DNA of 49,894 bases from Janthinobacterium sp. (GTDB taxonomy: Bacteria > Pseudomonadota > Gammaproteobacteria > Burkholderiales > Burkholderiaceae_D), in NCBI GenBank assembly GCA_003133225.1, contig PKWL01000097.1:1-49894 (forward strand), written 5' to 3'. This document shows positions 1 to 49,894 of this stretch, piece by piece. The notes beneath the pieces are model-generated. The model saw nothing but the letters and a program-made list of their open reading frames with translations. It searched no databases and was not told where the DNA came from. Each line of letters begins with the position of its first letter. Positions within the stretch are counted from its first letter, which is position 1. The position numbers were made by a program, and so were the translations under genes.

Positions 1-2
1 CG

Positions 3-344
3 GCTTTGGTGGCCAATCCGCTGGTGGCAGAGGCGGCCGTGGTCGGCAAGCCGGACCCGACGACGGGCGAATCGATCTGCGCCTTCGTCGTGCTCAAGCA
101 GGCGCGGCCGACCGGCGAAGACGCCAAGAAGCTGGCGCTGGAATTGCGCAACTGGGTCGCCAAGGAAATCGGGCCGATCGCCAAACCGAAGGAAATCCGT
201 TTTGGAGATAACCTGCCGAAGACGCGATCAGGTAAAATCATGCGGCGCCTGCTGCGCGTGCTGGCAAAGGGCGAGACCATCACGCAGGACATTTCCACGC
301 TGGAAAATCCCGCGATCCTGGAGCAACTCAAAGAAGCGTCCTGA
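3..344 (+). CDS. acs: Acetyl-CoA synthetase, C-terminal end (partial)
   Basis: This is the last 113 residues of an AMP-forming acetyl-CoA synthetase, which activates acetate to acetyl-CoA through acetyl-AMP. The visible part is the C-terminal swivelling domain. It contains the block [11 protein letters not shown], whose lysine is the catalytic residue silenced by acetylation in this family. The reading frame is open through the left window edge, so the start lies outside; a TTG at 6 is only an internal codon. It ends 154 bp before a tRNA-Ser gene on the same strand. Identification is firm for the ANL family and strong for Acs, because the motif context and the tail after it fit Acs rather than other acyl-CoA ligases. 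Confidence 0.93.
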
Positions 345-441
345 TTCGATAGTCAGGCAGCGTGGCGGCTCAGGTACTATGTGGTTTGCATCCATGTATT
401 CCTGAGGCGCATGGCAGACTGCAAGTGAACGGCAAATTTTT

Positions 442-470
442 TTGGTACTCTCCAGAATCTTTGCTATAAT
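442..470 (+). promoter_or_regulatory. Sigma-70-like promoter of tRNA-Ser
   Basis: TTGGTA at 442-447 and a perfect TATAAT at 465-470 are separated by 17 bp. The expected start would lie about 20 bp before the mature tRNA 5' end at 498, which is normal for a stable RNA promoter. Confidence 0.6.
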
Positions 471-497
471 CTGCCGCTTCGTGAAAGCGAAGAAGCA

Positions 498-588
498 GGA
501 GAGATGGATGAGCGGTTGAAGTCGCACGCCTGGAAAGCGTGTATAGGTTCATAGCCTATCCGGGGTTCGAATCCCCGTCTCTCCGCCA
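498..588 (+). tRNA. tRNA-Ser(GGA)
   Basis: The acceptor stem GGAGAGA (498-504) pairs with TCTCTCC (578-584), followed by discriminator G and an encoded CCA at 586-588. The anticodon loop CTGGAAA reads GGA, for serine codons UCC/UCU. The long variable arm (around 541-560) is typical of tRNA-Ser, and the T arm contains GGTTCGAATCC. The gene is intact. Its 3' part (from 548) is repeated twice downstream, marking it as the integration site for the island array. A strong -10 box lies upstream and a hairpin with a T run downstream. Confidence 0.96.
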
Positions 589-599
589 AGGATAAGTAG
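548..599. repeat. Attachment-site repeat, copy 1 (tRNA-Ser 3' end)
   Basis: These 52 bp cover the variable arm, T arm and acceptor end of tRNA-Ser plus 11 bp beyond CCA. They recur identically at 11593-11644 and with one substitution and one inserted C at 6809-6861. Direct repeats of a tRNA 3' end are the usual footprint (attL/attR) of tyrosine-recombinase integrative elements. This copy restores the functional tRNA, so it would be the left attachment site of element A. Confidence 0.88.
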
Positions 600-616
600 C
601 TGATTCAAAAGACAAA

Positions 617-642
617 AAAGCCGGCCTTAGGGTCGGCTTTTT
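617..642 (+). terminator. Terminator after tRNA-Ser
   Basis: Stem AAGCCGGCC / GGTCGGCTT with a short loop, preceded by A and followed by a T run. It can act in both directions. The same hairpin recurs after the third attachment repeat, and a different hairpin follows the second. Confidence 0.8.
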
Positions 643-650
643 CACATCGG

Positions 651-690
651 TTGCGCTATTGGCGGGAATTTGTGCAATGGAATAGCGCAA
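651..690. repeat. 10-bp inverted repeat near the element end
   Basis: TTGCGCTATT (651-660) and its exact reverse complement AATAGCGCAA (681-690) are 20 bp apart. The core GCGCTATT reappears beside the other two attachment repeats (see 6681-6751 and 11696-11736), so it may be an arm-type site for integrase or an accessory factor. That role is inference. Confidence 0.5.
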
Positions 691-864
691 TATCGTTCTG
701 CAAGCGCTTGTTTTTATTGAGTAAAGCGCATTCCATGTTTATGGGCGCGGTCTATACATGGCTTCAATTTTTGAATTTTCTCGGCGTCAAGTAGCGTTAT
801 CGTGACTCATAGCATCAGCAAACATCAGTGGATGACGAATAGCAGTCACGGATAGTTCTGCAAT

Positions 865-1713
865 TCACGCCCCATTGCGCCTGGATGCAGAGCATCGCGC
901 CAGAATACGCTTCCAGCCATTTCGTGCAGCGACAGCCTCGCCGAGTATGTCGAGATATTCGATGGTGTCGAGCTCGCTTGGCGCCGGCATCGTCCCCTGC
1001 GCATAGGTCGATAGCAAAGTCTTGCGCGCTGCTAGGTCGCCGCCGCACGCGATGATGCGGCTGTAGGTTTCACAGGCGTAAGCAAACGTCTCGCGCTTGC
1101 GAAAGTTGATATCGAGCAGGTACTCCCGTCCCCGCATTGCAGGCAAACCGATGGTCTCGCGTTTGCAATTATGAAATATGTGCGCCGCCTCGTGCACGAC
1201 AAAGTCGTCGAAGGGGTTTTGTTTCTCAAAGTAGGCCATGGACACATAGCAGGTGGTTTCCTCGCTCAGGCCGAAGATTTGCGGCGCGTTGTCGGAGAGG
1301 AGGTCTACATTGACACTGCCGAGATATAGGTTCGCCAAATCCCAGGCCGTGTTCAGCCATGGCGTCCCGGCCAGCACCGATTCAATATTGCCACGAGTCA
1401 GAAAGACGATCGATCTGGCGAGAACGTCAAGCACGGCTTCCTGTTCATTCGGTGGAAATAATCCCCTTACCATGGGCGCAAGCCGTGTGCGCCCGAAGGC
1501 AATAAGCTCCAATGCGCCGAGCTCCTGCGGCGCCACGACATGGGCGCTACGCTTCCGGACGGTCGCGATGAGTGCTTCGATCAAGGCGGCAGTGCCGATC
1601 CGGCCGCACTCCATGAAATTATCGCCGTCCCATGCAAAATGCATCGCGTCATATTCGCCGCTGGCAAGATAGCGCTCTATCGCTTCTTCCTCGGATGGTC
1701 GTATGCGGTTCAT
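865..1713 (-). CDS. Zincin-like HEXXH protein (putative metallopeptidase)
   Basis: A 282-residue protein of unnamed family. Its clearest feature is VVHEAAHIFHN, with an HEXXH zinc-binding helix at residues 174-178. About 30 residues later the helix RETFAYACE offers glutamates 206 and 213 as third-ligand candidates, the layout of gluzincin peptidases. There is no signal peptide or membrane segment, so it is probably cytoplasmic. It lies 115 bp downstream of the 2-oxoglutarate oxygenase gene on the same strand, within element A. A second copy of the element end keeps only the last codons of this gene (stop at about 11911), so the gene has been deleted there. Peptidase activity is inference from the motif; the family may be a non-catalytic zincin fold. 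Confidence 0.72.
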   Translation of the reverse strand: MNRIRPSEEEAIERYLASGEYDAMHFAWDGDNFMECGRIGTAALIEALIATVRKRSAHVVAPQELGALELIAFGRTRLAPMVRGLFPPNEQEAVLDVLARSIVFLTRGNIESVLAGTPWLNTAWDLANLYLGSVNVDLLSDNAPQIFGLSEETTCYVSMAYFEKQNPFDDFVVHEAAHIFHNCKRETIGLPAMRGREYLLDINFRKRETFAYACETYSRIIACGGDLAARKTLLSTYAQGTMPAPSELDTIEYLDILGEAVAARNGWKRILARCSASRRNGA

Positions 1714-1828
1714 CTGTGCTTTCCTGTCTATGGTGCTTGCCTATTTCAACGCTGGTGGTGGAGGCATCCCCCAACAGCGCGGACACCTGTTGTAATAATG
1801 GCCGGGCAAGCGTTGGGCGCGCCATGCG

Positions 1829-4138
1829 TCATTGCGCCACGTCGAGGCGCGCGAGTGCGGCAAGATCATCTTTCCGTTGGACGACGCGACGCTCATAGCT
1901 GGCCTGGTTTTTCGTCGCGATCAGGCTATGGGGGCTTCCCGTTTTTCGCGTCGTCAGATCCAGATCGCAGCCACCCTGCCTAACCGATGCCTCGACATGC
2001 CGGCGGTGTGGCTCGGCCGCCCTGAACGCCCACTCCCGGCGCACCGAATCGGCAAGGAAGCGGCCCAGTTCGGCGCAATAGTCGCAGCGGCAGGCCAGTT
2101 GGCAGGGGCGCGCAAAATCGGCGGGTGGCGCCAGCGGTTCGTTGATGCGCGCGCGCAAGTAGTACAGGCATGCCACACGCAATCGTTCGGCGGAAACATC
2201 ATGCCGCGTTTGCACACGTTCCATGAGCTTTAACGCGGCGGGCAGCAGGATGGCATCGAGGCCGAACTTGGTAGGATTCGCCAGCGCGTGTTCCACAACA
2301 CGAGCGGCCATTGTCGCCGCATCGATCCGTGCCAGAGCGGAGAGGAGGTCGTCGACAAGTCCCGGATCAATCGGGACAGGATGGTGCCATGGTTCCGCCG
2401 GATGGGCATTGACGCGTGCGCCCAGAAGCGTCTCGGTGAGCGCCTTTGCAGCCGGGTGAAGCAGCGTTGGCGTTGCCCAAAATGGGGCCTGATCCGCTAT
2501 GCGCGACAGCAGATTGGCGCACGCACCGGGCATCATGTGTGCATTCCGGGTGACGATTTGTTCGATAAGCTCAGCGGCACGTTGCGCCGGCAGCAGGACC
2601 GCCGCCCCGACCAGCGCAGCGTTCTCTCCCCCGGCGTATATCCCCATAGCAGGCACTGTTGATAAAAAACCATCGATGCGCTCGGCGTCATCGAGCCGCG
2701 TCAGACTAGACAATATACTTGTTTCCCTGTCTGCCTTCTCGGTCCCCGGGTAGCGTTGCGTTGCAGGCCATTTCGCCAGCATATGACCGGACAGCGCATG
2801 GGCGTCGCGCCACAGTGGTGATTTCTTGCCTTCGCCGCTTTGCAGCCAGCGGCTTGCCAGGTCGGCCAGATAGGGCAATGTCACGGCAAGACCGGCCTGG
2901 TTGAGCACGGCCAGCTTGCGGGCGCGCGGCCATAGCACCAAGGCCGCCCTTTGATAACTGCGCTCGAACGAAGCCCCTTCGTTTCCCGTCGCTTCATGGA
3001 AATACTGTTCGTCTGGCTCCATGTCCTCGAAGGCGTCGGGCGGGCACAGCTCCTCTTCAAGGAAAGGCAGGGCGCCGATCGCGGCGTGGGCGCCATCGGG
3101 CGTTCGCCAGTCCGATACGGTCAGGCTGCGGTCAAACACTTCTCCAATCTCGAAATCCTCGTCTCGGTCGCCATTGTCATCGCTTCGGTACCAGCGGCCC
3201 CGTCTGCGCGGCGCATAGTCGTGCTCGGCGCTACCGCTTTCCTCAATTGACACCAGCGCCAGGTGCAGGTCGCAGTCGGCGGCTAAGGCGGCGGGAACGA
3301 GAATGGCCGCGGCGGCCGCGTCGGCGTTCTTCAAGGTGTCAAACGCCAGCTCGGCTGGCGTGTACGCATGTTCGAGTGGATAAATGAGCTTTTCCGGCGT
3401 ATCGTCCTTCGCTGAGTTTTTATTCTGGACCCAGTGGCCGAGCAGGGCGGTGATGGCCGCCGACTGTTCCGTATACTCGGGAAAAGTGGGAGCCGGTCCG
3501 TCGTCCCTGCGCAGCAGATTGTAGACCAGGGTCAGCCGGTAGCCCTTTGTCACCGGTCGCACCTCATGCACGCAGTCGGCAAAGAAGGCGGCGAAGGAGG
3601 CGTCGGACGGTTCGGGGCTGTTGAGGTCCAAGCACACTTCATACCCTTTATGGCGCACGATCAGCTCGCCCCCGCTGCACACCGACGGCAGCACGAGCAC
3701 GAGGGTGGCGAACATTCCTCTACTTTTTTCCGTGTCGCGATGCTCGACGAAAAAGCTGCCCGCATCATAGACGAGCAGCTTGTACAGTTCAGCCGACACC
3801 GGATCGGTTACGCCAAGCCCTGCTGCGGCTCTTGCAACGATGGTATCGAGCGTGCCGGGCCAGTTGCGGCCCGAGAGCCGCAGGTGTTCGGCCTGGATCT
3901 GCCACGTCCTGCGCACGTCGGTATCAACCAGCGTTTCCTCCCCTAGGCCGTAGGGCGAGCGTGTCGCGACCGCAATGAGCTGTTCGGCCTGCACCGGCAG
4001 CAGCGGCAGGGAAATGCGTCCGACACCATCCACTTCCAGAGCCGGCATGGCGATTTCGGAGGTGCCGGTGGCATAATAGTTGCCATGGCAACGAATCGTT
4101 GAAAGAATCTTGGCGAGGTCATGTGTGATTGCAGTCAT
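1829..4138 (-). CDS. 2-oxoglutarate/Fe(II)-dependent oxygenase, large, with C-terminal Cys cluster
   Basis: A 769-residue protein. Residues ~110-215 form a prolyl-4-hydroxylase-like double-stranded beta-helix: the iron facial triad is H133 and D135 (HRD) plus H191 (DCVHEVRPV), with R201 (GYRLTLVYNL) as the expected 2-oxoglutarate anchor. The remaining ~550 residues are unlike common hydroxylases and look mainly helical. Near residue 680 there is a cysteine cluster, CQLACRCDYC, that could bind a metal. No signal peptide is seen. It precedes the zincin-like gene on the same strand and both sit in a tRNA-borne island, so a joint accessory or defence role is possible but unproven. The substrate is unknown. 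The ATG at 4138 begins the first well-formed reading frame; TTG and GTG alternatives upstream were not needed. Confidence 0.78.
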   Translation of the reverse strand: MTAITHDLAKILSTIRCHGNYYATGTSEIAMPALEVDGVGRISLPLLPVQAEQLIAVATRSPYGLGEETLVDTDVRRTWQIQAEHLRLSGRNWPGTLDTIVARAAAGLGVTDPVSAELYKLLVYDAGSFFVEHRDTEKSRGMFATLVLVLPSVCSGGELIVRHKGYEVCLDLNSPEPSDASFAAFFADCVHEVRPVTKGYRLTLVYNLLRRDDGPAPTFPEYTEQSAAITALLGHWVQNKNSAKDDTPEKLIYPLEHAYTPAELAFDTLKNADAAAAAILVPAALAADCDLHLALVSIEESGSAEHDYAPRRRGRWYRSDDNGDRDEDFEIGEVFDRSLTVSDWRTPDGAHAAIGALPFLEEELCPPDAFEDMEPDEQYFHEATGNEGASFERSYQRAALVLWPRARKLAVLNQAGLAVTLPYLADLASRWLQSGEGKKSPLWRDAHALSGHMLAKWPATQRYPGTEKADRETSILSSLTRLDDAERIDGFLSTVPAMGIYAGGENAALVGAAVLLPAQRAAELIEQIVTRNAHMMPGACANLLSRIADQAPFWATPTLLHPAAKALTETLLGARVNAHPAEPWHHPVPIDPGLVDDLLSALARIDAATMAARVVEHALANPTKFGLDAILLPAALKLMERVQTRHDVSAERLRVACLYYLRARINEPLAPPADFARPCQLACRCDYCAELGRFLADSVRREWAFRAAEPHRRHVEASVRQGGCDLDLTTRKTGSPHSLIATKNQASYERRVVQRKDDLAALARLDVAQ

Positions 4139-4194
4139 CCTGTGCAGCCTTTCTGTCCGGGGGGATGAGGAGTTGATTTATTGTGTTGCTTTCA

Positions 4195-5017
4195 ATGCGG
4201 TAGCGCATCGCCTTGTAGCCGCGCTACCGCTTGTCCCACATTCGCAGTAGTGGCGGGTGGTCGTGTCGACGAAATCAATGATCGCACATCGGCCCTGCAC
4301 TGCATGAAGATGATCGGTTGCTGGCCATCGCGGCGGATTGGCGTGGCAGTTAGTCCAGGCACCTCGCCTAGACTCGCCTCAAGATTCCATCGAACGATAC
4401 GGCGCCCCGGGATGGCATTCGTCGACGATGACGTGACCATAAATTTTCGACCAACGGGTTGATTATGCCTTGTCGCGACAACGACTGCATCACCCGATAT
4501 CGATCTGGCCGGTCGGCCGTTGCCTTGCCGCCACCGAGGGTGCCGACCACGCCCTTGCCGACGCCAAGACAAGATTGCAGGCGTTTCTGCCATTGTTTAA
4601 GTAACTAGTTGCGATGCACCAGCAGGAGCGTGTTGACGCCACGCCGGACGATCATCGCAGCGGCGATCACGGGCTTGCCGAAGGCCGTTGGCGCGCATAA
4701 CACGCCTCATCGTGATGCAACATAACGGCCACGGCCATTTCCTGATCCAATCGCAACATGCCGTCGAACATGACGTCGAGCGCTTCGCCCGCAAATCGCA
4801 CATCAAGCACTTTGCAAGCGATATCGTTTTCCCGAAGCAGTTCCCTCACAGCATCGAGGCAACCGCGTCGCAGCGCAATGTGGTCTGGGTAATTCTCGCT
4901 CCAGCTGATCACGCGGGGCTCACCCCACACCGAGAAGCGCATCGCCTGTTTTTTTTGTCGACCAGAATGCGCGGATTTGCGCCTCGCATAGTGTCGGTTA
5001 ATAGACCACGACCGCAT
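4195..5017 (-). pseudogene. Broken DEAD/DEAH-box helicase (fragment)
   Basis: Pieces of one superfamily-2 helicase are spread over all three minus-strand frames. The segment near 4720-4950 reads like the region just before motif I (FSVWGEPRVIS, ALRRGCLDAVRELL, LRLDQEMAVAVML). The segment near 4440-4550 has VVGTLGGGK and MQSLSRQG. Walker B with DECH lies near 4412-4438 in a third frame (GHVIVDECH). Motif III-like LTATPIRRDG and PIIFMQC follow near 4250-4340. Order and spacing match helicases found in large conflict-type proteins that join a primase domain to a DEAD/DEAH helicase, but no primase part remains. Both ends are missing and there are several frameshifts, so it is dead. Confidence 0.72.
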
Positions 5018-5290
5018 TCGGTGCGGCTATCTTGTTGCGTGAAGCGCAACAGGATGGCCGTGGAGGGTTTCGGCGCACCTGTCCGCCGTCATGTCGGCAT
5101 CCAGTGGTCGTACCATTTTGGTACTCTAATTCGTTTAGGGTACGGTCAATGCTGATTTGCGGGCATTGATTGCGGCCGAGTCGAGGTAGTGGCGACCTTG
5201 TTCAGTGTTGGGCCGTCAGATGCGAATGAGCTAACAATCGTAATCCGGCATCCCTTGGCCGGCTCAACAGGGTTTGCCGGTTGTAAGGTT
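5018..5290. other. Intergenic, no gene recognised
   Basis: Sequence between the helicase fragment and the control region of the Fic gene. I see short open frames only, none with protein-like composition. Confidence 0.5.
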
Positions 5291-5419
5291 TGAGGCGATT
5301 TAAGCAAATTTTCGCCTCGAAAAGTGAGTTGATTTAAGGATAAATTGCCTGTGGGTTGATTATTCGCTAGTATCGCATCAAAATATGAGTCGATTGTGTG
5401 CTATATTCGCCTCACGAAT
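5291..5419. promoter_or_regulatory. Repeated palindromes upstream of fic (candidate operators)
   Basis: TTTTCGCCTCGAAAA (5309-5323) and ATTCGCCTCACGAAT (5405-5419) are both palindromic and share the core TCGCCTC. An inverted third copy, TGAGGCGA, sits at 5291-5298. The second palindrome ends 16 bp before the preferred start codon. Such repeats suggest autoregulation, perhaps by the winged-helix-like C terminus of the Fic protein; this is inference. Confidence 0.45.
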
Positions 5420-5435
5420 TGCTCAAACAACGTTC

Positions 5436-6581
5436 ATGCAAGCACAACACTTCATCTGGCAAGACCCAGGCTGGCCCAAGATGCACTACAACCTTGCATT
5501 GGTTAGCGTCGAAGTTGCCCTCGCCAGACGCGCCCAAGGTGTGGTCGAGGGAAAGTTGGCCGCGCTCGGATTTGTGCAGCGCACGGCCCTTGCGGCGGAG
5601 GCTTGGAGCCAGGAAGCAGTTGCAACTGCGGCGATTGAAGGCGAGCGATTGGACCTCTTGGCGGTTCGGTCCTCAGTCGCCCGCAGACTAGGCTTAGGTA
5701 CTCAGAGGGGGCCCGACATCCCAAGACACGTCGACGGTCTGTTGGACATCATGGATGATGCTGTTAACAAATCGGCCGACCCGCTGACCCATGAACGCCT
5801 ACAAAACTGGCAAGCTGCCCTCTTTCCAACTGGATATTCTGGGATGACGAGGATACGCGTTGGCGCTTACCGCGAGCACGCCGAGCCGATGCAGATCGTC
5901 AGCGGTCGAATTGGCGGCGAGAAGATCCATTACGAAGCTCCTCCCTCCGCCCAGGTAGAGGCTGCAATGGCAGGGCTGCTCGATTGGTTCAATACGAGGC
6001 AGGAGCGGGATGGTCTTGTCCAGGCGGCGCTTTCCCACCTGTGGTTTGAGACTATACATCCGTTCGAGGATGGCAATGGCCGCGTTGGCCGTGTCATCGT
6101 TGACCTGGTTCTGGCGCGCGACAGTGGTGAGGCTAGCCGACTAATGCGAATATCTCAACGGCTGCTTGAAAGGCGTGAGGACTACTACGGAGAATTAGAA
6201 CGCGCGCAGCATGGCGCGCTGGATGTGACGGCTTGGGTCGTCTGGTTTGTCGCACAAGTTCGCATAGCGTGCGAACAGGCCTCAGCCATCATCGATCACT
6301 CCCTGGAGAGGGGGCGGTTCTGGCACACCCACGGCGACAAGGAGCTCTCGCCTCGGCAACGTAAAATGCTCAATGCGCTGCTTGACGCTGGTCCCTGCGG
6401 ATTTGAGGGCGGTATGAGCACGAAGAAATACGAGAACCTGACAGGCGCCTCACGGGCGACATCATCGCGTGACCTCACCTTGCTTGAGGACATGGGCTTG
6501 TTGCTCCGCGCGGGCAATGGCCGTTCCACCAGGTACTATCTAAACATTCCAGGCTGGGGACAGCAGGAGGAAGGCAAATAG
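5436..6581 (+). CDS. Fic family protein with DUF4172 N terminus (class II, self-inhibited)
   Basis: Fic proteins transfer AMP (or another phosphate-containing group) from a nucleotide to a target hydroxyl. The 381-residue product starts with a DUF4172-type segment (HFIWQDPGWP). It carries an inhibitory helix TAAIEG at residues 64-69, matching (S/T)xxxE(G/N), and the complete catalytic motif HPFEDGNGRVGR at 208-219. The C-terminal ~70 residues look like a winged helix (YENLTGASRATSSRDLTLLEDMGLL). The inhibitory glutamate lies N-terminal to the Fic core, which defines class II. An upstream ATG at 5385 is in frame, but DUF4172 proteins normally begin just before the FIWQ motif, so 5436 is preferred. 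No clear ribosome site is seen for either. It stands alone in element A with operator-like palindromes in front. Confidence 0.9.
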   Translation: MQAQHFIWQDPGWPKMHYNLALVSVEVALARRAQGVVEGKLAALGFVQRTALAAEAWSQEAVATAAIEGERLDLLAVRSSVARRLGLGTQRGPDIPRHVDGLLDIMDDAVNKSADPLTHERLQNWQAALFPTGYSGMTRIRVGAYREHAEPMQIVSGRIGGEKIHYEAPPSAQVEAAMAGLLDWFNTRQERDGLVQAALSHLWFETIHPFEDGNGRVGRVIVDLVLARDSGEASRLMRISQRLLERREDYYGELERAQHGALDVTAWVVWFVAQVRIACEQASAIIDHSLERGRFWHTHGDKELSPRQRKMLNALLDAGPCGFEGGMSTKKYENLTGASRATSSRDLTLLEDMGLLLRAGNGRSTRYYLNIPGWGQQEEGK

Positions 6582-6680
6582 CCCTCCGCTCGGATTCACA
6601 CGACGCAAAACGAGGAGGAAGCGGGTGGCAATTGCGGCAGAGTTTTGCATCCGTAGTGGGTTGGAAATAGGTAAAAATCC

Positions 6681-6751
6681 GCGCTATTCAATTTGCAGGA
6701 ATCCAATGGAATCAACGACTTATCATATGTCAAAATGAAAACTAATAGCGC
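6681..6751. repeat. Inverted GCGCTATT sites left of the middle attachment repeat
   Basis: GCGCTATT (6681-6688) and AATAGCGC (6744-6751). The longer form GCGCTATTCAATTTG at 6681-6695 resembles GCACTATTCAATTCG at 6931-6945 on the other side of the repeat. They are candidate recombinase arm sites. Confidence 0.4.
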
Positions 6752-6808
6752 AGCAATAGATCGATAAGTGATTGTTTTTATTGATGAAAATTGGCTCTCT
6801 GCAACAGG

Positions 6809-6861
6809 TTCATAGCTTATCCGGGGTTCGAATCCCCCGTCTCTCCGCCAAGGATAAGTAG
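6809..6861. repeat. Attachment-site repeat, copy 2 (junction of elements A and B)
   Basis: A 53-bp copy of the tRNA-Ser 3' end with C-to-T in the variable arm (AGCTTAT) and one extra C in the T arm. It lacks the 5' half of the tRNA, so no functional tRNA is made. It lies 88 bp from the integrase remnant, the arrangement expected for an element's integrase end. Confidence 0.88.
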
Positions 6862-6873
6862 TTGATTTTAAAT

Positions 6874-6904
6874 AAAAAAAGCCGACTGTTCAGTCGGCTT
6901 TTTT
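6874..6904. terminator. Bidirectional terminator beside attachment copy 2
   Basis: AAGCCGACTG (6879-6888) and CAGTCGGCTT (6891-6900) form a perfect 10-bp stem with a 2-nt loop, flanked by A and T runs. It is unrelated in sequence to the hairpins after copies 1 and 3, supporting a different origin for element B. Confidence 0.8.
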
Positions 6905-6948
6905 GTTGACCTGCACTATAGAATTCAATTGCACTATTCAATTCGGTG

Positions 6949-7762
6949 TCATCGCAGCGGTTTGACCCGTTCCGGCTTGCGCCGGTAGACTCGCTCGGTG
7001 ATCTTGCTGTCCGCATGTGAGAGTAATGAACGGGCGTGTTCAAGCGTCGATGCGTCACTCGCGCACTTCGAACGGAGATCATGTTCGGTGAACTTTGCTT
7101 CAACTTTCGTCTCCTTCAGCACGCGTGCGGAGAATCCCCGCCACATCGAGTCCCAGCCGCCTGCGCGGCTGGTTTCTTCATTGTAATAGGACTCGCCACG
7201 CCGGTTGCAAAACAAGAATAGCGTCAGTTTCACCGGCCTGGCGGCCTTCGCCATCGAGACGGCTTCGCGTAATTCATCTGACCATTCAATGATCAGCCTC
7301 TTGCCGGTGGTGTTTGCGGTCTCGTGGGGTGCAACGTGAATTTCGTCCTCCCGCAGATCGGACATCGTCAGGCGAAGCAAGTCGCCACGCCGCATGCCTG
7401 TCAGCAATTTGATCCGGATATAGGCCTGCACGGCCAGCACGCTGCCAGCCTTACGCTTCGATGTCAGCGCCAAACATTCGACGACTTCCCAATCTTCGAT
7501 ATATCTAGTGCGCGGGCGCTCGCCTGTAGGCGGACCTCTCCCTTGAAGGATGGCGGTCAATGAGGCCCCATTCGACCGCCTTGGTGAATGCGTGCGACAG
7601 GATTTCGATCTCGCGGTGTGCAGCAGTCTTTGCGGCACGCTTGTCGACATATAAATAAACATGGCGCGGCTTCAGTTCCAACCAACATAAGTGCGGCGCG
7701 ACTTTACCTTTCGAGTACCGGTAAAGCATCGGATATGAAAGTCGTCCGATGGGGGCGTGCAA
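6949..7762 (-). pseudogene. Tyrosine integrase of element B (frameshifted)
   Basis: The catalytic half (6949 to ~7510) retains the expected residues: arginine in LLTGMRRGDLL, HxxR as HDLRSKCASDA, the histidine of LLSHADSKITERVY and the tyrosine in that same stretch. The N-terminal half continues in another frame (7560-7762: VDKRAAKTAAHREIEILSHA, KAVEWGLIDRHP). The frame is lost twice between about 7515 and 7560, and the true N terminus seems missing. It sits next to attachment copy 2, reading toward it, as integrases of tRNA-targeting elements usually do. The element can no longer excise by itself unless a related integrase acts in trans. Confidence 0.85.
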
Positions 7763-8221
7763 ATCTGCGGATAGGGCGAGGCCAGAACTTCACGTCTAAA
7801 TCGCGATGTGCTATCAGACTCGACATTATCGCAAGTAATGTCGAGTATGATAAAAAGCATCCGGTTTCCAATGATGCCGCGTCCATGAGATCCGAACACA
7901 GTCCAAATATTGAGGTCGCTCGAAATCGAATTGGTCTCCCGGTCAATTCGGCGGCAGCAGTTGCGCAAGTGAAGATTGACGCAACCTTCAAGCCTGGACC
8001 ATTATCATTGGGAAAGGGAACGACAGTAAAAATCCCAATGAAGGGGTTCCCCTGCACCTCAGAACCCGTGAACGCTTTGAAGATACCACTTTGCTACTCC
8101 TGAGAGACGCGGACGCGGGCGCCAGCATCACCTCAGCCTCGCTCTCATCGGTTTTGCACTTAGTCTGCGGCATTCGATCGCAGCCAACTAAATTTAATGG
8201 CCTTGTTCACTTAAGAACAGG
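7763..8221. other. Intergenic, no gene recognised
   Basis: Both strands show open frames (for example a 171-codon frame ending at 8103), but none resembles a known protein and they overlap each other and the integrase remnant. The upstream part may hold decayed integrase N terminus. Confidence 0.4.
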
Positions 8222-8264
8222 TTGACAATGCCCATAATGGGTACCACAATACCCGTTATGGGTA
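8222..8264 (+). promoter_or_regulatory. Promoter with two tandem operator palindromes
   Basis: A perfect TTGACA at 8222-8227 is followed 17 bp later by a weak CACAAT at 8245-8250. TGCCC-N5-GGGTA (8229-8243) and TACCC-N5-GGGTA (8250-8264) share half sites and spacing, with centres 21 bp apart, i.e. two helical turns. The second overlaps the preferred start codon. The arrangement suggests that the winged-helix domain of the encoded nucleotidyltransferase represses its own operon. Confidence 0.6.
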
Positions 8265-8899
8265 CATATGCAGATGCTTTATTTACGAAGACGCAACAGC
8301 GGGTACTAGCGGTGTTGTTTGGTCAGTCGCATCGTTCATTTTATGCCAATGAACTGATTGGTTTGGCGGCGTCAGGTTCAGGAGCCGTCCAGCGGGAGCT
8401 GGCGCGGCTGGAGGCGTCTGCCTTGGTCACTGTGCGGCGGATAGGAAATCAGAAGCATTACCAGGCCAACCACGACGCCCCGATATTTAATGAGCTTCGG
8501 GGTATTGTCGTGAAAACATTTGGCGTGGCCGATGTACTTCATGCGGCACTGCAGAACCTGATTCCGCTTGTGGATGTGGCATTTATTTACGGTTCGCTGG
8601 CCAAGGGCACTGAGCATGCCGGTAGTGACATCGATTTGATGGTAATCGGTAGAGTGCCATCGAATGCGGAATTGCTTGAAGCATTACTGCCAGCTCGCGA
8701 GCAGCTGGGACGCGCGGTGAATCCAACACTTTATACACGAGACGAATTTGCGCAACGCCTGAGTGACGGAAAATCGTTCATTATGCGCGTGCTGGAGCAG
8801 CCCAAAATCTTTGTGATAGGAGCAGAACATGACATCGCCCGACTCGGCAGCGCTGGCGAATCTGGCGCGCATTGGCAAACTGAAGGCGGAGCCGCCTGA
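8258..8899 (+). CDS. Winged-helix/nucleotidyltransferase fusion (MNT antitoxin-type)
   Basis: A 213-residue protein with two parts. Residues ~8-75 form a MarR/ArsR-like winged helix (FTKTQQRVLAVLFGQ, ELIGLAASGSGAVQRELARLE). Residues ~100-150 hold the minimal nucleotidyltransferase signature GS-x10-DxD (G112 S113 ... D124, D126). In MNT/HEPN modules the nucleotidyltransferase modifies and silences the HEPN toxin. The next gene is a HEPN-like protein overlapping by 71 bp, so the pair is translationally coupled. In-frame TTG 8222, ATG 8228 and ATG 8237 also exist; 8258 is chosen because relatives as I recall them start just before the FTKTQQ block and because the upstream codons lie in operator repeats. 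The transcript might then be nearly leaderless. Confidence 0.85.
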   Translation: MGTYADALFTKTQQRVLAVLFGQSHRSFYANELIGLAASGSGAVQRELARLEASALVTVRRIGNQKHYQANHDAPIFNELRGIVVKTFGVADVLHAALQNLIPLVDVAFIYGSLAKGTEHAGSDIDLMVIGRVPSNAELLEALLPAREQLGRAVNPTLYTRDEFAQRLSDGKSFIMRVLEQPKIFVIGAEHDIARLGSAGESGAHWQTEGGAA

Positions 8900-9248
8900 C
8901 GCGAGGGAACGGGCTGGTTTATTACGCTCGGCATCCGTCCGTTTACAAGATGCCAGGCACGCGACTCTCGCATTGGAAAGTCGTTTCGACCTCGCCTACA
9001 ATGCTGCCCATGCGGCTGCATTGTCCGCTCTTCGTGCCTATGGCTACCGCAGTGAAAATCGTTATCTTGTTTTTCAGTGCCTGGAGCATACGCTGGGATA
9101 CAAGCCGTCCCAGTGGCTATTGCTTGACCAAGCGCATAAAAAACGTAACTTGGCTGAATATGAGGGTGATCTCGATGTTACGACAAGTTTCGTTGAAGAG
9201 TTGATCGAGCAGACGTCGAACCTCATTGTTGCCGCCCAGGCACTTTAA
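8829..9248 (+). CDS. HEPN-domain protein (toxin partner of the nucleotidyltransferase)
   Basis: A 139-residue, all-helical protein typical of HEPN domains in size and pattern (SRFDLAYNAAHAAALSALRA, NRYLVFQCLEHTLG). The conserved site is HKKRNLAEYEG at 103-113: the R-N pair (106-107) and Y111 fit the HEPN R-N...Y region, but the usual histidine after RN is absent, so RNase activity is uncertain. AGGAG about 7 nt before ATG 8829 supports the start inside the upstream gene. Coupling with an MNT-type gene strongly suggests a type VII-like toxin/antitoxin pair; which member is toxic is inferred from known systems. Confidence 0.82.
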   Translation: MTSPDSAALANLARIGKLKAEPPDARERAGLLRSASVRLQDARHATLALESRFDLAYNAAHAAALSALRAYGYRSENRYLVFQCLEHTLGYKPSQWLLLDQAHKKRNLAEYEGDLDVTTSFVEELIEQTSNLIVAAQAL

Positions 9249-9495
9249 CCATTAGCAAGCTCAAAAATGCCGCAACAGACTTTGCGCTTGCCAGGGGGTG
9301 GATGCAGTGGGACCATCGCGTCGTTGGGCGCAAAATCATCCGCTGTGCAGCCCACAGACTGGCGGGGCTGAAGTTCGCATCGAATGCAACCTCAATAGCC
9401 GATTCTTTCAAGATGCCGTGCCACCTTTATTACGATATGAGTTTAACCCTCGTTCCGGCAGCTGAAGGGTTGCTGTTGGCTGCAAGATTCGTCAA

Positions 9496-10005
9496 TCATT
9501 GCAGACTACCCCACCGCTCCACTGCCGGTTCCGCCACCGCCCACTTCCACGCATCGTTGCTCCGACAAGCGCTGCCGGTATACCAAGCACGCTTGAACAG
9601 CTCGCCCTCACCCGTATCGACCGACAACATCACTTCCTTGCACAAGGCCAACGGGGTGTCGATCAGGCCCGTGACGCGCACTTCTCCATGTTCGTTGCCG
9701 TAGGATATGCGATGGACGATTGCCCAGCGGTGGGACTGGCCTACATCTAGCTTGCCGATGACTGCCGCGATTTCATCCTGCTCGGCTTTCTGCCAATTGC
9801 GCAACACATATTTGAGCGTGGCATCGGTTGCAGATTGAACACCTACGCCAATAGCGTAGCCGACTACCGGATTGGAGGTGACTGCGCCGCTGGCGACTCC
9901 TGCAGCAGCGCCGGCAAAGCCGCCGATGCTGCTGCAGCTGCTAAGTGTTGCCGCTGCTGAAAGCAATAAAGGGCAGCCAATGGCGCTGATGCACCCCCGC
10001 CGCAT
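9496..10005 (-). CDS. Putative lipoprotein, paralogue of its upstream neighbour
   Basis: A 169-residue protein with an N-terminal hydrophobic segment and a lipobox-like LSSC near residue 24, followed by a Gly/Ala-rich stretch. Its C terminus (DAWKWAVAEPAVERWGSLQ) matches that of the upstream gene (ATWKWASAEPATERWGALQ). The preferred ATG overlaps the upstream stop codon by one base (TGATG), so the pair is co-translated. A longer frame upstream to 10158 lies inside the neighbour and is rejected. Function unknown; probably membrane-anchored. Confidence 0.68.
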   Translation of the reverse strand: MRRGCISAIGCPLLLSAAATLSSCSSIGGFAGAAAGVASGAVTSNPVVGYAIGVGVQSATDATLKYVLRNWQKAEQDEIAAVIGKLDVGQSHRWAIVHRISYGNEHGEVRVTGLIDTPLALCKEVMLSVDTGEGELFKRAWYTGSACRSNDAWKWAVAEPAVERWGSLQ

Positions 10006-10547
10006 CACTGCAATGCTCCCCAGCGCTCGGTTGCTGGCTCTGCCGATGCCCATTTCCAGGTTGCCCCGGAACGGCAGATGGTCGCTACGTAAAATTGACT
10101 GTCCGGCTTGTCGAACTGAGCGACTAGGCCATCGACGGAAAACACAATTTCTTTGCAACTCATGTCCTCGCTGCCAATCACGCGACTCACGGTTACCCGG
10201 CCGCGCTCATTGTCCTCAATTGGCAGTGCGTGCAGGATTTGCCAGTTTGCCACAGCTCCAACAGCCAGCTCGCCGGCGACATTGGCAATGACGTCCTGCT
10301 CCTCGCCATGAACCTTGCGCTGACCATATTGCACACCAGCGCGCACCGCAGCTTGCACACCAAAACCAATTCCGGTGGCGATCGCATCGTTTTTGGTAAC
10401 CTTGCCCGCCAACGCGGTACCGGCAACCCCAGCCGCAGCAGAACCACCCTGTGTCAATACGGAACTACAGCCACTCAATCCGAACACCACGCACAACACC
10501 ACCAAGCCACTTAGGACATTGGATATCTTTAACTGTTTTAAATGCAT
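10005..10547 (-). CDS. Putative lipoprotein, tandem paralogue
   Basis: A 180-residue protein starting MHLKQLKISN, with a hydrophobic helix and lipobox LSGC at residues ~24-27, then a Gly/Ala-rich segment (GGSAAAGVAGTALAG) that resembles glycine-zipper stretches. The last ~100 residues align with the downstream gene, including the shared motif CKEI/VxFSVDxG and the WKWA...ERWG ending. A TTG start at 10559 would add four residues. The pair probably arose by tandem duplication. No function can be assigned. Confidence 0.7.
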   Translation of the reverse strand: MHLKQLKISNVLSGLVVLCVVFGLSGCSSVLTQGGSAAAGVAGTALAGKVTKNDAIATGIGFGVQAAVRAGVQYGQRKVHGEEQDVIANVAGELAVGAVANWQILHALPIEDNERGRVTVSRVIGSEDMSCKEIVFSVDGLVAQFDKPDSQFYVATICRSGATWKWASAEPATERWGALQ

Positions 10548-10644
10548 AGCAGAATCCAATATGTTTGCATCGATCGCATTGATTGTAGTGGATCTTGATT
10601 TTCCGATAATGGTTTAGTGTTACCAGATTGATGGAGAACAGGCA

Positions 10645-10797
10645 ATGACCGAAGTGAAGAAGAAGCGAGAGATACCGACCCAGGATAACAAGGCGAAAAT
10701 TGCGCTTGAAGCCATCCGGGGAGTCAAGACGATTAATCAGATTTCGCAGGAATATGGCATGCATGGGGAAGTGAAATTTGTTTTTGGGTTCGCGTGA
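10645..10797 (+). pseudogene. IS3-family OrfA fragment
   Basis: A 50-codon frame whose first 40 residues (DNKAKIALEAIRGVKTINQ, ISQEYGMH) match the helix-turn-helix N terminus of IS3-family OrfA. Similarity stops abruptly after MH and the frame ends 10 codons later. No OrfB or terminal repeats are recognisable. Confidence 0.6.
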
Positions 10798-11070
10798 CGG
10801 CATATGGCTTCATGATATTTGCGCATCCGATTTGACATTTGAATCACTACTAACGGGAGGTGGCTTCGGCCGCTCAGGGGCGACAGCTGCCCCGTCTGGC
10901 ACATATCCCGAGTGGCTCCTTTCAGTCTTAAGCAGCCGGTGAATCGTCGCACACCCCCTATCGCGAATTGGCTGTTATCAGACCGTCAATGCCATCGCCA
11001 CCGCCACCAGGCAGGACTCCATGCGCCAGTCGTACCGCAACGGGCTATGGATTCCCTTCTACGCGGGTGC
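10798..11070. other. Intergenic, no gene recognised
   Basis: Between the IS3 scrap and the frameshifted exported protein. No open frame with protein-like content was recognised. Confidence 0.4.
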
Positions 11071-11489
11071 TTATTTGGCGTTGTCGTGTGCTGCCAGTCC
11101 GACCGCTTTGTAGTCGTAAGTGGGGTAGAACTCGGTCCTGTAACTGCCCAGGCAGTATCTTCCAAGATGCGGTTGACCTCGCGGATACGCGATGCCGGTA
11201 GGCGCAGGGTAATCACCTGTCCAATGCCCATGGTGACGTACCAGCTGAGCACTTCTATGCCAGCCGGCGGAAATGCCTTATAGAAACCTTGTTTCGTCAG
11301 CTGAGCGTTAAGCTCGCTCAATGGACGCGATTGATCATGCTTGAGAAAGATCGTCAGCAGAATCGCATTATCCGGCGTGGCGCTGGTGGCGGGTGGCGGT
11401 GTCACAGTCACCGACTGCGCATTTGCGCTGCATACGGCAAAACAGGCGAACAACAGCGCAGTAATTACTGAACGAAATACGTGACCCAT
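11071..11489 (-). pseudogene. Exported protein, frameshifted near the C terminus
   Basis: The gene begins MGHVFRSVITALLFACFAVC with a clear signal peptide ending near ANA, and AAGGAG lies 6-7 nt before ATG 11489. The mature part includes NAILLTIFLKHDQSRPL and GIEVLSWYVTMGIGQV. Near 11145, after EDTAW, the frame slips: the natural ending YRTEFYPTYDYKAVGLAAHD continues in another frame and stops at 11071, whereas the uninterrupted frame runs on with low-complexity residues to 10986. Either the gene is freshly broken or there is a sequencing error. Function unknown. Confidence 0.65.
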
Positions 11490-11592
11490 TGCCTGCTCCT
11501 TCAAATGTTATATTGTAGGTTGTCATTGGCGCAGCCTTCCGAATGGCAGATAGGTGCTGCGCTGGTGTGCCAGTCGGGTTTGCGTGCATATA

Positions 11593-11644
11593 TTCATAGC
11601 CTATCCGGGGTTCGAATCCCCGTCTCTCCGCCAAGGATAAGTAG
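11593..11644. repeat. Attachment-site repeat, copy 3
   Basis: Identical over 52 bp to the 3' part of the intact tRNA-Ser (548-599). It marks the right boundary of element B and begins the decayed copy of the element A end. Confidence 0.88.
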
Positions 11645-12022
11645 TTGATTCAAAAGACAAAAAAGCCGGCCTTTGCGTCGGCTTTTTCACATCGGTTGCG
11701 CTATTTGGCGGGAATTTGTGCATTGGAATAGCCCAATATCGTTCTGCAAGCGCTTGGTTTTATTGAGTAAAGCGTATTCCATGTGCAGGTGCGCGCCCTA
11801 TACATGGCTTTAATTTTTAAATTCTCTCGGCGTCGAGTAGCGTTGCCGTGACGCATAGCCACAGCAAATGTCAGCTAGGGAGTCGAATAGCAGTCACAGC
11901 ACAGTTCTGCAATTCACGCCCCATCGCGTTCCTGTCTACGGTGCTTGCCCATTCAGACGCTGGTGGTGTAGGCATCCCCCAAACAGCGCGGGATACCTGT
12001 TGTAATAATGGCCCGGCCTGGC
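11635..12022. repeat. Second copy of the element A end, with the zincin gene deleted
   Basis: Matches 589-863 and then 1716-1812, including the terminator (11663-11686) and the TTGCGCTATT site (11696-11705; partner AATAGCCCAA at 11727-11736 has one change). At the junction it keeps the stop and last codons of the zincin gene (TCACGCCCCATCGCG on the plus strand), then jumps straight to the sequence before the zincin start. It is therefore a deletion derivative of an element that once carried the gene. Confidence 0.78.
11663..11690. terminator. Terminator copy beside attachment copy 3
   Basis: AAGCCG-loop-CGGCTT with flanking A and T runs, a diverged copy of the tRNA-Ser terminator at 617-642. 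Confidence 0.7.
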
Positions 12023-12204
12023 GCTGCAGGCGCATGTACAAGGCAAAAAATTCAGCAGTTCAGCACATGGGCTCCCCGGCCTGACCGAGCTAATCTGTCG
12101 CCTTCTCAGACAGCAGCAGCCAATGTTGGTACGCGGCAACTGCGACTTCGGCAATGAGCGCGTCATGCGCCAGCTTGAAGATATCGAGCGACCCTTAAGC
12201 AATC

Positions 12205-12932
12205 AAGCAATGTCAAACGGTTGATCGAGCGCCATTGGCACCGGCGTGAATGGTGCGATGCCGGCCAAGGCTGGCAGGCATGCGATCTGACGCTGACTGG
12301 GTGGACCCAAGAGCGCCGCGTCATTGTGATGCGGCATTCGATCAGGGATAGCCTGGTGGCGGAGGCGACAAAACCCAAAGGCACCAGCAAAAAATCGACC
12401 CAAAAAGGTGCGCAGAAATTCGATGAGAATGGTCCCGTCAAGGTTTGGGAGTACGCCGTGCTCGTTACGAATTCGCGTTACCTCATTGAACGTATGGAGC
12501 AACTTTACCGTGGCCGTGCCGACCGAGAGAACGGTTTCGACGAATTAAGAATCAGTGGGGATGGGGTGGCTACAGCACCCAGGACATTGAGATGCAACTT
12601 GAGCGCGAGAGCTGTTGCCCTCGTGTATAACTGGTGGAGTGGGTACGCGACTAGTGCATCCGAAAGCCAGATTAGAGGCAATCACGAGTAGACCACTGCT
12701 GCTCGCTGCCGTTGGACGAATCACGGAAAGTGGCGGGCAGCGCCGCATATTGCTCTCGATAACACATGCTGCGTCAGCACATGTCAAAGCGTTAGTGGCC
12801 AATGTCCGTGCAGGTTTGCAGCACATCCTGGCAACTGCGCCTCAGTTACCGTCTACGCAGCGCTGGCAGAAATCAGTGCGCTATATCGTCGAAAAAATCC
12901 TTGGCGCCACAGCCGAAAATCCCGCGCAATGA
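12205..12932 (+). pseudogene. DDE transposase remnant (IS4/IS1380-like)
   Basis: Recognisable transposase blocks lie in two or more frames: NVKRLIERHWHRREW, LYRGRADRENGFDEL, then in a shifted frame QWGWGGYSTQDIE, CNLSARAVALVYNWWS, EAITSRPLLLAAVGRI and VRAGLQHILATAPQL. The N-terminal half, with the first catalytic aspartate, is absent. The YRxRxxxENxFDEL block is the conserved glutamate region of DDE enzymes. Frameshifts near 12545 and 12640 kill the gene. The exact IS family is uncertain, and terminal repeats were not found. Confidence 0.72.
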
Positions 12933-13014
12933 CTGCGCCGCCCCTCCTTATGACGAGCTAACAGAGAAATCTAGGTTGATGGGCGGCGCTGGCCGCTGCG
13001 CGGCTATCGAAGGA

Positions 13015-13277
13015 CCGCGATGGCACGACACGCGTCGAGCAGCGTCAATTTGGCGCGTTCAAGCGGGACCGGTGCGCACTGGCCGAATGGGCGGTGGCGC
13101 TTGTCCCGGACCCGGTGGTCATGGAAAACACGGGCATTTACTGGAAAAGCCGTACGCGGCGCTGGCGGCGGCGGGCATCCGCACTCCAGTCGTCAATGCC
13201 CGGCACGTCAAGAACGTCCCAGGGCGCAAGACCGATGCAGCCAGCAACGCGCTACCCGAGTTCGCTCCTCACGCCTA
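13015..13277 (+). pseudogene. IS110-family transposase fragment
   Basis: Parts of the DEDD N-terminal domain appear in three frames: VEQRQF, LAEWAVALVPDPVVMENTGI, PYAALAAAGI and VVNARHVKNVPGRKTDAA. This is the classic IS110 order. The start, the middle frame and the whole C-terminal domain are missing. Confidence 0.75.
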
Positions 13278-14083
13278 AGTCCGCACCGATCTTTAGGTTG
13301 AGCTTCATGTGAACCTGATCGGCACGCGCGTTACAGAGATCGCCATAGGCGAGCATCTCGACGCTCGCCTTTATTTCGCAATGCCATGCGCGTTGGCGGA
13401 CCCGCACGCAGCCTGCGTCCCAGCGATGTCCTTCTGCACGGGACGGGATAGCCCACGACCCAGGAGACGTTTGTCGGGGGCCCCGACCGATGTGCTGGCC
13501 AAGCTTGAACTGTAGCGTACCCGTATTAATAGTCCATTTGAGTAACGTGGGCATTGTTGAGAGAGGAGCTCTAACATTCATTAAAAAATCGTAGCGACTA
13601 AACTTACGAAACATATGAAAGCCCACCTGCATGGCGCCAGCGCACGGTCCACAGATGCAAACGGTAAAAAGGCCGCATCTACGTAACTTGGCACCTGGCG
13701 GGGCAACAGCGCACTAAAATTTTTAGGCAAATAACTGGAAATGGTAGAGCCTCAGCAAACTCGCATAAAAACAACGGTGCCGTCGCCAAACAGATCAGGA
13801 ACTGCTGGATGAACGCAAAAAGGTAAGGTAGAATTAAATTTCCGCAGGCGCGTGATGCGTGATTACCTCTGAGAATTGGTGATATTGACCGATGGAAATT
13901 AAATGGGAATTTAAATTAAAGGAAGGGTGGCGACCGTAAGAAAGTAGGCTGGCCGATTGATGGTTTTATGATTGATGGTTTATATCTCCAAATTGAATGA
14001 GCACCAATGTATTGCAAATTTCCGGGTTCCATTCGGAATTCTAGATGGTATTCAAATACTATGAAAAGAGGAGAGCCATCAAG
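13278..14083. other. Intergenic, 0.8 kb without a recognised gene
   Basis: A plus-strand frame (13309-13515) and a minus-strand frame (13252-13632) overlap here but neither resembles a known protein. From about 13,690 the sequence becomes visibly AT-richer and contains stop codons in all frames. It probably spans the end of the island debris and the promoter region of the cytochrome operon; no clear -35/-10 pair was identified. Confidence 0.45.
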
Positions 14084-15421
14084 ATGGACTCGTTCATGTC
14101 GCGCTGCTTGGGATTTAATTATTTACGCCTCCTGGCCCTGATTCTTGCCATGCAAGGCCTTTTGAGCCCGCTTGTAGCCCAGGCGTTGCCAGCTTTCGCA
14201 AGGCAGACCGGGCAAAATTGCGTGGCTTGTCACGCTGGCGGTCAATTCCCGGAGCTCACTCCCTACGGGCGCTTGTTCAAGCTAACGGGCTACACGATTG
14301 GCACCCGCAGCAACGTCCCCTTGTCCGTGATGGGAGTAGCAAGCTTCAACAAGAGTTCGACTCCAACCAATGACCCGACATTTTCCAAAGATGGGTCTGT
14401 CATTTTTCAAACCGGCAGCGTCTTCCTGGCTGGCAAAATCACTGATAATGTGGGCATGTTCGCACAAGCGACCTACAATAATTACGACAGCCAAAATCCT
14501 GACTCCGGTAACTGGCAAGGCAAGTGGGCGTCCGACAACTTCGATTTACGTTACGCGGACCGCTTCATCGATGGGGGCCAAGACTTCATCTTCGGCCTTA
14601 GCCTAAACAATAATCCTTCCCTCGCCGACCCATGGAATACGGCTCCGGCGTGGATTCAATATGTTCCGACCCAATTTGGGGTTACCGGCCCTGATGCGAC
14701 CCCCATCATTAGCCAACTCGGAACTCAGGCTGCCGGCATAAGCGGCTATGCCTTCTTGAACAAGACATTGTATGTGGAGGTGGCGGGGTACCAGACCGCT
14801 AATGGGGCTTTGTCGTTCTTAAGCCAGGGTACGGCGAATGCGGATCAGACCAAACTCAAAGGTGTTAATCCTTATTTACGGGTGGCACTAAGTCATGACT
14901 GGGGACCCCATAGCGCGATGGTCGGCATGTTGGCCATGAATGCTGCCATTTACCCGGATAACTTGAATCCGGGAGGGCCGACGACAGATTATCGCGACCG
15001 CGGCATTGATGCCCAATATCAATATCTGCTCGATCCAAATACCATCACCGCGCAGCTGAGCTATATCAGAGAAACTATCAGCAATGGTGATGTAACCGGC
15101 GTCGCCACGAATGCGACCAATACCTTGAATCAGCTCAGACTGAAGGGCAGCTACATTTATCATGCGAAGTACGGCGCGAGCCTCAGCTACTTTAGTACAA
15201 CGGGAACGTCGGATGCCACCTTGTACCCGGATGTCGCCACAAACCCCGATACCCGCGGTTGGGTTCCAGAATTGTTCTGGACGCCAGTCCAGAACATTAG
15301 GATTGGTGCTCAATATTTTGCATTCAACCGTTTCCACGGCGCGTCAAATAACTACGATGGGGCCGGCCGCGACGCAAAAGACAACAACACACTGTTTCTT
15401 TATGTCTGGGGAGCATACTAA
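14084..15421 (+). CDS. Cyc2-like fused monoheme cytochrome c / outer-membrane porin
   Basis: A 445-residue protein with a signal peptide (hydrophobic 14-34), one heme site CVACH (46-50) and the flanking pattern FPELTPYGRLFKLTGY, followed by ~370 residues of alternating polar/aromatic beta strands ending in LFLYVWGAY. The terminal aromatic-rich strand is typical of outer-membrane barrels. Heme near the N terminus, the (F/Y)GRxFKxxGY block and the barrel form the architecture of Cyc2, the outer-membrane iron oxidase of Acidithiobacillus and neutrophilic iron oxidisers. GGAGAG 8 nt before ATG 14084 supports this start over ATG 14045. A diheme cytochrome follows. Base composition is lower in GC than the core genes. 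Substrate oxidation (Fe(II) or other) is inference; similar cytochrome-porins of unknown substrate are common in betaproteobacteria. Confidence 0.8.
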   Translation: MDSFMSRCLGFNYLRLLALILAMQGLLSPLVAQALPAFARQTGQNCVACHAGGQFPELTPYGRLFKLTGYTIGTRSNVPLSVMGVASFNKSSTPTNDPTFSKDGSVIFQTGSVFLAGKITDNVGMFAQATYNNYDSQNPDSGNWQGKWASDNFDLRYADRFIDGGQDFIFGLSLNNNPSLADPWNTAPAWIQYVPTQFGVTGPDATPIISQLGTQAAGISGYAFLNKTLYVEVAGYQTANGALSFLSQGTANADQTKLKGVNPYLRVALSHDWGPHSAMVGMLAMNAAIYPDNLNPGGPTTDYRDRGIDAQYQYLLDPNTITAQLSYIRETISNGDVTGVATNATNTLNQLRLKGSYIYHAKYGASLSYFSTTGTSDATLYPDVATNPDTRGWVPELFWTPVQNIRIGAQYFAFNRFHGASNNYDGAGRDAKDNNTLFLYVWGAY

Positions 15422-15639
15422 ATGGAAAACTACAGCGCACACGGACGCTTCGCTACGCCAACGCGCCCCAGAAATTTGGGGGGCTCAACAGCGATTTCAT
15501 GCTTGAACCTGAACTTCCCTATTGGGCGGTCGCGTTCGCTGCGCAATCGCGCGTGGCTCAATCTTCTAGGCCGCCTATTGGTCCCCGGATGCAATGAGCG
15601 CGGGGATCACATGCTCATGGGGATCAAAGGAGAATCCAG

Positions 15640-16278
15640 ATGACCAGAAATTTTTTTCCGATCGCACTCCTGACGGCCTTTCTTGCATCCGGTTGCAGTA
15701 ATCTCGAGCGCTCGCGAGCCCTTGGCAATCCGGATGTGTCGCCGGCTGTTACCGCGGTTCAGGTTTGCTCTAACTGCCACGGTGTCGACGGCAATTCGGT
15801 TTCGCCCAATTTCCCGAAATTGGCTGGCCAGCAGCAGGAGTACATCGTCAATCAACTGAAGGGATTTCGCAGCCATAACCGCTCCGATCCCGCTGGCTTC
15901 GAATACATGTGGGGGATCGCGCGCCACCTGACCGATGAGCAAATTACTGGGCTGGCCGAGTTCTATTCGAAGCAGACGTCGCGGCCGGAAATGGCTGGCG
16001 CCGACCCTGCGCTGCTAGCTGCCGGCAAAACAATCTTCGACAAAGGCGTGCCGGAAATGAACGTAATTGCCTGCACATCTTGTCACGGACCCAAGGCCCA
16101 AGGGATCGGGGCCTTCCCCAAGCTGGCCCACCAGCACGCTAACTATGTCGTGAAGCAACTAGATATCTTCCAGAATACCCAGGGGCGACCGGGCACTCCT
16201 ATGGAATTCGTCACGCATCCGCTTACCGGCGGAAACAAAGACGCCGTCGCCGCTTACCTGCAGGCATTTCCGGATTGA
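15640..16278 (+). CDS. Diheme c4-like cytochrome lipoprotein
   Basis: A 212-residue protein with lipobox LASGC (Cys19) and two heme sites, CSNCH (43-47) and CTSCH (145-149), in two homologous halves. Candidate axial methionines are M90 (EYMWGIARHLTDEQ) and M186. The fold is that of cytochrome c4, and the lipid anchor would hold it at a membrane on the periplasmic side. AGGAGA stands before ATG 15640. It lies 218 bp after the Cyc2-like gene, mirroring the order cyc2-cyc1 in acidophilic iron oxidisers where Cyc1 is also a diheme c4 type. It is the natural electron acceptor of the barrel-fused heme; this partnership is inference. Confidence 0.88.
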   Translation: MTRNFFPIALLTAFLASGCSNLERSRALGNPDVSPAVTAVQVCSNCHGVDGNSVSPNFPKLAGQQQEYIVNQLKGFRSHNRSDPAGFEYMWGIARHLTDEQITGLAEFYSKQTSRPEMAGADPALLAAGKTIFDKGVPEMNVIACTSCHGPKAQGIGAFPKLAHQHANYVVKQLDIFQNTQGRPGTPMEFVTHPLTGGNKDAVAAYLQAFPD

Positions 16279-16314
16279 TTCGAAGCACTATCAGTCCGTC
16301 AATTGGAGCCATTA

Positions 16315-16881
16315 ATGAAAAAATATTTTGTATCTTGTGGATTGACCATGCTATTGGCGGCGCCAGCTTTTTCCGCGGAAACCTACACTTTCGACCCGGA
16401 GTATACGATTCCGGTATTCGAAGTGGGTCACTTGGGATTTACGACCCAACGGGGGCGGTTTGACAAGGCGGAGGGTAAGGCCGTATTGGACTTTGGAGCA
16501 AAAAAAGGCAGTGTCGAGTTCACGGTATTTACCAGTTCACTTGACATGGGATCACGGGCTTGGACTGTGCATGTGAGTTCCGAAGGTTTGTTCAATATCG
16601 AAAAATATCCGACCATCACGTTCAAGTCAGATCGGCTTCTTTTCGATAACGACAAGGTCGTCGCTGCGGAGGGGCAATTCACCCTTCTTGGGGTAACTAA
16701 GCCGCTTAAGGTGACAGTCAATCGTTTCGCGTGCACGACCAACCCTCTCAATAAGAAATTCATGTGCGCGGGAGATATTACTGCAACCATCAAACGCTCC
16801 GATTTTGGCATGACCAAGTACATTCCGACGGTTAGTGACGACATCAAAATTAACGTTCCCGTTGAGGCTTACAGGAACTGA
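16315..16881 (+). CDS. YceI-family periplasmic protein (first copy)
   Basis: A 188-residue protein with a signal peptide ending near AFSA, then the YceI lipocalin-like barrel (YTFDPEYTIPVFEVGHLGF ... GVTKPLKVTVNRF ... RSDFGMTKYIP). YceI proteins bind isoprenoid lipids such as quinones in an open barrel. TTGGAG precedes ATG 16315. The stop overlaps the next gene start (ATGA), so the two YceI genes are coupled. An insertion with two cysteines (FACTTNPLNKKFMCAG) is shared by both copies and may form a disulfide. Confidence 0.9.
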   Translation: MKKYFVSCGLTMLLAAPAFSAETYTFDPEYTIPVFEVGHLGFTTQRGRFDKAEGKAVLDFGAKKGSVEFTVFTSSLDMGSRAWTVHVSSEGLFNIEKYPTITFKSDRLLFDNDKVVAAEGQFTLLGVTKPLKVTVNRFACTTNPLNKKFMCAGDITATIKRSDFGMTKYIPTVSDDIKINVPVEAYRN

Positions 16882-17489
16882 TGGTGGGTTTTTGGATGCT
16901 CTGTCGGCGGGCGATTCTTGTCGGGCGGCTATTCGGTGTGGCCGCGCTATCGACGATGCTCGCGGGACCCGCGTTGGCAGCAGACCGCTACACTATGGAC
17001 TCGCTACACAGCATCCCCGTATTCGAATTCTCCCATTTGGGTGTTACCACCCAAAGCGGACGTTTCGACAAGGCGAAGGGAACTGTTGTCCTCGATCTAG
17101 TTGCACATAACGGCAGCGTTAACTACGAGGTGGAAACCGCGACGCTGAACATGGGTTATGGTACGGAAACGCCCGATTCTCCGGGATACCGTTTGTTTGA
17201 TGTGGCGAGATTTCCAAAGATCATATTCAGGTCGACCAAGCTGATCTTTGACCAGAACAATGCAATCGTTGCCGCGAAAGGCGAGCTGTCCTTGCTGGGC
17301 GTGACCAAACCTCTGACGGTGCAGGTCAATCGCTTCAAATGTTCAGTAAATCCGATGAACAAGAAGAAGATGTGCGCTTGCGAAGTCACGGCCACCATCA
17401 AACGTTCGGAATTCGGGATGGTCCGGTATCTACCGGGTATCAGTGACGAGGTTACGATCAGCGTCCCGGTCGAAGCCTACAAAGAATAA
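16881..17489 (+). CDS. YceI-family periplasmic protein (second copy)
   Basis: A 202-residue paralogue of the preceding protein (YTMDSLHSIPVFEFSHLGV; GVTKPLTVQVNRF; RSEFGMVRYLPGISDEV), with signal peptide ending near ALA and the same cysteine-containing loop (FKCSVNPMNKKKMCAC). The ATG overlaps the upstream TGA by one base and has AGGA 5 nt upstream. It is the last gene of the cytochrome operon. Possible roles are isoprenoid-quinone carriage or storage, or protection of the c-type cytochrome chain; nothing in the sequence decides between them. Confidence 0.9.
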   Translation: MVGFWMLCRRAILVGRLFGVAALSTMLAGPALAADRYTMDSLHSIPVFEFSHLGVTTQSGRFDKAKGTVVLDLVAHNGSVNYEVETATLNMGYGTETPDSPGYRLFDVARFPKIIFRSTKLIFDQNNAIVAAKGELSLLGVTKPLTVQVNRFKCSVNPMNKKKMCACEVTATIKRSEFGMVRYLPGISDEVTISVPVEAYKE

Positions 17490-17677
17490 AGCTGGGGCAA
17501 GAAGCATGATGTGTTTTCACGTCTCCTTGCCATGATCGGCATGATGTAGGTCATTTCTGCCCATTCTGGCGGGCGCGAAATCCACGCGATTTTTTTGCGA
17601 TCATTTCCGTATCAGCCCCGACCATCAGCGCTCAGAGCAGTGCGGAAATAACCTGATCCGCGCGCCGACGCACGGCT

Positions 17678-18460
17678 CTACTGCATATGCCAGCCATGAC
17701 TGACAACGATAGACTGGCCGCTGAGCGCCGTCGATGGGAAGGCCGCTAGCCAGAGGGCCGTTTGCGCCACATCTTGCGTCGTTGTGAATTCACCGTCGAT
17801 GGTTTCCTTGAGCATCACGTTTTTGATGACGTCGGCTTCGCTGATGTGTAGTTGCGCCGCTTGCTCAGGAATTTGTTTGTCAACTAGGGGCGTGCGCACA
17901 AAACCCGGACAGATGACGTTGGCACGAATATGGTCTTTAGCCCCTTCTTTCGCCACCACTTTTGCCAGCCCGAGCAAACCGTGCTTGGCCGCTACGTATG
18001 CGCTCTTGAAGGGCGAGCCCTCGTGTGAGTGGACCGATCCCATATAAATAATGGCGCCGCCTTTGCCGGCCTTGACCATCTCGCGCATGCAGGCGCGGGT
18101 TGTCAGGAACGCGCCATCTAAATGTATGGCGAGCATTTTTTTCCAATTTTCGAAACTGAAGTCGACGATCGGACTGATAATTTGAATGCCGGCATTGCTG
18201 ATGAGAATATCAACGCCGCCAAACGCGGCAACGGCCGCTGCTACGCCTTGATCCACTTGCGCCTCATTGGTCACATCCATTGCTATTCCCATCGCCTTGC
18301 CACCAGCCTGGATGATTTCGTTGGCCGCCGCACTCGCCGCGTCCAGCGCGAGATCGGCAATTACGACCTTGGCACCTTGGCGCGCGTATTCGAAGGCGAT
18401 TTCTTTGCCGATGCCGCTGGCCGCGCCGGTGATAATGGCGACTTTATCGTTGAGTTGCAT
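17678..18460 (-). CDS. 3-hydroxybutyrate dehydrogenase
   Basis: A 260-residue short-chain dehydrogenase: NAD motif [12 protein letters not shown] near the N terminus, NAG at ~90, catalytic Ser in [11 protein letters not shown] and YVAAK. The insert and ending (GHWHMQ-type, here VVSHGWHMQ) are characteristic of 3-hydroxybutyrate dehydrogenases, which interconvert 3-hydroxybutyrate and acetoacetate in polyhydroxybutyrate turnover. The ATG at 18460 is preceded by AAAGGAAAT. The open frame extends 135 codons further upstream, but that part is a relic of acetoacetate decarboxylase rather than an N-terminal extension. Confidence 0.9.
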
Positions 18461-18559
18461 GTTATTTCCTTTGTTTTGCAGGGTTGAGATAATCGAGCAC
18501 GACCACGCCCAAAGGCAGCAAAATCTGCCAGGATGTGGCTTGGCAAAATAATTTCCGGC

Positions 18560-18700
18560 GTTGCTAGCCGGTGCCACATGCGCTTTCAGTTCAAGGGCGC
18601 CCGGAACCGTCCATGCACCTTTGATGGTAATTTCGCTGAAACTGAATTGTACAAGTTCGCGGACACGCGCGCTGCCGTTCACACGGGAAATTAAGGCCGA
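18560..18700 (-). pseudogene. Acetoacetate decarboxylase C-terminal remnant
   Basis: In frame with and just upstream of the dehydrogenase, the translation reads [20 protein letters not shown] then [12 protein letters not shown], which corresponds to the region before the C terminus of acetoacetate decarboxylase (family pattern ELVEYxxxDVTIKGAWTGPAALEL). The catalytic lysine region and the final helix are missing. The pair acetoacetate decarboxylase plus 3-hydroxybutyrate dehydrogenase is common in this group, so this is a deleted operon partner. Confidence 0.6.
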
Positions 18701-19175
18701 AGTCGACTTCAGATCGCTGGCAACCGTTTGCGGAGCCAAACCATTCGCTGCGCTCATTTCGAACGATGGATCGTGTACCGTTTGGGAGTGGCGGTGCATG
18801 AATTTGGATTGTAAAGCCCGGTTGTCATGGATGGCAAAATTGCCTGGGAAAAATTGCGCCGCCATGGCATTTGAGTGGCTCTATTTGTCTCCTGATGGCA
18901 TATTCATGACCTCGGGCGTTGACGTTCAGCTTGTGCGGTTCAAGCGCGCGTGCATATCGCGCCACATGCGGCAGGAACGTTTTGCGTCGCGGAACTTGGC
19001 ACGACCGGGGGCGCGATGTCCACACCGCGCGTACAATAAAGGACATTTTTGCAGCGCGCCATGGTCGCATCAATGATAGGAGCTTGATAAAATGCGAGAC
19101 GGCCCAAGTTATTGGCTATAATTTATTTGCTCCAAATCAAATCATTTGTTCGATATCCTAAAGGGAGTAAACGTC
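18701..19175. other. Intergenic
   Basis: Divergent region between the dehydrogenase relic and the TPR protein. Open frames on both strands lack similarity to anything I recognise. No convincing promoter was identified. Confidence 0.4.
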
Positions 19176-20039
19176 ATGTCAGGAAAAAGAGCCTTGTCAG
19201 GAAATTCCGTGATTTCCTCCGTGCTGTTGACGGTAGCGATCCTTTTCGCCGCACCTGTTTATGCGGCGGAAGATGCCACGATGCACCAAGTCTATGTGGC
19301 AGCAGAAGCTGGAAATTTTGATGAAGCCCAGGCTATGATGGATAAGGTCCTGCGCGACCATCCAAAAAGCGCGAAGGCTCATTTTGTCGAAGCCGAGCTA
19401 CTGGTAAAACAAGCACGTTTTGCCAGAGCGGAAGGCGAGCTAAATACCGCCGAGCAACTGGCCCCCGGGCTGCCCTTCGCCAAGCCGAAGGCGTTGCAAA
19501 ATCTTCGGTCCCGCATTGCGGCATCGCACGCCACGGCACGGTCGGCAGTGGTGCCGCATCAGGTGCAAGCGCCCGCCCCCAACGAAATGCCATGGGGTCT
19601 GTTGTTCATTGGAGTGGGCTTGGTCGCCTTTATCGTTTTTGCCGTGCGTTTCATGAATCGCCGCAATGTCCCCACTTACGCGCCGAGCGGCATGGCTCCT
19701 TATAGGGCTGGCCCGATGGGGCAGCCTTACGCTTCAGGTGCAACCGGACCGATGATGGGGCCGGCCGCTGGTGGCGGCGGCATGGGCTCCGGAATTATGG
19801 GTGGCTTGGCCACAGGCGCTGCGATGGGCGCCGGTCTGGTAGCGGGGGAAGCGCTCATGCACCACTTTACCGACGGAAATCGGAGTAGCCCTCTTTCCGA
19901 GCCGCCGCCAGCGCGCAACGACGGCAATGTGCCCGATGATATGGGCGGAAGCGATTTTGGCATCGCCGATAATTCCTCTTGGGACGATGGGTCAAGCAGC
20001 GACGACGGTGCAAGCGGCGGCGGCGACGACTGGGGTTGA
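19176..20039 (+). CDS. TPR-repeat membrane protein with Gly-rich acidic tail
   Basis: A 287-residue protein: signal peptide (ends PVYAAE), tetratricopeptide-like helices at ~30-100 (AAEAGNFDEAQAMMDKVL, AKAHFVEAELLVKQARFARA), a single transmembrane helix near 138-158 (WGLLFIGVGLVAFIVFAVRF), a Gly/Met/Pro-rich low-complexity stretch, and a tail rich in Asp, Ser and Gly ending GGGDDWG. The segment GSGIMGGLATGAAMGAGLVA could be a second, glycine-zipper-like membrane segment. AAGGGAG before ATG 19176 sets the start. It stands alone. The family is an uncharacterised proteobacterial one and no biochemical role can be given. Confidence 0.78.
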   Translation: MSGKRALSGNSVISSVLLTVAILFAAPVYAAEDATMHQVYVAAEAGNFDEAQAMMDKVLRDHPKSAKAHFVEAELLVKQARFARAEGELNTAEQLAPGLPFAKPKALQNLRSRIAASHATARSAVVPHQVQAPAPNEMPWGLLFIGVGLVAFIVFAVRFMNRRNVPTYAPSGMAPYRAGPMGQPYASGATGPMMGPAAGGGGMGSGIMGGLATGAAMGAGLVAGEALMHHFTDGNRSSPLSEPPPARNDGNVPDDMGGSDFGIADNSSWDDGSSSDDGASGGGDDWG

Positions 20040-20357
20040 TGCGATTTGATTTGCTCGTCAAGTTTTGCGCGCTTCAAGGCGGCAGCCTAGCCAAAGGACA
20101 TGTCCCTAGCGCGGCTCAAGGACGAGCGCACGCATCCGCAGCCGCGACGCTCGATTGATCCCGTCAAGCGTAAGAGCCGGGACCTTAATCGGGGCCTGCT
20201 CGCGCGCTAAGCTGCGCCATCGAGTCGCACGAACTGATGTGACGTGGATAAACGTTGTTGATGCGCTTGCAGGGCGCCTATTTTTTGACTATAAATATAA
20301 GTGCGTGTAGGTCGCCAATTGAAACCCGGGCCGTCAAATTGACACGAGGAGGTTGCC
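20040..20357. other. Intergenic, no gene recognised
   Basis: About 320 bp with no supported gene. A GAGGAGG ribosome site at its right end serves the next gene. Confidence 0.5.
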
Positions 20358-20576
20358 ATGTCTCGTAAATATATCGATTGTCGTGAATTCCCAAGCGAAA
20401 CCAATTGTTCGGTCGCCATCAGTGCTGATTCGGAATCGGAATTGCTGGACGCCGCTGTCCAGCATGCGGTGGCAGTGCATCAGCATGAGGACAGCGCCGC
20501 GTTCCGCTCCCAGCTGAAGCAATTGTTCAAAGAAGGCACGCCGCCCATTAATGCTCCAAAACATCAAACCGCCTGA
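20358..20576 (+). CDS. DUF1059 small protein
   Basis: A 72-residue protein with the DUF1059 pattern: an N-terminal C-x-E-F segment (YIDCREFPSETNCSVAISAD) and a helix with HAVAVHQHED. GAGGAGG lies 6 nt upstream of the ATG. Cysteines and histidines could bind a metal, but no function is established for the family. It is monocistronic here. Confidence 0.85.
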   Translation: MSRKYIDCREFPSETNCSVAISADSESELLDAAVQHAVAVHQHEDSAAFRSQLKQLFKEGTPPINAPKHQTA

Positions 20577-20798
20577 TTTGTGCTGGCATCGGGCGGCAAC
20601 GGGATGGCGCCGCAATTGTCGTCCGTCGTTCGGGTAAAGGGTCGTCGCCTTAGCGGGTCGCGGCGTTTGCCTTGTTCCCTTGGGCTTGGTTGTGAAACCG
20701 GCCAACCCGGCCAGTGGTGTAGTGGCGCAGCCATTTAAATTTATGGCTAGCTATGGTTGTTGTCGGTTTTCTACGAGCGGAGGGGGCTTGGCCTTGGC

Positions 20799-21362
20799 TT
20801 AGTCCAGTTCGTTGCGGAAGGCTGATACGGCATGTTGAGCATTCCTATCTTCACTTACGGCAGCACTTACGGCAGGCAGGTCGACATGCTTAACTGCGCG
20901 CTGCTCCAGTTCGATGAACGCTTCCAACACCTTAAATAGGTCAACGAAGATCTGTTTGCCAAAAGTTTGCTCAATGTAATGGTATTGCAAGTCGATCAGT
21001 GGCGCGATCTCGCCCATAAGGATGCGTCCTTGGGGCGATAAATTTACATTCACACGCCGCTGGTCGCCCGGCATGCGGTTGCGTTCGATCGAGCCAACGT
21101 CCTCCATGCGTGACAGTACGCCGGCCATGCTGGGACTGGAAATCTGACACAGGTCGCCAATTTCGCGTGGTTCAAGCTGGCCGTGCTCATCTAAGACACG
21201 CAAGATTCGCCATTGCTGTTCGGTCAAGCCGAAACGGTGCAAGATGGGCCGGAAATGGCCCATCAAGCTGTCGCGCGCCTTCAGCATGCGCTGGGGCAGA
21301 TTCGGATAAGTGATTAGGTGCTTCAAGCCGTCCTCCGTAGCCAGCCCGCAAGGGCTATTCAA
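20799..21362 (-). CDS. MarR-family regulator (HpaR-like)
   Basis: A 187-residue protein with the winged-helix core of MarR regulators: LPQRMLKARDSLMGHFRPIL, LTEQQWRILRVLDEHG, the recognition helix region SSPSMAGVLSRMEDVG and the wing RNRMPGDQRRVNVNLSPQG. The opening LPQRxLxARDSLMxxFRPxL is typical of the HpaR subgroup, which controls aromatic-acid catabolism. It has a long C-terminal tail (~40 residues). The gene is divergent from the CoA-transferase gene, and palindromes in between (21404-21436) are likely its operators. Confidence 0.88.
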   Translation of the reverse strand: MNSPCGLATEDGLKHLITYPNLPQRMLKARDSLMGHFRPILHRFGLTEQQWRILRVLDEHGQLEPREIGDLCQISSPSMAGVLSRMEDVGSIERNRMPGDQRRVNVNLSPQGRILMGEIAPLIDLQYHYIEQTFGKQIFVDLFKVLEAFIELEQRAVKHVDLPAVSAAVSEDRNAQHAVSAFRNELD

Positions 21363-21382
21363 TGATCAATTCAACTGAGGGG

Positions 21383-21436
21383 ATTATACCTCTTGACTCG
21401 CTAACATATTAGTGATGTAATCACTCACATATTAGT
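21383..21436. promoter_or_regulatory. Divergent promoters and MarR operator
   Basis: On the plus strand TTGACT (21393-21398), 17 bp, TGTAAT (21416-21421). On the minus strand a perfect TATAAT (21388-21383) points into the marR gene. The palindrome AGTGAT-GTA-ATCACT (21411-21425) overlaps the plus-strand -10, and ACATATTAGT is repeated at 21404 and 21427, 23 bp apart. This fits a regulator that represses both directions. Confidence 0.6.
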
Positions 21437-21795
21437 AAAGTATATGAGTGATATGCGTTCGGCGCGTTGACCGTAAGTTGCTAAATGATTGTGCAGGATC
21501 GGCCTACCGGCCGCAGATGGTCCCTTTTGCTGTTCAGTTCAGTTGCCATTGGATATCGCCGGCGCTGATACTCGATGCCTTGGTCACAAACCACGGGCCG
21601 ACATGAACAATTGCTGTGGGGCCGATCGCCTTTTGCATAATCGGATCGCTGTCGTTCTCGCGGTTCCACAAAGCGTTGCAGTGATCGCGACTCTTGTGGA
21701 CGTCATCTGCGCCGTTGTTGGGCGCCGCCAGCCGTCGTCGCATATCCGAAAATTGTTGCCTGACCTAACCTACCCACTTTGAAACGGAATTCACC
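21437..21795. other. Intergenic/leader of the CoA-transferase gene
   Basis: About 360 bp. A minus-strand frame (21534-21743) ends in a protein-like stretch but has no recognisable family; I do not call a gene. If the promoter at 21393 drives the next gene, the 5' leader would be long. Confidence 0.4.
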
Positions 21796-23373
21796 ATGCC
21801 TGACAACTACGAACGATGCATTGGCCTGCCGGCGTTGATGGAGGAAGCTGACGCTGCCATGCAGGCGAACTACGAACAGCGCATTCGTCTGCCGGCTTTG
21901 CGGGAAAAAATAACGAGTGCGGCGACAGCGGCATTATGGATCAAGAATGGCATGACGGTCGGCATGAGCGGCTTCACGCGCGCCGGCGACGCCAAGGTCG
22001 TGCCGCTGGCGCTGGCCGAACGAGCACGCCTCGAACCGTTAAAAATCACGCTGCTGACCGGCGCTTCGCTCGGCAACGACGTCGACAAGACCTTGACCGA
22101 GGCGGGCGTGCTGGCGCGCCGCATGCCATTCCAAAGTGATCCCGTGTTACGCGCAGCCATCAATCGCGGCGAAGTGATGTTTGTCGACCAGCACTTGTCC
22201 GAAACCGTTGAAATGCTGCGGACCCGGCAGATTGCGCCGATCGACATCGCAGTGATCGAAGCCGTCGCCATCACGGAGACGGGCGCCATCGTGCCCACCA
22301 CCTCGGTCGGTAACAGCGCCAGTTTTGCGATCCTGGCCGACAAAGTCATCGTCGAGATCAACCTGTCGCAACCGCTTGCCCTGGAAGGTCTGCACGACAT
22401 TCACATCCCGAAACACCGCCCCCGGCGCGAGCCAATTCCCATCATGACGCCGGACGACCGCATTGGCACATTCGCGATCGAAATTCCGCCGGAAAAAATT
22501 GTCGCAATTGTCATCACACAAAAGGCAGATAGTGCGTCGACGATTTTGCCGCCCGATGCGGACACGGCCGCCATCGCTGCCCACTTAGTCGATTTTTTCA
22601 AGGATGAAGTCAAGGCCGGGCGGCTGACCAACAGTCTGCTGCCTTTGCAAGCGGGCATTGGCACCATCGCGAATGCCGTGATGATGGGCTTTATTGACAG
22701 CCCCTTCGAACACATGACCATGTACTCCGAAGTGTTGCAAGACTCGACCTTCGACCTGTTCGATGCGGGCAAGCTTGACTTCGCATCCTGCTCGTCGATC
22801 ACCTTGTCGGCGCAAAAAAGCAAAGAGTTCATCGGCAATATCGACAAGTACAAGAGCCGACTCATTTTACGTCCGCAGGAAATGAGCAATCATCCGGAAG
22901 TGATCCGCCGTCTTGGCATCATCGCCATCAACACGGCACTGGAAGCGGATATTTATGGCAACGTCAATTCGACTCATGTGATGGGAACGGACATGATGAA
23001 CGGCATTGGCGGATCCGGTGATTTTGCGCGCAACGCGTATCTGGCGGTATTCGCCACCAAATCGATCGCCAAAGGGGGCAAGATTTCCAGTATCGTGCCG
23101 ATGGTATCTCATGTTGATCATACCGAGCACGACGTCGATATTTTGGTCACCGAAGTCGGGTTGGCCGACTTGCGCGGTCTCGCCCCGCGCGAGCGTGCAG
23201 CGCTCATTATTGAACGCTGTGTGGCGGAACCGTACCGACAGATGCTAAGGGACTATGTCGATGCGGCGAACCGGCGCGGCGGGCATACGCCGCACCTGTT
23301 AGAGGAGGCGCTGTCATGGCATAGTTGTTACCGTGAAGCGGGCTCGATGTTGCCGCAAATGGACAATAATTGA
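21796..23373 (+). CDS. Acetyl-CoA hydrolase / succinyl-CoA:acetate CoA-transferase family
   Basis: A 525-residue protein covering both domains of the acetyl-CoA hydrolase/transferase family. Visible landmarks: GMTVGMSGFTRAGDAK (CoA-binding), MYSEVLQD holding the glutamate that forms the acyl-glutamyl-CoA intermediate, and GGSGDFARNAYLAVF near the C terminus. It moves CoA between acetate, succinate or related acids. The N terminus is odd: residues 1-21 (DNYERCIGLPALMEEADAAM) are an imperfect repeat of residues 22-43 (ANYEQRIRLPALREKITSAA), so a 63-bp tandem duplication has added a second start. ATG 21859 would give a normal-length protein. A good terminator follows. Confidence 0.87.
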   Translation: MPDNYERCIGLPALMEEADAAMQANYEQRIRLPALREKITSAATAALWIKNGMTVGMSGFTRAGDAKVVPLALAERARLEPLKITLLTGASLGNDVDKTLTEAGVLARRMPFQSDPVLRAAINRGEVMFVDQHLSETVEMLRTRQIAPIDIAVIEAVAITETGAIVPTTSVGNSASFAILADKVIVEINLSQPLALEGLHDIHIPKHRPRREPIPIMTPDDRIGTFAIEIPPEKIVAIVITQKADSASTILPPDADTAAIAAHLVDFFKDEVKAGRLTNSLLPLQAGIGTIANAVMMGFIDSPFEHMTMYSEVLQDSTFDLFDAGKLDFASCSSITLSAQKSKEFIGNIDKYKSRLILRPQEMSNHPEVIRRLGIIAINTALEADIYGNVNSTHVMGTDMMNGIGGSGDFARNAYLAVFATKSIAKGGKISSIVPMVSHVDHTEHDVDILVTEVGLADLRGLAPRERAALIIERCVAEPYRQMLRDYVDAANRRGGHTPHLLEEALSWHSCYREAGSMLPQMDNN

Positions 23374-23384
23374 TGGTGTAGGAT

Positions 23385-23406
23385 AACCCCGGCGCGACCG
23401 GGGTTT
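23385..23406 (+). terminator. Terminator after the CoA-transferase gene
   Basis: AACCCCGG-CGCGA-CCGGGGTT, a perfect 8-bp stem with 5-nt loop followed by TTG, starting 11 bp after the stop codon. Confidence 0.75.
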
Positions 23407-24061
23407 GTCATTGCGCCTCGACGGCGCCTTAAACCCCAGTCGCCCGAGGGCGTCTGCTGCCCCACTTCGCGGTCCTCCGCTTATCCCGTGAACCTGTTCC
23501 ATCTGATGCGGATTCCTATCGGCATCTTGTTGGAATCTAGCCGCCCTTACCGAAAAATTCAAAAAACGTCAAGCAAGGCAGGCCCGCAAATGGCAAAGTG
23601 GCGCCAAACGGCGGGGGCGAAGGAGGGCGTTCGCTTGCATCATTTGCAAGGGAACGAAGGGCGATGCAAACCGCGACCGGGCTGGGCCGCTACGCCTAGC
23701 AGCCAACCAGATCAAAAATCAGAGTGAAAAATCAAGGTGATTTGTGATAATTCGCCTAGGCCGCCGATAGCGGCAAGCTGTGATGTATTTGCCATCCTTG
23801 AAGCCGCGGCGGGCAGATGGGGCGTGTTGCGCAGCGATGCGGGGGCCGTCATGAGGTGGGATGAGGATGGAAATCTAAATCCGGCCGGATAGACGGCAAA
23901 TTCAAAACGGCAGCTGTTGTCACTCGAACACCTGCTGCGTGGCCGCTACGCCCCAGCCGCCAAAAAAATAATATGCTTGCGGCAAAGATTAGCGATTGAC
24001 GAAATAGAGCCGTTGCACGCAACGCGATGACCTTGGGGGGATGTGCTGGTAAAAAAACGCC
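23407..24061. other. Intergenic, 0.65 kb, no gene recognised
   Basis: A plus-strand frame (23488-23727) has no family resemblance. Nothing else is supported; it separates two convergent units. Confidence 0.45.
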
Positions 24062-26338
24062 TTAAAGAGGGCGCACGGTCGGCGTTTGCCCCAGGATCGC
24101 GTATAGCTGCGCCAGCTGAACGGGTTTCACGATATGGTGGTCAAAGCCGGCCGCACGGGAGCGGTGCAAGTCTTTTTCCTGGCCCCAGCCGGTGACGGCG
24201 ATCAGCACGCAATCGCGGGTCTGTGGCTGGGCCCGCAAACGTTGTGCCAGCTTATAGCCGTCGAGACCTGGCATGCCAATGTCGAGGAAGGCAAATTCTG
24301 GCAGGAAGATTTCTGCGGCCAGCAGCGCATCCACGCCGTCGTAACTGACGTGCACCTTCACGCCGGATGCGCCGAGCAGCGTTTTGAGGGTGTTGACATG
24401 GTCGGCGTTGTCATCGGCCAGCAAGACCCGGTGCGGCGGCAAGGCAAGGTGGTCGGGCTGCGACAGGACTGAGGCAAGCGTGTGTTCGGCAAAGGAAAGC
24501 GGCAGCTCGACGTTGAAGGTACTGCCCTGGCCGTCGCCGTCACTGCTCACCGTGATGCGGCCGCCGTGCAATTCAACCAGGCGCTGGGCCAGAGGAAGGC
24601 CAATGCCCAGGCCGGACAAAGGACGGCCCAACGAGCGATCGGCCTGGAAAAATGTGTCAAACACATGGGGTAGGATGGAAGCCGCAATGCCAATGCCGTT
24701 ATCGCTGATGGAAATAATGACGAACGGCCCACGCACTGCGGCCGTCAAAGTGATGGCGCCGCCCGGCGCCGTATATTTGGCGGCGTTGTTGAGTAGGTTC
24801 GAGAACACTTGAGCCAAGCGCGTCCGGTCGCCTCGCAAATTGACGGGTTCGGGTGGCAGGCTTATATGTAGACGATGCCCGCGTTTGTCGATAAAGACGC
24901 CCACCGTCTCTTGCGCAAACGCGATCACCTCTTGCAGCGTCACCGCCTCGGATTTGATGCTAAGCCGATTTGTGTTGATGCGGGAGACGTCGAGCAGGTC
25001 GTCAATTAAGCGCACCATTTGTTTAAGTTGGCGCTCTATGATGTCGAGCACGTTTTGCGGTGGGGGATGGCGGGCATCGCCCAAGCGCATGATTTCCAGG
25101 GCATTGACCAAGGGCGCCATCGGATTGCGCAATTCGTGTGCCAGCGTAGCTAGGAACTCATCTTTGCGCAGGTCAGCGGCAATCAGCGCTGCTTGCGCGG
25201 CTTGCCGCTCGACCAGTTCATTAGCGGCCTCGCCCTTGGCTTGTTGCAAGATGCAGGCGGCATGCAGCAGAGATTTGGCGACCTGCTCGGCCTCCATAAA
25301 ATCGAGCTGGGCGATCTCGACCGGCATTCCGGTGCCTAGCGCGACGGCCGGCGTGATCAGACTTTGCACCGAGTGGGCAATGCGCCCGGCCACCCACCAT
25401 GCTAGGGCAAGACCGCCGGCCAGCAGCAGCACGGTAAAGAAAATCAATGATTTGAGCGCGCTCAGCAAGCCCGCGCTCAAGATTTTTTCCGGCACGCCCA
25501 AGGCCACCGTCCAGCCCGATTTAAGCGAGCGGCTATATACGGTGATGACTTCGGCGCCGTCCAAGGTCTTCGTTGTAAAGTGACCTTCGGCGCGGACCTT
25601 GAACTGTTGCAGCAGCTCCGGGCTAACCTTTTTGCCCAGATAGTGCTCGATCTCGGCGTTGCGTGCCACCACTAACCCCTTGCTATCGATAATGGTGGCG
25701 CGCCAGTTTCCCGACAATTTTTGATCCGCTAATGCGGTTAACAATGTTTGCACCGGCAGGCGCGCGGTGAGCGCGTAAGTGCTGACACCGTGCCGAAACA
25801 CGGGCACGCCGATGGTCACTGCCGCCTGCGGCGCCAGATGCAAGTCCGAAATGACGGTTTGACCGCTTTCCACAACGCGCCTGACCAGGTCGGGATCCTC
25901 CGTCGGCGCCAGAGGCTGGCCATATGGCACTTGGGTGTTGATCAGTTGGTTGGCGCCTGCCGGCGCCGCAAGGCTGATGTAGGTGACCGGAAAAATCGCG
26001 TGCACGCCCTTGGCTTGTTCGTTGAACATGGCCAGTTTGTCCGGCTCGATACTAGGCGAGGTGGCCAAGGTGCTCAAGGCCGTGGCGACAGTATCAAAGT
26101 CATGATCGACGCCGTCGACCATCGAGCGCGCGAGCGTTAGCGTCTCGCCGAGCATCAGCGCCCGTTCAGCCCAGTAGTGCTCATAAATTAAGTAAGCCGA
26201 CACCAGACCGGCCGGCAGCACACAAGCAAATACCAGTGTCATCAACTTCTGGCGAATAGTCGGCAGCCGCTTTTGAGGCGCGCTGAACGGGCGGACATCA
26301 GCTCCCGGGGTGCGAGCTTGGTTACACAATCGTTCCAT
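24062..26338 (-). CDS. Hybrid sensor histidine kinase with periplasmic Cache-like domain and receiver
   Basis: A 758-residue membrane sensor. A first transmembrane helix (~33-50) is followed by a ~250-residue periplasmic part resembling a double-Cache domain, then a second helix (~300-322). The cytoplasmic part has the phospho-acceptor block LATLAHELRNPMAPL, the ATPase boxes (NLLNNAAKYT, ISDNGIGIAASILPHVFD, GLGIGLPLAQRLVELHGG) and a C-terminal receiver (LLADDNAD, aspartate in FLDIGMPGLDG, AVTGWG, and the KP of IVKPVQ). The receiver has no output domain, so phosphate probably passes onward or is used for feedback. There is no adjacent response regulator, and the signal is unknown. Confidence 0.92.
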   Translation of the reverse strand: MERLCNQARTPGADVRPFSAPQKRLPTIRQKLMTLVFACVLPAGLVSAYLIYEHYWAERALMLGETLTLARSMVDGVDHDFDTVATALSTLATSPSIEPDKLAMFNEQAKGVHAIFPVTYISLAAPAGANQLINTQVPYGQPLAPTEDPDLVRRVVESGQTVISDLHLAPQAAVTIGVPVFRHGVSTYALTARLPVQTLLTALADQKLSGNWRATIIDSKGLVVARNAEIEHYLGKKVSPELLQQFKVRAEGHFTTKTLDGAEVITVYSRSLKSGWTVALGVPEKILSAGLLSALKSLIFFTVLLLAGGLALAWWVAGRIAHSVQSLITPAVALGTGMPVEIAQLDFMEAEQVAKSLLHAACILQQAKGEAANELVERQAAQAALIAADLRKDEFLATLAHELRNPMAPLVNALEIMRLGDARHPPPQNVLDIIERQLKQMVRLIDDLLDVSRINTNRLSIKSEAVTLQEVIAFAQETVGVFIDKRGHRLHISLPPEPVNLRGDRTRLAQVFSNLLNNAAKYTAPGGAITLTAAVRGPFVIISISDNGIGIAASILPHVFDTFFQADRSLGRPLSGLGIGLPLAQRLVELHGGRITVSSDGDGQGSTFNVELPLSFAEHTLASVLSQPDHLALPPHRVLLADDNADHVNTLKTLLGASGVKVHVSYDGVDALLAAEIFLPEFAFLDIGMPGLDGYKLAQRLRAQPQTRDCVLIAVTGWGQEKDLHRSRAAGFDHHIVKPVQLAQLYAILGQTPTVRPL

Positions 26339-27379
26339 CCGGGGTCATTTCGCTTTTTTGGTCGCTGTGCAAGCACACTGCCAAAAAGCGGGCAGACTTC
26401 CAGGGGTCAAGGGGGGGGCGCAGTCGATGATTAAATTCTAGCGTTTTAATAGCTTTTACTAACCGGTCACTATACCACACCTGCCTCAATAGTCAGCTTG
26501 GCCGGCCGTACTGTCGCCTCGACCAATTTGAATGGCAGCAGCACCCCAACATGCCATACAGACATCGATATGGGCCATTTGGTCAGGCGCTCTAAAGCGG
26601 TGCGTGCAGCGCTTTAGAGCAGCACAGCCGTATCGCTGCTTTTGAAATTGAGGCGTCATCAAAAAGAGGGATGCGAAGAGGATACGCATAGCGCGACTGT
26701 GACAAAACGAAACTCAACCATAGCATACGGTGTCAGCCCTTTTATTAAGTTACATCAGCACAAAAAAAGCCCGCCGGGGAGGGCGGACTAAAAACCCAAA
26801 TGGGCCAGGAGATTAGGGTATGCTGCAGGGCCGTCGCCTCTGGCGAGACCATCGAATGCGCACAAGCGCCCCACGTCAAGGGCTAGAGGTCTAATTCTAA
26901 GGCCAGGATGTGACGCTGATATGACATGGCCATCCATTGCGGCAATTAAAGACCTACGGGCTGGAGCGCGATTTTCGTGAATCATTTGCAAGGCAATACC
27001 CGAGCGCCAAACCATCAGCGCCATTATCGAACCGGTTAATTGCGCTGAGGCGCTCAAATAGTCCGTCGATCAACGCAGAGCGGACTAACAATTTTTTGAG
27101 TGGGCGAAATGGTGAAATCGTTGGGCCAAGGGATTCAAATGGCGGAAACGCTATTTATTTGCCCAGGCTGCTCGTCGTCTTGTGCCCGCCACAGCCAGGA
27201 AAAGTGAAAGCGAGACGGCACGGAACCCGGTAAAAAAAAGCCCGCCATGAAAGCGGGCTTAAAACTATTTTCTTGGAGGAGAATAGTGGAGACGGGTACA
27301 TGATGCTGCATCGCCATATTTATGTCTAATTACCATTTCAAATACCGGACATATATTTTTGACATACCTTCAATACTTT
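26339..27379. other. Intergenic, 1.0 kb, no gene recognised
   Basis: Several short frames on both strands (26486-26689, 26788-27057, 26937-27233) have no recognisable family. The repeated string AAAAAAAGCCCGCC at 26762 and 27233 begins two hairpins that bracket ~470 bp, which could be a decayed element or an unrecognised gene between terminators. Confidence 0.45.
27236..27262. terminator. Hairpin resembling a terminator
   Basis: AAGCCCGC (27238-27245), short loop, GCGGGCTT (27253-27260), preceded by a run of A, so it would terminate minus-strand transcription best. It lies 120 bp after the minus-strand stop of the SDR gene at 27380. Confidence 0.55.
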
Positions 27380-28144
27380 TTATTCTTTTACAGGCACGGT
27401 GTAATTGAGCGCCAGGCGCCCGCCGTCGACATACAGCGTTTGTCCCGTCATATACGTGGCGTCATCGCTGGCTAGGAACGCGGCAATTGAGGCTACTTCT
27501 TCCGGTTCGCCGCATCGTCCCAACGGCGTACGCGACAAAATGGTGTGGCGCGCTTCCGGGCTGGACAAGACGGTTTTTTTGGCCATTTCCGTCAAAATAG
27601 TGCCGGGGCCTATGCCGTTGACGCGTACCCCGTATGGCGCTAGGTTTAAAGCCATCACTTTAGTTAGCTGGTTAATCGCGCCCTTCGAGACAACATACGG
27701 CACCTGGTTCGGGATCGCCAGTTCCGCGTTAACGCTCGACATATTGATGATACAGCCGCTTTGCTGCTTTACCATTTCGCGCGCGACGGCTTGACCGCAC
27801 AGGAACATCGACTTCAGATTGATGCGCAGAACACGATCGAAATCGTCTTCACTAAGGTCAAGGAAATCGGCGGCGTGCGTGACTCCGGCGTTATTGATCA
27901 GGATATCGACGCGGCCAAAAGTGCTCAGGGTGGCGACCAGAAGAGCGTCGACATCGGCTTTTTGACTGACATCGGCAGCAAAAAAGCGTGCATTCTGGCC
28001 AAGCGAGGCGGCCGCGGCAGCGCCCTCTGGCTTGATGTCAACTAGCATCACGCTGGCGCCATCTTGTACCATTCGGTGCGCGCAGGCCAAGCCGATGCCT
28101 TGTGTCGCACCAGTTACGATTGCAACTTTTTTGAATAATTTCAT
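27380..28144 (-). CDS. SDR-family NAD(P) dehydrogenase
   Basis: A 254-residue classical short-chain dehydrogenase: VTGATQGIGLACA cofactor motif, D for NAD preference in LVDIKP, NNAG at ~84, catalytic Ser in NMSSVNAEL, YVVSK, and the ending GQTLYVDGG. The substrate is not evident; similar enzymes act on sugars, 3-oxoacyl or hydroxy acids. ATG 28144 overlaps by one base the stop of an IscB remnant upstream on the same strand (TGATGA), so the gene now begins at the very edge of a decayed insertion. The open frame extends further upstream in another relic and was trimmed to the family start. Confidence 0.88.
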   Translation of the reverse strand: MKLFKKVAIVTGATQGIGLACAHRMVQDGASVMLVDIKPEGAAAAASLGQNARFFAADVSQKADVDALLVATLSTFGRVDILINNAGVTHAADFLDLSEDDFDRVLRINLKSMFLCGQAVAREMVKQQSGCIINMSSVNAELAIPNQVPYVVSKGAINQLTKVMALNLAPYGVRVNGIGPGTILTEMAKKTVLSSPEARHTILSRTPLGRCGEPEEVASIAAFLASDDATYMTGQTLYVDGGRLALNYTVPVKE

Positions 28145-28211
28145 CAGATGTTGCTCCGGGATACCCTGTCGCTCAGGGCGGCGAGGAAAGGAGCCAACCG
28201 CACGGCGGTCG
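28141..28211. repeat. 71-bp repeat, copy 1 (IscB element right-end-like)
   Basis: Matches 28698-28768 with about a dozen differences. It contains a hairpin, CCCTG-AGCGA-CAGGG on the minus strand, at the place where the other copy has CCGTC-AAC-GACGG, so the stem is kept by compensating changes. Confidence 0.6.
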
Positions 28212-28563
28212 CAGCCTTTGACGTGTGTGCGGACTTTGATGCTGTCTTTGGTGCGGGCTTGGCCATTGGCTTTGCTTTCTGCTGTTGAAGTTGAGCTGTT
28301 GCCCAGGCATAGCCATACCCGTCGGCGCGCTGAACAATACACCAATGCTTGTGAGAAATTTGCAGAACGGTCGCTGCGTCTTCGACAAGGTTAAAGTAAG
28401 TGCACTTGGCGCGCAGGGTCGGGATATGCGTGCCACGCGCGTCGCGCACCACGCCCACGCAAGCCGCGTCCAGCGCATGTGTCTTGATAATTTGCGGCCG
28501 ACTACGGTTCCATTTTGTTTGCCCCCGGTGCCAGATCGGCTCTGGTGCCTTTTCCCGTGCCAG
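28144..28563 (-). pseudogene. IscB-type (RRXRR/HNH) nuclease remnant, copy 1
   Basis: The minus-strand frame reads EPIWHRGQTKWNRSRPQIIK and THALDAACVGVV, the region just after the HNH domain of IscB proteins (family pattern GGxTKWNRxRxxxPKTHxLDAACVG). After a deletion it resumes with TVLQISHKHWCIVQRADGYG from the C-terminal domain and ends in a lysine/alanine-rich tail. The RuvC-I, bridge helix, and HNH catalytic residues are absent, so no nuclease can be made. IscB proteins are RNA-guided nucleases of IS200/IS605-like elements and are ancestral to Cas9. No guide RNA was identified. Confidence 0.7.
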
Positions 28564-28697
28564 GGAGATTACTTTTCAGTTTCCCGCGAATCGCCGTCAC
28601 GCCGAGACTCTCTCCCGATTGTGAGCGCTTTCCTCACATGTTGTCATAGGCCTTCGATTGATGACTGTGACAGAGCGCAAGCTATCCGTCGCTTAGT

Positions 28698-28768
28698 TCA
28701 TCAGATGTTGCTCCGAGATACCCCGTCGTTGACGGCGGGGAGGACAGGAGCCGACCGCGAAGCGGTCG
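28698..28768. repeat. 71-bp repeat, copy 2
   Basis: Second copy of the right-end-like segment. It carries the hairpins CCGTC-AAC-GACGG and CCGACCGC-TTC-GCGGTCGG on the minus strand. The copy includes the stop codon of the relic and an ATGAA that matches the start of the SDR gene, here followed at once by a stop. Confidence 0.6.
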
Positions 28769-28919
28769 GAGCTCTTGAATTTGGTAGTTGAATTGCTTTT
28801 TGCCAGACATAGCCATAACCATCAGCACGCTGAATGATGCGGCAATGCTTTTGTGAGATACCCTGCACCGTCTGCGCATCAGCGATGCCGGTGTGGATCT
28901 TGAAATTGCCCGGGGCGGG
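28701..28919 (-). pseudogene. IscB-type nuclease C-terminal remnant, copy 2
   Basis: PAPGNFKIHTGIADAQTVQG and ISQKHCRIIQRADGYGYVWQ match the C-terminal domain of IscB (pattern GSFNIxT...VQGISHKHCRxIQRxDGYxY). Nothing upstream of this belongs to IscB. It shares with copy 1 both this block and the ending GVSRSNI/RVSRSNI. Two different truncated copies lie head to tail, suggesting repeated insertion at the same place or a tandem duplication followed by deletions. Confidence 0.7.
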
Positions 28920-29076
28920 GTAATTGATTATTTCTGCATCGCTTTGAAATTTAGGTGACAACTCTGTATCCACTATTTTTTTATAAACTATTTTTAACGT
29001 GCAAGGCAAGTCCGGGCGAAAACTTCCCACGCCCGGCGCTACAATGCTGCCAGTGCAACTAAATCGAAAGTCCGCT

Positions 29077-29898
29077 GTGAATTTCATCAACAAGTTGTCT
29101 GCCGCGTGGCTAGCTAACGATTCTCTGCTGTGCGTCGGCCTCGATCCCGACCTGTCCAAGCTGCCGCCGCATCTGCGCGGCGAACCAGACGGGATATTTA
29201 CGTTCTGCGCGGAAATCATCGATGCCACGGCCGACCTGGCCTGTTGCTTCAAGCCCCAAATCGCGTACTTTGCCGCATTGGGCGCCGAACGGCAACTTGA
29301 GGATATTTGTCGTTATCTGCGCGCACACTATCCGCACCTTCCAATCATTCTCGATGCCAAGCGCGGCGATATCGGCGCCACGGCACGCCAGTACGCGTGC
29401 GAGGCGTTTGACCGTTATGGCGCCGATGCGGTGACCGTCAATCCCTACATGGGCGCCGACTCGGTCGCGCCTTACATGGACTGGCCAGAGCGTGGTGTCA
29501 TCGTCTTGTGTCGCACTTCAAACCCCGGCGGCTCCGATTTGCAGCTCCTGAATGTGGACGGTACGCCTTTGTATCAGTATGTGGCGCGCCTGGTGGCCGA
29601 AAAATGGAATGACAACGGGCAATGCGCGCTGGTCGTGGGCGCTACCTTCCCGGAGGAGCTGGCGCAGGTGCGCGCCATCGTGGGCGACATGCCTCTTCTC
29701 GTGCCCGGCATCGGGGCCCAGGGTGGCGATATTGTAGCGACTGTCCGCGCGGGCAGAACCGTAAACGGCGCGGGCATGATGATCAATTCCTCGCGCGCTA
29801 TTTTGTACGCCACCCCGGCGGCGGGCGAGAACTTTGCCGCGGCGGCACGGCGTGTGGCGCTGGAAACGCGCGATACCATCAATCTCAATCGGGCTTGA
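29077..29898 (+). CDS. pyrF: Orotidine 5'-phosphate decarboxylase (type 2)
   Basis: A 273-residue enzyme of de novo pyrimidine synthesis, converting OMP to UMP. The type 2 signature is plain: [14 protein letters not shown] near the start, the catalytic [28 protein letters not shown], and [10 protein letters not shown] near the phosphate site. The start is taken as GTG 29077 because relatives begin MxFIxKLxAAW; an in-frame ATG at 29044 would add 11 residues and no ribosome site decides. It is convergent with sbcB, with six bases between the stop codons. Confidence 0.94.
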
Positions 29899-29904
29899 GT
29901 CCGA

Positions 29905-31350
29905 TCAGCTGCGCGCCGGCGCGATGCTCGCCGCGTAATCGTAGAGGGCGCCTAGAATCGCTTCAGCGCGCTCATCGGCCGACTCGAACAACTGGTCGAT
30001 TTCGCCAAACAGCTGTTCGATCGTGCGGGCGCCGGCACCATCAAACAAACGGGTGACGCGGTGCTGTTCCCAACGCTCGATTTCACCTTGATTTAAGGTG
30101 GCCGGAAAATTGCGGGCACGGTAGCGAAACAGCAATTCCGGCAAGCGTTCATCTTCGAAGACAGGCTGGGCGCTCGCTAGGCGTTGCGGCGTTTCCTGAC
30201 GCAGCGACGCGAGCAGGCGGCGGTCGTTGTTGCCGATGAACCCGCCATATAAATCCTCGTCCACGTCGACGCTTTCCGCTGCGCCAGGGCGCTGAAAAAC
30301 TTCGGCCCAGATGGCCGCCATGTCGGGACCGGCGCTCGCCTTTAAGGCGTTGGTGCGGCCGGCTTCCAAGTCGATGCCCCAGACTTTGGCCTGTGGCAGC
30401 GACAAGGTTTTGACATTGCCCACCAGCATGGGCGACTTGTTTAGGTGGATGCTGTTGATCGGCAGCCGAGTCACCCCTTGGGGCAGGGCGTCGGCGCGAG
30501 TAAACATGCGGGTGCGGATAGTGGCCGCGTCCAGCGTGAACAGTTCGGCCGGATCAAAATTGCAATCCCATACGATCACTTCATTTTTATTCTTCGGATG
30601 CATGGCCAGTGGCCACACCAGGGCGATGCAGCCGCGCTCAGGAGGATACATTCCGGAGATGTGCAGGAAAGGCTGGCGTAACGGTGGTGCCAGGTTCATG
30701 CCCATCTCGGAGGCAACCCTTTCCTTCTTGTGCAGCGCGAAGCAAAAATCGAATAATTTGGGCTGCTTTCGCTTGATGAGGCGCGCTAGGGCGATGGTGG
30801 CGCGGACGTCGGACAAGGCATCGTGCGCCGCTTCGTGCATCAAGCCGTTGGCGGCGCACAGATGTTCCAAGCGGAAGCTGGGGCGACCGTCCTCGTGCGT
30901 CGGCCATGTGATGCCTTCCGGGCGCAGAGCATAAGTGGTGCGGACCACGTCGAGGATATCCCAGCGGCCGCACTGATTTTGCCATTCGCGCGCGTAAGGG
31001 TCAATCAGGTTGCGCCAAAATAAAAAACGCGTGATCTCATCGTCGAAACGGAGCGTGTTGTAACCCACCCCGATGGTGCCGGGCCGGGCAAATACTTCTT
31101 CGATCGCTGCCGCAAATTTGTGCTCCGGCACGCCCCATTCCAGGCATTGTTGGGGCGTGATGCCAGTGATTAGGCAGGCCTGCGGGTCCGGCAAGAAATC
31201 CGGCGCCGGTTGGCAATACAGCATGACCGGGTCGCCGATTTCATTCATGTCGGCATCGGTGCGGATGGCTGCGAATTGGGCTGGACGGTCGCGCCTGGGC
31301 TGGACGCCAAAAGTTTCGTAGTCATGCCAAAGGAAAGTTTGGGTTGTCAT
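29905..31350 (-). CDS. sbcB: Exodeoxyribonuclease I
   Basis: A 481-residue 3'-5' single-strand DNA exonuclease acting in recombination and mismatch repair. The DEDDh exonuclease motifs are present: FLWHDYETFG at the N terminus, NTLRFDDEITRFLFWRN, and HDALSDVRATIALARLI. The SH3-like and C-terminal helical parts follow (FGEIDQLFESADER near the end). Length agrees with the E. coli enzyme (475). It is convergent with pyrF. Confidence 0.94.
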   Translation of the reverse strand: MTTQTFLWHDYETFGVQPRRDRPAQFAAIRTDADMNEIGDPVMLYCQPAPDFLPDPQACLITGITPQQCLEWGVPEHKFAAAIEEVFARPGTIGVGYNTLRFDDEITRFLFWRNLIDPYAREWQNQCGRWDILDVVRTTYALRPEGITWPTHEDGRPSFRLEHLCAANGLMHEAAHDALSDVRATIALARLIKRKQPKLFDFCFALHKKERVASEMGMNLAPPLRQPFLHISGMYPPERGCIALVWPLAMHPKNKNEVIVWDCNFDPAELFTLDAATIRTRMFTRADALPQGVTRLPINSIHLNKSPMLVGNVKTLSLPQAKVWGIDLEAGRTNALKASAGPDMAAIWAEVFQRPGAAESVDVDEDLYGGFIGNNDRRLLASLRQETPQRLASAQPVFEDERLPELLFRYRARNFPATLNQGEIERWEQHRVTRLFDGAGARTIEQLFGEIDQLFESADERAEAILGALYDYAASIAPARS

Positions 31351-31493
31351 AGAGTTCGCTTGAAAAATATCATGGCTGCAGCAACATTCGCGGAAACGGT
31401 GCCAACGCCCGCCCCGAGTGCCAATGCTGACCTAACGAAACAGCCCCTTTCATTAGCATAGCCGCAAGCGCTGGCGCGATTTGTCGGGTGCGC

Positions 31494-32459
31494 CTAAAGC
31501 GAGACCCGATTGCGCCCGCCATTCTTGGCACGGTAGAGGGCGCTATCAGCGGCGGCCATCAAGCCTTGGTCGTCAAGACCATCGGTCAGGCAGGCCACGC
31601 CAAACGAGGCGGTGATGTGGGGCAAGGGATGACACTTGCCGTCCAAGACATTGGTTTGGCGCAGGCGTTCACATAAGCGCTTAGCCACCACCATCGCCAC
31701 TTTATCTTTGGTGTCGGGCAAGAGCACGATCAGTTCTTCACCGCCGTAACGGGCGGCAAAGTCGGTCGGTCGCAACGCCGCATTCAAGACCTTGGCCGCG
31801 GCGCACAAGGCTTTGTCGCCCGCCTGGTGTCCATGGCTATCGTTGAATCGCTTGAAATGATCGAGGTCAATCATGATGATAGACATGGGCGTCGTGCCCG
31901 CATGGGCTGTCGCGACCATGCTCGGCAACGCATCGTTCAGCCAGGCTCGGTTAAACAGTCCCGTCAAGCCGTCGATCATCGACAACTGGCGGTAAAACTC
32001 GCCGACCTTTTCGCGCCGGCGCAACTGCGCGCTGGCGGCGCGGATGCGAAATGACAGCAAGCGCAGCAGGTTGCGGGCGAGCACATTCGACTGATCAATT
32101 AATTGCCAGACGATGTCGGGCTCGATCACGAGCAAATCGGTTTCTTCCAAAGCGGAAATGGCAGCGAAATTGGTTTGTTCATCCAATACGGATTGCTCAC
32201 CCACGCTTTCGCCTGGCAGCACTTTGCTGACCGTGCCGTCGGCCATGCCGGTACGGGTGTCGGCGGCCACTGCGAGCGCGCCGCGCAGCACGATGTAAAG
32301 GCGCGCTTTGTGGGCGTCGGTTACGTACTGTCCGGGCCGCATGCGGACGATCGGGCACGCTGCCAAGGAACTGGCGAGGTTGTTGTCATCCAAACCGAAA
32401 AATAGCTGAATATCGGCGGTCTTGTAAGGCGATGCGCCAAAGGTACTGATTTGTTCCAA
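31494..32459 (-). CDS. Diguanylate cyclase with N-terminal cyclic-nucleotide-binding-like domain
   Basis: A 321-residue cytoplasmic protein. Residues ~15-130 look like a CRP-type cNMP-binding fold (MRPGQYVTDAHKARLYIVLR, VLPGESVGEQSVLDE). Residues ~155-320 form a GGDEF domain with DGLTGLFNRAWL, DHFKRFNDSHGHQAGD and the active site GGEEL. An inhibitory site RPTD lies five residues before GGEEL, so product feedback by c-di-GMP is expected. There is no membrane segment. The ligand of the N-terminal domain cannot be told from the sequence. It is divergent from the metal-receptor gene. Confidence 0.92.
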   Translation of the reverse strand: MEQISTFGASPYKTADIQLFFGLDDNNLASSLAACPIVRMRPGQYVTDAHKARLYIVLRGALAVAADTRTGMADGTVSKVLPGESVGEQSVLDEQTNFAAISALEETDLLVIEPDIVWQLIDQSNVLARNLLRLLSFRIRAASAQLRRREKVGEFYRQLSMIDGLTGLFNRAWLNDALPSMVATAHAGTTPMSIIMIDLDHFKRFNDSHGHQAGDKALCAAAKVLNAALRPTDFAARYGGEELIVLLPDTKDKVAMVVAKRLCERLRQTNVLDGKCHPLPHITASFGVACLTDGLDDQGLMAAADSALYRAKNGGRNRVSL

Positions 32460-32612
32460 AATAAACTTTCAAGAAACGGCGCGGCTCATCCGATTGCATT
32501 GTCACATGATAGCGCAAACGGCATGGCGCTGAGCAACGCGGGATCGAAAGGTCTAGCGTTGGCGCACTGCGTCGTGCTTCAATAGTGGCCTCAGCAGATT
32601 TTGGAGGACAAC

Positions 32613-33407
32613 ATGACGCTCATCGATGCGCTAGGGATTGAACATGTTGCCTGTCACGGCGCGCGCATCGTCTCGCTCGTGCCGTCCATCACCGAACTGT
32701 TGTGCGATCTGGGACTAGCACCGCAAATCGTGGGGCGGACCGGCTTTTGCATTCACCCGGCCGGTGTTGTGTCGTCGATTGCCAAAATCGGGGGCACGAA
32801 AGACATTAACGTCCAAAAAATTCAAGTCTTGGCGGCGACTCATCTGGTGGTCAACATCGACGAGAATGAGAAGCCCACCGTCGATGCGCTGGCCGCATTC
32901 ATTCCCACCGTCGTGGTCACGCATCCGCTGCAAGCGCGCGACAATTTGGACCTGGCCCGCTTGATGGGGAGTATTTTTTGTGTGGAGGAACAGGCCGAGG
33001 CTTGGTGCAAGGAATTCGAAACTGAATACGCGGCCTTGCAAGCGGCCCCCAAAGGGCCGCCGCAGACCATGCTGTATTGCATTTGGCAAGATCCGTGGAT
33101 GAGCATTTCGCGCGGCACTTACATTGCAAGTATGCTGGCGGAAATTGGCTGGCAGGTCCCCGATCTGGGCAGCGAAGAGCGTTATCCCTGCTTCGATTGG
33201 AGCGCCCAATTGCTCGACCGCATCGATGGCGTGCTTTTGTCGAGCGAACCTTACCGTTTTACGGAAGAGCACGCCAATGCGCTGAAAAAGCGCATCGGTA
33301 AGCGGGTCCAGCTGGTCGATGGGGAAATGATGTCATGGTATGGCAGTCGCTCATTGGCCGGCTTGCGCTATTTGCGGCAGCTAGCGCAAGAGTCGCTGCC
33401 GTCTTGA
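32613..33407 (+). CDS. Helical-backbone metal/cobalamin receptor-like protein without signal peptide
   Basis: A 264-residue protein with the BtuF/periplasmic-binding fold: RIVSLVPSITELLCDLGLAP, VGRTGFCIHP, VGGT-like IGGTKDINVQKI, and HPLQARDNLDLARLMGSIF. Members usually deliver vitamin B12 or iron chelates to ABC importers, but here no signal peptide precedes the domain and no transporter genes are adjacent. GGAGG 7 nt before ATG 32613 is strong, so the lack of a leader is real. It may act in the cytoplasm or be exported another way. Stand-alone cytoplasmic relatives of unknown role are known. Confidence 0.83.
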   Translation: MTLIDALGIEHVACHGARIVSLVPSITELLCDLGLAPQIVGRTGFCIHPAGVVSSIAKIGGTKDINVQKIQVLAATHLVVNIDENEKPTVDALAAFIPTVVVTHPLQARDNLDLARLMGSIFCVEEQAEAWCKEFETEYAALQAAPKGPPQTMLYCIWQDPWMSISRGTYIASMLAEIGWQVPDLGSEERYPCFDWSAQLLDRIDGVLLSSEPYRFTEEHANALKKRIGKRVQLVDGEMMSWYGSRSLAGLRYLRQLAQESLPS

Positions 33408-33426
33408 CTGGCAGCTCTGCTGCCAG
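33408..33426. terminator. Hairpin between convergent genes
   Basis: CTGGCAGC-TCT-GCTGCCAG, a perfect 8-bp stem right after the stop codon at 33407. There is no T run. It may serve as a terminator or 3'-end stabiliser for the convergent pair. Confidence 0.5.
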
Positions 33427-33447
33427 ACCCAACATACCGAATTTGGC

Positions 33448-33819
33448 TTATTCGCCAGCGTCATCCACATTAACATCGGCCGCAACCTTGGTGCTAGCGT
33501 GCCGTTGAGTATCTTGCAGTCGTGCTAAGGCGCTGTCGATGGCGCGCTTTAGTTTGTCGGCAGCGCCTGCGATTGCCTGGTGCAGCGTGGCGGCATGGTC
33601 GCTGACGGCGATTGGCTGGTAGCCAGTCACACGCGCTTCCATCAGGCAGCGAATGCCGCCGTCATCTGATTTTTGGCTATTGTTGTCGCTAAGATGAACC
33701 TCGACGCGCGTAATTTGCTCGCGAAAGCGAAGGGTCGCGTTTTCGACGACCGATTCCACGTGTTCATTTAGGCCTGTGTGACGTTCGATCGTGCTGTCGG
33801 TATTGATATTGATTTGCAT
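33448..33819 (-). CDS. HPF/RaiA-family ribosome hibernation protein
   Basis: A 123-residue protein of the short HPF/RaiA type: MQININTDSTIERHTGLNEH, then RVEVHLSDNNS, LMEARVTGYQPIAVSD and the helix TLHQAIAGAADKLKRAIDSA. Such proteins bind the 30S subunit in stationary phase and block initiation. GGAG 7 nt before ATG 33819 sets the start. The longer frame to 33945 is rejected. Its tail (~25 residues, acidic) is longer than in YhbH/RaiA. Confidence 0.85.
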   Translation of the reverse strand: MQININTDSTIERHTGLNEHVESVVENATLRFREQITRVEVHLSDNNSQKSDDGGIRCLMEARVTGYQPIAVSDHAATLHQAIAGAADKLKRAIDSALARLQDTQRHASTKVAADVNVDDAGE

Positions 33820-34014
33820 AAGCCTACTCCCGGTTATTCGTGAATAATCTCCCACCCCGAATCCAAAGCTGTCTTGCTTCGAAGCGCCCAACCTGCGTGC
33901 GGCGCTTGACCGCGTCAAGCGCCAGTTAAACCAACTTTTGCACACGAATCAATCTTACTCCAATTCTCATTTTTTGCCCGCCACGGTACACCAGAACTTG
34001 TTGCCAATGCGAGC

Positions 34015-34680
34015 TCATCCATTGATCAGCCCGGCCGCGATATTGATTGAAAGACCCAGGATAACGAGGTTGAAAAAGAAGTTTAAGACGGATTGGGCCA
34101 GCACTATCTTGCGCATCGGGCGCGTATGCACGGCCACGTCAGATGTTTGCACTGCGACCGCGATGGTGAAAGAGAAATAAAGGAAGTCCCAATAGTCCGG
34201 GTCCAGCTCCTTATCGGGGAACTGCAGGGGCCGCGCCCTCGGGTCGGCATGGTAGTACAGGTGGGCGTAATGGAAGCAAAACAAGGTGCCCACCAGAAAC
34301 CAGGAACCGAGCAAGGTCAGCACCGTAAACGCATAATGCGGGGCACGCTGATGCAGCGGCACCTCGCGTAGCGCAGGCATCTGGGAAATGATTGCCGCCA
34401 GGCTCATGAACGCTGCTAATGATAAGCTCGCCAGGACGAGCGCAGCGCGCTCATCCTGCCGGGCCGACAGCGCTTTGACCTTGACGTGGTCGGCCCGCAT
34501 CATCATCCACGCCATCGAGATCAGATAGGCCCAGACGGCGACATCCCAGGCGGCAAGCAGACGCGTCACTATGCGCCACGAGTTTGGCAGACAGGGCGCC
34601 ACGACAAATCCCAGCAAGATTGCAAGGCTGAGGTGGGGACGGCTGCGGAAAAAACTGTGAAGCGGTAGCGGGATCTGCAT
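34015..34680 (-). CDS. DUF1345 inner-membrane protein
   Basis: A 221-residue protein with about five transmembrane helices (LSLAILLGFVVAPCL, VAVWAYLISMAWMMM, AALVLASLSLAAFMSLAAII, AFTVLTLLGSWFLVG, SVLNFFFNLVILGLSINIA). The conserved block DFLYFSFTIAVAVQTSDVAV, which resembles a pore-loop/helix of two-TM potassium channels, is the DUF1345 signature. Function unknown. Confidence 0.88.
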   Translation of the reverse strand: MQIPLPLHSFFRSRPHLSLAILLGFVVAPCLPNSWRIVTRLLAAWDVAVWAYLISMAWMMMRADHVKVKALSARQDERAALVLASLSLAAFMSLAAIISQMPALREVPLHQRAPHYAFTVLTLLGSWFLVGTLFCFHYAHLYYHADPRARPLQFPDKELDPDYWDFLYFSFTIAVAVQTSDVAVHTRPMRKIVLAQSVLNFFFNLVILGLSINIAAGLING

Positions 34681-34779
34681 GGGAATCGGAAGAGTCGGCC
34701 TGCATGTATCTTACCGCGAGGCGGTCGGTCGCCGGCGCCGCGAGTGTAAAAAAAAGCGAGGGCGGCGCAGGCTGGCCGG

Positions 34780-36051
34780 CTAGGCGGCACCGATCCCAGT
34801 CTCGGCAGCGGCTGCCACTTCCTTTTGATGTTGGGGGAAACGGTCCATGCGCGAGAGCACGGGAAAGCCCAAAGCCCAGGTGGCAGTTACGGCTACCGTC
34901 GCGACGCCGCCGAACAAGATCGCGCGCACCAGTCCGAACCAGCCGGCCGTTACGCCCGATTCGAATTCGCCCAGTTCGTTGGAGGCGCCGATGAAGACGG
35001 CGTTGACGGCGCTGACACGACCGCGGATGGCGTCCGGCGTCTCGAACTGGACCAGCAGGTGGCGGATATACACACTCACCATATCGCCCATTCCCATCAG
35101 GAACAGCGCGCCAAGTGCGACGCGAAGACTGGTAGTCGCTCCAAGGACGATGGTGGCCGCGCCGAACAGGGCGACACCGCCAAACATCCACAAGCCGACT
35201 CGGCGCGTTATTGGAAAAAACGCCAGTCCGATTGAACACAATGCGGCACCCATACCGGGCGCGGTGCGTAGCAAGCCGAGCCCGATCGGGCCGCTATTTA
35301 GTACGTCATGCGCCAACGCCGGCAGCAAGGCGGTGGCGCCGCCAAAAAGCACGGCGAACAGGTCCAGCGAAATGGCGCCCAGCACGATCGGGCGCGACCA
35401 GACGAAGCGCAAGCCTTCGAGCACGGTATGCCAACTGGCCGCCGCGCGGTTGATGGCCTGCGCCGTGGCGCGTGTCATGCCCATCAGCAGCACCGACGCT
35501 AACAGCAGCAGCGACGAAAGCAGGTACACTGCCTTCGGCCCGGACAGGTATAACAAGCCGCCCAGCGTGGGCCCGAGGATGACGGCGACATGGAAGCTTG
35601 ACGAGCTAAGGGCAACGGCCTTGCCGAAGCTTTCGGCCGGCACGAGATTGACCAGCACGGCCTGGGTCGCCGGCATCATGAAGGCGCGCGCGCTGCCGAA
35701 CAGGACCAGTACCGCAAATACGGGCCACACCATGGCCAGCCCGCTCAAGGTCAGCGCCAGCAGCATCAGAGCGCACAATAACTGGATGCCCAGGCACAGG
35801 CCGATGATGTTGCGCCGGTTGAAGCGGTCGGCGACGTGACCGGCGATTAGGATCAGCAGCAGGAAGGGCGCAAACTGTGCCAGACCGATCAGGCCAAGGT
35901 CAAACAGGTTGCCGGTCAGCTGGTACACCTGCCAGCCGATAGCCACGCTTTGCATTTGTACGGCCAGCGTGCCGAGTATACGGGCCGACAAGTAAAACGC
36001 AAAATTTCGGTTCCGTAAAATGCCAAAAGCGGTCGATGGGGAAGGGGACAT
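34780..36051 (-). CDS. MFS exporter (EntS/MFS_3-like)
   Basis: A 423-residue protein with 10-12 hydrophobic helices. Family landmarks include FAFYLSARILGTLAVQMQSV, GLIGLAQFAPFLLLILIAGH, ADRFNRRNI (the loop 2-3 motif) and DAIRGRVSAVNAVFIGASNE. This branch contains enterobactin exporter EntS and related drug or metabolite exporters. No siderophore genes are nearby, so the substrate is open. A long open frame exists on the opposite strand (34847-35839) but is a shadow. Confidence 0.9.
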   Translation of the reverse strand: MSPSPSTAFGILRNRNFAFYLSARILGTLAVQMQSVAIGWQVYQLTGNLFDLGLIGLAQFAPFLLLILIAGHVADRFNRRNIIGLCLGIQLLCALMLLALTLSGLAMVWPVFAVLVLFGSARAFMMPATQAVLVNLVPAESFGKAVALSSSSFHVAVILGPTLGGLLYLSGPKAVYLLSSLLLLASVLLMGMTRATAQAINRAAASWHTVLEGLRFVWSRPIVLGAISLDLFAVLFGGATALLPALAHDVLNSGPIGLGLLRTAPGMGAALCSIGLAFFPITRRVGLWMFGGVALFGAATIVLGATTSLRVALGALFLMGMGDMVSVYIRHLLVQFETPDAIRGRVSAVNAVFIGASNELGEFESGVTAGWFGLVRAILFGGVATVAVTATWALGFPVLSRMDRFPQHQKEVAAAAETGIGAA

Positions 36052-36420
36052 GGCGCCTTTCGGTAGCGCAGGGCGTGGTTAAAGTAAATTACAAGCGAGC
36101 GCGGGTATCGTTGCCAGCGCCTCGAGCGCCGCCCGACTGGCATGCGCTTCGGAAATTAGGAGGCAGGCGTGCCTTTGATGCGCCAGCCCAGCGACGATCT
36201 GCGGCACTTTTCTTCGACCTGTTGCGCCGGCTGGGTTGGCCGGATGAAAAAGCGCGGCCCAGCGGCCCCGGTTGCCGCGCACCTAGCAGTTCTCCTACGA
36301 TGAAAGCTTGGGGCGCCCGATTTTCCTTCTACGGCCGCCGGCATCGAGCGCGCGCCCACCGGCTGTGACAGAGCCTGCGGGCGCCAGTTTAATGGCGGCC
36401 ACGATTTGGTTAATTCGTGA
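36052..36420. other. Intergenic, no gene recognised
   Basis: About 370 bp between two minus-strand genes. Short frames on both strands lack family resemblance. Confidence 0.5.
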
Positions 36421-37446
36421 TCAATTGACCAGATCGGCCTCAGTGGTGAAAGCGTCCGCATAAAATTCGTCGGCCGGCAACTGGCACAACTGCACCAAAT
36501 CGCGCTTGGCCGAATCGATCATGACGGGCGCGCCGCAGGCATATACCTGGTAGCCGGACAGGTCGGGTAGATCGTCGATCAAGGCGCGATGCACGAAGCC
36601 GGTGCGGCCCTGCCATTGATCGGCCGGCTGCGGCTCCGACACCACCGGCACGTAACGGAAATGGGGCAGGCTTTTTTGCCACTCAACGCACAGGGTATCC
36701 ATGTATAAATCCTGCGGGCGCCGCCCGCCCCAGTACAATGCCATCGGGCGCGGTGATTGCAGATGAATCATGTGCTCGACGATGGCCTTGATCGGTGCAA
36801 AACCGGTGCCAGAGGCCAGAAATACGATTGGTTTGTCGGAATCCTCGCGCAGGAAAAAAGTGCCGAGCGGACCTTCAAAACGTAAAATGTCGCGCTCTTT
36901 CATCGAGCCGAACACTTGCTCGGTGAACAGGCCGCCCGCCATGCGGCGGATATGCAAGGTGATGGGACCGTCCAGGTCGGGCGCACCGGCCATGCTGTAG
37001 CTGCGCCTCTTGCCGTCGCCGAGCAGAAATTCAATATATTGCCCGGCCCGGTATTCCAGTTTCTCGCCCGCGGGGAGTTGCAAGGAAATCACGGCCACGT
37101 CTGGCGTCAGCATTTCAATTGCGATGACGCGCGAAGGCATTTTTTTGATCGGGTAGTCGCTGCTACCGGCCACTTCCCGTGCCTCGATCACCAGGTCGCT
37201 GTGCGCGATGGTGCAGCAAAACAGGGCCGCGCCAGCTGCTTTCTCAACCGGGGGCAGGGCTCGCTCCTGGTGCGCCAAGTGTGTCACGCTACCCGCGATG
37301 ACCGTGCCCTTGCAAGAGCCGCAAGCGCCGTTTTTGCAGCCGTATGTCAAGCCAACACCGGCCCGTATCGCGGCGGCCAGGACAGTTTCGTCGTCCGCGC
37401 AGCTAAATTGGTGGCCGCTAGGCAGGACAGTTATTTGGAAAGTCAT
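36421..37446 (-). CDS. Ferredoxin:NAD(P) oxidoreductase (2Fe-2S + FAD; CDP-glucoseen reductase-like)
   Basis: A 341-residue flavoprotein. The N-terminal plant-type ferredoxin domain carries C37, C42, C45 and C77/C78 (GCKNGACGSCKG ... LFCC). The FAD domain has AGQYIEFLLGDGKRRSYSMA, and the NAD domain has FLASGTGFAPIKAIVEH and YACGAPVMIDSAK. Such proteins pass electrons from NAD(P)H to an oxygenase or dehydratase. In betaproteobacteria they are often annotated as CDP-6-deoxy-delta-3,4-glucoseen reductase, without the deoxysugar pathway nearby, as here. AAGGA precedes ATG 37446; ATG 37458 is an alternative. The start lies 11 bp from the divergent start of the next gene. Confidence 0.9.
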   Translation of the reverse strand: MTFQITVLPSGHQFSCADDETVLAAAIRAGVGLTYGCKNGACGSCKGTVIAGSVTHLAHQERALPPVEKAAGAALFCCTIAHSDLVIEAREVAGSSDYPIKKMPSRVIAIEMLTPDVAVISLQLPAGEKLEYRAGQYIEFLLGDGKRRSYSMAGAPDLDGPITLHIRRMAGGLFTEQVFGSMKERDILRFEGPLGTFFLREDSDKPIVFLASGTGFAPIKAIVEHMIHLQSPRPMALYWGGRRPQDLYMDTLCVEWQKSLPHFRYVPVVSEPQPADQWQGRTGFVHRALIDDLPDLSGYQVYACGAPVMIDSAKRDLVQLCQLPADEFYADAFTTEADLVN

Positions 37447-37457
37447 ACAATCCTTCA

Positions 37458-38360
37458 ATGATGCGTAAAATTACTAAAAAAATCGAGCTGCCACGCTTGC
37501 TCATTCTCGGTTGCGGCGATGTCGGCATGCGCCTCTTGCCCTTGTTGCGCACACGCTATCGCGTATTCGCCGTCACCAGGGACGCCACGCGCCGCGCCGA
37601 GCTGCGCGCGGCCGGCGCCATCCCGATCGTTGCCGACCTCGATAGTCGGGCGAGTCTAGCCCGTCTGTCGGGCCTGGCTCATTACATCGTGCACTTGGCG
37701 CCGCCCCCGTCAGATGGCTTGCTGGACCGCCGCAGCCGCAATCTGAGCTCCATTTTACCCGAGCGGGCGCACCTAGTTTATGTCAGCACCAGCGGCGTGT
37801 ACGGCGATTGTGGCGGCGACCTGATCGACGAGACGCGCCGCTTGGCGCCACAACATGCGCGCGCCAAGCGGCGCGTCGATGCCGAGCAGGTTTTGCGCCG
37901 CTGGGCCAGAGGCAGCCATAGCGTGCTGGCGATCCTGCGCGTACCCGGCATTTACGCCAGCGACCGCTTGCCATTGAAGCGTCTGCAGCAGGGCACGCCG
38001 GCCCTGGCCGATTGCGACGATGTGTATACCAACCACATTCACGCGGACGATCTGGCCCACATCATTTTGTGCGCCTTGGCGCGCGGTCGGCCGGGGCGCG
38101 TGTATCACGCGGCGGACGATACCGACATGAAAATGGCGCAATATTTCGACGCTGTGGCTGACGCCCGCGCCTTGCCGAGGCCGCCGCGTCTGGCACGCGC
38201 CGCCCTGCAGGAACTCGTCTCACCGATGCTGCTGTCGTTCATGTCGGAATCGCGCCGCATGGCGAACCAGCGCATCAAATCCGAGCTCGGCGTGCGCCTG
38301 CGTTACGCCTGCGTGGCCGACGGCCTAGCAGCCGAGCCATTGGCGCCGGCGCCAAAATAA
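37458..38360 (+). CDS. NAD-binding extended-SDR-like epimerase/reductase
   Basis: A 300-residue protein with a Rossmann motif LLILGCGDVGMRLLPLL, followed by LVYVSTSGVYGDCGGDLIDE (Ser and Tyr region of extended SDRs), VPGIYASDRLP and YTNHIHADDLAHIILCAL. These features match NAD-dependent epimerase/dehydratase relatives such as YeeZ. The catalytic YxxxK is not obvious, so activity is uncertain. It starts at an ATGATG doublet with no ribosome site, 11 bp from the divergent flavoprotein start, so its promoter must lie inside that gene. Confidence 0.85.
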   Translation: MMRKITKKIELPRLLILGCGDVGMRLLPLLRTRYRVFAVTRDATRRAELRAAGAIPIVADLDSRASLARLSGLAHYIVHLAPPPSDGLLDRRSRNLSSILPERAHLVYVSTSGVYGDCGGDLIDETRRLAPQHARAKRRVDAEQVLRRWARGSHSVLAILRVPGIYASDRLPLKRLQQGTPALADCDDVYTNHIHADDLAHIILCALARGRPGRVYHAADDTDMKMAQYFDAVADARALPRPPRLARAALQELVSPMLLSFMSESRRMANQRIKSELGVRLRYACVADGLAAEPLAPAPK

Positions 38361-38692
38361 CGCTGCCTGGCATTGTCCTTGCCTAAATGTAGCACGCCCC
38401 GCCAATTTCCCGTATCAAAAATGGCATTTCTCTTCACCTGGCGTGATGGTAGCCGGATGGCAAATGAAATAAGTCTTTCAGATGAGTAAAATCTTGAGCG
38501 CGAAACGACCTTTGCTAGGCGACACGTCAAGTCAGAGTTTTTTGCTGCGCAACGCCCGGTTGCGAACGCCAGCGATTCGCTCGTGGCGCAGCCAGGATTG
38601 ATTGCCAATTACAATACAAAAAGCTAGGCGGTGGCGCCCCTTTGGCGCTGGCGCGACCTGCCCAAGGCAATCTGAGCCAACCGGTCGCCGTT
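38361..38692. other. Intergenic, no gene recognised
   Basis: About 330 bp; short frames only. No clear terminator for the plus-strand gene was found. Confidence 0.45.
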
Positions 38693-38941
38693 TTATTTTT
38701 TTTGTTGTACCCGCTGCTGCTGTTTTTTCTGGGTTTGCTGTTTGTTCTGTTTATTCTCGCTCAGCGTTATCGCGTCTTTCCTCGCTTGGTCAACGGTGCG
38801 CAGCTCGGGACGGTCGTCATGGAGGCAAAAAAAATCGGCTTCCTGTGCGTCGACAACGAGCTTGATGGCGGCAGCATCATCTAGGTCGTAAAGTTCAGTG
38901 AGGATGGTCGTCACTTCGTCAAGAAATTCTTCATAAGTCAT
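38693..38941 (-). CDS. Small acidic protein with Lys/Gln-rich tail
   Basis: An 82-residue protein. The first ~60 residues are acidic and well structured in appearance (TYEEFLDEVTTILTELYDLD, AAIKLVVDAQEADFF). The end is a low-complexity Gln/Lys tail (NKQNKQQTQKKQQQRVQQKK). No family name is recognised. I call it real because the N-terminal part has normal amphipathic-helix composition and the region has no competing gene. The tail may be an artefact of reading past a decayed stop. Confidence 0.55.
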   Translation of the reverse strand: MTYEEFLDEVTTILTELYDLDDAAAIKLVVDAQEADFFCLHDDRPELRTVDQARKDAITLSENKQNKQQTQKKQQQRVQQKK

Positions 38942-39275
38942 AGGAAACGCTTTCTCGTGTTTTGCAGGGCTGCATGGTCATGGCTGATCGCAGTTTCTGG
39001 CATTTAAATAACCTAGCCCGCTTCGGAGCGTCGACCACTATCGGCTGAGGGTACCTGCGCAAGCTGCCCCGGTGCCTGCTAACAGTGAGTCACTGTAGTG
39101 TTAAGGGGCCGGCAGTGTCAAGGCAAGCGCACTCGGAAACGGGCGGGCGCAAAGGGCTCAGAATCGCGCGGCCGGGCGCGATCTGCCCGGGGCCCGGACC
39201 GCTTCCGCTGGCGGCCCATTTGGGCGGCGCGGAAGTCCGTCGAGTTGGGCCGCGCCTGGCCGCGCGCCTGAAGAT
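38942..39275. other. Intergenic with a 15-bp palindrome
   Basis: Contains ACAGTGA-G-TCACTGT at 39082-39096, then GC-rich sequence with several short inverted repeats before the glnS stop. No gene is supported. Confidence 0.5.
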
Positions 39276-41036
39276 TTATTTGGCCCAGCTGTCTTTTAAG
39301 GTGGTGATCCGGTTAAACACCAGTTTTCCAGCGGCCGAGTCGACGCGATCGACGACGAAATAGCCGTGTCTTTCAAATTGGAAGCGCTGGTCGGGCAAGG
39401 CTGCTGCCATGCCCGGTTCCAGATAGGCCATCACCACTTGCTTGGCATTTTGGTTCAGCGCCATCTTGAAATCCTTGCCGCCGGCGTCGGGCTGAGGGTC
39501 AGTAAACAGACGGTCGTACAGGCGCACTTCCGCTTCCAGGGCCGTGGCCACACTGATCCAATGAATATTGCCTTTGACTTTGTAGTTGGCGCTGCCTTCG
39601 GTGCCCGATTTGCTGTCGGCGAAATAATTGCAGTGGACTGCGACTGGCGTACCGTCATCATCCTTGTCGTACCCCGTGCATTCAATCACGTAACCGTAGC
39701 GCAAGCGAACCTTGCTGCCGGGCGCGTCGCCGAGCGGAGGAAACAAGCGGAAATACCCCTTGCTCGGCACTTCCATGAAGTCGTCCGCTTCGATCCACAG
39801 GTGTTTGGTGATCGGGAAGGTGCGCATGCCGCGCTCGGGGAAACGCGGGTGCAGCGGCGAGTTGCATTCGGCGCTGTCGTGTTCGCCAAAATTGTCGATG
39901 ATCAACTTTAACGGGCGCAGCACGGCGGTGGCGCGGGGCGCCTTCGGGTCCAGATCTTCTCGCAGGCATCCTTCAAGCGTACTCATGTCGATCCAGCCGT
40001 CTGACTTAGTCACGCCAATGCGCTCGCAAAACAACTGGATCGATTCGGGCGTGAAACCGCGGCGCCGCATGCCAACGATGGTGGGCATGCGCGGATCGTC
40101 CCAGCCATCGACGATGCCGTCGTCAACTAGCTCACGCAGCTTGCGTTTGCTGGTAACGACATAAGTCAAGTTCAGGCGCGCGAATTCGTACTGGTGCGGC
40201 ACCGGTTGCTGGAAAAAACCGCCGGCGGCGAGAGTAGCTAGCAGCCAATCGTAGAACGGGCGATGGTCCTGGAATTCCAAGGTGCACACTGAATGAGTGA
40301 CTTTTTCCAGCGCGTCCGAGATCGGGTGCGTGTAATCGTACATCGGATAAATGCACCAGGCGTCACCGGTGCGGTGATGTTGGGCGTGGCGGATGCGGTA
40401 GATTGCCGGATCGCGCAGGTTCATGTTTGGTGAGGCCATCGCGTCCTCGCTGGTTTTTGCGCGCAAGATGTGTTCGCCGTCCTGAAACTGGCCCGCCTTC
40501 ATGGCGCGCAACAGGGCGAGCGATTCCGCGCCCGGGCGGTCGCGGAATGGTGAGTTCGTGCCGGGTTGGCCGAAATTGCCGCGGTTGGCCGCCATGTCGT
40601 CGGCGCTTTGGCTATCGACATAGGCGAAGCCGGCACTTACCAGGTATTCGGCCATCGCGTACAGCTGGTCGAAATAGTCGCTGGCATAATGCAGATGGCT
40701 TTCCAGGCCATGCGGCCCTTCGTGCTCCCAGCTAAAGCCGAGCCACTTGACGCTGTCGATGATGGTGTCGACATATTCTTGTTCTTCCTTGGCCGGATTG
40801 GTATCGTCGAAGCGCAGATGACAGCGGCCACCGTAGTCGCGCGCCAGTCCGAAGTTCAAGCAGATCGACTTGGCATGCCCGATGTGCAGGTAGCCGTTCG
40901 GTTCGGGCGGGAAACGGGTGATCACGGGCGGCAGGCCGGCGCGCGAGTACGTTCCAGAAGCCAGATCGGATTCGACAATTGCGCGCAGAAAATTGGACGA
41001 AAGTGCCGGGGCGATACTGTTTTTATCGTTGATCAT
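39276..41036 (-). CDS. glnS: Glutaminyl-tRNA synthetase
   Basis: A 586-residue class I synthetase that charges tRNA-Gln. Landmarks: RFPPEPNGYLHIGHAKSICL (HIGH), RFDDTNPAKEEQEYVD, TLEFQDHRPFYDWLL, and the second signature VVTSKRKLRELVDDG where most GlnRS have MSKRK. The two C-terminal beta-barrels are present. Length is slightly above the E. coli enzyme (554) because of extra residues at the N terminus and the barrel. The gene is monocistronic here. ATG 41036 agrees with relatives. Confidence 0.96.
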   Translation of the reverse strand: MINDKNSIAPALSSNFLRAIVESDLASGTYSRAGLPPVITRFPPEPNGYLHIGHAKSICLNFGLARDYGGRCHLRFDDTNPAKEEQEYVDTIIDSVKWLGFSWEHEGPHGLESHLHYASDYFDQLYAMAEYLVSAGFAYVDSQSADDMAANRGNFGQPGTNSPFRDRPGAESLALLRAMKAGQFQDGEHILRAKTSEDAMASPNMNLRDPAIYRIRHAQHHRTGDAWCIYPMYDYTHPISDALEKVTHSVCTLEFQDHRPFYDWLLATLAAGGFFQQPVPHQYEFARLNLTYVVTSKRKLRELVDDGIVDGWDDPRMPTIVGMRRRGFTPESIQLFCERIGVTKSDGWIDMSTLEGCLREDLDPKAPRATAVLRPLKLIIDNFGEHDSAECNSPLHPRFPERGMRTFPITKHLWIEADDFMEVPSKGYFRLFPPLGDAPGSKVRLRYGYVIECTGYDKDDDGTPVAVHCNYFADSKSGTEGSANYKVKGNIHWISVATALEAEVRLYDRLFTDPQPDAGGKDFKMALNQNAKQVVMAYLEPGMAAALPDQRFQFERHGYFVVDRVDSAAGKLVFNRITTLKDSWAK

Positions 41037-41179
41037 GATGAAATTGCTTCGAAAAGGTCAGGTTGCCGGCATTTTACCGTAGACCGCGCCAATTGCCGCC
41101 TATCCCCGTTCCGGTCAACGCTATTTGCAAAAAATCGCAGGCTGGACTAGTCTGGTCGGAGGTGAGCGGGCGCTCTGAA

Positions 41180-41190
41180 GGGGGGGGGGG
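41180..41190. repeat. Homopolymer of 11 G
   Basis: An uninterrupted G tract in the region between divergent glnS and the J-domain gene, 112 bp before the latter's start. Long G tracts are prone to slippage, so this may be a variable promoter spacer or a base-calling weak spot. Confidence 0.6.
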
Positions 41191-41301
41191 CGTGCGAAGC
41201 GTTGTGGATATCCGATTTCCACGATTTTGCGCGCCATCGCTGTTCTATAGGATAATTCGTCATCAATCGTATTGGTCCGTTTTTGGCCGGGAGTTTCGTT
41301 A

Positions 41302-41607
41302 ATGGAAAATTTATATCATGTGCTTGGTGTTGCACCCAATGCCAGCGATGAGGAAATCAAGAAGATATATCGCGCGCTGGCGATGCGGTTTCATCCTGAC
41401 CGCAATCCGGCCCCTGGCGCCGAGGCACGCTTCAAGAGCATTACCAAGGCCTACGAGATTTTGTCCGATCCCGTCAAACGCGACGACTACAATCAAAGCA
41501 TCAACCACCGCATCGTGCTTGACCCGGAAGCGGAAGCGTACGCGCTGTGGCGGGCCATTTTTAAGCTGCACGGCAGCAGCCTGCCAACCTTGGCCGGCAG
41601 AGCTTGA
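41302..41607 (+). CDS. Short J-domain (DnaJ-like) protein
   Basis: A 101-residue protein consisting of a J domain (residues 1-66: [23 protein letters not shown] in [22 protein letters not shown]) and a ~35-residue tail. It would stimulate an Hsp70 ATPase, but it lacks Gly/Phe, zinc and substrate domains. GGGAG upstream of ATG 41302. Three genes of unknown function follow closely on the same strand, two of them overlapping, so it may be the chaperone partner of that set. Confidence 0.92.
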
Positions 41608-41672
41608 CGCGGCCACCAACGTCGAAGGTGTCGCGCTAGTGGCCGCGCCGCGATCCACACAGAAAGAAAAAA

Positions 41673-42185
41673 ATGAGAAAAGTACATCCCGAATTTGCCT
41701 ATCAGTCGCGCGAACTGGGCGGCCAGATCGATGGCATTCTGGGCGATCCGCCCAATCGCAAGAACTATGACAATATGGTCAACGCTCTGGTCGGAGAATA
41801 CGCCAGTGGCGGCGGTATTGAAGACGTCAACATGCTCAGTTTTGCGCTGGTCGATCATATTGAATTTAGCAATCCGAAAGGCTTGCTGGCCGAAAGCGAA
41901 GAGTACGAGCAAGGCGACCCTGCGCTCGTGTTTGGCATGGCCTCTTGCGTGGGCGCGGAGGCCATGCGTATGTACGCCGCCATCGAGAACAGTTTTCCCA
42001 ATCTGGCGCGGCAGGCTATTATCACCGCCTTCCTGTACAAACACCCGCGCCTGTGGGATGACGAAGATCAGTCGCTCGAGCAGCTCGCTGCCCATGACGA
42101 TGGTGACGATGTGCGCGAGGAAGACGATGTGGCGGACGAATTTTCGCAGATGTTTGACCAAGATAGAGGCGGCCATGGTCAATAA
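41673..42185 (+). CDS. Conserved protein of unknown function, first of three
   Basis: A 170-residue soluble protein (RKVHPEFAYQSRELGGQIDG, LVDHIEFSNPKGLLAESEEY, FPNLARQAIITAFLYKHPRL) with a strongly acidic C terminus (DDGDDVREEDDVADEF). No known domain is recognised. It begins 65 bp after the J-domain gene and its end overlaps the next start by 11 bp, so it belongs to the same operon. Amphipathic helices dominate. Confidence 0.75.
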   Translation: MRKVHPEFAYQSRELGGQIDGILGDPPNRKNYDNMVNALVGEYASGGGIEDVNMLSFALVDHIEFSNPKGLLAESEEYEQGDPALVFGMASCVGAEAMRMYAAIENSFPNLARQAIITAFLYKHPRLWDDEDQSLEQLAAHDDGDDVREEDDVADEFSQMFDQDRGGHGQ

Positions 42186-42954
42186 CAGCAATCTGCCGGC
42201 GCTTAGCCAGCAAATTACCGAACTGGTGCTAGCTGGCTCGCTTGGCCACGCCGAGCAGGCCTTTGCCGATGCGGCCGATATTTACGGCGATCTGGCCGTC
42301 GTCGAAGTGCTGGCCAGCATCCCGGCGCAAGTGACGGCGCTGCACTTGGCCGGTTTCGATGGCGGCAAAATGTCGCTGGCGACTTTACTGGTGCCGCCCA
42401 AGGCCTGGGCCGCCAGTCTGGCTTTTTTCGCCGCCACTTGGGCCGATGACCTGATCGAGGACGACCCGGAGCGTGTTGCCGAATCGCTGTTTGCCCATAT
42501 TCACGGCGTGGTGTTTTCAACGGATGACCCGGAGCGCCGCCGCGCGCTGCTGTCGGAGGCGTCGGCCACCGACTGGGGTGCGACCGTGTTTGCCATTCTG
42601 TTTTCGATGGCGCCCAAGGAAATCATGGAAGTGGCGGGCGAAATCCTGATCAAGGGCCCCTACATCACTGGCCAGACCTCATCGGACAATGACGTTGTGC
42701 CGCTGGCAATTGAACTTGCGCAAGCGAACGAGGACGGCTGGGACCGCGCCTTGTTTGAACTGTTCCCCGACTTCCGCCATAGCGGCGATTTGGTCGATGC
42801 CGAGTTCAGCGACGACCCCGACGAGGAGCCACAATTTTTGCAGCGCACTACCAAGGAGTTGTTGTACCGCCTGCGCAAGCAAGTGCCCACTTCGCGCAGC
42901 AGCATGGCCAAGCCAGGCGCTCGCCGCAGCCTAGGCACTGGAATTTTCAATTGA
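42175..42954 (+). CDS. Conserved protein of unknown function, second of three
   Basis: A 259-residue protein, mostly helical (LPALSQQITELVLAGSLGHA, LVPPKAWAASLAFFAATWAD, VFAILFSMAPKEIMEVAGEI) with an acidic stretch DAEFSDDPDEEPQF and a basic tail. ATG 42175 lies inside the end of the preceding gene and the stop overlaps the next start. The frame is open back to 41695, but that part runs opposite the real first gene's frame and has the Arg/Ser/Trp-rich composition of a shadow. No family recognised. Confidence 0.72.
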   Translation: MVNNSNLPALSQQITELVLAGSLGHAEQAFADAADIYGDLAVVEVLASIPAQVTALHLAGFDGGKMSLATLLVPPKAWAASLAFFAATWADDLIEDDPERVAESLFAHIHGVVFSTDDPERRRALLSEASATDWGATVFAILFSMAPKEIMEVAGEILIKGPYITGQTSSDNDVVPLAIELAQANEDGWDRALFELFPDFRHSGDLVDAEFSDDPDEEPQFLQRTTKELLYRLRKQVPTSRSSMAKPGARRSLGTGIFN

Positions 42955-43847
42955 CGCCGTTGCTGGTGGAACCGATGCTGCCGGCCATCATTGTCGAGAA
43001 TCTGCCGCGCCTGGTGCGGGCGATCCGGTTGTTGGCGGCCGATGCGCGGCCGGACGCCGCCGTCAATCTGGCCGACGAACTGGCGGGCATCACGGCCATG
43101 GTGGCGGAAAAATTTACCAACGACCGGACCGCCGAAGGAATCCAGAAGGCGCTGTACCTGACAGTGGGCGGTGTTTCGTTGGGCCTGGACGAGGCACTTA
43201 AACATGAAGGTGACTCGGCCGCCCTCGATTTTCTCGTTGAGCACGGCGCTGAACATGCCTTTCAGGCCGGTTATCGCCTGATCCGCGAGCTGTCCCAGCT
43301 GCCAGAGGATGCCCTGGTCGGCGAATATGATCAAGACCCCGTCTACCTGCAGCGCCGTCTGCGCGACCTGTTTGTCGATATATGCAGCGCCGATCCGAAC
43401 CAGAACTGGAATGGGCCGGAAAAATACGCGCTTCAGCTCAAGCAGCGCAAGGATGTGCAAGCTATCGTGCGCCTGGCTAACTGGCTGCGTCGCCACAACG
43501 AGCGCGGGCCGGTCATCGACACCGACCTAAATGCGGAAGGGGTGATCGCGCTGGCCGTCATATTTGCCATCGAGGGCGGCGGCAAGATCGTTGCGCGCAC
43601 CGGGCAAAAGGAGTTCGAGCGCTTCGTCAGAGCCGTGCGCGCAAACAAGCCCGACTTTGAGGAGGGCTGGGCGGCGCTGCGCGCCAGGGTGCCGGCGCAG
43701 CACCAGGCCGTGCTGCTTGAACGCATCGAGGCTTACCGCGCGAGCTGCAGCGTGATTCACAAGGTCCTGACCCGAGCTAGCATGAAGAGCCTGTTTGAGG
43801 AGCTGGAAAATTACGCCGGTTTCGAGCTCGACGCCGACTACTCTTAA
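42951..43847 (+). CDS. Conserved protein of unknown function, third of three
   Basis: A 298-residue helical protein (IVENLPRLVRAIRLLAADAR, GIQKALYLTVGGVSLGLDEA, QAIVRLANWLRRHNERGPVI, FERFVRAVRANKPDFEEGWA). The start is TTG 42951, overlapping the previous TGA (TTGA), or ATG 42975. No catalytic motif or known domain is seen. Its overlap with the second gene indicates a fixed stoichiometric unit. Confidence 0.72.
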   Translation: MTPLLVEPMLPAIIVENLPRLVRAIRLLAADARPDAAVNLADELAGITAMVAEKFTNDRTAEGIQKALYLTVGGVSLGLDEALKHEGDSAALDFLVEHGAEHAFQAGYRLIRELSQLPEDALVGEYDQDPVYLQRRLRDLFVDICSADPNQNWNGPEKYALQLKQRKDVQAIVRLANWLRRHNERGPVIDTDLNAEGVIALAVIFAIEGGGKIVARTGQKEFERFVRAVRANKPDFEEGWAALRARVPAQHQAVLLERIEAYRASCSVIHKVLTRASMKSLFEELENYAGFELDADYS

Positions 43848-43901
43848 TGTCCCGTTCAATACGGGCCCCGCGCCGTAACTGCGATCTGTTCGTGGAATTT
43901 C

Positions 43902-44648
43902 ATGTGGCCCTATCCTAAAATTATTGCCCATCGCGGTGGCGGCACGCTGGCGCCGGAAAACACGCTTGCCGCGTTGCGCTGTGGCCTTGCCTACGGGTTT
44001 CGGGCGGTCGAGTTCGATGTGATGTTGTCGAAGGACGGTATTGGCATGGTGCTGCACGATCCTGAGCTGGGGCGCACGGTCAGGGGTATGGGCCATGTGT
44101 CCGACCATAGCGCCAGCGAGTTGGCGGCGATGGATGCCGGCAGCTGGTTCAGCGCGCAATTTAAGGATGAGACAGTGCCCACCTTCGAGCAATTTATCGG
44201 CTATTGCAAGTCGCAGCACATTTGGATGAATGTCGAAATCAAGCCGGCGCCCGGGTTCGAAGCGCAAACGGGGCGCGTGGTGGCAGCGCTAACACGCGCG
44301 CATTTCGCCAATGAAATTGCGGCCGGCGATCCGGCGCGATTGCCATTGCTGGCCTCGTTTAGTGCCGATGCCTTGATGGCGGCGCGGGCGGTGGCGCCGC
44401 AGCTGCCGCGTGCCTGGCTGGCTGAGCGCATCCCCGTCGACTGGCAGGTGCAAGTCGATGCGCTCGGCGCCGTCGCTTTGCACACCAATCACGAACACTT
44501 GACGCCGGCTGCAACGCAGGCGCTCAATCGAGCGGGCGTCGGTTTATTTTGTTACACCGTCAACGACCCGGATCGGGCCCGCGACATCCTGGCCTGGGGT
44601 GTTGATGGCTTTTGCACCGACCGCATCGATTTGATCGGGCCGGTTTGA
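43902..44648 (+). CDS. Glycerophosphodiester phosphodiesterase
   Basis: A 248-residue cytoplasmic enzyme (UgpQ type) hydrolysing glycerophosphodiesters to glycerol 3-phosphate and an alcohol. Motifs: [37 protein letters not shown] with the metal-binding E, D and H, and the C-terminal barrel strand [11 protein letters not shown]. No signal peptide. It sits 54 bp after the unknown-gene trio and before alaS. Confidence 0.93.
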
Positions 44649-44824
44649 CGTCGTCCCGCGCCAGCGGCATCAGGTCTAACTTTCACGCCAATTTGGTGCG
44701 GATAAATCCTTTGCGCAATTGGCGCTGCGGCGTTGCCGCCGTCGTCCAACGGTCCAATGCCGCCTCTATTTGGAGCATACTTATCACGTATAATCAACTG
44801 CCTGCTACTTTTGCCAAAAAAAAC

Positions 44825-47434
44825 ATGAAATCATCTGAAATCCGCGACAAATTCCTCAAATTTTTCGAATCGAAAGGTCATTCTATTGTCCGTTCCAGTC
44901 CGCTGGTACCCGGCAATGACCCGACCATGTTGTTGACCAATAGCGGGATGGTGCAGTTTAAGGACGTCTTCCTCGGCCTCGATACGCGGCCGTATTCGCG
45001 CGCCACTTCGGTGCAGCGCTGCGTGCGCGCTGGCGGCAAGCACAATGATCTGGAAAACGTTGGTTATACCGCACGTCACCATACGTTCTTTGAAATGCTG
45101 GGCAATTTCAGCTTCGGCGATTATTTCAAGCGTGCAGCAATCGAGTACGCGTGGGAATTGCTAACCGAGGTCTACAAACTGTCGCCCGCAAAATTATGGG
45201 TCACGGTGTACTACGAAGATGACGAAGCGTACGACGTCTGGAACAAGGAAATCGGCGTGCCGGCCGATCGCATCATCCGTATTGGGGACAACAAGGGTGC
45301 CCGTTATGCATCAGACAATTTCTGGCAAATGGCCGACACCGGCCCTTGCGGGCCATGCAGCGAGATTTTTTACGACCATGGCCCGGAAATCTGGGGCGGC
45401 CCCCCTGGCAGCCCGGAAGAAGACGGTGACCGTTATATCGAAATCTGGAATCTGGTGTTCATGCAGTTCAATCGCGACGAGCACGGCAATATGTCGCGCT
45501 TGCCGAAGCCGTGCGTCGATACGGGCATGGGCCTCGAGCGCTTGGCGGCGGTGCTGCAACATGTGCACAGCAATTACGAAATCGACCTGTTCCAGCACCT
45601 GATCGCGGCTGCCGCGCGCGAAACCGGCGCTACTGACCTGACCAACAATTCACTTAAGGTGATGGCCGACCACATCCGTGCGTCCGCGTTCCTAATCGTC
45701 GATGGCATCATCCCCGGCAGCGAAGGCCACGGCTACGTGCTGCGCCGCATTATCCGCCGCGCGTTGCGCCACGGCCACAAGCTGGGACAGAACAAACCAT
45801 TTTTCTACAAACTGGTGGCCGATCTGGTCAGCGAAATGGGTGCCGCTTATCCGGAGTTGGTTGAAGCCCAGTCGCGCGTCGAGCACGTGCTCAAACAGGA
45901 AGAGGAGCGTTTCGGCGAGACGCTCGAACATGGCATGAAGCTGCTGGAAGCGCAACTGGCAAATGATGGCAAGCACCTCGATGGCGCGACCGCGTTTACC
46001 CTGTACGACACCTACGGTTTCCCGCTCGACCTGACCGCCGATATTTGCCGGGAACGCCATGTGACGCTCGATGAAGCCGGCTTCACGGCGGCCATGGAAC
46101 AGCAAAGGAAGACGGCGCGTGCCGCCGGCAAGTTCAAGATGGCGGCCGGGGTAGAATATTCGGGCCGAAAAACCGCGTTCGTCGGCTATGACCAGCTGGG
46201 CCATGCGAGCGAGGTCATCGCGATGTATGTCAATGGCGTTCCGGTGCAGCAACTCCAAGCCGGGCAGTCAGGCATCGTTGTCCTCGATACCACCCCGTTT
46301 TACGCTGAGTCCGGCGGTCAAGTGGGTGATCGAGGTACGGTCAAGGGGGCGGGCGGCGCGTTCGAGGTGGAAGATACCTTGAAGATCCAAGCCGACGTGT
46401 TCGGTCACCATGGCGTGCTAACGCAAGGAGTGCTGAAAGTGGGCGATCAGGTCGCCGCGCAAGTAGACCAAGAACTGCGCGCGCGCACTATCCGAAATCA
46501 TTCGGCGACACACTTGATGCACAAGGCGCTACGCGAAGTGCTGGGCGGCCATGTGGCGCAAAAAGGCTCACTCGTCGACGGCGAAAAGACCCGTTTCGAC
46601 TTCAGCCACAATGCGCCGTTGACGGCCGACGAGATCGTGCAGGTGGAAACCATCGTCAACCGCGAGATCCTTGAAAACCACGCCACGCGCGTGCAGATTA
46701 TGTCATTTGACGATGCCGTCAAGCATGGCGCGATGGCCTTGTTTGGCGAAAAATATGGCGATGAAGTGCGGGTGATGGACATCGGCAGCTCGCGTGAGCT
46801 GTGCGGCGGCGTCCACGTCAGCCGCAGCGGTGACATTGGCCTGTTTAAAATCATTGCCGAGAGCGGTGTTGCGGCCGGCATCCGTCGCGTGGAAGCGGTG
46901 ACGGGCGAAGGCGCATTGGCGCTTGTGCAAACCATGTATCGCCGCATGAGCGAGGCCGCAAGCGCTTTGAAGACCCATCCTGACGAGCTGATCCAGCGCA
47001 TCTTGCAAGGGCAAGATCAGGTCAAGACGCTGGAAAAGGAGCTGGCGGCCCTGAAGTCCAAAATGGCGGCAGGGCAAGGCGACGACCTGCTGACCCAGGC
47101 CGTCGATGTCAATGGCATCAAGGTGCTGGCAGCGATCCTGGACGGCGCCGACGTGGCCCGCTTGCGCGAGACTGTCGATAGGTTGAAAGACAAGCTGAAA
47201 TCGGCGGCGATCGTATTGGCCAGTGTGGCCGACGGCAAGGTGAACCTAATTGCCGGCGTTACTGCCAATGCCACGTCGAGGGTGAAAGCAGGCGAACTGG
47301 TTAACTTTGTGGCCCAACAAGTGGGCGGCAAAGGCGGCGGGCGGGCCGATATGGCGCAGGCGGGCGGTACTGATCCGAGCGCTTTGGCGCACGCTTTGGG
47401 TGGCGTTGCAGCATGGGTGGGCCAACGCCCATAG
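44825..47434 (+). CDS. alaS: Alanyl-tRNA synthetase
   Basis: An 869-residue class II synthetase with all expected parts: the aminoacylation core ([54 protein letters not shown]), the tRNA-recognition region, the editing domain with zinc ligands [11 protein letters not shown] and CGGVHV, and the C-terminal C-Ala domain ending [23 protein letters not shown] 44825 matches family starts; the frame is open upstream into the preceding gene's end, which is ignored. A TATAAT at 44789-44794 lies ~30 bp upstream and is the likely -10. Confidence 0.97.
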
Positions 47435-47438
47435 GAAA

Positions 47439-47463
47439 GGGGGGCAGCTTCGGCTTGCCCCTG
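47439..47463 (+). terminator. Hairpin after alaS
   Basis: GGGGCAGC-TTCG-GC(T)TGCCCC with a stable TTCG tetraloop and one bulge, starting 5 bp after the stop. No T run follows, so it could be a weak terminator or an mRNA 3' stabiliser. Confidence 0.6.
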
Positions 47464-47597
47464 TGTAAGCTTGTCAGAAGGGAATTGCCGTTGTGATGTA
47501 ACAACAGAAAAAGATGAATTTTGGTGCAGCGCGTCAATTATCCATAAATGGAGTAGTATGGCAAAAATCAGTACACCATAATTACAGCGAGATATTG

Positions 47598-47855
47598 ATG
47601 AGCGAGACATTACTTGGCACCGAGATCATGGAAATCCACAAAGAAGTCGACGCCCGGGGCTTGAACTGCCCGTTGCCGATCCTGAAGGCAAAGAAAGCGC
47701 TGTCGGAATTGCAAAGCGGAGAAGTGTTGCGCATCATCGCCACCGACCCGGGCTCGGTGCGTGACTTCCAAGCCTTTGCGAAACAAACGGGCAATGTCTT
47801 ATTGTCCCAGGTGCAAGATGGCAGGGAATTTACCTTTTTAATGCGCCGCAAATAA
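47598..47855 (+). CDS. TusA-family sulfurtransferase-like protein
   Basis: An 85-residue SirA/TusA-fold protein with the signature DARGLNCPLPILKAKKAL, whose cysteine accepts sulfane sulfur, and TDPGSVRDFQAFAKQTGN. TusA proteins relay sulfur for tRNA thiolation and other uses. ATG 47598 is preferred; ATG 47628 (MEIHKEVDARG) would match shorter relatives. It is monocistronic. Confidence 0.9.
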   Translation: MSETLLGTEIMEIHKEVDARGLNCPLPILKAKKALSELQSGEVLRIIATDPGSVRDFQAFAKQTGNVLLSQVQDGREFTFLMRRK

Positions 47856-48040
47856 TTACCTGCCCGCTCCAAGAGCACGGCGCATGTTCCCCCAAAGGTG
47901 TCTTTTCCAAGCGCTCAGACATCTTTTTTTCGATAAAGAAATCGCACGGTCGTGCTTTAATTCTGTGGGTCGTTTGATTTTCTCTTATAATCTAGCCCAC
48001 ATTCGGTCCCTCATCTTTATTTTTTCCCAAAGGCATAGCT

Positions 48041-48790
48041 ATGAAAGTCTTGGTACCCGTCAAACGCGTGATCGACTACAACGTCAAGGTTCGCGTCAAA
48101 AGCGACGGCTCGGGCGTCGATAGCGCCAACGTCAAAATGTCGATGAACCCTTTCGATGAGATTGCACTGGAAGAAGCCATGCGTTTGAAGGAAGCGGGCA
48201 AAGTCACGGAAGTGATCGCCGTTTCATGCGGCGTGGCCCAGTGCCAGGAAACGCTGCGCACGGCTCTAGCCATCGGCGCCGACCGCGCCATTCTCGTTGA
48301 AGCCGGGGCCGATCTGGAGCCGCTCGCGGTAGCCAAGCTGATTCGGGCCTTGGCCGACAAGGAACAGCCGCACTTGATCATTTTGGGCAAGCAGGCGATC
48401 GACGACGACAGCAACCAGACCGGTCAGATGCTTGCGGCCCTGTTGGGCTGGCCGCAAGCGACGTTCGCATCCAAAGTGGTGCTCGACAACGACAAGATCA
48501 CCGTCACCCGCGAAGTCGATGGCGGTCTGGAAACGCTGGCGCTGACCTTGCCGGCCATTGTGACCACCGACTTGCGTCTCAATGAGCCGCGCTATGTGAC
48601 TTTGCCCAACATCATGAAAGCGAAGAAGAAGCCGCTCGACATCGTTACGCCGGAATCCCTGGGGGTTGACTGCACGGCGCGCCTGTTGACCTTGAAAGTG
48701 GTCGAGCCGGCCAAGCGCAGCGCCGGCATCATGGTGCCCGATGTGGCGACCCTGGTGGCCAAACTGCGCGACGAAGCCAAAGTCATCTAG
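48041..48790 (+). CDS. etfB: Electron transfer flavoprotein, beta subunit
   Basis: A 249-residue subunit ([59 protein letters not shown], which binds [23 protein letters not shown], which includes the recognition loop for acyl-CoA dehydrogenases). With EtfA it carries electrons from acyl-CoA dehydrogenases to the quinone pool. A TATAAT at 47986-47991 lies ~50 bp upstream. The alpha gene follows after 63 bp. Confidence 0.96.
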
Positions 48791-48853
48791 GCACCATTCT
48801 TTTCAACGTGAGGGTGGCGGGCCGGTCCTGCTGCCGAAAAATTAGGAACCACC

Positions 48854-49786
48854 ATGGTCGCATTAGTTATTGCTGAACACGACAACGTAGCGTTAAAAGG
48901 AAGCACCCATCACACCATCAGCGCTGCGCTGCAATGCGCAGGCGAGGTGCATGTCCTGGTGGCCGGCAGCAATTGCGCCGCCGTGGCGGCGCAAGCGGCG
49001 CAGATTGCCGGCGTTGCCAAAGTGCTGGTGGCGGACGGCGCGCCGTTTGCCGATGGCTTGGCCGAAAACGTGGCCGAGCAAATTATCGCCATAGCCGAAG
49101 GCTATAGCCACATTCTGGCGCCCGCTACGGCCTACGGCAAGAACATCTTGCCGCGCGTCGCCGCCAGACTGGACGTGGCGCAGATCTCGGAAATCACCAA
49201 GGTGGATGGGCCCGACACCTTTGAGCGCCCGATCTACGCGGGAAACGCCATCGCCACCGTACAATCGCGCGACAAAATCAAGGTGATCACCGTTCGCGCC
49301 ACCGGTTTCGAGGCGGCGAGCGCCACTGGCGGCGCTGCCGCGACGCAAACTTTAAGCGCCGTTGCCGATTCCGGCAAATCGGTTTTCGTGAGTCGCGAAG
49401 TGGCCAAGTTGGATCGTCCGGAACTGACGGCCGCCAAAGTCATCGTGTCGGGCGGGCGCGGCCTCGGCTCGGCCGAGAACTTCAAGGTGCTCGAACCGCT
49501 GGCCGACCGCCTCGGCGCGGCGATGGGCGCCTCGCGCGCCGCGGTCGATGCCGGCTACGTGCCAAATGACTGGCAGGTGGGTCAGACCGGCAAGATCGTC
49601 GCGCCCACCCTCTACATCGCGGTCGGCATTTCGGGTGCGATCCAGCATCTGGCCGGGATGAAGGACTCGAAGACGATCGTCGCCATCAACAAGGATCCCG
49701 AAGCGCCCATCTTCGCGGTGGCCGATTACGGCATCGTCGGCGATCTGTTTGACATCGTGCCCGAGTTGGTCAAAGCATTGGGTTAA
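48854..49786 (+). CDS. etfA: Electron transfer flavoprotein, alpha subunit
   Basis: A 310-residue FAD-binding subunit ([40 protein letters not shown] mid region; [60 protein letters not shown]). The C-terminal FAD site is complete. It pairs with EtfB upstream, and an acyl-CoA dehydrogenase gene begins 71 bp downstream. Confidence 0.96.
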
Positions 49787-49812
49787 GTCAAGCGCACACA
49801 TACACTCTTCAC

Positions 49813-49844
49813 GAGCCACGCCCTTGCCGGGCGTGGCTCATTTT
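49813..49844 (+). terminator. Strong hairpin after etfA
   Basis: GAGCCACGCCC-TTGCC-GGGCGTGGCTC, an 11-bp perfect stem followed by ATTTTC. It lies between etfA and the acyl-CoA dehydrogenase start 14 bp further on, so it may be a full terminator or an attenuator that lowers expression of the next gene. Confidence 0.8.
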
Positions 49845-49857
49845 CTTGGAAAATCAA

Positions 49858-49894
49858 ATGAGCTATCTGCCGCCCCTAAAAGAAATGTTGTTCG
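49858..49894 (+). CDS. Acyl-CoA dehydrogenase, N-terminal start (partial)
   Basis: Only the first 12 codons (MSYLPPLKEMLF) are in the window. The pattern MSYxxPxKxMLF is typical of the first residues of FadE-like acyl-CoA dehydrogenases, and location after etfBA supports this. Confidence 0.7.
   Translation, partial: MSYLPPLKEMLF

What the first reader, a model, noticed from the sequence alone, without database searches (positions are those of the whole stretch)
14084..17489. Cyc2-like cytochrome-porin with c4-type cytochrome and two YceI proteins
The first gene has the exact Cyc2 layout: signal peptide, one CXXCH near the N terminus followed by a FPxL...(F/Y)GRxFKxxGY block, then an outer-membrane beta-barrel. 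The next gene is a diheme c4-type lipoprotein, as Cyc1 is beside Cyc2 in acidophilic iron oxidisers. Two tandem YceI proteins, members of an isoprenoid/quinone-binding family, complete the set with coupled start codons. I know of no described role for YceI in a Cyc2 pathway. The block lies at the end of an island array and looks lower in GC than the core, so it may have been acquired. It may carry electrons from an external donor (Fe(II) or other) to the periplasm. Donor and direction are inference.
Basis: partly seen in the sequence, partly recalled or inferred. Interest (0 to 1): 0.82.

Follow-up and report, generated by a model that had tools for sequence, protein, structure and literature searches.

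The report
Cyc2 electron-uptake operon with YceI partners
The window holds four genes in a row, for a predicted heme-plugged outer-membrane pore (Cyc2 type), a predicted two-heme electron carrier and two YceI proteins, and because the order cyc2, carrier, YceI recurs in ten other genomes spread over three bacterial families, YceI is likely a working part of a pathway that would carry electrons from outside (perhaps from iron) into the cell.

Summary
The first protein carries the published Cyc2 signature (ALPAFARQT-GQN-CVACH), models as a 16-strand porin barrel, and in the tree lies on the side of a Cyc2 encoded near a rusticyanin-like gene, well apart from Mariprofundus Cyc2. The gene order is conserved: cyc2-c4-YceI-YceI in three more genomes of the family, cyc2-c4-YceI with a single YceI in seven genomes of two other families. 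These YceIs form one clade apart from ten other YceIs. YceI follows the c4 subtype (one change on the c4 tree) rather than Cyc2 (four changes, same rows; one Cyc2 clade rejected, p 8e-6); one exception, a YceI-type c4 without YceI, makes it two against five. In the window a c4-YceI-YceI piece sits behind a Cyc2 of another lineage. I read it as a Cyc2-c4 electron-uptake operon whose c4 is served by an operon-specific, predicted quinone-binding YceI, most likely as an antioxidant kept reduced by c4; donor, direction and quinone are untested. No paper in the library searched holds both names. New variant of a known kind.

The parts
14084..15421 (+). cyc2-like: predicted N-terminal mono-heme domain fused to a predicted 16-strand outer-membrane barrel, 445 aa
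   Evidence: AXPXFAR[QK][TY] motif and CXXCH read (motif published in PMC8406198); AF2 model; porin matches; trees
15422..15639 (+). 218-nt spacer between cyc2 and c4, filled by a 73-codon open frame whose ATG follows the cyc2 stop directly and whose stop overlaps the c4 start; the ten other YceI operons have -16 to +59 nt here
   Evidence: a remnant of a lost native c4 was tested and not shown
15640..16278 (+). diheme cytochrome c4-type predicted lipoprotein (Cyc1-like), 212 aa, lipobox ...FLASG-CSN
   Evidence: Pfam; best PDB match 1h1o cytochrome c-552; lipobox in 21 of 25 c4 examined
16315..16881 (+). yceI1, operon-specific YceI with signal-like N terminus, 188 aa
   Evidence: PF04264 4.5e-32; best PDB match 5ixg YceI; tree
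16881..17489 (+). yceI2, second YceI, 53% identical to yceI1, start codon overlaps the yceI1 stop
   Evidence: PF04264 1.6e-26; own clade

Best explanation
The block is a Cyc2-type operon that would likely take up electrons at the cell surface: a predicted outer-membrane heme-plugged barrel (Cyc2) would hand electrons from an outside donor, likely Fe(II), to a predicted membrane-anchored diheme c4 (Cyc1-like), and the YceI proteins encoded behind the c4 are predicted to be periplasmic quinone carriers that work with the c4. Committed mechanism: one electron at a time leaves the donor at the mouth of the barrel, passes the single Cyc2 heme on the periplasmic side and reaches the lipoprotein c4 beside it; the c4 delivers most electrons to soluble cytochromes or an oxidase. 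Some electrons keep ubiquinone bound in YceI reduced, so that YceI can quench lipid peroxyl radicals that Fe(II) and O2 chemistry makes at the outer membrane, in the way proposed for BcnA with cytochrome b561 LcoA, with c4 in LcoA's place. Shown by sequence: the genes, motif, conserved order, an operon-specific YceI clade, YceI following the c4 subtype more closely than Cyc2. Predicted: the barrel, the lipid anchor. Inferred: heme loading, Fe(II) as donor, inward direction, quinone in YceI, contact of c4 and YceI, the antioxidant role (the weakest step).
Against: The heme domain is modelled poorly (residues 28-58 under pLDDT 50). Named hosts of the closest Cyc2s (Collimonas, Duganella, Undibacterium, Herminiimonas, Glaciimonas) are not, to my recall, known iron oxidisers. 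YceI is dispensable for Cyc2-c4: of 27 family genomes with a Cyc2 match at E under 1e-50, 4 have this YceI. One c4 of the YceI type, L078 in the same genome as L084, has no YceI in the 1.9 kb left on its contig; with it the counts are 2 changes on the c4 tree and 5 on the Cyc2 tree. The seven single-YceI operons were found through YceI, so nothing follows on how common they are, and c4s of this type without YceI were not sought. c4 hemes usually lie above ubiquinone in potential (recalled), so full reduction of a quinone by c4 is uphill. BcnA is also reported to capture antibiotics (PMC5350466, listing and start of abstract). The Cyc2-RuBisCO association in the family is weak (8 of 27 against 23 of 168, Fisher p 0.047). 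No expression, heme or ligand data.
Confidence: 0.45

Rival explanations
1. Quinone shuttle: YceI takes electrons from c4 in its bound ubiquinone and carries them to the inner-membrane quinone pool, so that Cyc2 electrons enter the pool without passing the bc1 complex backwards.
For: YceI follows c4; two hemes in c4 match a two-electron quinone; Cyc2PV-1 at 208 mV lies not far from ubiquinone (for the Cyc2 value; quinone value recalled); Ubi-8 found in a YceI from periplasmic extracts (PMC9113575).
Against: No evidence that YceI quinone exchanges with a membrane; c4 hemes are usually above ubiquinone (recalled); most Cyc2-c4 loci examined lack YceI.
Confidence: 0.2
2. YceI does a job without redox: it binds isoprenoids, lipids or drugs and helps to build or guard the outer membrane around the cytochrome-porin.
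For: YceI structures hold various isoprenoids (PMC9113575 passage); a YceI lipocalin is reported to capture antibiotics (PMC5350466, listing and start of abstract only).
Against: Closer association with the c4 subtype than with the barrel points to the carrier, not the porin.
Confidence: 0.2
3. The operon uses another donor than Fe(II) (Mn(II), humics, a soluble mediator) or runs outward as a sink for electrons.
For: The clade is far from the Mariprofundus rows and PMC8406198 calls much of clusters 2 and 3 unverified; named hosts of close relatives are, by recall, mostly heterotrophs.
Against: Shares the tree side with a Cyc2 near a rusticyanin-like gene and has a Cyc1-like partner.
Confidence: 0.3
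4. Mere co-inheritance: c4 and YceI stay together by linkage and YceI has no part in the Cyc2 route.
For: Only some Cyc2-c4 loci have it; one YceI-type c4 (L078) lacks it; genes in one short cassette move together.
Against: 11 operons in three families with mostly differing flanks, an operon-only YceI clade among the 25 proteins compared, overlapping starts, and both duplicates kept in 4 of 4 carriers.
Confidence: 0.1

Closest known systems
Cyc2 cytochrome-porins and the cyc2-cyc1 pair of the rus operon (PMC8406198, PMC7029218, PMC10654088: passages read)
   Same: Signature motif, one heme site, predicted 16-strand porin, diheme c4 encoded next; tree side shared with a Cyc2 near a rusticyanin-like gene.
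   Different: No rusticyanin match in the own genome; c4 carries a lipobox; YceI behind the c4; AGGQF after the heme site, longer than in the Mariprofundaceae row; far from the Mariprofundus rows.
BcnA/LcoA YceI antioxidant operon (PMC9113575: abstract and passages read)
   Same: Best solved match of yceI1 is 5ixg (recalled to be BcnA); YceI encoded with a heme electron carrier.
   Different: Carrier is a c-type diheme protein, not cytochrome b561; two copies of the same YceI type and none like the weakly matching YceI that I call BcnB-like; separate YceI clade. The own genome has such a pair elsewhere (contig C157).
Cbp2D of Cellvibrio japonicus (PMC8981238: passages read)
   Same: YceI-like quinone-binding domain tied to two c-heme domains.
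   Different: Fused, with a carbohydrate-binding module, studied for LPMO activation; no cytochrome-porin.

Membership tests
Cyc2 | AXPXFAR[Q/K][T/Y] upstream of a single CXXCH | tested here: met
   ALPAFARQT-GQN-CVACH; same spacing as the Mariprofundaceae row L057; 41 of the 43 ORFs printed have it, a list already filtered for an F.R before the heme site
Cyc2 | PXL shortly after CXXCH | tested here: met
   PEL five residues after CVACH, paper says four
Cyc2 | Length of at least 365 aa | tested here: met
   445 aa
Cyc2 | C-terminal 16-strand outer-membrane barrel | tested here: met
   AF2 prediction, 16 strands, pTM 0.77; OmpF-type porins best
Cyc2 | Place among the Cyc2 clusters (FeGenie HMMs 1-3) | tested here: inconclusive
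   On the side of a Cyc2 near a rusticyanin-like gene and apart from Mariprofundus rows, 100/100; the cluster HMMs and a cluster 3 anchor were not at hand
Cyc2 | Covalent heme and Fe(II) oxidation | not testable with these tools
   needs biochemistry
Cytochrome c4 (Cyc1-like) | Two CXXCH cytochrome c domains | tested here: met
   Two stretches of PF00034; 1h1o over residues 35-209
rus operon | cup, coxBACD and rusticyanin genes beside cyc2-cyc1 | tested here: not met
   Neighbours are YceI and an SDR gene; no rusticyanin match in G000
YceI | PF04264 over its cut-off | tested here: met
   111.9 and 93.9 bits, cut-off 23.7
YceI (BcnA/LcoA system) | Cytochrome b561 gene beside the YceI gene | tested here: not met
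   c4 and cyc2 upstream, SDR downstream
YceI | Bound isoprenoid or ubiquinone | not testable with these tools
   known for other YceI (PMC9113575)

The most novel reading that the evidence does not exclude
A new branch of extracellular electron uptake in which an operon-specific YceI lipocalin is the quinone-bearing partner of the Cyc2-side c4: electrons go surface donor, Cyc2, lipoprotein c4, YceI-bound ubiquinone, quinone pool, giving Cyc2 organisms a direct periplasmic entry to the quinone pool; c4-YceI travels as an exchangeable module between Cyc2 lineages.
Probability: 0.15. Interest if true: 0.85.

Novelty: new variant of a known kind. Interest (0 to 1): 0.62.

Why it matters
How electrons leave Cyc2 on the periplasmic side is an open part of the iron-oxidation model. 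A conserved partner gene that follows the electron carrier, found here in three families, names a protein that can be deleted or purified to test it, and it would give YceI, a common family with few settled roles, a place in electron uptake. It also warns that finding cyc2 alone does not tell which carrier set comes with it, since the carrier set appears to have been exchanged.

Tried and rejected
Remnant of a lost native c4 in the 218-nt spacer: a DNA match to L061 scored 21 against a shuffle maximum of 16, but its near twin L062 only tied the maximum and the other five loci stayed below theirs; the protein test failed for native c4s (120 of 1000 shuffles as good for L061; best native L068, 33 of 1000) and its best score was to a YceI-type c4 (L075, 15 of 1000), uncorrected for 17 comparisons. 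Dropped.

Whole block acquired as one: not supported, since Cyc2 and c4 trees disagree. Differential loss of two ancestral c4 types is not excluded, only less simple. The AU tests for the window alone are modest: Cyc2 of the window with the G087/G037 Cyc2s p 0.031, window c4 with 13 native c4s p 0.016, and that test left L091 out of the native set. The five-row test (p 2.5e-29) left out L080, a close sister of the rows held, so I use the six-row test (p 4.3e-7). The groups tested are defined by YceI, but I had seen earlier trees before most of these tests.

Strict rule that YceI always goes with this c4 type: broken by L078, which I had first dropped because its c4 frame breaks near two N; I put it back.

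Mariprofundus-type Cyc2: rejected as the closest kin. YceI near Cyc2 in L089: a distant YceI pair with other genes between. L124 has tandem YceI genes without cyc2 in view. Empty-site comparison in the genus: matches to the flanking genes lie at separate places in relatives, no empty site found. Promoter and terminator scans gave about as many sites as shuffles. A PDB sequence search with cyc2 found nothing. PMC12442345 was searched for six terms and none occurred. The genome with a rusticyanin match over the curated cut-off (G811) had no Cyc2 match; the anchor genome G865 matches at 137 bits, under the cut-off of 146.7.

Rows dropped: of the 25 c4, L062, L064, L065, L078, L093, L106 and L117 were left out of the c4 tree, and the distant Cyc2 rows and L073 out of its Cyc2 tree; L067, L068 and L092 were in the trees but had too little sequence downstream to score YceI; L119 and L110 were left out as long branches. 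Genomes G005 and G035 (fragments) were not counted as Cyc2 carriers; G021 was counted although its pieces are cut by contig ends.
Full report

The second gene encodes a diheme c-type protein with a lipobox; its best solved match is 1h1o, listed as cytochrome c-552 (2.3e-33), which I recall to be the Acidithiobacillus ferrooxidans Cyc1/CYC41. A lipobox is present in 21 of 25 c4 proteins found beside cyc2. No Asp follows the Cys, which by the E. coli rule (recalled) would put it on the outer membrane. The two YceI proteins are 53% identical; the best solved match of the first is 5ixg, recalled as BcnA of Burkholderia cenocepacia.

WHO ELSE HAS IT. Cyc2-like genes occur in 29 of 195 sampled genomes of the window's family and 85 of 398 of the phylum, so the Cyc2 itself is ordinary. 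Of 58 loci with a long Cyc2 frame, the window included, 25 have a c4 beside it. In the window's genus, 12 other sampled genomes hold no intact copy; one, G005, has two pieces. Close named Cyc2s come from Glaciimonas, Undibacterium, Collimonas, Duganella and Herminiimonas.

THE YCEI PART. A search of 392 family genomes with yceI1 shows a cliff: 419, 376, 341 and 334 bits in four genomes, whose own second YceI comes next, then 172 bits for the best hit in any other genome; more distant YceIs (up to 47% identity among the listed rows) are common (292 of 392 genomes have some match at E 1e-40). All four have cyc2-c4-yceI-yceI. Three are also found by name in GTDB: Oxalobacteraceae bacterium palsa_996, Burkholderiaceae bacterium MAG_BA346, uncultured Oxalobacteraceae MJ-time_bin-6643 (contig lengths agree with G087, G037, G042). 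A search of 394 genomes of the order with yceI2 at E 1e-52 gave 15 genomes, the own one included. I looked at the surroundings of 11 of the 14 others: seven, in families f266 and f7, have cyc2-c4-yceI with one YceI; four (L178, L181, L182, L183) have YceI without cyc2 in view, two of them (L178, L182) beside an ORF that I recognise as cytochrome b561-like. G1415, G1394 and G1486 were not fetched. Flanking genes of the seven differ, apart from two pairs of close relatives. Beyond genomes, 338 proteins match yceI2 at E 1e-30, the closest at 73-74%, among them a Rhodocyclaceae MAG protein at 68% (no context available).

HISTORY. In a tree of 25 YceI proteins the 15 from cyc2 operons form one clade (99/94) against the 10 others, of which five lie beside a cytochrome b561-like ORF recognised by eye; yceI1 and yceI2 are each one clade of the same four genomes. 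On a c4 tree the 11 c4 proteins with YceI behind them are one clade (97/95), and the four with two YceIs one inside it (100/99). On the Cyc2 tree the same 11 fall into four places: the window within the Collimonas-Glaciimonas group, L075 within the group of L071, L074 and L076, L188 with the G087/G037 copies, and the other six together. Counted on 22 rows with enough sequence, YceI changes once on the c4 tree and four times on the Cyc2 tree; a single Cyc2 clade is rejected at p 8.3e-6. Against this: L078, a second such locus of G087, has a c4 of the YceI type (84% to L084 over 120 columns; frame broken near two N) and no YceI in the 1.9 kb left on the contig; counting it gives two changes on the c4 tree and five on the Cyc2 tree. 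Earlier tests agree with the conflict: six Cyc2 rows held together p 4.3e-7; L075 c4 with its Cyc2 sisters p 0.0008. So the c4-YceI piece has most simply been exchanged behind resident cyc2 genes, and the window's odd 218-nt spacer fits that, though no remnant of an older c4 could be shown. Several rows are metagenome bins, and assembly error cannot be excluded for any one of them.

PLACE AMONG CYC2. As an anchor I used G865, which has a rusticyanin-like gene (137 bits, under the family cut-off of 146.7) about 7 kb downstream of one Cyc2 on the same strand, with ORFs that I recognise as cox and ctaA between. With it and with Mariprofundus rows named, the tree splits at 100/100 into a Mariprofundus side (which also holds L117 of the same order) and a side with both G865 Cyc2s and the window. 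Inside that side the window and the G865 rows are far apart, with weak forks between. The tested neutrophilic Cyc2 is from Mariprofundus ferrooxydans PV-1 (208 mV); I cannot say which Mariprofundus row is that protein. PMC8406198 says that much of clusters 2 and 3 is unverified.

HOW IT PROBABLY WORKS. Established elsewhere: Cyc2 accepts electrons from Fe(II) (PMC8406198); a c4 is Cyc1 in the rus pathway (PMC10654088, passages); YceI proteins hold isoprenoids, in one case Ubi-8 from periplasmic extracts, and BcnA with LcoA lowers lipid peroxidation, for which the authors suggest that LcoA reduces Ubi-8 in BcnA (PMC9113575, abstract and passages); Cbp2D fuses a YceI domain to two c-heme domains (PMC8981238, passages). 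Put together with the finding that YceI goes with the c4 subtype, the likeliest reading is that c4 is the redox partner of YceI. I commit to the antioxidant version because it is the redox role of a YceI with mutant evidence among the papers read here, and because Fe(II) with O2 makes radicals (recalled). Antibiotic capture by BcnA is another reported role (PMC5350466, listing only). A quinone shuttle is the bolder version.

HOST. The own genome has a RuBisCO large subunit (786 bits, cut-off 438) with CbbX (521 bits, cut-off 459) and an ORF between them that I take for the small subunit by recall (no NCBIfam match). None of 12 other sampled genomes of the genus has a RuBisCO match. In the family, RuBisCO (300 bits or more) occurs in 8 of 27 genomes with cyc2 and 23 of 168 without (Fisher p 0.047), not corrected for kinship. 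It allows, and does not show, lithotrophic growth. Contigs C91 and C134 belong to one assembly with 2.7% estimated contamination; flanking genes of the window match the genus at 66-83% DNA identity in the longer matches.

LITERATURE. In the open-licence library, YceI with Cyc2: 0 papers; YceI with iron-oxidizing: 1, a biomining omics review, listing seen only; YceI with c-type cytochrome and operon: 1, on Cbp2D, listing only; YceI with cytochrome c4: 1, on Legionella secretion, listing only; Cyc2 with Collimonas: 0; Cyc2 with Oxalobacteraceae: 3, listings only. Subscription papers and preprints were not searched.

Noticed in passing
window 15422-15643: A 73-codon open frame starts right after the cyc2 stop and ends in an ATGA overlap with the c4 start; it may be a coupling leader or chance.
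   Followed up: partly
own genome G000:C134:13412-14335, locus L152: RuBisCO large subunit with CbbX and a LysR regulator; no RuBisCO match in 12 other sampled genomes of the genus.
   Followed up: partly
own genome contig C157 (L128, L130): Another YceI pair, one copy close to the operon type and one only weakly so; the host has YceIs beside the two of the operon.
   Followed up: partly
L089, L105: Cyc2-like genes with what looks like a multicopper oxidase gene nearby (recognised by eye, not tested); in L108 a small cupredoxin-like gene follows the Cyc2-like one.
   Followed up: no
G010 (L083, L089, L090): One genome with five Cyc2-like matches on four contigs.
   Followed up: no
L078 (G087:C344): A YceI-type c4 behind a Cyc2 but no YceI in the sequence left; the same genome has a locus with both YceIs (L084).
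   Followed up: partly
G005:C87 (L029, L115): Same-genus genome with only two fragments of a Cyc2-like gene, apparently decayed.
   Followed up: no
window 7588-13713: Long stretch whose ten tested ORFs have no Pfam match (a nucleotidyltransferase-like ORF at 8222-8899 does), between a Fic gene (5385-6581) and the cyc2 block; tRNA-Ser at 498-588.
   Followed up: partly
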